A stretch of DNA of 64,000 nucleotides from Notamacropus eugenii (lineage: Eukaryota > Chordata > Mammalia > Diprotodontia > Macropodidae), in the NCBI RefSeq assembly GCF_028372415.1, contig NC_092877.1:215043116-215107115 (forward strand). Direction: 5' to 3'. The translations under genes were made by a program, and so were the position numbers. Below are positions 1 to 64,000 of this stretch, in pieces. Under the pieces are notes generated by a model. That model had not been told where the DNA came from. It made no database searches and saw only the letters and a list, made by a program, of their open reading frames with translations. How positions within the stretch are numbered: the stretch's first letter is position 1; each line of letters opens with the position of its first letter.

Positions 1-517
1 AGGTGAGTCTTGGTTTAATCCTTTTTCCTTTGACCTCTGGAATATTATAATCCAAGCCCCCGGATCCCTTAGTGTACAAGATTCTAGATATTGTGCTATC
101 CTGTGTTTCCACAGTACTTGAATTGTTTAGATCAAGATGCTTGCAATAGTTTCTCCTTGGCCTGGTAGCTCTGGAATTTGCCTACAGTATTCCTAGAAGT
201 TTTCCTTTTGTCATCTCTTTCAGGAGATGATCAGTGGATTCATTCAATATCCATTTTATCATTTGGTTGTAGAATGTCAGGGCACTTTTCCTTGTTAATT
301 TCTTGAAAGATGATGTCCAGGCTCTTTTTTTGATGATGGCTTTCAGGTAGTCCAATAATGTTTAAGTTCTCTCCCCTGGATCTGTTTTCCAGGTTAGTTC
401 TTTTTCCAATGGGATATTTCACATTGCCTGCTATTTTTTTCATTCCTTTGGTTTTGTTTTATAATTTCTTGATTTTTCATAAAGTCATTAGCTTTCATCT
501 GCTCCATTCTAATCTGG
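1..517 (-). mobile_element. L1/HAL1 ORF1 fragment, cut by window edge
   Basis: Read on the minus strand this is the C-terminal two-thirds of an L1-type ORF1. It includes RGENLNIIGLPESHHQKKS, which matches residues 194-212 of the intact ORF1 copies elsewhere in the window, and the region before it resembles the end of their coiled coil. The copy is clearly older and no open frame spans it. Its 3' part lies left of the window, so whether it had an ORF2 cannot be told. Confidence 0.8.
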
Positions 518-930
518 TCCCAGTGTGGGATAGACATCTCTCTTTCCACAGTCTCAGCTAAAATGCCATCTTCTTCAAAAAGCCTTCACTAATCCTTCTC
601 AATACCCTCCCTCTGAGATCATCTCTAATTTTAATATATATATATATGCATATATATATATATATATATAGGTAGATAGATAGATAGACATAGACATAGA
701 TATAGATATAGATATAGATATAGATATAGATATAGATATAGATATCTTGTTTGTACATAGTTTAGGTGTTGTCTTTCCAATTAGACCAAGTGCTTTTTGA
801 GAGCTAAGGCCTTTCTTGGGTGGAGGCAGGGAAGGGAGAAGAGGATTTGTCTGTTTTACGTCTACCAAACACTTGGCAGTACCTGGCATATTGTAGAAAC
901 TTAATAAATGCCAGTTGCTTGAATTTCTGT
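518..930 (+). mobile_element. L2 LINE 3' end with internal microsatellite
   Basis: It shows the usual L2 tail landmarks in order: a stretch like 'aaatgccatcttcttcaaaa', 'cttgtttgtacatagtt', 'acctggcatattgtag' and 'aaacttaataaatgccagtt'. A TA/ATAGAT microsatellite has expanded inside it. Confidence 0.7.
632..747. repeat. TA / GATA / ATAGAT microsatellite
   Basis: A TA run passes into GATA and then into about ten ATAGAT-like units. It makes spurious Ile/Tyr-rich open frames on the minus strand. Confidence 0.95.
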
Positions 931-1607
931 CCATCTCTGAATTTCTTAAATTCTTTTAAAAGACTTTTCTCCCTTATAAGAGTATGCTCAACTTTAAATG
1001 ATGTTACAAAAGCAAGCCTTTTCCCTTTCCCTTTCAATATGTAACATTCTCATCTTTTATTTCCTTTCTCATGGTTGATTCTGAATGGGAGTAAAGAATA
1101 AATGCAAGTGTCTCTTTTTTACTCCTTGCAATGTCTTTTCTTTGACCTATCAATTTGATCCCAACTATCACATAGCTTGGATGCCTTATGTGTATCTTTG
1201 TGAGGTGACCTATGGATTCTATTCAGATAGATTTTTGTCCTTTGATCTTTATTTAGATGATCTTTATTTTTAGTTATTCTGAACTTGACAAACACCAGCA
1301 ACCATGAGGAAGAAAATAAAAATGCACATGAATATTACATATAACTAGCTTTTTTTAGTATATATTTAGCATATTTATTCTAAAGAACTCACAAACCCCA
1401 AAGCTATACAGATAACTTGGCCTAATACTTCCCATAGAAGATTAAATCCAACTAATGTAAATTTTCTCCATTCCTCAGAATTTTGCAGCAGCATCACTCA
1501 TTCTTCTTTCCTCTGGTCACAGGTCTCTATCATCTTCACTAATGTTAAATCCTTCATCCTGCACTCTGGATTCTATTGCCTTCCTCTTGCTAAAGGACTT
1601 TACCTAT
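931..1607. other. No recognised feature
   Basis: AT-rich unique-looking sequence. The last 130 bases have the pyrimidine-rich texture of the L2 copy that resumes after the SINE at 1608. Confidence 0.4.
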
Positions 1608-1822
1608 AGCATCGTGGATTTAGAACTGGAAGGGCCTTTAGAGATCATCTAGTATTCTAGTCCAACATCTCATTTTACAGACGAAGAAATTGAAATTCTG
1701 AGAATTTGTGATTTGCCCAAGATCACATAGGAACTAAGTGACAGAGTTGTATTCAAACCCAGGTGATCTGACTCCAGATTGCAATACCCTCTCCCCACTG
1801 AACTACACTGCTCCTTTACTCC
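1608..1822 (+). mobile_element. MIR-type SINE
   Basis: It carries MIR-like landmarks: 'gaactggaagggcctttaga', 'cattttacagacgaagaaat', 'tgcccaagatcacatag' and 'cagagttgtattcaaaccca'. It interrupts an L2 LINE. Confidence 0.75.
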
Positions 1823-3500
1823 AGCAATAACTCTCTCACGGCCAGTGAATATTCAGTAATTTCTTTAACATTAACTCCTCCCCATCTATCTACATAGACG
1901 TAAAATCTATCATATAAAATGTTTTCCCTTGATCATTTTAACCTATCCAGTTACTGTCTCTTGAGTCTCTTCCAAGTTTCTAGGAAAATTTAGCTGTATT
2001 CAATTCATCCACTTTTTCCTATCCACTTCTTTCAATCCCGTGTGATCTAATTTCTCTATCATTCTACCATCATGTTTCTGAATGTTCATTAATGATCTCC
2101 TAACTACCAAAATAAATGGCCTTTTCCATCCTCCATACTCTAATTTTCTGCAGTTTTTGGCATTTTTTTTAACCACTGTTTCCTACTCTCCATTCCATTG
2201 GCTCCAGATATACTGCATTTGCCCAATTCCTCTACCTATTACTTTGTCTCCTAAACCTCTTTCCAGATCTTCAACGTGAATTTTCTATCATTTCCCTTCT
2301 CTTCTGTCCTTATATCCTCTCCCAAGGCAATAACATTATCCCCATGGGTGCAGAGATGACCTTAATGTATAAGATTCCTAAATCTCCAACCCTGCCCTTC
2401 CTTCTGAACTCCACCATCATATATTCAAAAGCTCCAGTATGTATCTCTGTCTGGATGTTGCACTGGAACCTCTAATTCAGTATATTCAAAACTCAAGATC
2501 TTTCCCTTTAAATCTATGTCGCTTTTGCCTTTACTATTTCTGCATGTGGTACCATCATTCACACACAGATTTCCATGTTTAAATCCTTGCTTCATATTTG
2601 ATTCTCCTTTCCCCTTGATCTCCCATGCTCAATAAATTATCATACCACATTGACTTCATCACCATAGTGTTTTTAGTATCAGTCCCTTCCTCTCTATTGC
2701 CATTACCACTTGTCAGGGCTATTTTAACAGCTTCCTAATAGGTGTTTCTATTTTAACTACCCCCCAACCCCATTACCTAGTTCATTCTTCAGTGTGCTAT
2801 AATAGGAGACATGGGTAGGTTTGCCTCTTTTGAAAAATATTCGGTGACTTTGTGTTATCTGTCAAATAAAATCGTGTTTCCTTTGACTAGCAACCAAAGT
2901 CCTCCACAATCTGACACCACGCAAACTTTATAGCCCTATCCCATTTTTTCCCTTCCTTGTATTCTATGACCCAGACAAACTGGACTACTATGAAAATTCT
3001 GGACTTTCCCAACTCTGTACTTTTTCTCCTGATGGTTCTAATGATTAGAATGTCCTCCTCCTTTTTCTTCAACTGTTAATTGATTACATCCTTTACAGCA
3101 AGAACTCTTTTTTTTTCTGTCATGGACCTCCCTTTGGCAATTTGATAAAGTCTATGAACTTTTTCTCAGAATAACTGAAATATAATTATCAACAAATTCA
3201 TGAAGCCTAGTTTAAAAACTCTTAGAAACTCAAAGAAATTCTCCCACAGCATGCCATCTCTAAAGATCCCTTTCAATAATGACCTTTCCCCTTGAATTTC
3301 ACATAGCAGTTTTGTTTTATGATTTCTAATGTACTTATCATGCAGTATTGTATATTATTAGCAGGCTGCATTTTTCCTTCTCCTAAAAAATTTTAAGGTT
3401 CATGAGGGAAGTGACCATGTTTTATATAAATTTTTTATCTCCCTTAGCACTCAACAGTGCTTCGTGCACACCACACTTAATATTTATTCAATAAATGATA
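1823..3500 (+). mobile_element. L2 LINE, degenerate, ORF2 3' half and tail(s)
   Basis: Pyrimidine-rich sequence matches the L2 reverse-transcriptase C-terminal region and 3' UTR. Examples are 'ccactgtttcctactctcca', 'gtcagggctattttaacag' and 'cctccacaatctgacaccac', with a tail at 3395-3500 ending 'ttattcaataaatgatatgc'. It is broken many times and may be two overlapping copies, since another old repeat sits at 3115-3225. Confidence 0.65.
3115..3225 (+). repeat. Ancient unnamed interspersed repeat
   Basis: The stretch beginning 'catggacctccctttggcaa' has an antisense partner at 50140-50215. I recall it as common in mammals but cannot name the family. Confidence 0.5.
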
Positions 3501-4084
3501 TGCTATATTTATATCATGGTAAGGTAACATCCTTCCAATGTAGTCCTATTACACTACATACATCCTAACAGATGTACTATATTAGTCCTAGTACATCCTA
3601 GTACAGTATAGCAGGTTTATTATCTCTTTTTTTCTGGACACTGTTAATGATGCCCAAGATTGCTTTGTCTTTATTTATTGGGGGCTGGGGGAGTAATATT
3701 AAATAAGCTTCCTCTCAACAAAAACTAACTTTCTCACATGAACTGTTATCTATATGTTGAATCCATTATGTTCTCGGTTAAGAAGGGTTACGAGCAGAGC
3801 CCTGAGACCTGACATTAGAGATTTCTTATCAAGTTCAAAATGATCCATAGATTAGCATCCTTTAGGTGTGGTTGCTCAATTAGATAACAATTCAGTTCCT
3901 CTTGCTTGGGTTGGTCATGTTGTCCACAAGTGTGTCATACCATGAAATCCAGATATTGCCAGATAACTGGTTTGGGCAGGCCATCTTTACAAAACAAAGA
4001 GACCAGACCAAAAAGATCCAGACAAGTCCTGTTACTTCTGGAAATGTGTCTATTCTCCTAAGTTCACTGTCATAATAAATGACT

Positions 4085-4230
4085 TCCCAGGAGTCTGGTA
4101 ACATAGTGCAGTAAAGCATTAGGAATCTGGATACTTGTCTTTGAGTTCTAGCTCTGTTACCAACTAATTGTATGACCTTCAGCAAATGATTTAATCTCCT
4201 TAGACTGCTTTCCTTATCTTTAGGGTTTCT
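4085..4230 (+). mobile_element. MIR-type SINE
   Basis: Shows 'catagtgcagtaaagcatta', 'tgagttctagctctgttacc' and 'tgaccttcagcaaatgattt', the MIR core order. Confidence 0.65.
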
Positions 4231-6116
4231 CCAGATCTAATCATTTATGACTCCATTATAACTACCTGGCAGGTTGTTTATCATTACTTTTGAGCTACTG
4301 CTCTTTCCCCTCTAAGAAATGGCACTACTATTCCTCTCTCAATCCTGCCCTTCAACACTAGAGCCAATTTTCTATCTCCATTTATTTTTCAGATGTCCTG
4401 CTTTTCTGCAAATGACCTAACAGTCAGACTCCCAAACTTTGGTTGTTGCCTGTCTGAACCTGAAATTACTTTCTGACATCCTCTGGAACTTGAGGAATTC
4501 TCAAAGCAGAGATCTCTAATTCCTGAGGTTTCCTCACCAATAGCTTTTAGCTGCTGACATGAGGTTTCTGCCTAGGCCTTGGCCTCTATTCTCTTGTTAC
4601 TGGCCTTGATTGTTTCAGATTCCTTTCAAGATAAAATGGATAAGCTCTCTCTATGGCATTTTACTGATTTCATAACCTTATCAAAAAAGGAAATGAATTT
4701 AATTTAGTATGATATTCTTAGAGAAACACCATGGTTCCTGATGACCTTTATTTCATCTTACAATTATTCACAAAACATTCATTCGATAATCTATTTTAGA
4801 ATCTTCAGGACTACATTGGAGCTCCCCACTCTAAAGTTCCTGGAATCTTCCCTCTTTAGAAAATTTAAAAAAAAAATCTTCATCTGCAGTCTTATCAAAC
4901 CTCTCTAATTCTTCAAGAGTTTCATAGATTCCTGAGAACATTAACACTTCAACCATCATAGCTGTTAAAGCTCTTTCAATACCATGGAATTTAATCAATT
5001 CAGTTCAGAACATCTGAACTCACTTAAAGAAATCAGTGATCTTTATTTTCTTCCGTCTTCTCACTTATCTTGGACTTCTATTTCCTCTTAACTTTATTTC
5101 ACTCTTAATAGAGAAGACAAAAATGAAATGAAAGTTGAGTTTTTCTTTTTGTCTGACTCCTGTTGACACTGCATCATCTGCATCAAGTAATGGCTTCTCC
5201 ATTTTCTGATTCTTCTTTACTTAATATACTTTACTTAATATACATTAAGAAGTTTCTTTTTTTATGTCCCTTGCCATTTTTCCCAGCCAAATCTCATACT
5301 GGGATTCAATGTTACTTATATTGTTCATAGAAGTCTAAATTAAAAAAAAAAAATCATTGATCAAAATACCCTTCCAACTTTTACATAGATCACTGTAAAA
5401 GTGAAGTTTATTCAAGAGTTCTTTGTGGAGCTACATTTATCTTTTTAAGTGACATTTTCTTTGGAATTGTTCAGCATTGTATTTTCAGAAATTATTTTTT
5501 CAGACTCTCTCATATTGCTTCAGTTATCTTTGCTTTATATGCTCAAGCTACAGTAGTACACATGCAGAATTTTTCACAAGGTCCTCATTACTTCCGTTTC
5601 ATCAAATATTTCCTCTTTCATGTTACACATTTAATGGCATTTACTTTTCTTTCTGTTGAAAAAAATAAAAAAAAAACTATGCTAATAAGTTAGAAGTCAT
5701 CTTGATATCTGCAAGAGCTTAAAAACCTGTTTCATTTGAAAATGCTTCCTCAATTTGTATGGTGACTGCTTTAGGTCTTGATGTTCGTATGCGTGTGCGT
5801 GTATCTGTCTGTCTGTATAAAGAATTGTTTTTCTTCCATTTTTAATTTTTTCATTCTGAATTTAATAAACACCCCCAAAATACATTTCAATGTACAAAGT
5901 AGAACATTATAGAAAGAGCATTATATGTGAAAATGTGAATCTCTCTTATACAGTTTGCTTTTTAGAAGTACATAATAAATTCAATGCTACTTTAAAACTG
6001 AATTTCTTAAATGTTTCCTTCTGAAACTTCTTTCAATGTAATATGCTCATTTCAAAAATGTTTCAATAACATTTTCTTTTTTTTATAACCCTATTAATAG
6101 TCCTCCTCTCAAGTCC
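4231..6116. other. No recognised feature
   Basis: AT-rich sequence with a few A-runs (4868, 5342, 5660). I see no coding frame or repeat I can name. Confidence 0.4.
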
Positions 6117-6355
6117 CTAAATATAATATATATATAAATGAAAAAATAAAAAGAATATGCATATATTCTATATAAACATAAAAGAAATATACACCAAATA
6201 TACATATAATATATAAATATAGAGTATAAATATAAAATATAAAAAGAATATATTACCAAATATAGATACATATAAAGAAATACATAGATATAAATATAAA
6301 ATATAAATATATATTATACCAAATATATGTGCACATATATAAAATATAAAAAAGA
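6117..6355. repeat. AT-rich low-complexity tract
   Basis: Imperfect repeats of ATATAAATATA and related units over about 240 bases. Confidence 0.9.
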
Positions 6356-6649
6356 AAACAATCTTCCTAAGTAAGAACAGTTAAGCAAAACGAATACACG
6401 CATCTGCCATGTGTAAAAATGTGTCTTCTTTGGCAACCCGTCAAGAGGCAGGTAACGCTTCCTCACCAGACGTGTGGAGTCATGGCTGGACACTGCACGG
6501 ATGAGAGTTAAGTTTCTCAGAGTGGTTTTCTTTACCCAGCTATTATACAAAATGTCCTCCTGATTCTGTTCATTTGTTTCTGTGTCAGTTGTTATAATTT
6601 TCCCTCCCAAGTTTCTCCAAAACTGTCATTTACCATTTATTATAATATT

Positions 6650-7620
6650 CTAGTGGTAGATCATAATTTGTTTAGCTATTTTAAAAATAATGCTCGCTCC
6701 TTGTTTCTAGCTCTTTGCTACAACAAAAATAGATGCCATTTTTGTACTTCTTTAAAAATCTCTTCAGTCAAGAAGAACAAGCAGTGGCTATAGAACTACA
6801 GTTGCTATAGAACTAATAGTGGCATTGTTGGTTCAAGGGGTAAGGAACCATTTTACTTTGAGGACATATTTTCAAACTGCTTTCTAGAATGAGTGGCTGA
6901 ACAAACTGATAGCTTCTAAAACAGTGCACAATTGTGTCTTTCTTCCCACAACCTTTCTGATAACTGAAATTTTCACTTTTTTTTAATATTGGTAATCATA
7001 TAGATATGAGGTAGAAATTCAGAGCTACTTTAAAATTTAATTTTCTAATTACTTCTTAGTGATTTGGAACACTGAGGAATAGTTATCATTATTATACATT
7101 TGAATTTTGTGTCTCAAATATGAGACATTTTTCATTAAAGCTTGCTGCAAAGGCTTTCCCTCCAAATTACTATTTACTTTCTAATTTTCATCATTAGTTT
7201 AGTGTGTGTAAAATCTTTTTAATTTCGTAGAATCACACTTGCCCATTTATCTTCTAGAATTTATTCTATTCCCTTGTTTATTCATGAGTTCTCTATAAAT
7301 TCTGAAAGGTTTATGCTTTCTTGTTCCTCTATCACATTTATAATGTGACTTTTTATCTCTGTCATATATCCATTTGGAACTTGTGTCATATGGTGTAAGA
7401 ACTTGGTCTAAACCTTATTTCTGCCAAATTGCTTTGCAGTTTGCAGATGTTTGAATAATGAGTCCTTACCCCAGAAGTTAAGAGTATTTGGATTTGTCTG
7501 TTTAAATATATTGTGTACCTAATCTGTTTCATTGATTAACCTCTCTAAGGACTAGATTTGATGATTAGAACAGTGTATTAAATTTTGAGATCTGGTTCTG
7601 CCAGTTCTTTTCAATTTCTT
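6650..7620 (-). mobile_element. L1 ORF2 C-terminal part, degenerate
   Basis: The minus strand reads, in pieces, like the end of L1 ORF2. At about 6925-6975 it gives KGCGKKDTIVHC followed by YQFVQPL, matching the Cys-rich C-terminal motif and the following LVQPLWKTVW-type block of L1. Upstream at about 7380 comes VLTPYDTSSKWIYD, like the conserved FLTPYTKINSKWIKDL stretch. This is the only L1 ORF2 sequence I found in the window. It is old and heavily broken, so it cannot supply a working reverse transcriptase. Confidence 0.75.
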
Positions 7621-8075
7621 TTTTATTTTTTTTCATAATTTCATTGTACGGAGGCAGTGTATGGTGAACAGCCTGCACCAAGTTGGGTGTGTATATGGGG
7701 CCTTTGCTGGGAGACTTTGTATCCAAAAGCAGGCTCGATGTTCCTTGTCTAAGACCCTGATTCAGGTTCCCTCCGAGGTCCCTGTGCACACTGCCCTCAG
7801 ACTCTAGGGTTCTCTTGCACACCCCTAGTCCCCACTCCTTCAGGTAAAGAAGGCCTACCTGAACCATAATTAGGATCTTCTGGCTGTCACTGCACTGATA
7901 CCTGCAAGCTTCTAGATGTCTTTGTGTAAAAGTGAGTTGGCAAAATGCACTCTCTGTGGTTTCTACCTGATCATTTGAGCCACTACTTTTAGAGAAAAAA
8001 ATTCTTGTTAAAGTAGTTGTAAGTGAACAGGCTGTTTGGGTGCTACTCACTACATCATCTTGAGGAGAGTCACTT
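7621..8075 (-). mobile_element. Possible old L1 5' UTR-like piece
   Basis: Read on minus it begins 'ctcctcaagatgatgtagtg', resembling the 'gagccaagatggcgtagtag' start of the HAL1 copies, and it is relatively GC-rich. A chance open frame of 161 codons on the minus strand has no recognisable domain. It joins the ORF2 piece at 7620, which would imply an internal loss or a second element. Confidence 0.35.
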
Positions 8076-8599
8076 TTAATTTTAACAGCATTTTCTACAA
8101 TGGAGTAATTCAGTTCATCAGGTTACTACCTTTAGGTTACTACCACTATATGTCATGCATCCTAACATTTAACATATGATTTCACTGTTCTTTAAAAGTA
8201 CTGAATGGTAATTCATTATGAGTATGTTACAGCTATATAAAATGTATTTAATGAATAAAAGTTCTTGTGTTTCACACACACAAAACTTAGGCCATAGAAG
8301 AATCTACCTAAAATTGGTCAGACTGGCTCCATTACATGCAAAAAATCTTTTGAAACCACTGCAAACCACTGTCGTCAGTATTTTTGAAGTAAAGAGAATT
8401 TTTTTAAATGAGAAAACTATGAGAAACTATGAGAAATAGTCTTGCTATTAAAATGTAGTTATGTTCTGTCTGAAAATCACAAGTTATAGGCAACATTTAC
8501 TTTATTTTTTCAAGATGTGTTAAGATTCCAGTTGTTCTGAATGGTTTCCACTTCATCTTTCCAAATTAAAGTACATTCTCATCATCTAACTGAAGCCCA
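8076..8599. other. No recognised feature
   Basis: AT-rich sequence without a recognisable coding frame or repeat. Confidence 0.4.
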
Positions 8600-9210
8600 G
8601 CTTTGAGCATGCTCAGGTTGCCTAACATGGAGCCCACTGAGTCCACTACCATGTGGTTGGGGGAGTCTCCTTTGATTGGATGTCTTTAAAACAGGTGAGA
8701 CTGAGCTAGTCGCTGTTTTTTCTGCTATGCTTTTAGTTATTGTGTCTAATATGGACTCCATGAAGGGAAGCAGTGAGAAGCGGGAAGAGACTTTCTTTCC
8801 TTTAATTTCCCTCTTTTACTCCAAGAAATGGGCCTGGGGTGTTTGCTTCTGCTTTGTGCTGGTTGTCCTCAGTTTCAGGTGCTGGAGATGATCCACACAG
8901 GACTAAGAGTTCAAGTCATGGAACCTTTGAGGCCAGGACTGAAAGCAGGCCATAGGGCTAGCTACACCAGCATAGAAGCCCTGAGAAGTGAGGATGTTGA
9001 GGACTTGAGACCAAGGGCAGGTTTGGATTTGGACCCAGGACTATGGTCTAAGGGAAGTAAGCTAAGCTATGAACCTAATCTGTTTTCCCTCTCCAGATAC
9101 TGTCGTGCAGACAGGGAAAAGAATTATGCCTCCCGTGTGTTGGGGGTGGGGGAGGAACATGTTTGTATATTTGTGATTATTGCCTGAAGTAAATATACCT
9201 CTCTGTAAAA
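8600..9210 (+). other. Possible old LTR or other repeat, unclassified
   Basis: This block is less AT-rich than its surroundings, with a 'tctttaaaacagg' stretch at about 8683 and a GC-richer middle, ending near 'gaagtaaatatacctctctg'. The texture recalls an old solitary LTR, but I found no clear terminal repeats or family match. Open frames of 71 and 119 codons here show no known domain. Confidence 0.2.
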
Positions 9211-9214
9211 ATTC

Positions 9215-9345
9215 TACTGCTATATATCTATCCATCTATTTATCTGTCTATACATACACACACAAACATCTATATCTGTCACAGCATGGAACAAATGCAA
9301 ACACACAAATGTATCACATGCATGCATATGCACATCTGTCATATC
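9215..9345. repeat. TATC/CA simple repeat region
   Basis: Short imperfect runs of tatc/tctg, cacaca and catgcatatg. Confidence 0.75.
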
Positions 9346-9890
9346 ATGGTTAAAGAAAGTATAATTACAGTAGAACATCTAGAACACTTACTAATTGAGT
9401 TCTTTTTTGTAGTACTAGAGTGGTTCTAGATGGAAGAGTAAGCTAGATATAAGAGCTTAACTAAGACTCTAATTTATCCAAAGTGTCATTGTGTGAAAAT
9501 ATTCAATGAATCTGTCCTTATTAAAGGCACTTGTGTGAAATTCACATGTGCTTGTAAAATTATCTTATCTTTTATTAGAAAGATATCATGTATATAATGA
9601 ACTGAGAGGAATATATTTCAAACCAAATGATTAGAACTGGCAAGAAATGAATTAACCATGCTTTCTTAACGCTAGCCCTAATTTAGTTATTTGCTTTGAA
9701 AAAAATGTATATTTTTAAATGTACTGGGAATAAGACAATATGAAATTACTATACTGAATCATCATAAATTATTGGGCAGTGAGAATTCACAACATGATTA
9801 CTGAATAGGAAGCACTATAAAACAGGGAAAATAATAGCACCTATCTTTGAGTTGTTGCTAGGATGAGACAGTATTTGTAAAAAAGCACTT
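9346..9890. other. No recognised feature
   Basis: AT-rich sequence. I see nothing I can name. Confidence 0.4.
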
Positions 9891-9894
9891 TGGA

Positions 9895-10160
9895 GCAAGA
9901 GGTGGCTGACGTTGCAGCGAACAGAGTGCTAGACCTGTAGTCTGAAAGATCTAAATTCAAATTCAGCCTCAGACACTAACTACGTAGGCAAGTTACTTAA
10001 ATTCCAATTGCCTCAGTTTTCTCAACTGTAAAATGGGGATGATGATAGCACTCACCCCTTGGGTTGTTGTGAGGATCAAATGAGATAATATTTGTAAAAA
10101 CGTTTAGCACGGTGCCGACATACAGAATGCTTTATGTAAATGTTTATTCCCTTCCCTTCC
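9895..10160 (+). mobile_element. tRNA-headed MIR/MAR1-like SINE, near full length
   Basis: A tRNA-like head ('gcagcgaacagagtgctaga', 'aattcaaattcagcctcaga') is followed by the core 'ctcagttttctcaactgtaa' and the tail 'gggttgttgtgaggatcaaa' ... 'tttatgtaaatgtttattc'. Confidence 0.8.
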
Positions 10161-10329
10161 TCACTTGCGTAGCTGCATATAAATACCAGTTATAATTATT
10201 TTCATCATCATTATTACGTATTAGACTAGCTTTCACCCTTCCCATCTCAAATAATGAAAGCAATACAAATAAAATATTAACAATTAAAAGAAAAATGAAA
10301 CTTACCTATAAGAAACTGAGCCCCTATGC

Positions 10330-10370
10330 ACACGCGCACACACACAAACACACGCACACACACAAACAGA
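10330..10370. repeat. CA-rich microsatellite
   Basis: Interrupted CA repeat with CG and AAA interruptions. Confidence 0.9.
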
Positions 10371-11890
10371 GACCACTTATTATGAAACTACTTTCCCTAG
10401 CTTCACCCAGCACTTAGCAAAGGGGAAGTATAAACCCAGGTTCTGTCATTTCCCTCCAGAGTATCCACATGTTAGGGATACAGGGAAACCCGATTACCAC
10501 CCCTTTATTGAAAGTGGTCGCTAGAATTGTCCAGCTTTGGAGTGACAGAAGAGGATGAATGGATGTGAATGAGAAAAGTGTCTAACAACGAGATTCTTAC
10601 AACACTAAGTAGAATGAAAGGAAAGGAACAACTGGCAAAGAGTTGAGAGAAAATTTGGGCTCAGTTCAGGTAAAACCATTAATGAAGTAAATAATGATGA
10701 AAAAATGAGCAAAAATCTTGGGTACAATTAATAAATACCACAGGATGAAGTATAGTGACTTAAAATCACTGATAAAAGAACAAGCAAAGCAATAAGCTTC
10801 ATAGTAATTCTATAAATGTGGACCAAGAGTAAGAAAATTCATAATGGTTCAAAAATTTAATGAATTTAAAGAAGAAATCAGACGGAAATTAAACTAAAAG
10901 TAAGAGCTCTCAAAGAAAAAAACTCAAATACAAAGTAGATTAGAACATATGATAGAGAATCCACTGAAAACAACAGAAGCACTGAAAAACAGAAAGGTAA
11001 AATTGCAACTCAAAAGTACAGACAATGGAAGAAATTGTGACAGAATAAAATCACAATCCTACAATGTTTTGAAGAACACAAGGTCTATAGGAACCAAGTA
11101 AACTGATTTTCAAGATTGGATTCACAGTGATAATTTCAGAATCACAGGCTCTCCCTCCCCTACCCCAGAAAGAGATGAATTTAAAAATTGTGTACAATAC
11201 AAAACAAGGACATTGCTAATTAAGTATTAGAAATGGGATGGGATACAGGGTTTGGGGGGAAGATGGGAAAAGAGACAACATACTGCTAAGTAGACTGCAT
11301 ATGATGCCAAAAAAGAAAGAAATATCAAGAAAGCTGACCAAGAGGCATAATGTTCCAATTTCACAATTTCAACATTATCAAATGAAAAATACTGCCAGCA
11401 GATAGGAAAAAGTCCCTCATCCACCATGGTGAAACAGTTTAACTAATTCAAAATATTCTCCATTCATCAAAAATTAAATAAATTTGAATATTATATTCTT
11501 TTTAAAATATAGTTTTCCTCTGCCTTATGAGAATAACACAAAAATAAACCACAAATAGGAAAGACCAAAAAAAATCAATGGAATCAATAACAATTATATC
11601 AGACTCACCAAACTGGTTGACTTTGTGTGGAAAGGTGAGGAGAGGAAGTGACAAAAATGCAAAACCTACTTCAACAATTGCTTCCTTTTAGAAGACAAGA
11701 TGTGTGAAATTATCACTACTATACACAACAAGAGAACCTAACACAAGGTATACTGATAAATAACAATGAAATTAATACCCTCATATTTTTTTAATTAAAA
11801 AAAAGGCTACTATTTCAAATAAACAACTCATTTTAACTGAAGACCAACCCATGCCAAAAAATCATGGAATAGACAGACATTAAATTGTCT
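10371..11890 (+). other. AT-rich, possibly ancient LINE debris
   Basis: The purine-rich plus strand at about 10620-11100 has the Lys/Glu-rich texture of a decayed L1 ORF1 coiled coil. No diagnostic motif could be read, so this is only a suspicion. I see no gene. Confidence 0.3.
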
Positions 11891-11894
11891 ATTA

Positions 11895-11985
11895 AATTGT
11901 CCCTGGGAGAAGGGACCATCTTTTGCTTTTCTCTGTATCCCTAGCACTACAGTAGATGCTTAATAAGTATTTGTTGACTTGACAT
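11895..11985 (+). mobile_element. L2 LINE 3' tail
   Basis: Contains 'gggagaagggaccatctttt', 'ctctgtatccctagcactac' and 'gatgcttaataagtatttgt', the classic end of L2. Confidence 0.8.
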
Positions 11986-12244
11986 TTAGGAGCAAAAGAA
12001 AATAAGAAGGTTAGAAGAGCCATGTTGGGAAAGGAGCATACAGAAAGAAGTCATGAGGGAGAAGGAAGAAAATGAACAAGCAGAGCCAGAGAAGCAAATT
12101 GGCTTAGTTTGGGAATCAGAGAAGGAAGCAATTTGTTTTTTGTTTTAGTTTCAGTCTCTAATCCTGTGGCTTTGTGGACAGTGAAGTGCACAAAATGACC
12201 GTGGAAGAATAACTCACACACTTTTGTTGGAGAGATAAATAAAT

Positions 12245-12460
12245 AGGTTGGTAGAATTGATTTAACAGAAAGGCAGCATGATATGGTAGACAAAATGCTG
12301 GAAAAGGGGGTCAAGAAGGTTTCAATCTAACCCAAAATACACTAGTTGCATGACAATGAAGAAGTTAATCTCTCTGAACTTAGTTAAAATGGAGAAATAG
12401 CCCCTATCTCATAAGGTGATATGTGCAGATGAAATATGTACAAGACCATAACTTTTATAG
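12245..12460 (+). mobile_element. MIR/MAR1-like SINE, decayed
   Basis: Shows 'aggcagcatgatatggtaga', 'gttgcatgacaatgaagaag' and 'ccctatctcataaggtgata' in the order expected for a tRNA-type core SINE. Confidence 0.6.
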
Positions 12461-13375
12461 ACCTATTATCCTGCACCCATAGTCTATAAATAAATAAATA
12501 CTATTTCCTGCAATACCTGGTCATCTTGCTTTGTAGTGTACATGACAAACATAAACAGAGGCTACTACAAAGGTAATGGCACCTTATGTAGCAACATCTG
12601 TTAGAGAATGAAGAAGTAAGGATCTCTGAGAAACTGATAAGATTGTACAAACTAAATCAATATATAGTTTGATTTCTGTACCACCAAATTTGTAATTTCT
12701 TTGATATAGGGTACTCCTGAGGAGAAAAATCTCTCTACAAATGCAGATTAGCACCAATTTCTACAACTTGTAGTCTTAGAGAGTTGTCTGGGGTACTGAG
12801 AGAGATACTTGGTGACATAAATGTGAAGAGGGAGACAAAACATATATACATTTATATGCATATATGGAAATATGTCTTAGTTTCAAAGAAATGAAAAGGG
12901 GTCAAAGGCATGTAGTCTACTCAGATGTCTTACACACACCATTTATACATTTTAAAGAAAGGTCAGAAGGCATTAGAAATTATAGGCACTACCCTCCCCC
13001 CGACCCCAACAGAAATAGGCTGTATTTTAATAGACAAGAAATGATCTCTGGAATAAATTCTTTTAAAAATAAGCTATATGAAGGTTAGCAAAGATCAAAA
13101 TGAATATAATATTAAAAGAAAGGATAAAGATGATACTATATCACATGGAATGCGTAGCTATAAGTAGACTTGTTGAAAATAAGCTTCTGAATATTTGTAA
13201 AGATAAAGTTTTACTTTTTTTAACATGATAAAAATTTTTCCCAGTATTTCTCTACCTTCCCCTCCCTAAGGGACATTCCATATAACAAATAATGTTTTTA
13301 AAAACAGAGAGACACATACAGAGACACAGACAGAGACAGAGAGGGAGGATTTTTAAAAATCAGTCAAACATTGGT
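12461..13375. other. No recognised feature
   Basis: AT-rich sequence with a short AGAGACACA-like run at 13305-13345. No gene seen. Confidence 0.4.
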
Positions 13376-13379
13376 CAAC

Positions 13380-14700
13380 AAGCATTTATTAAGCACCTAC
13401 TAGCACCAAGAACACACACAATAGGCAAAAGGCAGTCACCACTCTCAAGGAGCATCCATTCTAAGGTGGAAGGCAACATACAAAACAGCTTTAAACAAAG
13501 AATTTATATAAAGGATAAATTGAAAACCCTTATGGAGAATTGGGAAAGGCCCAGTCCCACTTATAGGTGAGACTTTAGCTGAGGTTTGAAGCAAAGCAGG
13601 CCAGTCAAGAGGCAGAGATGAGGAGTCATAGGTGAGGGGACAGAGTGAAAATGCCCTAAATGAGAGATGGAGTGTCTTGTTCAAGGAACAAGTACCTGGC
13701 ATATAGAAGGTGATTAATAAAGTGTTTATTCATTGATCGAAGGAACAAGGAAGTCAAAATATCACTAGATTGAAGCCTATGTGTATTTAGGGGTCGGGTG
13801 CATAAGGTGTAAGAAGACTGGAAAAGGGGCAGCGAGGTGGCACAATTGAGTAGAGCCCTGGAATCAGGAGGAACTGGGTTCAGATCCAGCCTCACTGGAC
13901 ACTGGACACACTAGCTGTGTGACCTTGGGCAAATCATTTAATCCCAATTGCCTTGCCTCTCCTCTTCCATTAAAAGATTGGAAAAGTAGGAAGAGTCTAG
14001 GTTATAGAGGGCTTTAAAAGCCAAAGGATTTCATATTTGGTGCCAGATGCCATAAGGAATTGATGAAATATGGAAGTAAAAAGATAAGATATGCTTTTAA
14101 AAAGATCAATTTGACAGCTGAACGGAGGATGGACTGGAATGGGGAAGGACTTGAGACAAGCAGACAAAATAACAGAGTACTGCAACAATCCAGGTGTGAA
14201 GTAATGATGGCCTTCACCACAGGGAAGTAACTTTAGGTGACAGAAGAGGATATATATTGAGAAGGCAGAAGCAATAGGACTTGGCAACTGATTGGATTTT
14301 TTTTTTAGGGGTTGGGGCAGACAGGGTGAGAAATCAAGGCTGACATCTAGGTTTTAAGTCTGGCTAACTGGGAGAGTGGTGTTTCCCTGAATAATAACGG
14401 AACTGAGGAAGAGGAGGGGATTGGGGGGGGGGGGGATAAGAGTTCAATTTTGGGTCTGCTGAGTTTAAGATGAGACATCCAGTTTGATATGTCCAGTAGA
14501 CAGTTGGGGATGTGAGACTGGGAGTCAGGATAGAGGCTGGGGAGGGACAAAAAAACTCTGAGATTCAAATGCTTTGAGATAATGGTATTTCTGGGAAATG
14601 ATGTGAAATAATATAGGGAGAAGAAAACAGAGCCCAGGACAAAACCCTAGGAGACACCCAAAGTTAATAGATGCAAGCAGGATAAAGATTCAGCAAAGGA
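13380..14700 (-). mobile_element. L2 LINE, reverse-transcriptase 3' half and tail
   Basis: On the minus strand, pieces read SHIPNCLLDISNWMSHLKLS (about 14460-14525) and AIITSHLDCCSTLLFCLLVS (about 14150-14210). These match the L2 order '..NCLLDIS.WMS..HLKLN..' then 'LI.S.LDYCNSLLTGLP' downstream of the YADD active site. The left end on plus reads 'gcatttattaagcacctact', the complement of the L2 terminus. It is decayed and split by a SINE at 13826-13976. Confidence 0.75.
13826..13976 (+). mobile_element. MAR1-like tRNA-derived SINE
   Basis: Starts 'ggggcagcgaggtggcacaa', then 'aactgggttcagatccagcc' (B-box-like) and 'gctgtgtgaccttgggcaaa', ending before 'ttaaaagattgg'. It lies inside the antisense L2, so it is younger than it. 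Confidence 0.85.
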
Positions 14701-14929
14701 AACTAAGAAAGAGTGATCAGACAGGGCAGGTTGAAAACCTCAATACATTGCAAAGGTTTTAAAACACGTGCAATGTATCCAGTGGCATTTGGGCACAACA
14801 CACTTTCAAGTTTAATCTGCATTATTAACGTTCTCCCCGTCACTTTCTTAAACCCAGGCAATCAACAAAACAATAAAGAAATCCTTGATTTCTAATGCTT
14901 ACCTATTTCTGAGATGTAAATGTTCACAC
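14701..14929. other. No recognised feature
   Basis: Short stretch between the antisense L2 and the old HAL1-like element. Nothing recognised. Confidence 0.4.
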
Positions 14930-15080
14930 TGGAAATCTAAAGGTCAGTAAGTAGTCTGGAAGAATGAGCAAAAAAAAAGAATCCCACCATAAAAAGCTTT
15001 TATGATGACAGGGATACTCAAGTCACAAACCCAGATGAAGAGACTGACTCTAAAATATCTACAAGCAAAACTTCAGAGGA

Positions 15081-15110
15081 GGGCGGAGCCAAGATGGCGT
15101 AGTAGAAAGA
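15081..15110 (+). promoter_or_regulatory. YY1-type initiator motif of HAL1 copy A
   Basis: CCAAGATGGCG at 15089-15099 matches the YY1 site found at the very start of L1 5' UTRs, where it directs transcription to begin at the element's first base. It is preserved in copy B at 24393-24403. The GC-rich 5' UTR behind it is the presumed internal promoter. Confidence 0.55.
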
Positions 15111-15758
15111 CGCACATACACATAGCTCCGAACCCACAACCCATAGAACAACTACAAAGAAGTAACTCACGGCGAATTCTGCACCCAGAGGCCACAGAAC
15201 ATTGGAGCGAGGGAGATTTCTGTTCCGGAGAGACCTGCAAACCTCTCGTAAAAGGTCCTTCGTGCTGCGGACTGGGCGCCGGGACTGGGAGCTGAGTACA
15301 GCCCGGCCGCAGCACAGAGAGGAAAAGATCCGAGCGGGCTTCAGGGACGGGATCTCCAGCGGCCGCACAAGTACCTCCACCCACAGGTGACGGGGGTCTG
15401 TGAGAGAGTCCCTTTGGCGGGTCGAGGGGGGAGTGGGGTGCCCCCATGGCTTGGGCCCCCTCGGGAGACAGAAGCTGAGGGGCAGCGGCAGACCAGGGCT
15501 CCCCAAGCAGGCAGGAGCCTGGATCCATTGTTGAAGGTCTGTGCATAAACTCCCTGAGGGAACTGAGCCTGAGAGGCAGCCCTGCCCTCACCTGAGCATC
15601 TGAATTTAATCTCACACTGAATAGCAGCCCTGCCCCCGCCCAAAGCCCTGAGGCTGGAAGCAGTATTTGAATCTCAGACCCCAAACACTGGCTGGGAGGA
15701 TCAGGAGGTGAGGTGGGTGTGAGGAAAATATTCAGAGGTCAAGTCACTGGCTGGGAAA

Positions 15759-16847
15759 ATGCCCAGAAAAGGGAAAAGAAATAAGACTATAGAAGGTTAC
15801 TTTCTTGGTGAACAGGCATTTCCTCCCTTCCTTTCTGATGAGGAAGAACAATGCTTACCATCAGGCAAAGACACAGAAATCAAGGCTTCTGTGTCCCAGC
15901 CCACTCAATGGGCACAGGCCATGGAAGAGCTCAAAAAGAAATTTGAAAATCAAGTTAGAGAGGTGGAGGAAAAGCTGGGAAGAGAAATGAGAGACATGAA
16001 GTCAAAGCATGAACAGCAAATCAGCTCCCTGCTAAAGGAGACCCAAAAAAATGTTGAAGAAAATAACACCTTGAAAACTAGCCTAACTCAATTGGCAAAA
16101 GAGGTTCAAAAAGCCAATGAGGAGAAGAATGCTTTCAAAAGCAGAATTAGCCAAATGGAAAAGGAGATTCAAAAGCTCACTGAAGAAAATAGTTCTTTCA
16201 AAATTAGAATGGAACAGATGGAGGCTAATGACTTTATGAGAAACCAAGAAATCACAAAACAAAACCAAAAGAATGAAAAAATGGAAGATAATGTGAAATA
16301 TCTCATTGGAAAAACAACTGACCTGGAAAATAGAGCCAGGAGAGACAATTTAAAAATTATGGGCCTACCTGAAAGCCATGATCAGAAAAAGAGCCTAGAC
16401 ATCATCTTTCATGAAATTATCAAGGAAAACTGCCCGGAGATTCTAGAACCAGAGGGCAAAATAAATATTCAAGGAATCCACAGAACACCGCCTGAAAGAG
16501 ATCCAAAAAGAGAAACTCCTAGGAACATTGTGGCCAAATTCCAGAACTCCCAGGTGAAAGAGAAAATATTGCAAGCAGCTAGAAAGAAACAATTCAAGTA
16601 TTGTGGAAATACAATCAGGATAACACAAGATCTAGCAGCTTCTACATTAAGGGATCGAAGGGCATGGAATAGGATATTCCAGAAGTCAAAGGAACTAGGA
16701 CTAAAACCAAGAATCACCTACCCAGCAAAACTGAGTATAATACTTCAGGGGAAAAATTGGTCTTTCAATGAAATAGAGGATTTTCAAGCATTCTTGATGA
16801 AAAGACCAGAGCTGAAAAGAAAATTTGACTTCCAAACACAAGAATGA
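15759..16847 (+). CDS. HAL1/L1 ORF1 protein, intact, copy A
   Basis: The 362-residue frame is uninterrupted. It reads as an L1 ORF1p, an RNA-binding trimeric chaperone that packages the element's RNA in cytoplasmic particles. By family, residues 1-50 are a basic/acidic N-terminus and about 52-190 a long heptad coiled coil (MEELKKKFENQ through GKTTDLENRA). An RRM-like domain starts at 194 with RRDNLKIMGLPE. The C-terminal domain, about 242-345, carries RTPPERDP, TPRNIVAKF, YCGNTIRIT and the conserved YPAKLS at 321-326. Length is close to human ORF1p (338). The start chosen is the first Met after the 5' UTR and is identical in copy B. No ORF2 follows. Both copies being open suggests recent activity or selection for the protein; whether it is expressed cannot be seen. 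Confidence 0.85.
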   Translation: MPRKGKRNKTIEGYFLGEQAFPPFLSDEEEQCLPSGKDTEIKASVSQPTQWAQAMEELKKKFENQVREVEEKLGREMRDMKSKHEQQISSLLKETQKNVEENNTLKTSLTQLAKEVQKANEEKNAFKSRISQMEKEIQKLTEENSSFKIRMEQMEANDFMRNQEITKQNQKNEKMEDNVKYLIGKTTDLENRARRDNLKIMGLPESHDQKKSLDIIFHEIIKENCPEILEPEGKINIQGIHRTPPERDPKRETPRNIVAKFQNSQVKEKILQAARKKQFKYCGNTIRITQDLAASTLRDRRAWNRIFQKSKELGLKPRITYPAKLSIILQGKNWSFNEIEDFQAFLMKRPELKRKFDFQTQE

Positions 16848-16981
16848 AGAGAACCATGAAAAGGTGAACAGCAAAGAGAAGTCATAAGGGACTTACTAAA
16901 GTTGAACTGTTTACATTCCTACATGGAAAGACAATATTTGTAACTCTTGAAACATTTCAGTATCTGGGTACTGGGTGGGAT

Positions 16982-17020
16982 TACACACACACACATGCAC
17001 ACACGCACACACACATAGAG
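16982..17020 (+). repeat. CA microsatellite built into the HAL1 3' region (copy A)
   Basis: CA repeats with ATG and CG interruptions lie about 135 bases after ORF1. The same tract is at 26279-26315 in copy B, and a TG-phase tract holds the same place in the antisense copy. Confidence 0.85.
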
Positions 17021-19084
17021 ACAGAGTGCACAGAGTGAATTGAAGAGGATGGGATCATATCTTAAAAAAAAATGAAATCAAGCAGTGAGAGAGAAAGATA
17101 TTGGGAGGAGAAAGGGAGAATTGAATGGGGCAAATTATCTCTCATAAAAGAGGCAAGCAAAAGACTCATTAGTGGAGGGATAAAGAGGGGAGGTGAGAGA
17201 AAAACATGAAGTCTATTCTCATCACATTCCACTAAAGGAAAGAATAAAATGCCTACTCATCTTGGTATGAAAACCTATCTTACAATACAGGAAAGTGGAG
17301 GATAAGGGGATAAGCAGAGTGGGGGGGGATGATAGAAGGGAGGGCATGGGGAGGAGAGTGCAATTTGAGGTCAACACTCATGGGGAGGGATAGGATCAAA
17401 AGAGAATAGAAGTAATGGGGGACAGGATAGGATGGAGGGAAATATAGTTAGTCCTATACAACACAACTATTATGGAAGTCATTTGCAAAACTACACAGAT
17501 TTGGCCTATATTGAATTGCTTGCCTTCCAAAGGGAAGGGGTGGAGAGGGAGGGAGCTAAAGAAGTTGGAACTCAAAGTGTTAGGATCAACTGTAATGTTC
17601 TTACCACTAGGAAATAAGAAATACAGGTAAAGGGGTATAGAAAGCTATCTGGCCCTACAGGACAAAAGAGAAGACAGAGACAAGGGCAGATAGGGATGAT
17701 AGAAGAGAGAGCAGATTGGTCATAGGGGCAATTAGAATGCTTGGCGTTTGGGGGGGGAGGGGAGAAAAGGGGAAAAATTTGTAACCCAAAATTTTGTGAA
17801 AATGAATGTTAAAAGCTAAATAAAAAGAAAAAAAAAAAAACTTCAGAGGAAAACAAAGCTTGGGCAAATCCAACTAGAATATCTGCAAGATATGCAGCAT
17901 TAAAACTGTTATTCTCCCCTCCCTCCCAAGAGAAATGAGAGTGCTAAAAATAAAATTAGAAAAGAAATGAGGGTTATCAAAGAATAGGAAAAGGAATTAA
18001 CAGAGGTACCTTGCCTAAGCAACAAACTCCTTGAAAATTAGAATAGACCAAGTAGAAGCAAATTACTCCATAAGACAAAAAAAAAAAATACTTAAAGCCA
18101 AAAGACTGGAAAAAATAGAAGAAAATCTAATTAATATCATAGCAAAATCAACTGATCTGGAAAACAGATTGTGAAGAAAAAAATAAGAATTACTAAACTT
18201 CCTCAATGATATGGCCAAATAATAATAATGATAATAAAAGGCTAAACACCATATTTCATGACATCTATTAGAACAAGATGACAAAATGGAAATAGAAAGA
18301 ATTCATCAGTTACCTTCTGAGAGAAACCTCAAAATGAAAATTCTCATGAACATTATAACCATAATCTAAAGCTTCCAGATCAAACTAAAAATACCATCAG
18401 TAATCAAAAAGAAATATTTTGAATATCAAGAAGCCAAGTAGATCAAGACTATACATGATTTTTAGCAGCTACCACTATAAAGGAGTAGAAATCTTATGAA
18501 AAGATATTCCAGAAGGCAAAAAGGATAAAAGTTTACAGTCAAGAATAAAGTACTCAGAAAAACTGAGTATAAGCATTCAAAGGAAAAAACAGATCTTTAG
18601 TAGAGGACTTCCAAGTCTTCCTGATGAAAAGACCAGAGCTGTGCAGAAACTTTGAAGTTCAAACACAGGAATTAAGAGAAACAAAACATAAATACCAATG
18701 AACAATTAGAAAGAACTACACAAGGATAAATTGCTTACGAATTTGTTAGTACACAACTGTAACATAAGAAATTATGAAAAGGGGTTGGTTTCAGAGAAAC
18801 CTGAGAAAAATTGTATGAACTGATTTAGAGTGAAGTGAATAGAAAAAGAGAATAATTTATAAAATGACTTAACATTTAAAAGATAAAGACCTTTGAAATA
18901 ATTAAGAACTCTAATCAGTATAATGACCAACCATGATTCAAGAGGATTAATAATGAAATGCTACCCACTATATAAGACATTACATATGCAACTACAATGC
19001 ATTGTCTTTTGAACTACTTATGTTCATAATAGAGTTTTTATTTTTCTTCTTCTCAATTAGGGGTGGATGGGTACCAGAGATGGG

Positions 19085-19215
19085 AAGAAGACAAAATGTA
19101 TATACGTGTGTGTGTGTATGTATGTATATATATAAAATGTGTGTGTGCATGTTAGTGTGTGTGTGTGTGTGTGTGTGTAGTATGTATATGTATATATATG
19201 CATATATATGTAATT
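19085..19215. repeat. TG/TA microsatellite
   Basis: Alternating TG and TA runs near the end of the old HAL1-like copy. They give spurious Cys/Val- and His/Thr-rich frames. Confidence 0.95.
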
Positions 19216-19299
19216 TTAACAAAATGCATTTGATTAAGTAGAGCAAAAAAGACTTATAGGCTCTCTTTCAATGAGAGTACATACCAAAATTACACAAAA

Positions 19300-19650
19300 T
19301 TCTGTAAAATATATGGCAGAAACAACGTGGTCCAATGTTCCTTTAAATGTAAGACAGATACATTCTCCCTAGAAGTGTTGGTCACATGTATAGAAGAAAT
19401 CCAATACAACATCCAAGTTAAGGTCAATTGTAAGGTTCTTCACAAGCCCTTTTTGCAGATGACATTGTATTGGTTGCATTAAGCTCCAGAATACTGCAGT
19501 CTCCTAAATAAGGTCTTAAAATATTCTAAAGATTTTGACCTAAGTATCAACACAAGAAAATCAAAGTGAGTGAAAACTATTATCTGTATCAATGTAAGTA
19601 ATTCAATGGACAACCATAAAAAACCTTGTCCATTCATGAGCATGTGTGTT
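19300..19650 (+). mobile_element. Non-LTR reverse-transcriptase fragment
   Basis: Bases 19452-19499 read FADDIVLVALSSRILQ, containing the FADD active-site motif of a reverse transcriptase. A little further on, in another frame, 19541-19576 reads DFDLSINTRKSK, matching the block that follows the active site in non-LTR elements ('..GL.IN..K.K'). The clade is not certain; RTE-like is my best guess. It is short and broken, and too different from L1 to be the missing ORF2 of the HAL1 elements. Confidence 0.55.
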
Positions 19651-20566
19651 ATAACAGCAGTGTGGGTTGTGATGGGCCTAATGTACTAGGTCTACACTCA
19701 AAAGTTCAAATAACATTAGAAAATAAAATCTTTTATATTTTATTTGTGAATGCAACAGAGAGGATTTAAACTTAGCTAATAGTTCTACCTTAATACCATA
19801 GGCATACGTGAGACCCTGAGTTCTCAAGGTATTACATATATACATATATGTATACATGGGTGTACATAGATACATGCTGGGGATACTAAGTACAAATAGG
19901 AAATTAGCAGGCCCAGAATTTAACTGCAATAGAGCAAACTGTATTGTCTTTGGACAACTGTAAAGCTATTTTAAGGACCCTAAGCTTTTTCTTGAAACAA
20001 AAGTGGGTTAGATCACATTTAGAGAATTTTGTAGCATTTTCAGTGCTCTCAAGCTGTTTACTGCCAAACCACTCAGTTTTTTTAATATTCTCATTCTGCT
20101 GCTGATACACGATAGCTGTGAAATCTAAAACCAAACAGAACCAATCGGTAATAGGCATCTACTTAGTGATTAGAAGCCATGTCATATTACTGATGACTTA
20201 CACATCATACTAAGGACACTGTACGTACAGAAAAGGAGGTGGACAATCATGTAACAACAGCAAGGGATAATATGATATAAAACTGAAGCAAAGCACTAGT
20301 AATAACAAAAGAGCCTCTAGAAAGTTGAGTAGATCCTAAAGGGAAATTTATAGAAAGAAAGAATGAACAAGGATCATACAGACGGACTAAGATGCCAAAG
20401 GATTGTTCTGTAAACCAGTGGAAAAAATATTCAGCATAAGAGCACAGATATCACATCGGAGAGGCAATTATTTGAAATTAGGTAATTAATTCAGTAGAAT
20501 GAGGAAGTTAACATAATATGCAAGAGCTATAGTGTTTGAGGGTAAAGTTTTCACTGTGAAATTGAA
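19651..20566. other. No clear feature
   Basis: AT-rich sequence that may continue the broken reverse-transcriptase element. No motif I can name. Confidence 0.35.
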
Positions 20567-21383
20567 CAGTGAAAAAAATATTTTCAGTTTTTAACATTTA
20601 CTTCCACAAAATTTTTAATTTCAAATTTTCTCCCCATCTCCCCCCAACCCCCACCCCAGGACATCATGATTACCCTTTCCTCCCATCTACTCTTCCTTCT
20701 ATCATTCACACACCCACCTCTCTTATCCCCTTCCCTTTTATTTTCCTGTAGGGCAAGACAGATGTCTATACCCCATTGCCTATATATCTTATTTCCTAGT
20801 AGCGTGCAAAAAGAATTTTTAACATTCATTTTTAAAGCTTTGAGTTCCATATTCTTTCCCTTCCACCCCTTCCCATCCATCCTCATTGAGAAGGCAAGCA
20901 ATTCAATATAGGTTATACATGTGCAGTCATGCAAAATACTTCCATAAGTCATGTTGTGAAAGACTATATTTCCCTCTATCCTGTCCCACCCTCCATTTAT
21001 TCTGTTCTCTTCTTTGACCTGTCCCTCTGCAAAAGTGTTTGCTTCTGATTACTCTTTCCCCCAATCTGCCATTCCTTTTATTATCCCCCCGCCCCATTTT
21101 CTTGAGGGGTAAGACAAATTTCCATACCCAATTGAGAGTGTATGTTACTCCTTCCTGAAGCCAAATCCAAAGAAAGGAAGGCTAATTTATTCCCTCTCAT
21201 TTACTCTTCTTCCCTTCCATTTTAAGAGCTCTTTCTTGCCTCCTTTATGTGAGATGATTTATGACATTCTACCTCTCCCTTTCTCTTTCTCCTAGTACAT
21301 TCCTCTCAACACTTCTTTTTAAGATATCATCCCTTCATATTTAGCTTACCCTGTGCCCTCTGCCTGTCTGTCTCTCTATATAC

Positions 21384-21392
21384 ATATACATG

Positions 21393-21426
<34 letters not shown>
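21384..21426. repeat. CA microsatellite in copy C 3' region
   Basis: A near-perfect CA run on plus, which is TG in the element's own sense. Confidence 0.95.
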
Positions 21427-21428
<2 letters not shown>

Positions 21429-21551
21429 TTCCCTCCAACTATCCTAAAACTGAGAAATGTCTCATGAGTTACAAATATCATCTTTTCATGTAGGATGTAA
21501 CTAGTTCAACTTTAATAAGTCCCTTATGGCTTCTCTTTCCTATTTACCTTT

Positions 21552-22670
21552 TCATGTTACTCTTGATTCTTGTATTAGAAAGTCAGTTTTTCTATTCAGC
21601 TTTGATCTTTTCAACAAGAATGCTTGGAAGTCCTCTATTTCACTGAAGTTCCATTTTTTTCCCCTTGAAGTATTATACTCAGTTTTGCTGGGTAGGTGAT
21701 TCCTGGTTTTAATCCTATCTCCTTTGACCTCTGGAATATCATATTCCAAGCCCCCCAATTCCTTAGAGTAGAAGCTGCTAAATCTTGTGTTATCCTGATT
21801 GTGTCTCCACAATACTTGAATTGTTTCTTTCTGGATGCTTATAATAGTTTCTCCTTGAGCTGGGAGTTCTGGAATTTGGCTACAACATTCTTAGGAGTTT
21901 TCTTTTTGGGATCACTTTCAGGAGGTGATCAGAGGACTCTTTTCGTTTCAATTTACCCTCTGGTACTAGAATATCAGGGCAGTTTTCCTTAATAATTTCT
22001 TGAAAGATGATGTCTAGGCTCTTTTTGATCGTGGCATTCATGTAGTTGAATAATTTTTGCATTCTCTCTTGTGAATCTATTTCTAATGGTCAGTTCTTTT
22101 TTCAATGAGATACTTCAACACTATCTTCTATGTTTTCATTCTTTTGGTTTTGTTTTATAGTTTCTTAATTTTTCATAAAGTCATTAGTTTCTATTTGTTC
22201 CAATCTAATTTTTACAGAATTATTTTCTTCAGTGAGCTTCTGGACCTCTTTTTTCCATATGGCCCATTCTGCTCTTTAAGGCATTCTCCTCATTGGCTTT
22301 TTGGACCTCTTTTGCTATTTGGGTTAGTCTAATTTTAAGGTGCTATTTTCTATAGCATTTTTGGGGGTTTCCTTTAGCAAATTGTTGACTCCTTTTTCAT
22401 GATTTTCTTGCATCACTCTCATTTCTCTTCCCAATTTTTTCCTACTTCTCTTACTTGATTTTCAAAATCCTTTTTGAGCTCTTCCATGGCCTGAGACCAG
22501 TTCATATTTTTCTTGGAAGTTTTGGGACAGGAACTTTGGCTTTGTTGTCTTCTTCTGGTTGTATGTTTTGATCTTCCTCGTCAGCAACGATGTAAGAAAA
22601 TATCTCTTCACCAAGAAAGTAAGAATGTATAGTCTGTTTCTTTTTCTGCCTTTGCTCAGTTTCCCAGCCA
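21552..22670 (-). pseudogene. HAL1 ORF1 remnant in copy C
   Basis: The minus strand gives KKKQTIHSYFLGEEIFSYIV near 22610, like KRNKTIEGYFLGEQAFPPFL at residues 6-25 of intact ORF1. Near 21620 it gives WNFSEIEDFQAFLLKRSKL, like residues 334-352. The frame is disrupted between these. It spans the full ORF1 length and has no downstream ORF2. Confidence 0.8.
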
Positions 22671-23116
22671 ATTAGTTGGCTTTTTGAGCTCTTCATTATG
22701 TGGAGGGCTCCTGAGGCAGCCTCCACTTCAGAATTAGCTATCACTGCTCTGGGGCTGGGGTTCAACCAATCTCCCCTCTGTCAGGTGAAGAGAATGACCT
22801 TTGAAGCTGTCTTTAGAGTTTGTGGGTTGAAAAATCTAAAAACTGCAGTAGCTGCCAGTGATTCAGTCCCAAGGCCTGCTCCAGCTCCATCCACAAAGCC
22901 CATGCTGAACTGTGTTCCACTTCCAACCTGATGCAATTGACCCATCAACCTTCCACATTATCTTGGCTGGAAATTTGCTTCAATATGTCATTTTGTGGCT
23001 TCCGCTGCTCCAGAATTTGCTTAGAATCATTTTTGGAGGTTTTTCGAGGGGTTTGGGGGGAGAGCTCCAGCAAGTTCCTGCTTTTACCCCATCATCTTGG
23101 CTCTGCCCAGTGAAAA

Positions 23117-24382
23117 TTTTTTTTGACTTTTTGATAGGCAAACACTTTGATGATTTCCCAAACAGAAAACCTAACACTTCAAGCAAAAAATTTAACAACA
23201 AATAGAACATAATAAAATCCTATATCAAAGACTTTGTTTGTGATTGACACTTGTAGAAGTTTACAATTATTACAGGGTTGTATATACAAAGGGGAATCAC
23301 TATAGGAATCATTTTAGGTAATAGACATTTGATTCCATTAACCATCCAATTCAATGAAAAGGATTTTTTTTTCTTTTAAAGGGAATTGCTGAATTTCCAA
23401 CTCATGGTGAACAGCTGGAAATTGCTATCTGATCGCAAGTTATGCAAACCCAGATCTTTTAAAATTACTATGCCATTGATACTTGGGGTCATTCACATTT
23501 AGGGATAGGATGAAAATGAGAAGAATCAAAGGAATATAGAGGAGTTAAAGATGATAATAGAAGTGGAAGTCAAGAATCACAGTAAGGAGCAGAACACAAC
23601 AAAACATGCTAGGATCTAAAGGCCAGGTCCAAAAAAGGACCCATAAATTCTGTTACATGACTGCACAATGGGGAAGCAGTGAATGAGTGCAGGCTTCTCA
23701 TTTAACTCACTGTCAAGAGCTTTACAAAGTTTAAGATGCAATATAAACATCAAGTATCCTTAGTATTCATGTTTTTAACTTCTTATTCCTTTGTTTTCTT
23801 TTCCACATATCAAGGCTGTGATAAAAGGAAAAACCCAAGCCCTTTAATAGATACTTTGAATTGCTCCTCTTGCTGGATTTTATCTTCCATTTTCTCCACT
23901 ATATTTCCTTGGGGAGGGCAATAGGCACATTAAGGTACTATTGGAAATGAGTATTTATCTTACAAAATTTTTCCTAAATTTTGATTCCCCATACTAGTGA
24001 TTGCAATAAGGGAGATTTTAACATAGTACAATCCAAATACTTTGGTTTTAGACTACACTTCATTACCCTGAAAGTTGAAGATAAATAAAGCAACCTTCCC
24101 TAAGATTAAACCATCCAGCACAAAGCTGGAATTACCCTCATGCTTATTCCTTATCTCAAAATGCCTATCTATATTACATTCTCTTTTCTTTTTGTTTCTT
24201 AGGAATAGGTAACTCTCCTGTCCAAAAATGAATCTTTCACTAAGCATCCAATCCTAATGTTTCATTTTGTCCGAATGATTGCTCATCTCACTCTCTTATA
24301 TCTTTATTTTTTCCTTTTCCACTTCTCTCTGCCTACTAAGACATTTAGGTATCTGTAATTTAAAAAACAAAAAACAAATACA
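23117..24382. other. No recognised feature
   Basis: AT-rich spacer between two HAL1 copies. I see no gene and no repeat I can name. Confidence 0.4.
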
Positions 24383-24410
24383 GGGGGCAGAGCCAAGATG
24401 GCGGAGTAGA
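24383..24410 (+). promoter_or_regulatory. YY1-type initiator motif of HAL1 copy B
   Basis: CCAAGATGGCG at 24393-24403, in the same place as in copy A. Confidence 0.55.
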
Positions 24411-25055
24411 AAGATGCAAATACACATAGCTCCGAACCCACAACCCATACAACATCTATATAAAGTAACTCACGGCGAATTCTGGAGCAGTGAGGCCACA
24501 GAACAGTGGAGCGAAGGAGATTTCTGTTCCAGAGGGACCTGCAAACCTCTCGCAAAAGGTCCGTCATGCTGCAGTCGCGGAGCCCAGCCCAGACCTGCCG
24601 TCGCCACGGCACGGAGAGGAACAGATCCGAGCAGGCTTCAGGGACGGGATCTCCAGCGGCCGCACAAGTCCCTTCACCCACAGGTGACGGGGGTCGGTGA
24701 GAGAGTATCTTTGGTGGGTTGAGAGGGGAGTGGGGTGTCCCCATAACTCAGGCCCCCTTGGGAGGCAGAAGCTGAGAGGCAGCGGCAGACCAGGGTTCCC
24801 CAAGGGGGCAGGAGCCTGGATCCATTGTTGAAGGTCTGTACATAAACCCTCCGAGGGAACTGAGCCTGAGAGGCGGCCCTGCCCTGACCTGACCACCTGA
24901 ACTTAATCTCACACTGAATAGCAGCCCTGCCCCCGCCAAAAGCCCTAAGGCTGGAAGCAGCATTTGAATCTCAGACCCCAAACGCTGGCTGCGAGGACCA
25001 AGAGGCGAGGTGGGTGTGAGGAGAATATTCAGAGGTCAAGTCACTGGCTGGGAAA

Positions 25056-26144
25056 ATGCCCAGAAAAGGGAAAAGAAATAAGACTATAGAAGGTTACTTT
25101 CTTGGTGAACAGGCATTTCCTCCCTTCCTTTCTGATGAGGAAGAACAATGCTTACCATCAGGCAAAGACACAGAAGTCAAGGCTTCTATATCCCAGCCCA
25201 CTCAATGGGCACAGGCCATGGAAGAGCTCAAAAAGAAATTTGAAAATCAAGTTAGAGAGGTGGAGGAAAAGCTGGGAAGAGAAATGAGAGACATGAAGTC
25301 AAAGCATGAACAGCAAATCAGCTCCCTGCTAAAGGAGACCCAAAAAAATATTGAAGAAAATAACACCTTGAAAAATAGGCTAACTCAATTGGCAAAAGAG
25401 GTTCAAGAAGCCAATGAGGAGAAGAATGCTTTCAAAAACAGAATTAGCCAGATGGAAAAGGAAATTCAAAAGCTCACTGAAGAAAATAGTTCTTTCAAAA
25501 TTAGAATGGCACAGATGGAGGCTAAGGACTTTATGAGAAACCAAGAAATCACAAAACAAAACCAAAAGAATGGAAAAATGGAAGATAATGTGAAATATCT
25601 CATTGGAAAAACAACTGACCTGGAAAATAGATCCAGGAGAGACAATTTAAAAATTATGGGCCTACCTGAAAGCCATGATCAAAAAAAGAGCCTAGACATC
25701 ATCTTCCATGAAATTATCAAGGAAAACTGCCCGGAGATTCTAGAACCAGAGGGCAAAATAAATATTCAAGGAATGCACAGAACACCGCCTGAAAGAGATC
25801 CAAAAAGAGAAACTCCTAGGAACATTGTGGCCAAATTCCAGAGTTCCCAGGTCAAGGAGAAAATATTGCAAGCAGCTAGAAAGAAACAATTCAAGTATTG
25901 TGGAAATACAATCAGGATAACACAAGATCTAGCAGCCTCTACATTAAGGGATCGAAGGGCATGGAATAGGATATTCCAGAAGTCAAAGGAACTAGGACTA
26001 AAACCAGGAATCACCTACCCAGCAAAACTGAGTATAATACTTCAGGGGAAAAATTGGTCTTTCAATGAAATAGAGGATTTTCAAGCATTCTTGATGAAAA
26101 GACCAGAGCTGAAAAGAAAATTTGACTTTCAAACACAAGAATGA
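25056..26144 (+). CDS. HAL1/L1 ORF1 protein, intact, copy B
   Basis: This 362-residue ORF1p-like protein has the same domains as copy A: coiled coil about 52-190, RRM-like from 194 (RRDNLKIMGLPE) and a C-terminal domain with YPAKLS at 321-326. By eye it differs from copy A at 14 residues, for example I41V, S109R, K118E, E152A, E173G, A193S and R318G, with no insertion or deletion. Several differences lie in the coiled coil, while the RNA-binding core is nearly unchanged. Cytoplasmic RNA packaging is the family role. Expression cannot be judged from sequence. Confidence 0.85.
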   Translation: MPRKGKRNKTIEGYFLGEQAFPPFLSDEEEQCLPSGKDTEVKASISQPTQWAQAMEELKKKFENQVREVEEKLGREMRDMKSKHEQQISSLLKETQKNIEENNTLKNRLTQLAKEVQEANEEKNAFKNRISQMEKEIQKLTEENSSFKIRMAQMEAKDFMRNQEITKQNQKNGKMEDNVKYLIGKTTDLENRSRRDNLKIMGLPESHDQKKSLDIIFHEIIKENCPEILEPEGKINIQGMHRTPPERDPKRETPRNIVAKFQSSQVKEKILQAARKKQFKYCGNTIRITQDLAASTLRDRRAWNRIFQKSKELGLKPGITYPAKLSIILQGKNWSFNEIEDFQAFLMKRPELKRKFDFQTQE

Positions 26145-26278
26145 AGAGAAGAATGAAAAGGTGAACAGCAAAGAGAAGTCATAAGGGACTTACTAAAGTT
26201 GAACTGTTTACATTCCTACATGGAAAGACAATATTTGTAACTCTTGAAACTTTTCAGTATCTGGGTATTGGGTGGGAT

Positions 26279-26315
26279 TACACACACACACATGCACACA
26301 CGCACACACACACAG
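26279..26315 (+). repeat. CA microsatellite in HAL1 copy B
   Basis: Same position after ORF1 as in copy A. Confidence 0.85.
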
Positions 26316-27170
26316 AGACAGAGTGCACAGAGTGAATTGAAGAGGATGGGATCATATCTTAAAAAAAAATGAAATCAAGCAGTGAGAGAGAAATATATTG
26401 GGAGGAGAAAGGGAGAAATTGAATGGGGCAAATTATCTCTCATAAAAGAGGCAAGCAAAAGACTCATTAGTGGAGGGATAAAGAGGGGAGGTGAGAGAAA
26501 AACATGAAGTCTACTCTCATCACATTCCACTAAAGGAAAGAATAAAATGCACACTCATTTTGGTATGCAAACCTATCTTACAATACAGGAAAGTGGGGGA
26601 TAAGGGGATAAGCAGGGTGGGGGAGATGATAGAAGGGAGGGCATGGGGAGGAGGGTGCAATTTGAGGTCAACACTCATGGGGAGGGATAGGATCAAAAGA
26701 GAATAGAAGTAATGGGGGACAGGATAGGATGGAGGGAAATATAGCTAGTCTTATACAACACAACTATTATGGAAGTCATTTGCAAAACTACACAGATTTG
26801 GCCTATACTGAATTGCTTGCCTTCCAAAGGGAAGGGGTGGAGAGGGAGGGAGGTAAAGAAGTTGCAACTCCAAGTGTTAGGATCAACTGTCAAGTAATGT
26901 TCTTGCCACTAGGAAACAAGAAATATAGGTAAAGGGGTATAGAAAGGTATCTGGCCCTACAGGACAAAAGAGAAGATGGAGACAAGGGCAGAGAGGGATG
27001 ATAGAAGAGAGAGCAGATTGGTCATAGGGACAATTAGAATGCTTGGTGTTTGGGGGGGGGGGAGGGGATAAAAGGGGAGAAAATTTGTAACCCAAAATTT
27101 TGTGAAAATGAATGTTAAAAGTTAAATAAATAAATTTAATATAAAAGAAATAAATAAAAATATAGAAAAA

Positions 27171-27639
27171 AAATACAAAAATTTTTTTTTACCTTTTTTA
27201 TCCCTACCATGTCATTCATTCTTCATCTCCTCTTTCAAATTCAAATTCATTGCCTATTCTTTTGCTCCCATTTCCTTACTGCATCCTTACTTTTGCAATA
27301 AATTGCAATATAATTACCATCCCCTAGATTTTTTTTCTATAATCACCAAATTAATTTGACTTTTATCAGCCTTCCTCCACCATGACCTCTGAATTTTTGA
27401 TCAATGAATAAACCTGTGTAGCATAGACTACCACACAGTAGATCCTGTGCTAAGTGATAAGAATACAAAGATAAAAATGAACACACTATATACACACTTT
27501 CTACTTACTACTCATTCTTTATCTACTTGGTTTTCATAAAAAAAAAAAATTCATGGCCTCTGTTTTTTTTCCTATTAATTTATATATTCTTAAATAAAAT
27601 AAAGTATTTTCCAAGAATCTGTCCCTTGGCTATTCTCAC
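27171..27639. other. No clear feature
   Basis: Pyrimidine-rich sequence that may be the upstream part of the following L2. Nothing firm. Confidence 0.35.
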
Positions 27640-28835
27640 TACTCTTAAAAATACTTTCTTTCCAGAACTCAACTACCATCTTGACATGGATCAAGTCTCT
27701 CTTACTGTGATTGCTGTCCAGAATAGTATTTCTGTTGTCTATTGTTTATTTCTAATTGGATATTCCAAGCAGCACCTCACGCGCCATATGCCCAAAATGA
27801 ACTCACTGAGTGACTCCAGGGCTCTTTCTAACTTCCCTCAATAACACCAGTCACCTATGTTAATAACCTTGAAGTCATTACTGAACACAGAATGACAGAT
27901 GGTGCAATATGGAAGGACTTTAAAGGCCATCTGCTGTAACCTCCTCATTTGGTAGACAAGGAAAGTATGGCCCAGAAAGTTAAGTGACTTGTCCAAGGTC
28001 AGAGGTAATAGCCAGCAAAGATGGAATTGGAACCCAAGTTCTCTGAATCTCATCAGTGTTCTCTCCACTGTACAATTCTGCCCAAATCTTAAATTCAGGA
28101 CATCCAAAATGAAACCTGATGTTGCTAGTACACTGGTGCAGGTCCTTATCACATTACACCTGCTTTTTGTACAAGCCTGCTAGACTCTATCCAGTCTCTC
28201 CCCACTCAAGTTCATCTTCAACTCCACTATTTAATGATCTTGCTGAAGTGCACCGTCGCCACTCCCTCTTACCAATTCAATCAACTCCAGAGGCTCCCGA
28301 TTGACTTCAGGATGATATAAAATATTCCTTGGCTTTTAAAGCCCTCCATAACTTGGCCCCTTCCTACATTTTCATTCTTACATCTTACACCTCTCATCCT
28401 CACCCCACTCCCTAACCTCATACACATACATTTCCCTTAGTTTGTGATCCGGACACGGGACTCTTCACTGTTCGTAGCACAAGTATCTTTCAACTTAAAA
28501 TACATTCTTCACTGGCTTCTATCCATTCCTAGAGTTCTCTCTCTTCATTTTCTGCCTCCAATTCCCTGGCTTTCTTCAAGTTCCAGAAAACCCTACTTTC
28601 TACAAGAAGCTTTTCCTGGTGCAACTTACAGCTGATACAGTACTTTCTGTATACTGACCTCTCCAATTTATTACAGGTACCATGAAGACCTATTATCTAG
28701 ATATATCTTGATTGTACATAGTTGCTGGCCATGTTGTCTCCTCCATTCCACTGTAAGTTCCTTGAGAGCAGGGGCTGTCTTGTCTTTCTTGGCATCCCCA
28801 GTGTTTAGCACAGTGCTGGGAACATGATGACTCAT
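27640..28835 (+). mobile_element. L2 LINE, ORF2 3' half and tail, split by a MIR
   Basis: CACCTCACGCGCCATATGCCCAAAATGAACTC-like text at 27773 matches the L2 'HLKLNMSKTEL' block. It is followed, after the SINE, by 'tggtgcaggtccttatcaca', 'cttttaaagccctccataac', 'gatatatcttgattgtacat' and 'ctgtaagttccttgagagca'. It ends near 'tagcacagtgctgggaacat'. Confidence 0.75.
27890..28085 (+). mobile_element. MIR-type SINE inside L2
   Basis: Shows 'tttaaaggccatctgctgta', 'cctcctcatttggtagacaa', 'gtgacttgtccaaggtcaga' and 'attggaacccaagttctctg'. Confidence 0.7.
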
Positions 28836-29360
28836 GTCATGCTCTGTCCTGAAATAAGTTTCCAAGTCCTGCCAATACCTTTAACCTCCATCTACTCATC
28901 ATTCCCAATGCCACCACTTTGAATCAATGCCATATCTACCACTTGGACTAAAGAATGGTCTATTAAGACTTCCCTATTTCTAGTCTTTTTCCCTTCTCAA
29001 TTCAATTTATGGATCTTCCTGGTACACAAGTACTTTCATGTGATTCCACTACTTAAAAATCTTGAATATGTGCTCATCACATTACCCAGTGAAGCTCTCC
29101 ACAATCTACCTTATAGATTGACTTCATACTATTCTACTTCCCAACTAAACTGGATTATTTGAAACCATACAAATGCATCCCATGCTTTACTCATTTTTTA
29201 CTGTATTTGGCTCATTTTCTATACCTAAAATGCTTTCTATCCTCCACTCAATCTCAAATCTCTATCATCCTTTTATATTATTAGGGCATTTTGTATGACT
29301 TTTTTGATGTACTTGTAGTATCTCCTTCAAGATTGTCAACTCTAATTAGAACATGAGAAT
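28836..29360 (+). mobile_element. L2 LINE fragment
   Basis: Contains 'ttccaagtcctgccaatacc', 'cacattacccagtgaagctc' and 'atgcatcccatgctttactc', in the style of the L2 3' half. Decayed. Confidence 0.5.
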
Positions 29361-30089
29361 TCTTTATCTACATTCATCCAAGAATATCCTAAAACTGCAC
29401 AAAGAGGTTTTTGCAGCTTTAGGAATTCTGAGGCAAGTCCTCTAGGAAAAAGGATAAATGGTAGGGATGGATTAATTGCCCTCTAACAATGAAAGGCCAA
29501 GTTATCTCAGGTGTGGCACTAAATGAGCTTCAACTTAGAAATAAATGTAGTCTTGCTGCAGGGAAGTAACAGAAATCATTCTAGGCCAGCTAACTACTAT
29601 CTGTCTGGGGATTTCTTTACCCTCTAGCATTTTCAGGGCTTCCATTGCCCAGTAAGTACCTAATTTGGCCTGTCCACAGCAAATGTCTCTACTAGGGAGA
29701 GTTGGGATAAAACCCCAAAGGCTTGATGAATTACTGTACATTAAAAAACAAATTTAATGATTCCTTTCATAAGCATAATTAAGTGAACAAGAAGGAATTC
29801 TTAGAAAATATTTTTAAAAAGCTGTTAGTCAATTTGTCAACATATTTACAATATTCCAATCCCAGGTTCACTCTTCTCAAATACTGAAAATGCTTCAAGG
29901 TTTTCTCCTATTACTATCATTTAACTAACTTCTAGATTAAAACATTATAATGCCAGAACAGAATGCTAAATTGTTTTGATAAACTTGAAACTTTTTTTTT
30001 TTATCATTAACTCAAGACATGACTTAGTATGGAATTTAAAATGCATTAGCAGGAAATGAAAACAACCAACTACAGATTTTTTAGACATT
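29361..30089. other. No recognised feature
   Basis: Unique-looking AT-rich sequence just beyond the likely ABHD13 transcript end. Confidence 0.4.
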
Positions 30090-33000
30090 ACTCAAACTTT
30101 TAATGTATCAATTTATTGCATATGTCAGTACAGAAAAATAGAAAGTGTTTTTTAAAATAAATTTATTGTAAAAAATCAAAATGTAAATGTTTAAGACTGC
30201 CATGGTTAGCACATAAATATACTGCAATGTTTAAATTTAATTTATAAAATGCATTACACCACTATTTCAAATAAGAATGGCTAGGAAATGAAAAAATATA
30301 TGACTTACATTATGAATTCAGAATACCATTTTTTTTACATCCTGAATTTACTTTACGTATAGAATTTAATTTTCAGTATACACTGTACTGACGGGAATTC
30401 TGCTAGCATTATAAATCATTTTCAACATCACATACCACTCTTTCCTATTAAATGCGTATTTATATATGGCACTTTTGTAAAGTGTCTATTTTAAAGTATA
30501 CATAGTTCTAAAAATATGAAATATAAATGGAGGTATTTGTGTCACTTGGCCAAGATGGACTGATTCATGGGTAAGATGACAGTTTGCATTAATTTCATCA
30601 TATGAATGAATGTATGACATTTTTGATTAGCCAAGAGATGCTGATGTGCATATATTATATATAAACAAACAGAAGTGCATTTCACTGACTACCCTTTTAA
30701 CTGGGAGATTTATAAATAGATGCTTGTGCTATGTCATTTTGTAACTTTACCTGAGTGATATGAAGGAAGATAGCTCAATTTAACTGGATAATCTGAAAGC
30801 ACTATTTGCATTTTTTTCAAAATTTCATAAAAGATGCCAAAAATAACGAGGGTGTCGTAGAATCCTTATTAGTAGTCTCCATTCATGACCTAGAAAAAAA
30901 AGTGATTTCTGAGAGACATGCTTATGATCTTATCCCAAATTCACATCCAACTGGAGTGGAATGCAATTCAAAATAGTACTACAAAATATAATTTTGTTTG
31001 ACAGATTTTACAAGATAAAGATTTACATAAAATTGGTTATGGCCTTAATTCTTGTAAACCACAAAATAAATCTATTCCCTCCACTGCTATTGACCAAAGG
31101 TATTGACAAGTAAATATTAAATAGAACAACAGCCAAATGAACTGAATATAAGCCAGTTCTAGCAAGCCAGAACACAGTAAAGGAACTAGTAAATAGCAGA
31201 GAGATGCATAAAACTAAAGCTGGAAAATATATGAATATCTGATTATCAAGTGCCCAAAATATCCACTGAAAACAAGTTAAACTTCTCTAGATATTAAAAT
31301 CCAAGTTCCATCCCCGATTTTTTAAGCAACAGTAAAAACAACATAATTTCAAAACCACTTGTTGCCCAGGGTGTGACAGCATCAACGAGTGCCTCAAGGA
31401 CCTTTATGCATTTCAAAAGTGCTTTAACTGCATGAATTTCTATTGTGTGCTGGTCAAGTTTCTTATCAAACTCATTTTATTGCATCCAACATGATGAAGT
31501 CTATTTAGATTTCCCTTTCTAGGTATGTGTCTCCCATGTCCTCAGGTGTGACATAATTTCCACTGTTGCAGTGTTTTGTCTGAGTACAATTGCAAATTTG
31601 GTTTCTTCTTATAATTCTTAATGGAATATCCTTATCTTGACATGATCCATAAAAATGGGATTTTGCTATATTTCAGGGTAATTTCTCCCCAAATAACAAC
31701 TGCTTACTAAATTTAAGTTTCTATGGGAGAACATTCTTATGGCCAACTATTACATAATTAAATCAGAAAACGTATACATGCATTTCTATTGTTTCTGACA
31801 GATGGTCTGAAAAAGAAAAAGTGAATTTATTAATTCCGTCATGACCAGATGATCAATTTTGGCCACACAAATTGAAATATGTTTGAAAACAGGTTGCCAT
31901 GACTTTCATAGTCCTCGGATGTACTACTAAAGACTGTTTCCCGTCCCCCCCACCATCTGACTAGAGGAGGCCTTCCCAAATACCTAGTAAAGAAAGACAC
32001 AGCAGACTCCATACACAAATTGCTCAGTACATCACGGAAGTCAGAGGCGCTTTTCCTCCAAAAGACAGAGGACACAATATACTAGCACCCTTAAAAAATT
32101 GTTTTTTTAGCAATTTTTATGATCTAACAAAAAGTTGGGAAGAGGAGAGGAATAACATTTACCATAAATGAAAAAGCTTTGTTTTCAACACAAAATTCCT
32201 ACACAGTGTTTACAATTAAGTGTTGGTGTATAAATCTGGACATCACTTCTTGTTCATAGTTTTCTAGAATCAACTTATGTAATAATGTTAGAGCTTGATG
32301 AAAATGTATGTATTCTTTTGAGTGACATTAAAAATATGAAACTTATTGGAGCACGTGAATATGATACTATGTAAATTTTTATGGTGGAAAATTTATTCAT
32401 ACAGATTATTTTCTAAAACCAGGGAGCTTCTCTTATAAGAGCATTTTTCTCCATTCAGTTATGTAAAAAAAAAAAAGTACTCCTAATAACTCTCAATAAC
32501 TTTATATCTTTAATGGTGAAGTGAATAGTACTATAAAAATGTGATTTGTGAAAAATATTTCTGGTCCAAACTTCACAGAACAATAAGGCCAAAATTATTA
32601 CTGATTTACTGAATCTTTACACTATGGCTGCTTTTATTAAGTCAAGGAATGCAAATTGAAAAGGTACGAACTTAATGAGAACCATGTTTAAAAAAAAATT
32701 GTACTGAAAAGCTGGTAATATGTACAAACCACATTTACATATAACTGTCAAACATTACTAAAAACAACTTACCGTATCTATGGCTCATCTGCTACATTTT
32801 TGGTAAGGTAGCATTATGGTATACTCCAAGAATCAAAGGGAAAATATTTCTGCAAACATATCTAAATACTACTTCCATTTAAGCCTACTAAATAGTATAG
32901 CCTAGAAACCTTAAAAAAAATACTTATTGTGAGAAAATATGCTTTATGGCAAAGTCAGGAAATTCTCTGCCCTCCAATTCTACAGAAATAAAATATTTCC

Positions 33001-34154
33001 TATAAAATCTACCATTTGATGTAGACGCTGTTCTCTTTATTACCAGATGAAGCAGGAAACCAAAGAACATGATGTTTTCTTTCTTTTTTTTTTCTGGTAA
33101 ATCCACTGAGCTGACAGTCCTGGCTTTGGTTTGGGGTTTACATGGATATTGGGACTTAAAATTCAAATAAGGGTTAAAGATTAACTCTTCCATATAACAT
33201 ATACAATCACATAATGAGAAGTACTTGCAAAGACAGTTCTTTAAATTTTAAAAAGTTGAAATCTGTTATGGCTGCTATTAGTCTAGCTACAGACCGTTAA
33301 TATTTACATAAGCTAAAATTCTCTTGCCACCAAAATGACTATAAATGTTTAAAAATTTAGATAAACACAATCAACCAAAACTGCAGTAAAATCCTAAATA
33401 TCTATTTTTACATGCCAAGGATTTTGGTTGCACCCAACAAAAATACTATGATCACATTTGGATAAGGGGCTTCTACTTATGACTAAAGGGGGAAAAAGAC
33501 CTCAGCACTCGCAGCAGCTAAGTCAATGGCACCCTGCACATAGGCCTTATGGTTTATCCTTTTGACAAATATATAATAAAATGTTCACATAAAAATAGAC
33601 ATAACCCAGATTATAGTATACACTAGTATACTACTGGTGCTATTTACATTAAAAATGCTGAATTGCATAATTTGGGGAATAAAATCGTATCATGCATTTT
33701 GTATTAATTCTTGAAGTGAAATATGCAGCTACAGAACAGTTTGCTAATCATGATTGTCCCAATATTTCCTAAAGTGAATATAGAAAAATGTCTTGATATC
33801 AACTTTTGCTTCCCATCTCCCTATCGTCCCTCGCAAAGTATAAGAATAGCATAGGTTATGGACTATTACCACAGCTGTAACCAGGAACTTTTGAATAGTC
33901 TCCATTATACTGGCATAATAAAATATGGATACATATCCATATTGAAAGGTTTGATGAAAATGTATGAAACGATTCTAATAATGACAGTTTTTCAAATGTA
34001 AAAACTATCTGGATCATCACAGAGAAGTATTAAAGACCTTTCAAAGTTTAATTTTACTCTTTAGGCAAGTACAGACATAATACACATTTAAAAATTAACA
34101 TTCTTTATCACTATGCACAAATAAAGATACAGTGCATTAACCAGAAAAAGAATA
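30090..34154 (-). other. ABHD13: ABHD13 3' UTR, probable extent
   Basis: About 4 kb downstream of the stop codon holds no repeat I can recognise, unlike the dense repeats on both sides, which fits a long conserved 3' UTR. Candidate poly(A) signals on minus (AATAAA, seen as TTTATT on plus) are at 32633-32638, 32392-32397, 31826-31831, 30162-30167 and 30112-30117. The last two would give the longest form. Two Pumilio-type TGTAAATA sites on minus are at 33301-33308 and 33641-33648. The distal end is inferred. Confidence 0.5.
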
Positions 34155-35168
34155 TTATATAATTGTTACATTAGATGAAGTCTTTGCCATTTCTTCAGGG
34201 GAGTGACTTTTTATAACTTCTTTGATGAACTGTTCAAGTGCAGTGAAATAACCCTGGCACTGCCATGTGTCATTATGAGTTCCATCAGGAAAAATTGCTA
34301 ATCTCTTAGTCCGAGACGGGGAAAGTTCATAAAGCTGCTTCATCATTACTGGTGGAATTAACTGGTCTGAGAGCCCAGAGATGAAAAGAGAAGGCATTCT
34401 GCACTGAGAGATTTTTCTGTAGGACAGGAATTTATTTTTGTAGCACCACAAAGGAAGATATCGCATTGGAAAGAAAGAAAATAAAGTAGTGGCCATATGT
34501 GGTATGCTTAGAAATGTGTTCTCTACCATGATGGCTGAAATCCTATGAGAATTTTCAGAAGCTAAGTGAATGGCCACTGCTCCCCCCAAGGAACGGCCAA
34601 AAAGAAAAATTTTTGTTTTATCAAGGTCAGGTCTGGTCATCACGTAGTCCAGTACAGCTTCAGAATCTAAGTAGAGTCCTTCTTCATTTGCTTCGCCTTC
34701 ACTTTTTCCATAGCCTCTATAATCAACAAGTAAAAGGTTAACTTTCAGGTTAACCAGCATAAGCAAAGCATTTGGTAACCTGTGACCAATATTGCCTGCA
34801 TTTCCATGAAAATAAATGATAGTTGGGGAATATGTTGAATCATCTCCAGTGTATCTCAGCAAAATAAGGTTGAGAAGCACTCCATCTTTGGTTCTGATGA
34901 AAATGTTTTCATGTGGAATGCCAGTGGGCATAGGGACATAAAGGCGGGATGATGATGGCTGTTCTGGAAAATAAAGCAATACATCCTGGAATTTATATAG
35001 AATACCTGCTATTGATACAAATATTAACACAAGTAAGGTGATGCCACCATACAGATGGAAAGTCACTATTAAAGGTAAAAGAGAAATACGACAGAGGGCC
35101 CAAGACCAGGAAGCTAAGGCTAACAGCCATCTTTCAACAAAGGTCCACAACATCCATGACTTTTCCAT
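34155..35168 (-). CDS. ABHD13: ABHD13, alpha/beta-hydrolase domain protein 13
   Basis: This 337-residue protein, coded in one exon, reads essentially as mammalian ABHD13, a single-pass type II membrane serine hydrolase of the alpha/beta-hydrolase fold. By my memory it is nearly identical to human and the same length. One hydrophobic signal-anchor segment lies at about 37-57. The oxyanion region is HGNAGNIG at 121-128. The nucleophile elbow GRSLG at 191-195 has Ser193, and the rest of the triad fits Asp268 (GLSDQL) and His298 (GTHND). NDT at 299-301 is a possible N-glycosylation site. The frame is open 27 codons further upstream, but those codons lie beyond a splice acceptor at 35204-35205. 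The Met at 35168 has A at -3 and G at +4, so I chose it. The family suggests depalmitoylase or lipase-like activity; the substrate cannot be read from sequence. Confidence 0.97.
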
Positions 35169-35210
35169 TGTAGGTCTCCTTGAACTATTATTCCATATGT
35201 ATCCTAAAAA
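35166..35210 (-). promoter_or_regulatory. ABHD13: ABHD13 exon 2 splice acceptor and minimal uORF
   Basis: On minus, 'ctttctttttttag' ends in AG at 35205-35204, so exon 2 begins at 35203, only 35 bases before the start codon. Within those bases a two-codon upstream ORF (ATG GAA TAA, 35196-35188) sits out of frame with the main start. Confidence 0.8.
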
Positions 35211-35296
35211 AAGAAAGAAGATATATACATATAACCAAAAATTCAACAAAGTATTTTATTTACTAAACAAAAAAAAACTTCCAATCACCCTTTTTA

Positions 35297-35298
<2 letters not shown>

Positions 35299-35336
<38 letters not shown>
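35299..35336. repeat. AT microsatellite
   Basis: Pure TA run of about 38 bases, less than 100 bases into the intron from the acceptor. Confidence 0.97.
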
Positions 35337-35337
<1 letters not shown>

Positions 35338-36509
35338 AATATTAAATTTTAGGTTAATATGTAGATAGGCATTAATCCAAAAAAGATCTAAAGCAAAAGG
35401 AATTTTATGGAGATTTACAATTAAGAACTTCTTAAAAATTGCATTTCAGTCACTAGAATATCAGATTAAGACAGTTACAAATATAGTTACCCAAAACTTA
35501 TTCAGGGCACAGTTTCCTTTAAGTTCACCTCAGGGATCACTTAAGAGATTAATGTACATTAGAAAAAAAGAAATACTAAAACCAAGAGAACTCTATTTAA
35601 AAAGTGAGATGTTGTTATAATAAATTGGTTCCCAACATAATCTACTTCTTGCAGCTTTTAATTATCTACTTTACTTGATCAATTTTTAGACTCTGTAACC
35701 TGACTATACTCTAGCCCACACAACACATTATCTGGTTTATAACCCCCTTATTCTCACATTTGTAAAATGTACCAACTTATGAAGCCAGGTTTACTTTTAC
35801 AGTGGAAGCCAAGGGTAAAAGCAGTACTACTTTTCTATTAACACCTATGAACTCATAATATAAATAATTTCTATTTTATATAAGAAAATTACGATTAAAA
35901 TTAGAAAAAAATCATGAAAAAATGAAGTTCTCTTCGCTGCTTAAGGCCTAACAACTCAATTCAATAAATCTCTTTTTTAAGAGGCCTTCAAAAACAATAT
36001 TTCTTGATATTTGGAGGCAATTTTTTCCCTTACAAATGAACTAAAAAGTGATAAAACTGAAAAAAAAAATCTTGATAAATTGAAAAACATTTTTCTTAAA
36101 AGGCAAGGGAAATTCAACATCTTATGATTTATATTCACCTTTCACACAAACTGTTTTTTTTGTTTCACACTACTATAGCTAACAGTGATTTATATCATAC
36201 CAACAATAAATATATAGATATCATTTGATTAATAATGAAAAGTAACAAAAAATAAAATAAAAATACTGAAGAAAAACTACTAAAAATGTGAAAAAATCAA
36301 TACAGATACAAAGATATTAAGAGAACAAAACCACCCCAAAAGGCTCAGAATCATACTGAAATGTAAATACGGTATTTTTAAAATACATTTGTCTTAACTT
36401 ACTTTCATACTACAAATTCCATTTCACAGTAAAAGAAAACTTAGAATCTTGTGGTACTACTATTCATTTTTAGACCCTCCCAACAGTATTTTTATTTTCC
36501 TCATTTAGT

Positions 36510-36680
36510 ATCATAAGATTATAAATTTAGACCTGGATTTTCAAGGTCACTTAGTACAACACCTTTATTTTACAGAAGAGACTTAGGGAAGTTAATTGAC
36601 TTGTTCAGGGTCATACAGTAAGTGTCAGAATCATAGGTCTTCTTGACTCTTTTAAGTTCTATTCTGTTCTCTACACAACA
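36510..36680 (+). mobile_element. MIR-type SINE
   Basis: Shows 'cctttattttacagaagaga' and 'acttgttcagggtcatacag'. Confidence 0.65.
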
Positions 36681-37689
36681 ATGACTATTTAGTCTTACAT
36701 ACTGCTCTCATATGGTAAAAATACAAGAACAGACTTTTAAGATGTAAAGAGTAATAGTATACATGAAGGAGCATATTTTAGTATAACAATATATGTTTAA
36801 GATGTAAAAAGTAATAGTATATATAAAAACAGCATACAAGCGATAAATATGAGGTTTAGAATTTTTTTTAAAAGCCTCACAGATATTTTTTCACTATGGG
36901 ACTAATAATCAAATATTTATATAAAGTTTCTTTTCCAAAATTTTGAGTTTTACATTAAAAATATTAGTCTTTACCCATATCCCAGGAACCAACACTGCCA
37001 CCAAGCTGTAGCATGCCTTACTACAATGAGCAAATCTGTTAAACCCAAATGTAGACTGTATTTAACAAAAGAAACGTACATTAGAAAATATTAAATGAAG
37101 TTCAGAAAAAGTTTATACTCATGATGAAGCTGGCTCACTTAAACTTATATAACACTAAATAACATTATACTAAAAAAGTTTCAGTCCAGAAATTTTAAAT
37201 AAATAAATAAACCCTTCAGTAATCATTGCTAATATTAATAATTGGCAAGGGCCGACACTGTAAAAATTACAAAAATCTCATTGGAATGCATACCTGGTTG
37301 TTTTAAAGTGATTTCTTTTTTAAAGAGCACAAGCAAATATCTGCATTGGTATATTCAATTTATAAAGAAGCAATAAATGATTCTTTATTCTAAAATTACT
37401 CTGCCTAAAGTACAAATTGGACAAGAACTGACAGATATGATATGACAAATATTCTGACTTATTTTACAATTTTAAAATAAACCTCAAGTCTAAAAGGATA
37501 GGAGAAAGAAAGAATAATCAGATTAGGTTTAGAGTATATAATATTTTTACAAAGTAAAGGAAATGAAGGCAATTGTGAAAGAGTACTTAAAGTCAAATAA
37601 CTTCTAATTTGAAAATCTAACATCAAAATCCTACTGTATTTGTTATGATCTGTAGAGAAGGTAGTTTCTTATACAGAGTAAAACTAACT

Positions 37690-38400
37690 TAGAACATGTA
37701 TAACAGGGAAGAGTATATCAAATGTCTTGGTTTGGATAAATCCTACTGGAAATAATAAGGAGGTAAGGGTAAGAGAACTGAACTGATCCCTCCCTGGCTA
37801 TTTCTAAGAGTGATGGGAAATAAGACCCTGTGAGGGCAAACAAAGTAGGATCTTTGCAGTTTTTGTTTATGTCAAGTAGTATGATGTCTCTGAATAATGT
37901 GATTAGGGAGGATCTTTCCCACCCAATGTTGGACCTGGGGAGACTTGTAGGAAGGCCCACACCTTTGTTAATGAGGCAATGGTTCTCAAGAGATGTGATG
38001 CCCTCTGGCTTTAAAAAGTGTACAATGACTCTGAGGTGCAGTTTTACTTTAGGGCTTAGTTTTTGGAAGAAGGTTTGTGTGCCAGATCAGACTCTGGGAA
38101 GCCACTAAGCAGCCTCCTGGCTTTGAAAACCCAGAGTCCTTCTCTGGCACTAAAACCTTCTCAGTTACAAAGTTAAAACCTGACCCTCAGGGTATTTATA
38201 CACTTTTTGGAGCCAGAGGACATAACCCTCTGACCTAGTGCCTCAACAGAAAAAACAAAAGGTACTTGGGACCCTCCTACAAAACAACTCCCCAAATCAA
38301 ACCCCGTCAATGTGTGGTAAAGATCTTCTTTAATCACATTGTTGAATCAGAGGCACTTTCACTAAAACAAAAAGAGCAAAAGATCCTAATTTGGTTGTCA
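37690..38400. other. Unclassified GC-richer block
   Basis: This block looks like an old inserted element by its base composition, but I cannot place it. Open frames on both strands (80 and 92 codons) have no known domain. Confidence 0.25.
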
Positions 38401-38509
38401 TCACACTCCACCCTTCCAGGATCCTTGGCCTCACAAATCTAAATGGGGAGGATCAAAGAGAGTCATTATACTTCTTGATTATACCAAAACAAAAACAACA
38501 AAAGATTCT

Positions 38510-39175
38510 ACTTTGCTTGTCCTTACACCTACTTTCTCCATTCTGGTCTTCCATTAATACCTCTAGGTCATCCAAGAAGTCTCAAAGTGAAATCATCATC
38601 TCCCAGAAACCTATTCCATTTCCTGATTTCCCTTTGTCAAAGGCAAACATTCTCTTCACTGCCTAATACACATAATCACAAGTCATTTGTGACTACTTCT
38701 TTTCCTTTTATGAACAAATAGCCTACCTCTGAACTCTTTTTTGAAGATGTTCCTTCATCTCCATTTCTACTGCTATCAATAACATTCAGGCCTCATTTAT
38801 CACTCATCTAGACTCTTTCAATAGTGTTCTGAACAGACTCCTAGTATACTATGCAACCTATCTACTGGCAGATTGACTTTTGTAATGCACAGTTCTGATT
38901 ACATTACACAAGTGCTAAAAAAATTCTATTAAAAACAAAAGTCAACATTTTTCACATTCAAGACTCTGTATAATCAACTTGCAATCTATCTTGTCTTGTG
39001 CTACCAACACACAAATTTTTGTTTTAGTCAAACTGAATCAGTTACTGTACCTGGAACATTATGTCCACCTTTGATTCAGACCTAAACTTCCCAGGTTTCA
39101 CTGTAACCTGACCTTTTCCCTATTCTTAAAGCTCCTACTTAAATGACTCTTTCTCCAGAAAGCCTTCCCTGATAA
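38510..39175 (+). mobile_element. L2 LINE fragment
   Basis: Shows 'tcattaccctttctccattc'-like pyrimidine texture, 'cattacacaagtgctaaaaa', 'cattcaagactctgtataat' and 'cagaaagccttccctgataa', in the order of the L2 ORF2 end and tail. Confidence 0.6.
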
Positions 39176-39589
39176 TTAATTAGATATTAATTAGAATAGT
39201 AAATTTTGAGAAAAGCAACAGGATTAAGCTGTCTTCTCTAAGAACTACATGCAGATGTATATGGCTGGTTCTCAAAGTTTAGTAATATATTTTGGTAATA
39301 AGTTCTCAAAATTGGATTAAGAATTTGTTAAGAATTAACTGGATTTTACACAAAAAAATGCAGTGATAATGGCACAGAAAGTTAAATTCTTTTTCCATTT
39401 TGTGTCTGTCTAATAACCTTAAAGGGCAAGAGAGTTCATTTTCAGTTAGACCCTCATAAATTTTCAAAAAATTCTTATATCAGGTACAGGATTTAGGTAA
39501 GGACAGGAACAGTGAATGAGAGATAAAGTGAAATTCTTTTGGAGAACCAAACTGAAGTGACTGTAGTAAATTGAATTAAGTCACAGAAT

Positions 39590-40700
39590 TATCTAGGAAC
39601 TTCTAAATTTGGAACCACTGAAGCCCCTTTAGAGTTGTCCTGAGAATAAAGCATATAGTCCAAGAAAAGATATCTAGGGACCAGATAACTACATGAAATA
39701 TCTGGGACTATTCTTTCTGTACAATTTGTCCCCCTAAGCAACTGTTCGTGCCTGCTCTGTTTTGGCTCTTTCCCCACCAGCTAAGAGAGTGTTCTGTTAG
39801 TTTGCACCCCTGTTAGAAAGTACTTGATATTAATGTTTAAATTTTCTTTGTTACCTTGGTGACATGTAAATCTCCCTTCTCAGAACTAGTCCACTGTAAT
39901 TCCTCTAAGTAAGCTGATCTGTACCTGACAATGTAATTATGCAATTATGAGAATTGTGACAAAAACTTTACTGCACTGTTTAAACCTGGATCACCTGCTC
40001 CTGAGTGGAGGGACCCAGAAGCAGTTAATATCCAGATGAGGCAGCTGTCCCAAGATTCTGGACAAGTCTACTGTCTTTTTTAATCTTTCCTTTTATTAAT
40101 GTACCCAACCACCAAGGCCCTGATTCAAGAAAGTGTTGGCATTTTCTCACTGACATTCAAGTATTAACGCCCCAGGGTAATATCTCATGGGATATACCTG
40201 CCTCTCCTTTATTGGCCATAAGGGTAAGAGCTCTTTCAGACACCCTCCCTTTGGCCAAAAAGGAGGAAATGTCAAAAATTTTTGGAGATACCCTGTTTCC
40301 CAGAGCTAAGACCCAGCAAGCCGGCTATTTCCTAAGCTTGGCATAACAATAACCCTTTGCACTCAGGATGATATCACCCTCTGGAAAACTGTATTGCTTG
40401 GACCAGCACCAGGTGTTCACTGAGGGATTTAGCTCCCCTTATTTCCCAGGGTCATCCATCACATATTCATAATCCCTGTTTCTTATCACTGACAGGTAGT
40501 ACACTCCTATGATTCCCGTCACAGAATTCTGGTTCTCTACCCTATAGAGTAGTCATGACACCAAAGATCTGCAACAATAATGTTCCCACAAGACACACAG
40601 GAACAGTAACTCAAGATCTAAAAATTGTGGTCCAGGCCCAGGATGTATATATAACCTGCATTCAGTTTAGCATGTTAAGCCCTCCTTCTTGGGAAGTTCA
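39590..40700 (+). mobile_element. Possible old LTR-retroelement remnant
   Basis: A purine run followed by TG at about 40260-40275 could be a polypurine tract next to an LTR start. Near 40643 there is a TATA-like 'gtatatataacctgcattca', as in LTR promoters. No coding domain is recognisable, and the family and ends are uncertain. If real, it is an old, broken fossil. Confidence 0.3.
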
Positions 40701-40760
40701 CATATATATGTGTGTGTATGTATATGCATGCATGTGTGTATATATGTATGTATCCACGCT
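40698..40760. repeat. TATG/TGTA microsatellite
   Basis: Imperfect TATG, TGTA and GCATG runs. Confidence 0.9.
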
Positions 40761-41349
40761 TAACTGTAGCGGGGGGGAGAAAAAATAAAGCAATAAGTGC
40801 ACAGCATAGAGCAAAAGAAAATCAACAAGGAAGCAATGTTGGGTAATCTTTGAAAACAATGTGTAGTATTTATCATTGTAAGTTTTCTTGAAATGAAAAA
40901 TTATTTTTTTTATACTGAATCTTCTTTTATGGGCTGCTGTATGCATGGCAATGCTTTTTTTTTCTTTTCTCATTTTGTATTTAAAGTGCAAAATTAAAAA
41001 AATTTTTAAATATATAAAATCAATTAAAGTCAGGGGTCATATTTCTACCCTTAACTATATCTCTTCACAGTACCCACTATTAGGATGTATGTACTTCTGT
41101 ATATCCAATGTACAGTATTTGGCAATGGCCAGTGGATACAATAAAACATCAGGGCATGATCTGCCAGACAAACTGTGTTGTATTTCTTTATTTCTTCAAA
41201 CAATAATAAAATATTTCTTTAAACAATAATAAAATTGCTTAATTTAAAAATTTAATTAAATTTTTAAAAATCATATAAAATCACATAATTAAGAACCTTA
41301 AAGATGATGTAGTCCAACCCTTAAATGCTGTACATTTATGTAATATTTT

Positions 41350-41540
41350 ATTAAGTCACAAAGCACAAGATCATAGATTGAGAGCTGAAGAGAACTGAGC
41401 GGTCATCTAGTCCAAGTTCTTCATTTTATAGATAAAGAAACTGAAGCCCAGAGTGATTAAATGATTTTCCCAGGGTCTCGGGAAGAAAGTGGCAAAGCCA
41501 GGATTCTAACCCAGGTCCTCCAATTCTATAGCCAGTACCC
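41350..41540 (+). mobile_element. MIR-type SINE
   Basis: Shows 'gcggtcatctagtccaagtt', 'cattttatagataaagaaac' and 'aggattctaacccaggtcct'. Confidence 0.75.
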
Positions 41541-41689
41541 TTTTTACCGTAATGAAATTGACCTATTTCATATAAATACATACATAGCTCTATATTTACA
41601 TACAGATATGTATGTATTATACCAGCTAATCATTATAATAACCTTTTGAAGTAGAGCAAAAACAATCATCTCCATTTTACCTAGGAAAA

Positions 41690-41925
41690 TCAAATACTTA
41701 TTAAGTAACTACGATGAGGTAACAGGGATGCAGAGGACCAGAAGAAACCATCGCTCTGTCCTCAAGGATATATGCCCATACAAGTATATACAAAATAACT
41801 ATAAAGTAAGGAGGAGGAGGGAGAAATCAGGAAAGACGGCATCTAAGCTGAGCTCTGAAGGCAACTGACAATGTCAAAGAGGCACAGGTAACAAATGACA
41901 GACTGCACCAACACCTGGAGCCAGG
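41690..41925 (-). mobile_element. L2 LINE 3' end, antisense
   Basis: On plus: 'acttattaagtaactacgat', 'tctgtcctcaaggatatatg' and 'ctaagctgagctctgaaggc', the complement of the L2 3' region. Confidence 0.6.
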
Positions 41926-43149
41926 AAATAACCTATCTAGTCACCCAACTAAGCCTTCTGACGCCACCTAGTGGTCAATGTGCTGTTCATCTCTGTAAAG
42001 GCAATATAAATATAGACTGGTTGAAAGGAAAAGTTTAAAACGTTTTCTACTTATGTAACTTCAAACTTAACTTACAAAAATTTACATTAAGCTAGTTAAA
42101 ACATGAATCTTAGTTTTGTCTATAACAGCAGAACTATTAACAAAATATATCTTTACAACAAGTAATGTGCTCTATACTACCACAGATTAATGGAAATATA
42201 TATGAAGTTAGGCACTGAAGATGAAAAAAATTAACAGAAAATATGACTGAAAGGACAGATATATCTTTTGTTACTAATATTCACTGGCATCCAATACTTC
42301 AACACAAGAGAGTTGACAATTTTAGGAATAGCTGTTAAAAGTTCAATGGACTGCTTAACAATCCATAAGAACAATAAATGAACAATCACAATACAGCTTT
42401 AGAAAACTCCAGTGAAAGTTACTGATCAAGAAGACAGAGCACTTAATAGAATGAATGTACCCCACATTAACAAGCAGAAATGTATTTTTTGATTCTACAC
42501 TTCAATGACATTTCTTTTGGTTTATACTATACTTCTCACCTATAACATCATATTTCCCTTTGGAAAATGAAATCAAGATTATGTTTATAACATTAAAAAC
42601 CTTAAGCATAGGTATTCAAGATGACAGTGAGGGTGGTAAGAAAGTACCACTATTCAATCACAGTTCCAGATGCTTCTCTCTCCTATCACACTTCAATTAA
42701 ATTAAGATTGAGATTCAACATGCTCCCAACATCCAAATATTTTTTTTTCAGCAAGGACTGAAAATCTGAGAAATCATGCCATCTGGGCATCTGAAATGGA
42801 GACACAGATGTGTGTCATAAATAAGTTGGAGATAGAATGCATTACATATTTTTCTATTAATCTCACGTAAGAAAATCAAAGGAAAAAGTATGTATTAAAT
42901 AATCATGTGGAGCGAATGAATAGTCACTGGCTATCAACAAGTTAAATGGCAACTTGTTATCCAAGGAAATTTCTACTGAAATGTTCTTGTGAAAAAAAAT
43001 CTGAAAATGCTCAGTTTACAGTTATCAGATCCTAAACCCAAAGAGAATGGTACATGTTATATAAAATAAGTCAACTATAATCTAATATAAAAATCATATT
43101 TAAACAAAAGTTAGTGGAACGTTAAGTGCCTATTTTTAATTTTTTGCCT

Positions 43150-43235
43150 TTTTTTATTCCCTCCCCTAAACCCATGACTAGAACAGAGCCTTTAATATGC
43201 GTTCTTAATAACTGCTTGCTGAATAATAAACACAT
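43150..43235 (+). mobile_element. L2 LINE 3' tail
   Basis: Ends 'gcgttcttaataactgcttgctgaataa'-like text after 'ctagaacagagcctttaata'. Confidence 0.55.
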
Positions 43236-43584
43236 TTTTATGGCCAAAACCAGGGCAACAATGATGAGGAAAAATGAAAAACTATAATACTATAGTTGAG
43301 GTACTTTCTTAAGCATCTTACACACATTACTTAATTGTTCCATGGCTAAATAGACTGTGTAAAGGATTTGCTTTATATCAGTTGCATAGAATGCAGAACA
43401 GTTTCCCACAGATACAATGTTATTAAACACAGTTAAGTTCCTAGATAAAGATACAAAAATCTATTTATCCAGTAATGTAGATGAAACACTCTTAAGTTTC
43501 TAATGAAAAGAGTATTATTAAAATAGTAACAATTAAAAAGAATAAAATGTAATAAAAATAGTATTTTTAAATGGATATGAGAGT

Positions 43585-43795
43585 ATACCGGCAGGTGGTA
43601 GAGCAGATAGAGAGAGTTGGCCTTAGAGTCAGGAAGACTTGATTTTGAATCTGATCTCAGAGACTTACTAGCTGTGTGACCCTGGGCAAGTCACTTTAAT
43701 TCTATTTGCCTTAATCCACTGGAGAAGGAAATAGCAAACCACTCTTTTAGTCCAGAGGATCACAAAGAGTCAGGCACGACTGAACAATGCAAAGT
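43585..43795 (+). mobile_element. RTESINE-type SINE (tRNA head, RTE/BovB-like tail), copy 1
   Basis: The head is 'ggcaggtggtagagcagata', with 'agctgtgtgaccctgggcaa'. The tail 'ggagaaggaaatagcaaacc' and 'caaagagtcaggcacgactg' closely resembles the 3' end of BovB/Bov-tA elements, the sequence an RTE reverse transcriptase would recognise. Confidence 0.8.
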
Positions 43796-43844
43796 ACTAA
43801 TAGAACACAAACTATTATTACTGTGTAAGGTTGTTTGATGACAC

Positions 43845-44092
43845 TTTTTAGGTACCTAGGTGGCTAAGTGGATAGAGTGCTGGATCTAGAATCAGGAAGA
43901 CCTAAATTCAAATCTGACCTCAGACACTTATTAGCTGTGTGACTCTGAGCAAGTTACTTAACCCTGTTTGGCTCAATTTCCTCATCTGGAAAATAAGCTG
44001 GAGAAGGAAATGGCAAACCACTCCAGTATCTTTGCCAAGAAAATAAGGTCACGAAGAGTTGGACACAACTGAACGACTAACCAACAACAGGT
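43845..44092 (+). mobile_element. RTESINE-type SINE, copy 2
   Basis: 'taggtacctaggtggctaag' head, 'ttcaaatctgacctcagaca' B-box area, 'ggagaaggaaatggcaaacc' and 'cacgaagagttggacacaac' tail. It has the same orientation as copy 1, 50 bases away, and is better preserved. Confidence 0.85.
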
Positions 44093-44099
44093 GAAATCT

Positions 44100-44285
44100 A
44101 GGACAAGGAAGCTCCTTCACCTATACAGGTTGGTCTATTTGCTGCAATTCAGTCTCAGAAAGATTCCTAGAGAGGTTAAATGACATTCCTACAGTCACAG
44201 AGCCAGTAGGGGTCAGAAGTGAGGCTTGAACCTTAGTTTTGCGGCTCTGAGGTTCACTCTCTATGCACTACAGCATGGAGTGGCA
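44100..44285 (+). mobile_element. MIR-type SINE fragment
   Basis: Shows 'agaggttaaatgacattcct' and 'tcacagagccagtaggggtc'. Confidence 0.6.
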
Positions 44286-44689
44286 AACACAGACCTGTGC
44301 ATGTAGCTCCCAAATACAAATAAATAAACAGCTGATATTACATTTTAAAACTAATATGTTGCCTAAAGGGATCTTATGTACAGATTAGCAGCCACCATTT
44401 CTATTTGAGTTTGACACCACTGCACTACAGTAGTATGTTGCCTCTCTTGAGAAAAAGAGAATTTAGTTACAGGAGAGTTAGAAACACAGAACATGAAAAA
44501 AATTTCTGAATAGTGAAGGAGTTTAAAAAGAAAAAAAATGTTTTGCTGAGGAAGCCAGGCAAGACTGGGAACAAAAGATAGGGTAACTGTGAAATCAAAA
44601 TCTTCTCAGCGTTGCATTCAACTGCATGTTGTTCTTTTAAGTGGAAATAGAGAAGAGAATCAGGTAATAAAAAAGAGAATATCTTTCAG

Positions 44690-45300
44690 AACTCATCATC
44701 TTTATTTCAAAAAACACCTCTCAAGATTCCTTATTAGTGTTGATGGCATCACTCTCCTTTCCAGTTATCCAAGCACACGAACCTCAGAGTTATCCTTGTG
44801 CCCTTTACCATCCCTTCAGTTGCCAAATCTTGTTTCCACTTTCAGAGCACTGATCTCACAGCTGTCCCCTTTCTCTACCCTCGGCTCTCAACATCACTAG
44901 AATGGACTAATGAAATATGCTAACTGTTCTTCATACCTCAAGTCTCTCACCATTTTAATCTAACCTTCACACACCTGTCAGAGCAATTTTCTTAAAGCAA
45001 AGGTCTGATCATGTCATTTTCCCATTCAGTCACTCTCTGGAAGCAAATAAACCTCCCCTGCCTTGCACTGAAATGAAATACCTTCACAACCTGGCCTCAA
45101 TCTACCTTTTCAACCTTATTACATTGACTCCCCTTCAAAAACCATACATAGTCCAGTCAGTAAATGTCTTATTATTCACTATCATACATGACTGTCCACT
45201 TACCATTCCCTTTCCATGCAGAGAATGGAATGTTCCTTCCTGGAACATGCAAGTCCCCTCACCTCCTCCTCTCAGAATCCCTAGTATGCTTTGAGACTTA
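44690..45300 (+). mobile_element. L2 LINE, ORF2 3' half
   Basis: Shows 'tccagttatccaagcacacg', 'cctgtcagagcaattttctt', 'aggtctgatcatgtcatttt' and 'cttcacaacctggcctcaat', in L2 order. Confidence 0.7.
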
Positions 45301-45324
45301 ACCCAACCACCACCTTCTGGATCA

Positions 45325-45515
45325 TAGGAGCGATCCAGAGCTAGAAAGGACCTAGAAGATTCTCTAGTCTAATCATTTTATTGTACAAGTGAGGACACTG
45401 AGACCTAAGGAGGTTAAGATACTCGGCAAAAATTTAACCAAGAGAGCCAGATAGAGTGTTAAGAGTAAGAACTGAAACTCAAGGCCATCCTTGGAGCACA
45501 ACCTCCACATTTAGT
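45325..45515 (+). mobile_element. MIR-type SINE
   Basis: Shows 'agagctagaaaggacctaga', 'gtgaggacactgagacctaa' and 'agaactgaaactcaaggcca'. It interrupts the L2, which appears to resume after it. Confidence 0.65.
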
Positions 45516-45654
45516 GCTCCTTCCTCTGTACCAACTTGCTTCCTAAAGGATTTCACACAAACTTTTCCTCATAAACAAATTTACTTTGTATATACTAATA
45601 TATGCATATGTTGTATTCATACCCTTTAATTTCTCCACAAAATATAAGCTGCTT

Positions 45655-45885
45655 TAGGACAACATGGCACAAGAGAGTGGACTTTAGAGTTAGTAACATC
45701 TGGGTTCAAATTTTGCCTCTGATACCTACTAGCTGTGTGACCCTGAACATATAACTTGACTTTTGAGAGCCTCAGTTTTCTCATATGTAAAGTGAGAGCT
45801 GCTTCTAAGGTTCTCTCTGCTTTTTCACTTTGTGTCCCCAGCACAGGTTCTTAATAATTGTTTACTGATTGACTCTGATTACCAC
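45655..45885 (+). mobile_element. MIR/MAR1-like SINE
   Basis: Shows 'tctgggttcaaattttgcct', 'agctgtgtgaccctgaacat' and 'ctcagttttctcatatgtaa', followed by an L2-like end 'cagcacaggttcttaataat'. Confidence 0.75.
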
Positions 45886-45959
45886 CGAAGAAGCAAAGCT
45901 AAAAGAAAGGCTGTACCTGGGGGCAAACACTGTGTAACTCAAACAGCCTGGGGCCACCT

Positions 45960-46085
45960 CAGGGGTGTGCTACAGTGGAAAGTGCACTTAACTGGGAGTC
46001 AGAGGAGCTCTGTCCAAATCCCAGCTATGCCACCTTGTGCGAATCACTTCACCTAGCTGTGCCTCAGTTTTGTCCGGCCGACACA
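45960..46085 (+). mobile_element. MIR-type SINE fragment
   Basis: Shows 'ctacagtggaaagtgcactt' and 'tgtgcctcagttttgtccgg'. Confidence 0.65.
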
Positions 46086-46197
46086 ACCATTCAAATTCCA
46101 TATTTATGATCCAAAGATATGCTAGGTAGATCCAGACAAGAGGTGAGGGGAAAAATACCTTGTCCAAGCAAATGCCTTCTTTCTACGTATGTCATAA

Positions 46198-46402
46198 ACT
46201 TTGTTGTTGTTGTTGAGTCAGATTTTTCGTGACCCCATTTGGGGTTTTCTTGGCAAAAATACTGGAGTGGTTTGCCATTTCTTTCTCCAGCTCATTTTAC
46301 AAATGAGGAAACTAAGGCAAACAGGCTTAAGTGACTGGCCAGAGTCAAACAGCTAGTAAGTGTCTGAGGCTAGATCCACTGTGCCACCTGGCTACTCCTC
46401 AT
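46198..46402 (-). mobile_element. RTESINE-type SINE, antisense
   Basis: On plus it starts with GTTGTTGTTGTTG, the complement of a CAACAA tail, then 'gtgaccccatttggggtttt' and 'ctggagtggtttgccatttc', and ends with the complement of the tRNA-like head. Confidence 0.85.
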
Positions 46403-46564
46403 CAGCTCATAGGTGTCTCCAAAAATTCTGCTGAATGGTAAATTAGCATAAACATGCATATGTTTCTATTATGTATATGTATACACATATATACAGTGTA
46501 TACGCAAATATATATATCGCCTCTTTCCTCCTTGTAATAAAATCTTTAAGTCAAAATACAAATA

Positions 46565-46905
46565 AACATATGAGGCAACTGGTGGCACGATGGATAGAAT
46601 GCTGGATCTGAAATCTGGAAGACAGATACTTGCTAGATGTGTGACCCTGGACAAGTCACAACTTCTATTTGTCTGTTTCCTCAACTGTAAAACTGAGGGA
46701 ATATTAGTACCTGTCTCACAAGGTTGTTGTGAGGACCAAAAGAGATAACATTTGTGAAGAGCTTAGCACAATGCCTATGACATAGTAATATATAAAGTTA
46801 GCTGTTATTAGTATTCTTAATGTTGTTGTTAATATTATAGTACCTAGCACAGTGCCTGGCACATAATGGAAGCCATATAAATGTTTATTGCTTTCCCTTT
46901 ACCAA
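46565..46905 (+). mobile_element. tRNA-headed MIR/MAR1-like SINE with L2-type end
   Basis: Shows 'ggtggcacgatggatagaat', 'gtgtgaccctggacaagtca', 'aaggttgttgtgaggaccaa' and then 'acctagcacagtgcctggca', ending 'aaatgtttattgc'. Two pieces may be joined at about 46800. Confidence 0.75.
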
Positions 46906-46914
46906 ATATCTATA

Positions 46915-47000
46915 TATTCATACACACACACAGTACACATTTGTATATATGCATATATACTATAGTAATATATATATATACATGCATGTGTAACTATCAC
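46915..47000. repeat. CA/TA microsatellite
   Basis: Short CA and TATA runs. Confidence 0.8.
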
Positions 47001-47289
47001 ATAACTTGTTTATTATACATAGTTATAGTATAATTGAATAAATTCAGAAACACTTAGAAATGACTGGCCTAAATATAAGGTATATTCTCTTGTTAAGGTG
47101 TGGAACCTAACAAGACATGAAAAAACCATCACTAATTAACTACACAAGGATTATACTTAGCTAATTTAGTTTATATCATTTTAATGGTCTTAGCTACATG
47201 CTTGAATAAAATTACCCCTAAACTGAAAGATGATGTCATGGAAAAAAACAACCATAATCTGCCTGGAAAAAATTAATTAGAAGATCAGA

Positions 47290-47455
47290 TAACTTCAGTT
47301 AAAATGTAAGCTCCTTGAAGGCAAAGTGTTTTTCATTTTTCATTTAACCCCTTCTGCCTCACATCTCCCACCCCAGTCCCCAAAAACCCAGCATTCTTTC
47401 CTGCCTTCATGAAGGCCAGGATCTAACATTCAATAGATATTTTATTATGAAATGA
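47290..47455 (+). mobile_element. L2 LINE 3' tail
   Basis: 'aaatgtaagctccttgaagg' and 'cattcaatagatattttatt'. Confidence 0.6.
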
Positions 47456-47609
47456 GACATCATAATTGCATAAGGAAGATACAAAGCTAGTGATAAGAGA
47501 TTTAAGGGAGAATGGATCACTATAAACCAAATGGGGGGCAGGGAGTGGAGAGATAGGGAAATATTCATAGAGAAGGTGGCATATAAGCTAAAACTTAAAT
47601 CTTTAGTAG

Positions 47610-48070
47610 TGCCTTCTTACCTTTAAGAAAAAATACAAACTCTTCAGCTTTCTTAAAGTCCTCCATAATCTGGATTCCCCCAACTTGCCCTGATTTAATT
47701 TCCCATTATTCCTGCTCACAAACTCTATGCACTCAATATCCCAGCTAAAATAGCTTACTAGGTGGAGTAACTCCACCTTCTACCTATGCCTGGTCCCTTC
47801 AGACAGGTTGTATCTCCTCATGTCTATAATATACCACTTTTTCAGTTTCACTCCACAGAATTTCCTAGCTTACCTACAGCAAAGTTTAGCCTTCCATGAT
47901 CTTTCCCCAATTGCTGGTGCTCTCTCACTGATGAACTTTCTTCCATATGTACTTATCTGTGTATAGCCCCACAGAAAAACTTACATACACTATTTAAGGG
48001 CAAGAACTTTTTCACGTTGTGTCTGTACCCCTGGTACCTAGCACAGAGACTAGATCCTAAGAGACATTTT
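47610..48070 (+). mobile_element. L2 LINE 3' part
   Basis: Shows 'taagaaaaaatacaaactct', 'aaagtcctccataatctgga', 'gggcaagaactttttcacgt' and 'ggtacctagcacagagacta'. Confidence 0.75.
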
Positions 48071-48189
48071 AAAAATGTTTCCCGCATTTTATGACAACAC
48101 TATTTCAAATGTGGTTGAACACTGCATACAATGGAAGCGCTACTTGTCTTCTTAAACTCTTTGCAGCCTGACTTCCAACATCATTTAAC

Positions 48190-49435
48190 TGAAATTGCCA
48201 TATGCAGTTACCAATGATATCTTAAATGCTAAATCTAATGGACTTTTCTCAACCTCGACAACCTCTGACACTATCAATGATCCTCATCTCCTTGGTATTC
48301 CATTCTCTTTACTGCTCTCTCCTGGTTCTCCCAGTACCTGTAAGATGGCTCCGTCGCTTTCTCCCTGGTTGGACCTTCATCTGCATCACACCCACTAAGA
48401 GTGGGAGTCCCCAAAGCTTTGCCTTGAGCTATTTCTCCCTTTCTTCTATAGTTTTTCACTTGGTGACCTCATAAGTTCCCATGGTTTCAATTATTATCTC
48501 AGGTGACTCTCAGATCTACTTGTCCAGCCCTAACTTCTCTCCTGACCTCCAGTCTTGCATCTTCAGCCCCCTTTTAGAGGTTTTAAACTCAACTTCTCCC
48601 CCTGACCCCAAGCCCTCCTTTCTTCCTACCTTCCTTATTACTGTCAAGGGTTCCACCATCCTCTAGTCCTACAGAATCACAATAGAGGTGTCACCCTTGA
48701 CTCCTCATTCTCATTTATTCCCCATTTCCAATAAGTTAATTCCTATCCTTTTTACCTTTCTAACATTTCTCTGATACAATGGCCACCACAGTGCAGGTCC
48801 TTATCACATCAGGCTTGAACTGTTTCAGTAACTTGCTGGTTGATCTCCCTCCACTAAATCCACTAAAATCCACCTTCCACTAAGCTGTCAAATTAATCTC
48901 CCCAAAGCATAAATCTGACCGTGTCAGATTTCCTATTCAAATAACCTCCAGAGGTTATCACCTCTAGGATCAAATATAAAATCCTCTCATTGGGCACTTA
49001 AAGGTCTTATTTCATAACCTGGTCTCATCTTACCTTTCCAGTCTTCTATATCTTACTCCCCCTTCTCCATAAACTCTTCAATCCCATGACACCTGTCTCC
49101 TTTCTGTTCCTTGCACACCACACTCTATCTCCCAACACTGGCATTTTCAATGGCTGTTTTCCATGGCTGGAACTCCCACTCTCCTCATCTCTTCCTCCTA
49201 GCTTCCCTTGGGGTTTTTCAAGTCTCAGATACAATCCCAACTTCTACAAGAAGCCTTTCCCAACATATCATGCATATATCTTGTTTGTACACAGTTGTTT
49301 CCATGCTGTCTCCCCTATTAGAATGTGTGTTGCTTAACAGCAAAGGCTACTTTTTGCCTTTCTTTGTTTCTCTAGTGCTTAGCATAATGCCTGAAACATA
49401 GTAGGAGCCTGCTAGTACTATGCTACATGCTAGGT
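48190..49435 (+). mobile_element. L2 LINE, longest copy here (RT to 3' end)
   Basis: About 1.25 kb. It begins before the reverse-transcriptase active site, which reads as a decayed DSQIY at about 48507. Then come 'tgcaggtccttatcacatca', 'cttttcaagtctcagataca'-like text, 'tcttgtttgtacacagttgt' and an end near 'gcttagcataatgcctgaaa'. It is broken at many points and gives several short chance frames. Confidence 0.8.
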
Positions 49436-49499
49436 CTCTGATTGACTAAACAGTGCCATGGACAGAAATGTATGAAGGAAAGGTTAACGCAGTTTATGA

Positions 49500-49728
49500 C
49501 AATTTGAATCTCAGGTCCTCGTAGTCCATCTATGTGGAATCCAACCTCATACTCTTATTTAACTGTGACTTTAACAAGTCACTTCACCTCTGCCAGTCTC
49601 AAGTTTCCTCACCTTTAAAATGGGGATAACAATAGCACCACCTACCTTCCAGAGCTATTGTGAGGATCAACGATATAGTATACACAAAGCACTTTTCAAA
49701 CCTTCAAGTGCTACTAACTACTCCTTAT
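49500..49728 (+). mobile_element. MIR/MAR1-like SINE
   Basis: Shows 'tttaacaagtcacttcacct', 'ttaaaatggggataacaata' and 'gagctattgtgaggatcaac'. Confidence 0.75.
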
Positions 49729-49734
49729 TAAAGA

Positions 49735-49865
49735 TCTAGTGAAGAGTTGGAAATGCAGAGCTGGTATTTCAGTAAGAGGTCAGGGATGGAGATTTTGGAA
49801 TCATTTGTGTAAAGGTAAATGAATCCATCTAAGTGAATGAATTTGCCAAAGAAGAGTATAAAGAC
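49735..49865 (-). mobile_element. L2 LINE fragment, antisense
   Basis: On plus: 'gagttggaaatgcagagctg' and 'gatggagattttggaatcat', the complement of the L2 reverse-transcriptase region. An A-rich run follows at 49866-50010. Confidence 0.45.
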
Positions 49866-50139
49866 CAAAAAAAAAAAAAAAAAGGAAGGGGGATGTTTCA
49901 GGACAGATCCTAAAGGAAATATAAACATTAAAAAGTGCAAGAAGAAAAAAAAGAAAAGAGAAGGAACTATTAGAGAGATAAGAGAAAAAAACAACAAAAA
50001 CAACCTACATACAAATATAGAAGAGTCCGTACAGACTGCTTGTAGATTGTATTGGGCAGAGAATGTATTTTATTTAAATATAATTGGTTTCCTTCATAAT
50101 TCTACGTATCTTATTTTATGCATTTAAAAATATTATTTG

Positions 50140-50215
50140 GAAAAGGGGTGCAAAGATTTCACCAGACTGCCAAAGAGGTCCACGACACCCAAGACAAGGT
50201 TAAGAACTCCTAATC
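50140..50215 (-). repeat. Ancient unnamed repeat, partner of 3115-3225
   Basis: On plus 'accagactgccaaagaggtc' is the near complement of the repeat near 3125. Confidence 0.5.
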
Positions 50216-50329
50216 TCCATGGGTAGTTCCTAATGAAACCAATTCATGAAAGCTTACAATTATTAGAGTCAAAAAAAAGTCAGGGGTCATTCCTCCAACC
50301 TGATCGTTTTTTCACAAGTAAAACTTGTG

Positions 50330-50465
50330 AAAGAGGTTTTGTTTTGTTTGGGGGGAGAGGGGGAGGTGTAAGTGACTTGCTTGAAGTTACACAAATAAGT
50401 CAGGCATGGAACTTGAACCCAGGTTTCTAAATTTGAGAATCAATGATCTTTCCCTTTCAAAGCTA
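50330..50465 (+). mobile_element. MIR-type SINE, 3' half
   Basis: Shows 'gtgacttgcttgaagttaca' and 'acttgaacccaggtttctaa'. Confidence 0.65.
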
Positions 50466-50499
50466 CTTCTAGCAGAACACTATCCTCCAGAAGCATATC

Positions 50500-50765
50500 A
50501 AACTACCTTGCCTGGTTTCTTTTCCATCAAATCCTACCTTCTTTAAGAGGCCTTTCCTGCTACTGCTAGTATCTTCCCTCTGAGATTACCTCCACTTACA
50601 ATTTAAATATATGGGATAAGGAAATAGTTGTTTACATGTTGTCTCCCCCCCTCACACTCCCCCCCTCCCATAGAATGAGTCTAGAATGTAAGGTCTTAGA
50701 GAGCAGGTACAGTTTTTTTTTTTTTAACTTTCGTTTGTATCTGCAGCTTCCATCAGTTTTTTTTT
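50500..50765 (+). mobile_element. L2 LINE 3' end
   Basis: Shows 'cttctttaagaggcctttcc', 'ctctgagattacctccactt', 'gttgtttacatgttgtctcc' and 'agaatgtaaggtcttagaga'. Confidence 0.75.
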
Positions 50766-51622
50766 TTTTAACACAAAATGATTCAAGAACAAAGACGATC
50801 CTACTGCTACTTTAGCAATAAAATCTCCTTGAATGAAATATGAAACAAATGGCAAGTAATATGCTCTATATATGCAAGTAGTATGTTATGTGGTAGCATG
50901 GTTTATTTTGAAAGCTGAAAAAGTTACCCCTAGACTTTCTCAAATTTTTTTTTCTTATGGAATTTTTCTATTAAAACGTTTGATACATTTTTACATGACT
51001 CAAAATGACTATGTTCTCCCAGTCCACTGAAATTTTTAAGAAAACGTCATTCATACCACGACAAAAAAATGTACTGTCTTTTTTTTTTCCCTACCTCACT
51101 GTTTTTGGGGAGTTAGACTTCTAGGTGACCGGGAGGAACTCAACGAGCATTTAAGTTTTGGGCACGGGAGCGCAGCAGCAATTCAGTCTAGAGTGTTTAG
51201 GGATGCCAGGTTACAAGTGCCAAGCGAAGGGCAACACCGTCCAACGCGCTTTCTGACAACAATCTCCAAAAAAGGGCTTTTGAGCTCCTGGGCTGCGGGC
51301 TGACAGACAGACAGCCAGACAGCCGGGCGCACGGTCCCCGTGAGCGAGGCTCTCCTCCCCGCCACCCACGGCTTCCCAGCAAAGGCACCCGAGCCGAGCA
51401 CCCCGCTCCCCCCGGCAGCGGGGGAGGAGGCGGGCGGGCGCTCTTCACTCCCCGGGGCCTCTCGGCCGGCTCCGACCCGGGGCCGCCGACCACGCTTCGC
51501 TCGGGGCCACCACCTGTTGCGGGCCACTTCCCTCCGGGGCCGCGGCCAAGCCCGGGGTCCGCCTGGAGGGCAGCGGAGCCGGGCCCCAGGCGCCCCGCCC
51601 GCCCCCGGGGACGCTCACTCAC

Positions 51623-51830
51623 TCAGATACGCTCCTCGGCCGCGCAGGCAGCAGGAAGCGCCGTAGCGGGAAGCGCGCAACAGCCCCGGCCGCCGCTTCT
51701 TCCGTCCTTCTTCATCCTCCTCCTCCTCCGCCTCCGCCTCCTCGCCCCGCTCCGCTGCCGCCACCGCCGCCACCTCCTCCGGAGCTCCTACGGCGGCGCT
51801 CCAGCCACTTCCACTTCCGGCCCACGCTGC
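51623..51830 (-). other. ABHD13: ABHD13 non-coding exon 1, inferred
   Basis: On minus, CTGA|GTGAGT at 51626-51617 is a good splice donor (GT at 51622-51621). The exon would run leftward from a start site near the ETS motif. It is rich in GGA and GGC triplets. No other donor of similar quality was noticed on minus in the island. The 5' end is a guess. Confidence 0.5.
51705..51785 (-). repeat. GGA/GGC-rich triplet tract in ABHD13 leader
   Basis: On minus, many GG and GGG runs spaced by 1-2 bases (GGC GGT GGC GGC, then GGA GGC GGA GGC repeats), with potential to form G-quadruplexes in the RNA. Confidence 0.7.
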
Positions 51831-52644
51831 GTGTGTCACCGCCAAATGTCGTCCCGCGCTCTCACGCTCCCGACTCCTCCGCCTTCTCCTCCGCCCCCCC
51901 GCCGCGTCAGGAACCGCAGCAGCCGCAGCCTCCCGCAGCCACTTCCCCTCAATCCAGTACCTGGCTGCGCACCTGGGCATGCGCAGTGGCGTCGGCGCCC
52001 GGGGAGGCGGGGTTTGGGGCGGGCCTCCCGTCCCTGGTTCCGGGATTCCAACGGTGGCCGCCGAGGAAATAAAGCTTGTGGGATGAGAGGCGATAGAAGC
52101 CTGGGAGATTTGGGCTGCGCCGTGTTCGCCTGTGACGTCATACACGGACCTGGGAGCTCGCGCGCAAGGACCGAGGTTACCCGGCTGCGGTCAGGCTGCA
52201 CTGGGTGCGAGCGCTCTAGGCAGCCCCGGGGACCAGCCCGTCATCCTCCGCAGGCTTATCTCCCCGACGCCTAAATCGTGTGGGCTGCCCCATAAAAGTT
52301 CTGTTTTATTTTGAGACGTAACCGAGTAAGAGCTACCTATAGGATGTGTTAAAACAGGTTTTCCTTCATTCGGAGAATTGAGAGAGATGTCTAGGTTTGG
52401 GGGCGGGGGGCGATAAAGGATTTTAAGTAGCTTCATTTAGTTTGTAAAAAAGAAAAAAAGTGATTGAACTCCGGATTGGGAGCCAGTAGAGAATTTAGTT
52501 TGGCAGAAGAAAATGAATTGAAATAGGCTGAGATGGGGAAGCAGGAGATAACGACTCATGTTTGTGTAGCCCTTTATGGTTTCTAAAGCTATTTTTATTA
52601 AAAAGAAACCTAGAAGGCTTGAGGTTAAGACTATTTACTACCAA

Positions 52645-52765
52645 AAAACAGGTAGTTGTTATGTTTGTCCTGCGTTCTCGAAGAGGACCATGACGTCAAG
52701 ATGATGACCTGACTTGCAGATTACTTTGATTTGAGTGAATGAGGGCTGGCCAAAAAACTAACTGG
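52645..52765 (-). mobile_element. RTE-type SINE/LINE 3' tail, antisense
   Basis: On plus 'gtttgtcctgcgttctcgaa' and 'gaccatgacgtcaagatgat' is the complement of the ending at about 62830-62895 ('gatgtcatggtcctcctcga'). It resembles MAR4-like marsupial elements by memory. Its TGACGTCA comes from the repeat, not the promoter. Confidence 0.6.
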
Positions 52766-52779
52766 ATTCTGGAAACACC

Positions 52780-52920
52780 TTCGTTCTTGTCCTAATTCTG
52801 GCACTAATTGTGGCTTGGGACAGCCATTTAACCTTTCTTGGCTTCATGTAGTAAGGATAAGGTTATTATGCTAAATTATTCCAAAGGTTTCTCTTCCAGC
52901 TCTGCCATTCTATGAGTCTT
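52780..52920 (+). mobile_element. MIR-type SINE
   Basis: 'ctaattctggcactaattgt' and 'ttccagctctgccattctat'. Confidence 0.65.
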
Positions 52921-53029
52921 TTCAACTTAATTAAGGAGGAAAGCTCTTTCCCCCAGGTACAATACAGTAAAATTTTACATACAGTCTGAGGCATGTCCTA
53001 TTTTAAAACTAAATTAAAAAATCTTAAGT

Positions 53030-53180
53030 AAGATATAGAATTTTAGAGGTGGGAGGAATCTTAAAGGCATTCTAACTTCCTTGTTTTACAAAAACTGAGG
53101 AAGCTGAGCCTCACAAAAGGAAAGTGACTTGCACCGTGGGTACAGCTGTTAAAATTTAGACTACAATCTACATCTCAACT
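53030..53180 (+). mobile_element. MIR-type SINE
   Basis: 'ttagaggtgggaggaatctt', 'acaaaaactgaggaagctga' and 'gtgacttgcaccgtgggtac'. Confidence 0.65.
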
Positions 53181-53224
53181 TCTTGTTCAGAATTTTTTCT
53201 CTTGCTGGCCATGAGCAGTTTCAC

Positions 53225-53640
53225 CATTTTAAATTATCAGATATTATCTCATACAGGAAGCTGTCTCTGATCTCCCTAGTTGTTAGGGCTCAGTCCACCC
53301 TTGTTTTTTTATGTCAACTGGAGCACCCTTATTATATTTATTTATCTACTTAAATAAATATGTATTTGTATATATATATATTTAAATATGTATATCCTAT
53401 GTGTGTATATAATATATACCCATTTAGGTAGTGCAGTGTATATGGTATATGTGTCTTTATACATTTAAGTACATGTTTAAGTATGTATGCACATATACAA
53501 ATGGATATATATGTTGATATAGATACTCAGTATAATGTAAGCCCTTTAAGGGATGTGACTGATTTTCATTTGGTATTTAAGTTCCCAGTGCCCTTTAGTA
53601 AAAACTTAATAAATGTTTATTAAATTGAATTCTCCTATTT
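53225..53640 (+). mobile_element. L2 LINE 3' end with AT-rich insertion
   Basis: 'aggaagctgtctctgatctc' is followed by TATA/TATG low-complexity (53335-53520), then 'taatgtaagccctttaaggg' and the terminus 'aaacttaataaatgtttatt'. Confidence 0.75.
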
Positions 53641-53999
53641 CTTTATTTTGTCTTACTGTTGCTAATTTATTTTTTGAAGCCACCAGGATTTTTATTGTTG
53701 GACAGGCTCACACTCTAGCAAAATAGCCCAAAATGTATTTTTTCTAAATACTATTATCAACATGACTGAGCAGGTCCAAACTCAGAATAATACAGATTTT
53801 TTTTCCCCATGGATACAGATGAAACAGTGTGGGACAAAATGGAGGGAAGCAACATGGGAATAAAGTAGGCCTCTATTACTAAGAGATACTAATAATGTCT
53901 TCCATTTGATTAAAAGTTTTTACTAGGTAGAATGTGAAGATAGAAATTGAAGTTTCTGAATTGAAACAACAGATGATATTTTATATATATTGTGCAAAA

Positions 54000-54200
54000 C
54001 AAAGAACTTTTCATTATACTACTTCATTTAGACCTCAAAACAATTTTGTAAAGTAAGTACAGCTTTTATCTACAGCTATTTTTACTACAGCTATTATCCT
54101 AGTGCCTGGCGCATATTTATTGCCTAATAAATGCTTATTGATTCTGACTTATAGATGTGGAAACTGAAGCTGGAAGATGTCAAAACTTTAGTTAAGTACC
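54000..54200 (+). mobile_element. MIR/L2-type fragments
   Basis: 'tcatttagacctcaaaacaa', an L2-like end 'tgcctaataaatgcttattg', then 'agatgtggaaactgaagctg'. Probably an L2 end nested in a MIR. Confidence 0.55.
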
Positions 54201-54334
54201 AAAAAGGAAGTTTAAAACCCAATTCTTTCTTCCTCTCTCAACCTATATCTTAGTCATGTAAGCTTGATTTCCCCTGGTTAGAGTGGGTTGAGACATTTGT
54301 GAAAAGTCCCTTGTGTTATTAACAGAGCATTAGG

Positions 54335-54580
54335 AGACACAGTGGATAGAGCACTAGAATTGGGGTCCGGTAGACCCGAATTTGAATTTAGCTTCAGAAT
54401 TCAAATTGTGATCCTGGGCAAGTCACTTAACCTTTGTGCCTCAGTTTCCTCATATGAAAGGGGGAGGATTATAATAGCACCTTCCTAACAGGCTACTGTG
54501 AACATCAAATAATACGTGAAGCCCTTCAAAAACCTTCAAGTGCTACAGTAGTAGCTACTGTTATTTTCTATTTTGCCTGC
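54335..54580 (+). mobile_element. tRNA-headed MIR/MAR1-like SINE
   Basis: 'acacagtggatagagcacta', 'gatcctgggcaagtcactta', 'gtgcctcagtttcctcatat' and 'aaaccttcaagtgctacagt'. Confidence 0.8.
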
Positions 54581-54839
54581 CACGAATTCTCCCTTAGAGT
54601 TCGTCAGTTTCTTTGTAAATAACAGCTGTTGCAAGAACGTTGTGTACAGTTCAGGAGTGGGGGTGGGGGAGAGGGGGAAGAGGAAGATAGGGCTTTCCCA
54701 TTTAGGTGACCACTAAAAATCATCCAAGTGGGTGCTGAACCACCTCTTAAGAGTCCTGCTTTCCCAGTCCGTCCCTGCCGAGGTTCAAGTCCGTGTTCTG
54801 CCTGACTTACTGGATCTAGGACCTTGGGCGTATGTCATT

Positions 54840-55159
54840 TAATCTCTGCGAGCCCTTTGCTGTTCTGGCCAATGCAAAGGGGCGGGCCAGAGACGCCAAA
54901 CGATTGGCCCCTTTCCCCCTTAGAACTTTCTTAACAATTCCAAACATCTTAAAGCAAGCAAGCCAAACTGGCCTTGCGAAATGCCGTGGGCATGCGCAGT
55001 AGCTCCCGTGGGTGTGCAGCCGGCATTTCTTCCCAACTGCGCCTGCGCGCGGTTCACGTTTCTGCGCAACCATCTGCCCCCAGAGGAGTCTCCAAAGCAG
55101 AGCTGGCACCTAGGTGCCTGCGGAGCCTGACAGTGCGGCGTGGCGGGGCTGGGGAGCAG
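54840..55159 (+). promoter_or_regulatory. Second GC-rich promoter / candidate LIG4 leader exon
   Basis: A compact GC-rich patch 3 kb downstream of the main island. CCAAT lies at 54869-54873 with an inverted ATTGG at 54903-54907, a GC box GGGGCGGG at 54879-54886, and NRF1-like sites at 54990-54999 (GCATGCGCAG) and 55038-55050 (TGCGCCTGCGCGC). It ends at a consensus splice donor CAG|GTGAGT (55157-55165) on plus. A rightward non-coding exon ending at 55159 is the simplest reading. LIG4 is the expected rightward gene from human synteny. It could also be a separate non-coding RNA start. Confidence 0.6.
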
Positions 55160-55165
55160 GTGAGT
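55160..55165 (+). promoter_or_regulatory. Consensus splice donor, plus strand
   Basis: GTGAGT preceded by CAG, a full match to the U1 site, directly after the NRF1/GC-box patch. Confidence 0.65.
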
Positions 55166-55454
55166 GAGTTCAGGCTCCTTTCTCATCTACCTCTGGCCGC
55201 ATAGAAGCGCAGAGGGAAAGGACTCTTGGGTCCCATAGCTGCCTCTTCCCTCTGCGCTCCTTTCCCCATCAGCAACCTCCTTAGAGCCCGCCAGCATCCC
55301 CCAGCCCAGGTACAGAATCCCGAACCTGCCTGTCCCCCCTCTGGGTGGAAGGGGGAGGGAGGAGGAGAAGCAGCCCTGGACCTGGTTCTGAGCCCTGGGT
55401 AGAAGTTCCAGCCCTGACGTTTACCAGGGTGTGTCCCCAAGTTAGTCATAGGTC

Positions 55455-55735
55455 ATAGAACTCTAATGTAATAATGAAATTACAGATATGGAGCTAGAAA
55501 GCGATCTTAGTGGCCATGTAGTACAACAGTCCCTTCCTTTAGTTTACCGAAAAGGAAACTGAGGCCCAAGGCGGTTGAGCAACTTGACTTAGGTCACATA
55601 AGCATTAAAGGCATTCAAACTGCCTCAGTTTTCTCCTCTGGGATATGGAAATAAGGCTTCTTGTACCACATCCCTCATTGGCATGTTGTGAGAAAAACAT
55701 TTGATAAACCTTAAAGCACAATGATATAAGAATTA
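55455..55735 (+). mobile_element. MIR-type SINEs, two abutting pieces
   Basis: 55455-55605 has 'gatatggagctagaaagcga' and 'ccgaaaaggaaactgaggcc'. 55610-55735 has 'actgcctcagttttctcctc' and the MIR tail 'ggcatgttgtgagaaaaaca'. Confidence 0.7.
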
Positions 55736-55744
55736 TTGATATTT

Positions 55745-55920
55745 TAAGAAGGACCTTGTGGGGAGCCCCAGACCTGGGTTCAAATCCCTCTCTTGACATT
55801 TATTACTTGTTCAAATTTGACTTTTGGACTTAAGTTTTTTCATTTTTAAATCAGGAGGTTGGACTTTATGGCCTCTGAAGTCCCTTCCATCTCTAGGTCT
55901 TTGATCCAATGAACTAAAAT
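55745..55920 (+). mobile_element. MIR-type SINE
   Basis: 'cagacctgggttcaaatccc', 'aatcaggaggttggacttta' and 'tgaagtcccttccatctcta'. Confidence 0.75.
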
Positions 55921-56799
55921 CTGTAACTTAGTAACTCTTACCCCCCTTCTCCCAAAGACTGAATCAATACTTTCCCCTTTTCCCGTCCTTTCTCTCCCTT
56001 CCACCAGTCCCTCATTCATGAAGTGTAAACTCGCTTCTTTTCAACACTTCTTTACCATTTGGAGCAAGTCAGCAGTACTCTGTCTGCCCTTTACTTATAA
56101 TTTTATTTTCCTTGAAATCCTTTCTTATCATTGAGAATGTAAAATCATTCTCCTTTCCCATCTCCATCACCCCACCCCACCTCAGTTGGTTTTCCTTTTA
56201 TAATAAAGTGACAGCTCCATGATTGTTCCATCAAGTAGTACAGATAAATGCCTTCTTTTTCAGTGTGATCCTTGTCCATGTCCCTACCATAAATTCTTCA
56301 TAAGAGGTTCACCTAATTAGTTGGTGTTTTTTCCCCAGATCTTAACAAACGAGTACCAGTTTATCTACATTATCTTTTGTTCTTAATATTTGAGCAGCCC
56401 AACTCTTTTTTTTTGTCTGTTATCTCTTTAATGATATATTTTAGACTACTTTGGATGTGCTGATTTACATTCATCCAAATAGATATCAAATTATATTCTC
56501 CAGGTGTTCCTCATTCACTTGATTTTAACTCAGTTCATAGTTAAGACAAACTCTTTTGAATGATTTTGGATCTGATTTCAGGGAGTTCCTTAGTGTTTTC
56601 TGGATTTACATCTGAAGGACGTCACCATCCACAGGGAATCCTTCTGTTTGGACTTTGCAGTAAACATCTTCAATGACAGTGCCTATATCTTTGGTGAGCA
56701 TATGTCTGCATTTTTTATGCTTGACTTGATGATCAGTGAGACAGCGAAGTTATCTCTGTTGCATCTTTCACAATATTCTGTATGATTTTAACTTAAGTG
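55921..56799. other. No clear feature
   Basis: AT/pyrimidine-rich sequence, possibly the antisense remainder of the RTE-like element to the right. No motif I can name. Confidence 0.35.
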
Positions 56800-56935
56800 A
56801 ATGAAGGAATGATTGAATGAATGAATGAAAAAAAATTTATCACTATGTGATCACTATGTGCCAAACACTATGCTAAGCACAGGGAATATAAATAAACAAG
56901 TAGGGACAATCTCTTCTCTCAGCTAATGAAAAAAA
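56800..56935 (-). mobile_element. L2 LINE 3' terminus, antisense
   Basis: GAAT repeats, then on plus 'cactatgtgccaaacactat', 'gctaagcacagggaatataa' and 'tctcttctctcagctaatga', the complement of the L2 end. Confidence 0.7.
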
Positions 56936-57144
56936 CACATATATAGGAAATTTCAGTTACAAGTTAAAGAGAAAAGCCCCTTGGTCTTAAGGGTACAATG
57001 GAAAAGCAGATGGAAACATGTTGGGGGAGAGTGTTTAAAACCACATATATAGGAAATTTTAGTTACAAGTTAAAAGAGAAAAGCCCCTTGGTCTTAAGGG
57101 TACAATGGAAAAAAGCAAATGGAAACACATTGGGGGAGAGTGTT
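56936..57144 (+). repeat. Tandem duplication, two units of about 107 bases
   Basis: Unit 1 starts at 56936 and unit 2 at 57042 (both 'cacatatataggaaattt'). Both contain 'ccccttggtcttaagggtac' and end 'tgggggagagtgtt'. The second is 3 bases longer and they differ at a handful of sites. The minus strand shows the same pattern, so this is a true local duplication. Confidence 0.95.
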
Positions 57145-57399
57145 CTATCAAAAAACCATAAGGTCAATGAAATCTTATATTTCCTGCACCTTTGACTTAA
57201 GTGTATGACTGCAAAGCTAAAATAAAGTCTTTTATAGCATATTGTTTGCAAAAATCTAATGTTTACTATCTGACCTTCATTAAGTGTGTCCTCAGTAATT
57301 AAAGTTTTTTCAAGTGATCAGAAAATAAGCACAAATGTCAGTATTGTTGTATTCTCAGTGGCCATTTTTGGGTGGTAATAATATCTGATTTTTGCCAAG

Positions 57400-58210
57400 T
57401 AGTTGGCATTGTTCCCTCTTTAGACATCTTGGTGATTAATTCCTCAGGGTCATCAAAATTTCATGATTTTAGCAAGAACCACTTCTGTGCCTTCTTATTT
57501 TGTTCTAGCTGTTCTTTCCATCTTTAGTGCTATTTTTACAGCAAATTAGAGTTTGTGATCTTAGAGGTCAAATATGTTGGCCTATTTGGCATTGATTGAG
57601 AGAGTAGTTTTACTGTAGTAACTTGGACACATCTTTTCACTTTTATGTCTATCACTTGACCTTCAAGTTTCATATTTAAATGTCTTCGGGATGATGGTTT
57701 AATTGAATTCCTCATCAGGCTTTTTTGTAACATATTTTTTCCTTTTATGGTTCCTTGATGTTTTGTGGAGCAATACTTCTTAACGTCTTTTGTCCTTTCC
57801 CTGCAAACAAATTTATATTCTAAGCTGCCATTGTCTTAATTGTCATCTTGTTCTTCTTAGCACAGATATCAAGTGTGTATTGGCAAAAGTTTCTGCATTC
57901 TTTTAGTCTCCTTTTACAAGAGTTTATTAACATGAGTAAAATTCCTTAAGAGATGATAATAATCTATGTTGATATTTGTTCTTTTGTCTTTTCCCATGGC
58001 AGGTGAGATCAATGTCTTGTTTAAATAGGTCAGGTTAAAGCTCTTTTAATTATATATTATGTCTTCTCATTTTTATTCTTACGTGATATTAATTTTCATC
58101 TTTACTCTAAAAAAGTTAATGGTCTGACTTTAAAAATGCAAGTTAATTCAGAAATTACTCTAGCTTTGTTAACCAGGTGTTTCCTGTCTGTTAAGAGATA
58201 ATCTGCTTCC

Positions 58211-58251
<41 letters not shown>

Positions 58252-58773
58252 ACGTGTGTATGTGATGTTACCTGATCATCAACATGTCCGTTGCTTCCCA
58301 GGTCTCTGTTGAATAAAATATGGTTGATATTATAGGTCTAAGGATTCAATTAAAGTGTATTTGATCACTTTTGTATCTTTCTCCTGAGTTATAGTTTCCA
58401 ACAGCTTTTCTGCTACCCTCTTCTTTGCCATTTTTTGGTGGGGAAGGGAGTCACTGAGTATTAAGACAAAGGTTAATTTTATTTGGAGGGTGTTAGCTAT
58501 TTTTTCATAGAATTTCTCTTCCTCCCTCTCTGAACAGGTGCTGGCATATAAGCTACAACTGTTTTCTTTTTTGTCCTTTTGCAAATACTTTTCATGGGCA
58601 CTGGAATGTGAAATTTCAAAGTAAAGTTTCTTGTTGCTGAATGTTTCTTGTTGTCTCTGACATAATATATATATGTCTATTATATAGTCTTCAGAAATTT
58701 CCTGCATTGGTAACTTCCATGTGTTCCAAAACACTCTTACTCTATTTTCCAAGTGAGACAGTAAGTAGTGCAT
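57400..58773 (-). mobile_element. RTE-like LINE, endonuclease region, antisense
   Basis: An open minus frame (58330-58773) contains CSLYASTCSEREEEKFYEKI near 58500-58560, resembling the 'VYAPT...EE..KFY..L' block of RTE/BovB endonucleases. The expected following 'GDFNA' motif is lost. Further left, Lys-rich minus frames could be the linker before the reverse transcriptase. It is old and broken; the left border is uncertain. Confidence 0.5.
58217..58262. repeat. TG microsatellite
   Basis: TG run of about 17 units, then GCGCACGTGTGTATG. Confidence 0.97.
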
Positions 58774-58945
58774 TGGAAAGAGCTCTGTATTTAAGGATCA
58801 TTAGATCTGGTTCATATCTGCTCTGTTGCTTATTACCAATATGACTTTAGTAAAGTCACAGTGCCTCAGTTTTCTCATCTGTAAAATGAGAGGGTTGAAC
58901 CAGATGGTCTCTGAAGTCCCTTTTAAGTCTATGATCCTCTGCCAG
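58760..58945 (+). mobile_element. MIR-type SINE
   Basis: 'gcattggaaagagctctgta', 'gcctcagttttctcatctgt' and 'gaaccagatggtctctgaag'. Confidence 0.8.
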
Positions 58946-58999
58946 GCCTGAGGATAATGTTATATTTTATCAGGAGGAATAATTTATACATAGATAAGT

Positions 59000-59890
59000 A
59001 AATACAGAAGAGATTGAAAATAATTTCTGATGGAGAACAGTCTAGCAACCATAGGTGTAACAGGGGTTAGGCTGTTTCCTGTAGGAGATGGCATTTGAAT
59101 TGAGATTTGAAGGATACCAGGTATTCTGTTCTACAGAGTGGAGATGATGTGAAAGTATATTTTAGGCAGGGAGGATTGTCTGTGCAAAGGCACATAGATG
59201 AAATATCATGTATAGAGATTAGCATGTAGACCAGTTTCATAGAATATAGTATGTGAAGGAGAGTAATATACATTAAGTCTAGAAAAGTGGATTAAAGACA
59301 AAGTGTTGTTGGTTTGTTTTTTTTTTTTTTTATTGTAGAGAAATGAGGAGCTTCTTTAGTAGAAGAATGACATACTCATACTTGTGATTCAGGAATATTT
59401 CTTTGGCAGTCATGTGGAGTTTGGATTGGAGAGTAGAGAGACTTGAGTTAGGGAGACCAGTTAGGTTTCATAAGAATCCAGGCAAGAGATTTTGAATGCT
59501 TGAACTCTGATAGTGGCTGTGTGAGTTAGAGAGAACAGTATTAAAGTGAAACACGTTATAGAGGGTGGCTCAATAAGACATGGCACTTAACTGGATATGA
59601 AGACAAGGGAGAAGGAAAGGTCAAAGGTAACTTCAAGGTTGCAAACTCAGGTGATTAGAAAGATGGTGGTACCCTCAGCTCAAATAGAGAAGTCATGAAA
59701 GAGGGGATGAAAAGATAAGGAGTTCTCCTTTGGACATGTTGAGTTACAGTGGATTGATGGATGGTTGGATGGTTAGTTGAAAAAGTATTTGTTTATGTAC
59801 TCAGCTCTGAACTAAGGACTAAAGACAGAAATACAAAAGACAATTCCTGCCATTAAGAAGCTAGTATTCTAATAGAATGAAGTGGTAACC
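59000..59890 (-). mobile_element. L2 LINE, 3' half, antisense
   Basis: On plus, from the left: 'tttgaattgagatttgaagg', 'tgtgcaaaggcacatagatg', 'agaccagttaggtttcataa', 'ccaggcaagagattttgaat' and 'tggacatgttgagttacagt', the complement of the L2 3' UTR and then its reverse-transcriptase region. A second antisense L2 end follows at about 59775-59890. Decayed. Confidence 0.65.
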
Positions 59891-60220
59891 ATGTAGGGGT
59901 ATTTTGGTTTGGAATGTTATAGGGATGATAACAAGAACCATAGTGGAATAGATGGATATACCCTTCCAGGAGCAATGGCAGTATTGATTTATTTGATTGT
60001 GGTTCTAGAGCTTGAAGGAGGAGGGAATAATGCTGATGATATCTTTTGAGGAGATTGCCAGGAAATGATGTTCATCGTCAGAAACGCCCATTGGTCATCT
60101 AGCTGCTACTGAGACTTTCAGTATTGATTTGGTTCAGGCTATCCAGTAGCATGTCAATTCCAGACATTTGAAAAGAATCCAGCCATAAATGTTTCTATCT
60201 AAAAACTGTAGTAAAAAAAA
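59891..60220. other. No recognised feature
   Basis: Unique-looking. Nothing I can name. Confidence 0.4.
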
Positions 60221-60224
60221 AAAA

Positions 60225-60470
60225 AGCATGTTGGATTTGATTATGAAATAACTGGATTCAAATCTTGCCCTTAATTCTTACTGGCTTTGTGACGATAGGC
60301 AAGTCACTTGACTTCTCTGAAATATAGAATCTCATTTATCTCATCTACAAAATGAGGGTAATGATAACTATAGTATCTTCCATCACAAGATTTTTAAGTC
60401 TCAAATAAAATAATCTGTGTAACAGTTTTGCAAATTTTAAAACATATGGATGTAAGTTGTTATTTTTAAT
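60225..60470 (+). mobile_element. MIR/MAR1-like SINE
   Basis: 'ctggattcaaatcttgccct', 'tttgtgacgataggcaagtc' and 'catctacaaaatgagggtaa'. Confidence 0.75.
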
Positions 60471-61149
60471 GATAACTTTTGTACTTCTTAGGACCTTCTG
60501 TCACCTTTATGCAACTCTACCACCATTTTTGTAGCAGCAGAAGGGCAACACAAAACTGAGATTCATTTTCTTTCTCTTGGTTTTTGGGTTGTCATGACTA
60601 AAGAATAGATCACTAAATGGCCTACTCACTGTACTTAGCCAGGCTAAGCAGAAAGTAGACATTGTCTGTCATAGGGATCATAGTGTAAATGTTTCCAGCA
60701 TTTTGATAAATCCTGCCATAATTTGTATTCCATTGGCATAGCCTTTGAGAGCTTAGGGTCACCTTCGTGCCACACTGAGGCACTGGCATGAACTCTCAAG
60801 ACCAATTGCTTTGGGTGGTATAAAACTGGTATTATAAATGTTGCTTAGAAAAAATATTTAGCATTTTAGAATCTCAGAACTCCAAGGAAGATGAATAGTC
60901 TCCATGTTTGTGACTGTACAAAGATTCAGAAAGTTTTGTTATTTCATTGGGTTCCCTTCAAGAAAAGATAAATGAGCTGTAGTGACAGGTGTTAAAATGT
61001 CAGGCCAGAGGGAAGGAAAGGGGTAGTTAGACATCAAGGAATAACACCTTTAATGTTAGATACTTTGTGGTGATCTGCCCACCAACTGTTCTGTTATGTG
61101 TATAAAGCAAGTAAGTTCTAGAGCAGAAGAATATAATTCTTATTCATGT
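60471..61149. other. No recognised feature
   Basis: Unique-looking AT-rich sequence with no coding frame. Confidence 0.4.
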
Positions 61150-62155
61150 AAGAAGTTGACTTCCTATTCATCAGATCCCATGGGTTCAATTATTAGCTCT
61201 ATGCAGATGATTCCCAAATCCGTATTTTCATCCCTGATCTCTCTCTTAAGTTCCATGTTACCAACAGCCTATTAAACATTTCAATTGAATGATCTAAACA
61301 TCTCAACAAAACCTACTCAGCTTCCTAATTTCCTTCCAGTCATCCAAGTTCCTAACTTTATTGTTCCTGATTCTTCCCTCTCCCTCATCCCACATATCAA
61401 GTTTCTCATCAGTTGTCAAGTCTTGTCTGTTCTACCCTGATAAGTTCTCTTGCATTCATCTTTTCTCTCTATTCAAAAAGCTACTGTGCTTGTGTGTGCC
61501 TTCATTGTCTTACTTCTGCCTTTGCAGTAGCCTTCTATTTGCTATCTTGCCTTGAGTCTGTCCTCTATATCATTTATTCTTCATAAAACTTCCGGACGAT
61601 CTTCCTAAAATACAGACCTTACTGTGCTACTCCCATACCTCGAGTGTCGTGGCTCTTTATATTCTCTAGGATCAAATACAGACTTCTGTGTTTGACTTTT
61701 AAAGCCCCTCCCAACTTGACTTCAGGCTCTCTTTCCAGCCTTGTTAGATGTTACTCTCTTTCACATACTCTGCAAGCCAGACAAACTGCCCTTCTTGCAG
61801 TCTTCCACACAACAAACATTCCATTTCCTCTCATCTATCCTTTATACAATCTATCCTTCATGCCTGGCATGCCTTTCACCATTATCTTTTATAATCTCTG
61901 ATTGCCTTCAAAGCTCAGCTCAAATGATGAGTCCTCTTTGAAGTCTTACCAGATCTCCCAGCTGCTCGTTTTTTCTCAACCTCCCACAAATTCAGCCTGT
62001 GTTTCTTTTGTATATATCTTGTATATACTCACATGTGTACATATTGTCTCCCCTCTCTAGAATGTAAGTGTCTTGAGAAAGGAGGCCATTTAATTTTTGT
62101 CTTCATACCCCAAGTGTCTGGCACACAGTAAGCACCAAATACTTTTTAATTGATA
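61150..62155 (+). mobile_element. L2 LINE, RT active site to 3' end
   Basis: 61200-61220 reads YADDSQI, the reverse-transcriptase active-site block of L2. It is followed in order by 'cttcctaatttccttccagt', 'ctttgcagtagccttctatt', 'gacttttaaagcccctccca', 'ctagaatgtaagtgtcttga' and 'gtgtctggcacacagtaagc'. About 1 kb, with frames broken many times. Confidence 0.85.
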
Positions 62156-62394
62156 GACTTCAAATCAGTTTTTAAGATCCTGAAAAAATCTTAGACATAG
62201 AGTCATAAGTTCCTTATGAAATGGGAAAAACAGAAGAATCTAATGACTGACATGAGACAAGTCATTTTAAAGGAATGCTATCAATTTTGTGTATCTTAAG
62301 AAGTGAAATAATTATATATATAAATATCAGCTATAATGTTAAAGACCAGTGACATTGTGACTATTACCCTATAAAAATATATTAAAGCACCTTA

Positions 62395-62680
62395 CGTACT
62401 GTCAACCAGATGGAACCAGCCTCTAACCTGTGGATGGCTGGAGCCGAACAAAGCAGGCTCGAAGCAGGAGAGTCAGGAATTAAACAGAAGTTTAATTTCA
62501 AAGTGAAGGAAATGGTTTGCAAGCAAGGATGCATGTGCTGGGGCTCTGTCCTGCTAGTGGAGGGACCCACATGGTATGGAGAGATCTCAGTGCTTATACC
62601 AATGGCTGGCTACACGGTGAGCTGTAGCTCTTACAATAATGGGTAATAGCAACAATGTGAGAAGTTTGATGCATAGTAGA
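62395..62680. other. Unclassified, possibly part of an inserted element
   Basis: Less AT-rich than its surroundings. It abuts the RTE-type tail at 62681 and may be its body. No domain is readable. Confidence 0.3.
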
Positions 62681-62895
62681 GCTTCGTGACCAGAAAAGGC
62701 CAAGGTCCCCTCTGCATCATGGTCCTTCTCCACTTGTCCTGATCTGTATCTGGCCACTGGATCCAGATGGCTCCAGACAAGAAAGTGAGGCTGGTGACTT
62801 CGCAGAGCCTTCCTTCATTTAAATCCAATTCACTTGACTATCATGGCATCACCTCCCTGATGTCATGGTCCTCCTCGAGAATAAAGGACAAATAG
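62681..62895 (+). mobile_element. RTE-type SINE/LINE 3' end (MAR4-like)
   Basis: 'cgtgaccagaaaaggccaag', 'aatccaattcacttgactat', 'gatgtcatggtcctcctcga' and 'gaataaaggacaaatagccg'. The same ending occurs antisense at 52645-52765. Confidence 0.65.
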
Positions 62896-64000
62896 CCGCC
62901 TCTATGAGAAGAAAAAAGAGTTACCCACTGGGGACCAAACAGGAACTAGCAATGCAGCTTTCCCTTTCCTCTCCCCTCCCCTGTCCTCTCCTCCTTCTTT
63001 GTCTGTGTCCACATAGGGTATCACATCCTTATGTTTGGGTGCTCTGCCCAAAGACAATGTAAATTTTGATCTCTGAAACTTTTTTCTTTTTCTTTTTTTG
63101 CTTTCTATCTGAAGTAAGGTTTTTATTGTATTTTATATTTTATTTTATCAAGAAAAACAGCTCCTCTCTGTCCATATAGGTTGCAAATATACTTTGGATG
63201 TTCAGTATAAAATTTACCCAAATTTACAATATAAAAATTATGTAAGTAAAGGCTTTATCTCAAGTACATCAGAATGAGTAAGAACTCTAGACCCTGCTAC
63301 AGCGCCATAGACATTATACCCTAATTTTAAGAGCACTGATTTTATGGTGTACCAAATTAAAGACAAATAGTATAAACACCGTAATGCAAATAAGACTTCA
63401 GTGTTTCGTATGAAATTTACAATGGGAGATTGGAATCTAAAATGTGTGCCTCATTTCATAACGAATATTTCATAATTAACGAAGAGGAATTATGTGTTCT
63501 AACAAGTATTCTTTAACCTTGAAATTTTTTTGTCAATTCATGTTATCAAACTGAAACAAAAACTTTTGAGATGTAAAAAAATAAAATTAGGTGTACAAAT
63601 ATAATAAAATGTGTTTAGAATTGTAACAATTACGTTACTATGACTTATATAATCTTTGTCTTGCACAGCAAAGATGTTTACAATCTACAAAAAAAAGTAG
63701 AACAGTTTAATTAGGAACATCTTAAATATACTACTACAAAGGAATTTTTAAAAATTAAAGAAAACATAACAGCAGTTATCACTTTATATCACAAAGAGAT
63801 ACTCAATATATGCAAAATTTCTTCTTGTATTTGGGTGAATGGACCAAAATTGATCCAGGTTTCATGAGGCAAATTTCTTTTCCTGGAAGCTAAAAATGAC
63901 ACAGAGTTGGGAGAGATGCACCAAAACATAGAAAGAGGAAGGGAAGAGGATCAGTAATCCCTGGAGTCTGTTCATAGAACAAGGTGTTCATTAAGCTGGG
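62896..64000. other. No recognised feature
   Basis: Pyrimidine-rich at first, then unique-looking AT-rich sequence to the window end. No part of the LIG4 coding exon is visible. Confidence 0.5.

Follow-up and report, generated by a model that had tools for sequence, protein, structure and literature searches.

A large and recently multiplying family of HAL1 retrotransposons in the genome of Notamacropus eugenii

Two ORF1-only elements in the window

The window, a stretch of 64,000 nucleotides of Notamacropus eugenii DNA, contains two ORF1-only relatives of LINE-1 (L1), copies A and B, together with older related sequences (Table 1). A preliminary description had announced an intact ORF1 of 362 codons in both copies. 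This was confirmed, and both reading frames matched Pfam Transposase_22 and Tnp_22_dsRBD (PF02994, PF17490). The copy B protein is similar to solved LINE-1 ORF1p structures (2yko, E 1.7e-29, and 2ldy), and a pattern in the copy A protein is presumably a coiled coil. A tblastn search with L1 ORF2 (E at most 1e-5) gave a single match in the window, at 6894–7052, and none inside A or B, so that the two copies indeed appear devoid of endonuclease and reverse transcriptase.

Table 1. Positions of copies A and B, their parts and the older related sequences in the window
Feature	Position	Strand	Basis
HAL1 copy A, youngest subfamily	15081–17836	+	relatives of same structure fetched
5' target-site duplication, copy A, 14 bp	15067–15080	.	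exact flanking repeat, recurs at 17837–17850
5' UTR of copy A, YY1-like start	15081–15758	+	sequence; 35-mer inside has 4,328 genome sites
ORF1 of copy A, 362 codons, RRM-like and C-terminal domains	15759–16847	+	ORF list, Pfam
Copy A stretch from L1 ORF1-ORF2 spacer	16848–17445 (end approximate)	+	blastn pieces, alignments
3' UTR of copy A, G-rich tract	17446–17816	+	shared by HAL1 types A, B and O
A-rich tail of copy A	17817–17836	+	sequence
3' target-site duplication, copy A	17837–17850	.	pairs with 15067–15080
HAL1 copy B, older B subfamily	24385–27146	+	end-to-end alignment, B-type relatives
ORF1 of copy B, 362 codons	25056–26144	+	ORF list, Pfam, PDB match
Copy B spacer-derived region	26145–26743 (end approximate)	+	2.5% from copy A there
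Copy B 3' UTR and A-rich tail	26744–27146	+	sequence; comparison with copy A
Old O-type HAL1 copy, broken ORF1, no ORF2	20583–22678	-	73.6% to A; ORF1, spacer and 3' end
Old ORF1 fragment, HAL1 or L1	1–513	-	82% to A, 70% to L1

The ends of both copies had been considered complete. Copy A begins with GGGCGGAGCCAAGATGGC, which we take to be a YY1-like site, finishes in an A-rich tail and is flanked by an exact target duplication, whereas the flanks of copy B show only a 7 bp, A-rich repeat, which is not a convincing duplication. The term "near-identical", applied earlier to the pair, was too strong: A and B share 94.6% identity over 2755 bp, and differ by 2.2% in ORF1 and by 12% in the 5' UTR. 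They belong to different subfamilies of one HAL1-type family.

Insertion hallmarks were inspected in relatives fetched from the genome. Target duplications of 11–17 bp were found in 18 of the 19 copies tested (one locus, L021, is incomplete within the fetched region and was excluded from this count), versus a single duplication of at least 11 bp among 342 control cross pairs. One to three additional G were present at the 5' end of 13 of the 19 copies. Nick sites were A-rich, but only five of 19 read tt|AA, in an uncontrolled count. The unit that multiplies, with its A-tail and target duplications, is thus the ORF1-only element itself, as in HAL1.

Size and youth of the family, and origin of the sequence after ORF1

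Copy number was estimated with 35-mers, allowing at most one mismatch. The ORF1-end 35-mer was present at 18,218 genome sites, the deletion-joint 35-mer at 21,115 and the 5' UTR 35-mer at 4,328, whereas reversed control patterns of the 35-mers had no match in the genome. Chance is therefore excluded for the ORF1-end and joint counts. These counts replaced a DNA query over the ORF1/3' junction (16600–17200), which returned no matches, its words being probably too common.

Among 20 A-type relatives fetched, 18 continued from ORF1 as far as the 3' end of the element with no ORF2 in between, at 98.9–99.7% identity, and the remaining two (L016 and L027), which break inside ORF1, were excluded from element counts. 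All five B-type relatives fetched aligned with copy B end to end (94.9–96.4%). For the A-type loci (L009–L028), tblastn with ORF2 gave matches in the flanks only and none within the elements; for the B-type loci, absence of ORF2 was judged from the end-to-end alignment. The fetched relatives of A and B therefore do not show the ORF2 that, according to the preliminary description, would have spoken against a young, multiplying ORF1-only family of HAL1 type, and such a family is what was found.

Of the 94 exact ORF1-end sites in the first 38.5 Mb of C1, 52 had an exact joint 35-mer 577–608 bp downstream of the ORF1 end; in none was it found solely at another distance within 6 kb, and in 42 there was no exact joint 35-mer within that range. 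A stop codon was present in three of 19 A-type copies. Singletons among these copies (9 synonymous, 18 replacement, 3 stops) are too few for a selection test. Together, the data show a large HAL1 family, the youngest subfamily of which is very recent.

The 993 bases that follow ORF1 in copy A had been interpreted as 3' sequence. This applies to their later part but not to their beginning, which matched the L1 spacer in three blastn pieces (63–66%, best E 1e-13): the first 600 bases or so come mostly from the L1 inter-ORF spacer, a homology which shows that ORF2 was lost in an ancestor. The spacer-derived region probably ends at a weakly scored breakpoint near codon 10 of the ORF2 that was lost. 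In a tblastx comparison with L1, the tail matched in short, dispersed segments of no clear meaning (best summed E 4e-7). The HAL1 3' end resembles the present L1 3' UTR only marginally, with 70% identity in some 50 bases next to the A-tail (E 0.003 and 0.06). A TTGCTTGC...GGAACTCA block of the HAL1 3' end also occurs in other repeats (L059 and L015 rows).

Old copies and selection on ORF1

A search with the old copy of the window returned 39 other scored places. Thirteen span at least 78% in one piece and 26 align partly; of the partial rows, 18 end at query positions 1212–1302, beside a simple repeat, two of them resuming with a second piece to the 3' end, and eight end at 1429–1811. No match was obtained by tblastn with ORF2 in seven O-type copies. 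In six of these the alignment with A continues across the joint and contains few gaps; the seventh (O3, L026) ends short of the joint and counts as putatively ORF1-only. Since the six share the joint and have no ORF2 match, the split between old and young HAL1 postdates the deletion. In the ORF1 tree, 15 HAL1 rows are separated from four L1 rows with a support of 100/100, root support being weak (65/10). The O-type copies, with which the fragment at 1–513 groups, are a sister group of A and B and not their direct ancestors.

From the old-copy majority to A, dN/dS was 0.27 (0.18–0.42) with the six old copies in which the joint is visible and 0.30 (0.21–0.46) with all seven, ambiguous codons being discarded in this majority-codon method. 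The decay of dead copies gave 0.79 and 0.73, respectively, and the difference was significant with either set (Fisher test, p 0.00009 and 0.0009). Synonymous divergence of ORF1 (dS 0.32–0.33) equalled non-coding divergence (0.32–0.33), whereas ORF1 as a whole changed at less than half the rate of its non-coding flanks, and least at codon position 2 (0.078, versus 0.20 at position 3). Neutral change, which would have undermined the preliminary description, was thus not observed. As dN/dS lies well below the dead-copy value, the function of the ORF1 protein has been selected in an element unable to copy itself. Assuming that the joint of old and young copies arose once, this shows purifying selection on the ORF1 amino acids during the ORF1-only phase.

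A proposed history, and comparison with known systems

We consider it likely that A and B are HAL1 retrotransposons derived from an old loss of ORF2, copied in trans by L1 ORF2p and dependent for their spread on their own, selected ORF1p. An ancestral L1 would have lost nearly all of ORF2, keeping a 5' UTR, ORF1, the inter-ORF spacer and a 3' end. RNA polymerase II would transcribe the element from the YY1-type start, and ORF1p made from this RNA would, by homology, coat it as trimers. The ORF2p of an autonomous L1 in the same genome would then nick DNA and copy the HAL1 RNA in trans from its A-tail; here A-tails and target duplications are observed, and the nick motif, like the L1 serving as donor, is presumed.

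Purifying selection on ORF1 while the element was ORF1-only argues that its own ORF1p, probably bound to its own RNA, would be required for spread. The preliminary description went further and had ORF1p needed in cis. Selection on ORF1 means that the protein matters and does not by itself establish cis action, which we infer, as was done earlier for guinea pig HAL1 (PMC3627910).

That A and B are merely truncated L1s, ORF2 having been deleted independently from ordinary copies, is hardly credible. Homology between the L1 spacer and the sequence that follows ORF1 shows that an ancestral deletion did occur, but the same joint (at most one mismatch) recurs at some 21,000 sites, with constant ORF1 spacing in 52 of 94, and is present in the six old copies, and HAL1 ORF1 is distant from L1 ORF1. 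The common joint and the copy number led us to reject this origin. An improbable alternative is that ORF1 stays open because translating ribosomes aid capture of the RNA by nascent ORF2p, whatever the protein sequence. It would accord with the preference of L1 ORF2p for the RNA encoding it; however, replacement changes are restrained in addition to stops (dN/dS 0.27–0.30), and position 2 of the codons is the least changed (0.078 versus 0.20 at position 3).

L1-driven insertions usually carry A-tails with 11–17 bp duplications alongside, as those described here do, which makes mobilisation by non-L1 machinery, such as an RTE element, very unlikely. In its favour are the HAL1 3' end, unlike that of the present L1, and recent RTE activity in marsupials (PMC5322556). 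Somewhat less unlikely, though still doubtful, is that ORF1 was conserved by time spent inside autonomous L1s or by ORF1 exchange, HAL1 having multiple origins or some L1 having the same ORF1. The L1 sample numbers three, 26 of the 39 old-copy rows align partly, and several HAL1 origins are stated for mammals (PMC5753468). Against it, six old copies align through the joint with no ORF2 match, and dN/dS stays at 0.27 without the copy lacking a visible joint.

Extending the preferred history of ORF2 loss and copying in trans, one may tentatively picture a single HAL1 lineage living as an L1 parasite over tens of millions of years, its ORF1p evolving separately and now packaging HAL1 RNA selectively; HAL1 and L1 would then be two parallel RNP systems with one reverse transcriptase in common. 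At present, HAL1 may be the more successful partner, with 4,328 sites near its 5' end versus 2,891 at the L1 ORF2 start, a rough comparison of different patterns. In a mammalian genome, this suggests, a parasite with ORF1 alone can match its helper or even exceed it in number. The family would offer a natural experiment that parts two L1 protein jobs, ORF1 being selected and ORF2p borrowed, and its many young, intact copies make a preference of ORF1p for its encoding RNA directly testable.

Three autonomous L1s of the same genome (L059–L061), chosen for open frames and possible helpers of HAL1, each have a 1298-codon ORF2 frame, and two have an open ORF1; dS between HAL1 and L1 ORF1 is about 1.5 (1.2–1.7). 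They share with HAL1 the ORF1 domains, the spacer and, as seen for L059, the first 23 bases or so, but differ by their ORF2, a 393-aa ORF1, another 5' UTR and a 3' UTR marginally similar at most. Lacking ORF2, the A/B family is not an autonomous L1. SINEs and SVA depend on L1 ORF2p, as HAL1 probably does, and are moved in trans, but encode no protein. L1TD1 is also an ORF1-derived coding sequence without ORF2, but is a domesticated placental gene, missing from marsupials (PMC4161310).

Among the literature matches listed, no published account of a young marsupial HAL1 was found. Repbase carries HAL1 entries with marsupial suffixes, and the present family may already be catalogued. In placentals, known families include HAL1-1/-3_Cpo of guinea pig and HAL1-1C_Cja of marmoset (Bao and Jurka 2010, through citing papers). 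Families of less than 1% divergence in these two species (PMC3183009) contradict the earlier view of placental HAL1 as only old. Like the wallaby family, placental HAL1 has ORF1 only, L1-type insertion and a long-open ORF1 (PMC3627910). In contrast, the five HAL1 families named in a published table number 106, 54, 50, 37 and 32 copies (PMC3183009) versus about 18,000–21,000 sites here, by differing counting methods, and the wallaby family has kept most of the long L1 inter-ORF spacer. Its ORF1p domains, absence of ORF2 and descent from L1 by ORF2 loss make it a HAL1; HAL1s, young HAL1s and the cis idea were already published, and to these it adds a new, unusually numerous member.

A recent ORF1-only family

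Two HAL1 copies with a 362-codon ORF1, A and B, were confirmed at the positions assigned to them in the preliminary description (see table). A domain search found two L1 ORF1p domains in A as well as in B, and the structure matches of copy B were solved LINE-1 ORF1p chains. Copy A is flanked by a 14-bp target duplication; no convincing duplication was found at the flanks of copy B. The two had been called near-identical. Because they share 94.6% identity across 2755 bp, with 5' UTRs 12% apart, they are instead separate subfamilies, not near-twins. Divergence is 2.2% in ORF1 (2–3% for ORF1 plus spacer) and 2.5–6% in the remainder; the wider gap between the 5' UTRs could mean that this region turns over faster or that the subfamilies have exchanged sequence.

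Features located in the window
Feature	Position	Strand	Remark
HAL1 copy A	15081-17836	+	362-codon ORF1 (open reading frame)
5' UTR of copy A	15081-15758	+	
Purine-rich blocks, copy A tail	17264-17406 and 17634-17774	+	weakly similar, 62% over 145 bases
Old (O-type) HAL1 copy	20583-22678	-	one of seven O-type copies
HAL1 copy B	24385-27146	+	362-codon ORF1 (open reading frame)
5' UTR of copy B	24385-25055	+	
Intact 337-codon frame	34155-35168	-	presumably ABHD13-like

With the first 920 bases of A as query, the best 40 of 3515 candidates, A included, were 98–100% identical. Twenty regions were fetched from these best 40: 18 run from ORF1 through the 3' end without ORF2 (98.9–99.7% identity), two (L016 and L027) end within ORF1, and ORF1 is open in 15. 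Among the best 113 places of a protein search, A included and selected by similarity, 111 were stop-free, 112 covered all 362 residues and all were 99–100% identical. All five fetched B-type relatives match B end to end, one with an open frame. Genome-wide, with at most one mismatch, the ORF1-end pattern occurred at 18,218 sites, that of the deletion joint (where the ancestral ORF2 deletion closed) at 21,115 and that of the HAL1 5' UTR at 4,328; reversed control patterns gave 0 matches for all three. Among the matches listed (chromosome C1 to 38.5 Mb), 52 of 94 exact ORF1 ends had the exact joint 577–608 bp downstream, 42 were without an exact joint 35-mer within 6 kb, and none had a joint solely at another distance within 6 kb. 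A and B belong to a family and are not two accidents.

Insertion marks were inspected in 19 copies (17 fetched copies, A and B). All except B carry exact 11–17 bp flanking duplications immediately 3' of the A-tail, and tail and duplication together fit L1-type target-primed reverse transcription; when flanks were swapped between copies, at least 11 bp was reached in one of 342 pairs. The duplications start with A for the most part, and 13 copies have 1–3 extra G at the 5' end. The tt|AA nick context was seen in five of the 19, a raw count in which the A-tail blurs the start. In L013, upstream of position 601, the usual 5' end is preceded by 13 extra bases before the target duplication is reached; transcription of this copy may have begun further upstream.

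Mean pairwise distances over ORF1 and the 3' part were 0.007 for A-type (n=19), 0.039 for B-type (n=6) and 0.189 for O-type copies (n=7). Under an assumed rate of 2.2e-9 changes per site per year, which may not fit this host, these distances correspond to approximately 1.6, 9 and 43 million years. The HAL1s have an ORF1-only structure and multiplied recently, leaving A-tails with target duplications.

Origin of the tail and the autonomous L1s

The bases after ORF1 had been described as 3' sequence. This does not hold for tail bases 1–597, which are largely L1 spacer: they match the ~520-base L1 ORF1–ORF2 spacer at 63–66% in three pieces (1–113, E 1e-6; 219–496, E 1e-13; 457–597, E 4e-7). A spacer-derived origin covers most of the tail up to its last ~390 bases, whose similarity to the L1 3' UTR is at most marginal. 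Since the tail is homologous to the inter-ORF spacer, an ancestor lost most of ORF2. The match seems to stop ~10 codons into ORF2; its purine-rich final piece scored 18 in copy A, barely above the maximum of 17 in 300 shuffles, and in six old copies this ORF2-start piece beat all 100 shuffles in three and did not in three. The two purine-rich blocks listed in the table are perhaps an old duplication or merely of common composition. In the autonomous L1 at L060 the spacer spans 2122-2645, and HAL1 retains most of it; that of human L1 is much shorter.

No ORF2 match was found in any of the seven O-type copies; six cross the joint with few gaps and O3 stops short of it. With the window's old copy as query, 40 places were scored, itself included. 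Thirteen of the other 39 rows hold at least 78% of it in a single piece; of the 26 partial rows, some of which may be L1s with similar ORF1, eight end at query position 1429–1811 and 18 at 1212–1302. These 18 (G000 rows, ending near 1250) lose similarity beside a simple repeat in the spacer, and in two of them a second piece then picks up again and reaches the 3' end. Either HAL1s whose spacer has changed or L1s bearing an O-like ORF1 could be behind these 18 rows.

A reverse-transcriptase search scored 150 places, about 40 of which, counted by eye, lay in an open frame exactly 1298 codons long. Three L1s, chosen for open frames, all have a 1298-codon ORF2, and two an open ORF1 of 393 residues. 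For a 35-mer from the start of L1 ORF2, 2,891 sites were counted with at most one mismatch. Nesting is reciprocal: a HAL1 lies in an L1 spacer (L026), and in L060 an older HAL1 (1-198 and 6939-7604) is split by an autonomous L1 with open ORFs.

Selection on ORF1 and its possible role

From the O to the A majority sequence, changes per site were 0.33 in the spacer, 0.32 in the 3' end and 0.15 in ORF1, with differences of 0.126, 0.078 and 0.201 at codon positions 1, 2 and 3. On this line dN/dS was 0.30 (0.21–0.46) when the full set of seven O copies was used, covering 338 of the 362 codons, versus 0.73 (0.58–0.93) for post-insertion decay of these copies from their own majority (Fisher p 0.0009). 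The six joint-bearing O copies gave 0.27 (0.18–0.42) versus 0.79 (0.61–1.04; p 0.00009), and four of these six 0.29 versus 0.66 (p 0.01). Each of the seven O copies has 2–7 stops and 1–8 partly gapped codons; copy A, which ends a longer line, has neither. Between HAL1 and L1 ORF1, dN/dS was 0.14–0.20 at a nearly saturated dS of 1.2–1.7. The ORF1 tree separates 15 HAL1-labelled rows from four L1 rows (100/100), with A nested in B and O as sister group on a weak root (65/10); three further old fragments, not assigned to a type, are placed with O (one) or near the root (two). The ORF1 protein sequence is under purifying selection, on a line that is ORF1-only at both ends.

Transcription would start at a YY1-like site, ORF1p would coat its own HAL1 RNA, and ORF2p would be supplied in trans by an L1. 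In cell culture, polymerase II transcripts are described as requiring ORF1p besides ORF2p, and polymerase III SINEs as not doing so (PMC2666806); an RNA carrying its own ORF1 would fit this need. Translation of ORF1 alone, rather than its protein sequence, might be what matters, but selection on the amino acids counts against this. Cis action of ORF1p is compatible with such selection, not proven by it. An L1 partner with this same ORF1 may exist alongside HAL1.

The observation is real and largely explained, as an unusually numerous, young family of the HAL1 kind. HAL1s are described as ORF1-only L1 derivatives of several independent origins (PMC5753468), dependent on full-length LINEs (PMC5322556). 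One table lists young HAL1 families for guinea pig and marmoset, and its opossum and wallaby rows are without one (PMC3183009). Guinea pig HAL1 is reported to have maintained coding capacity for ~29–44 million years, implying ORF1p in cis and ORF2p in trans (PMC3627910); ORF1 is likewise kept here, and the present family lends independent support to that published idea.
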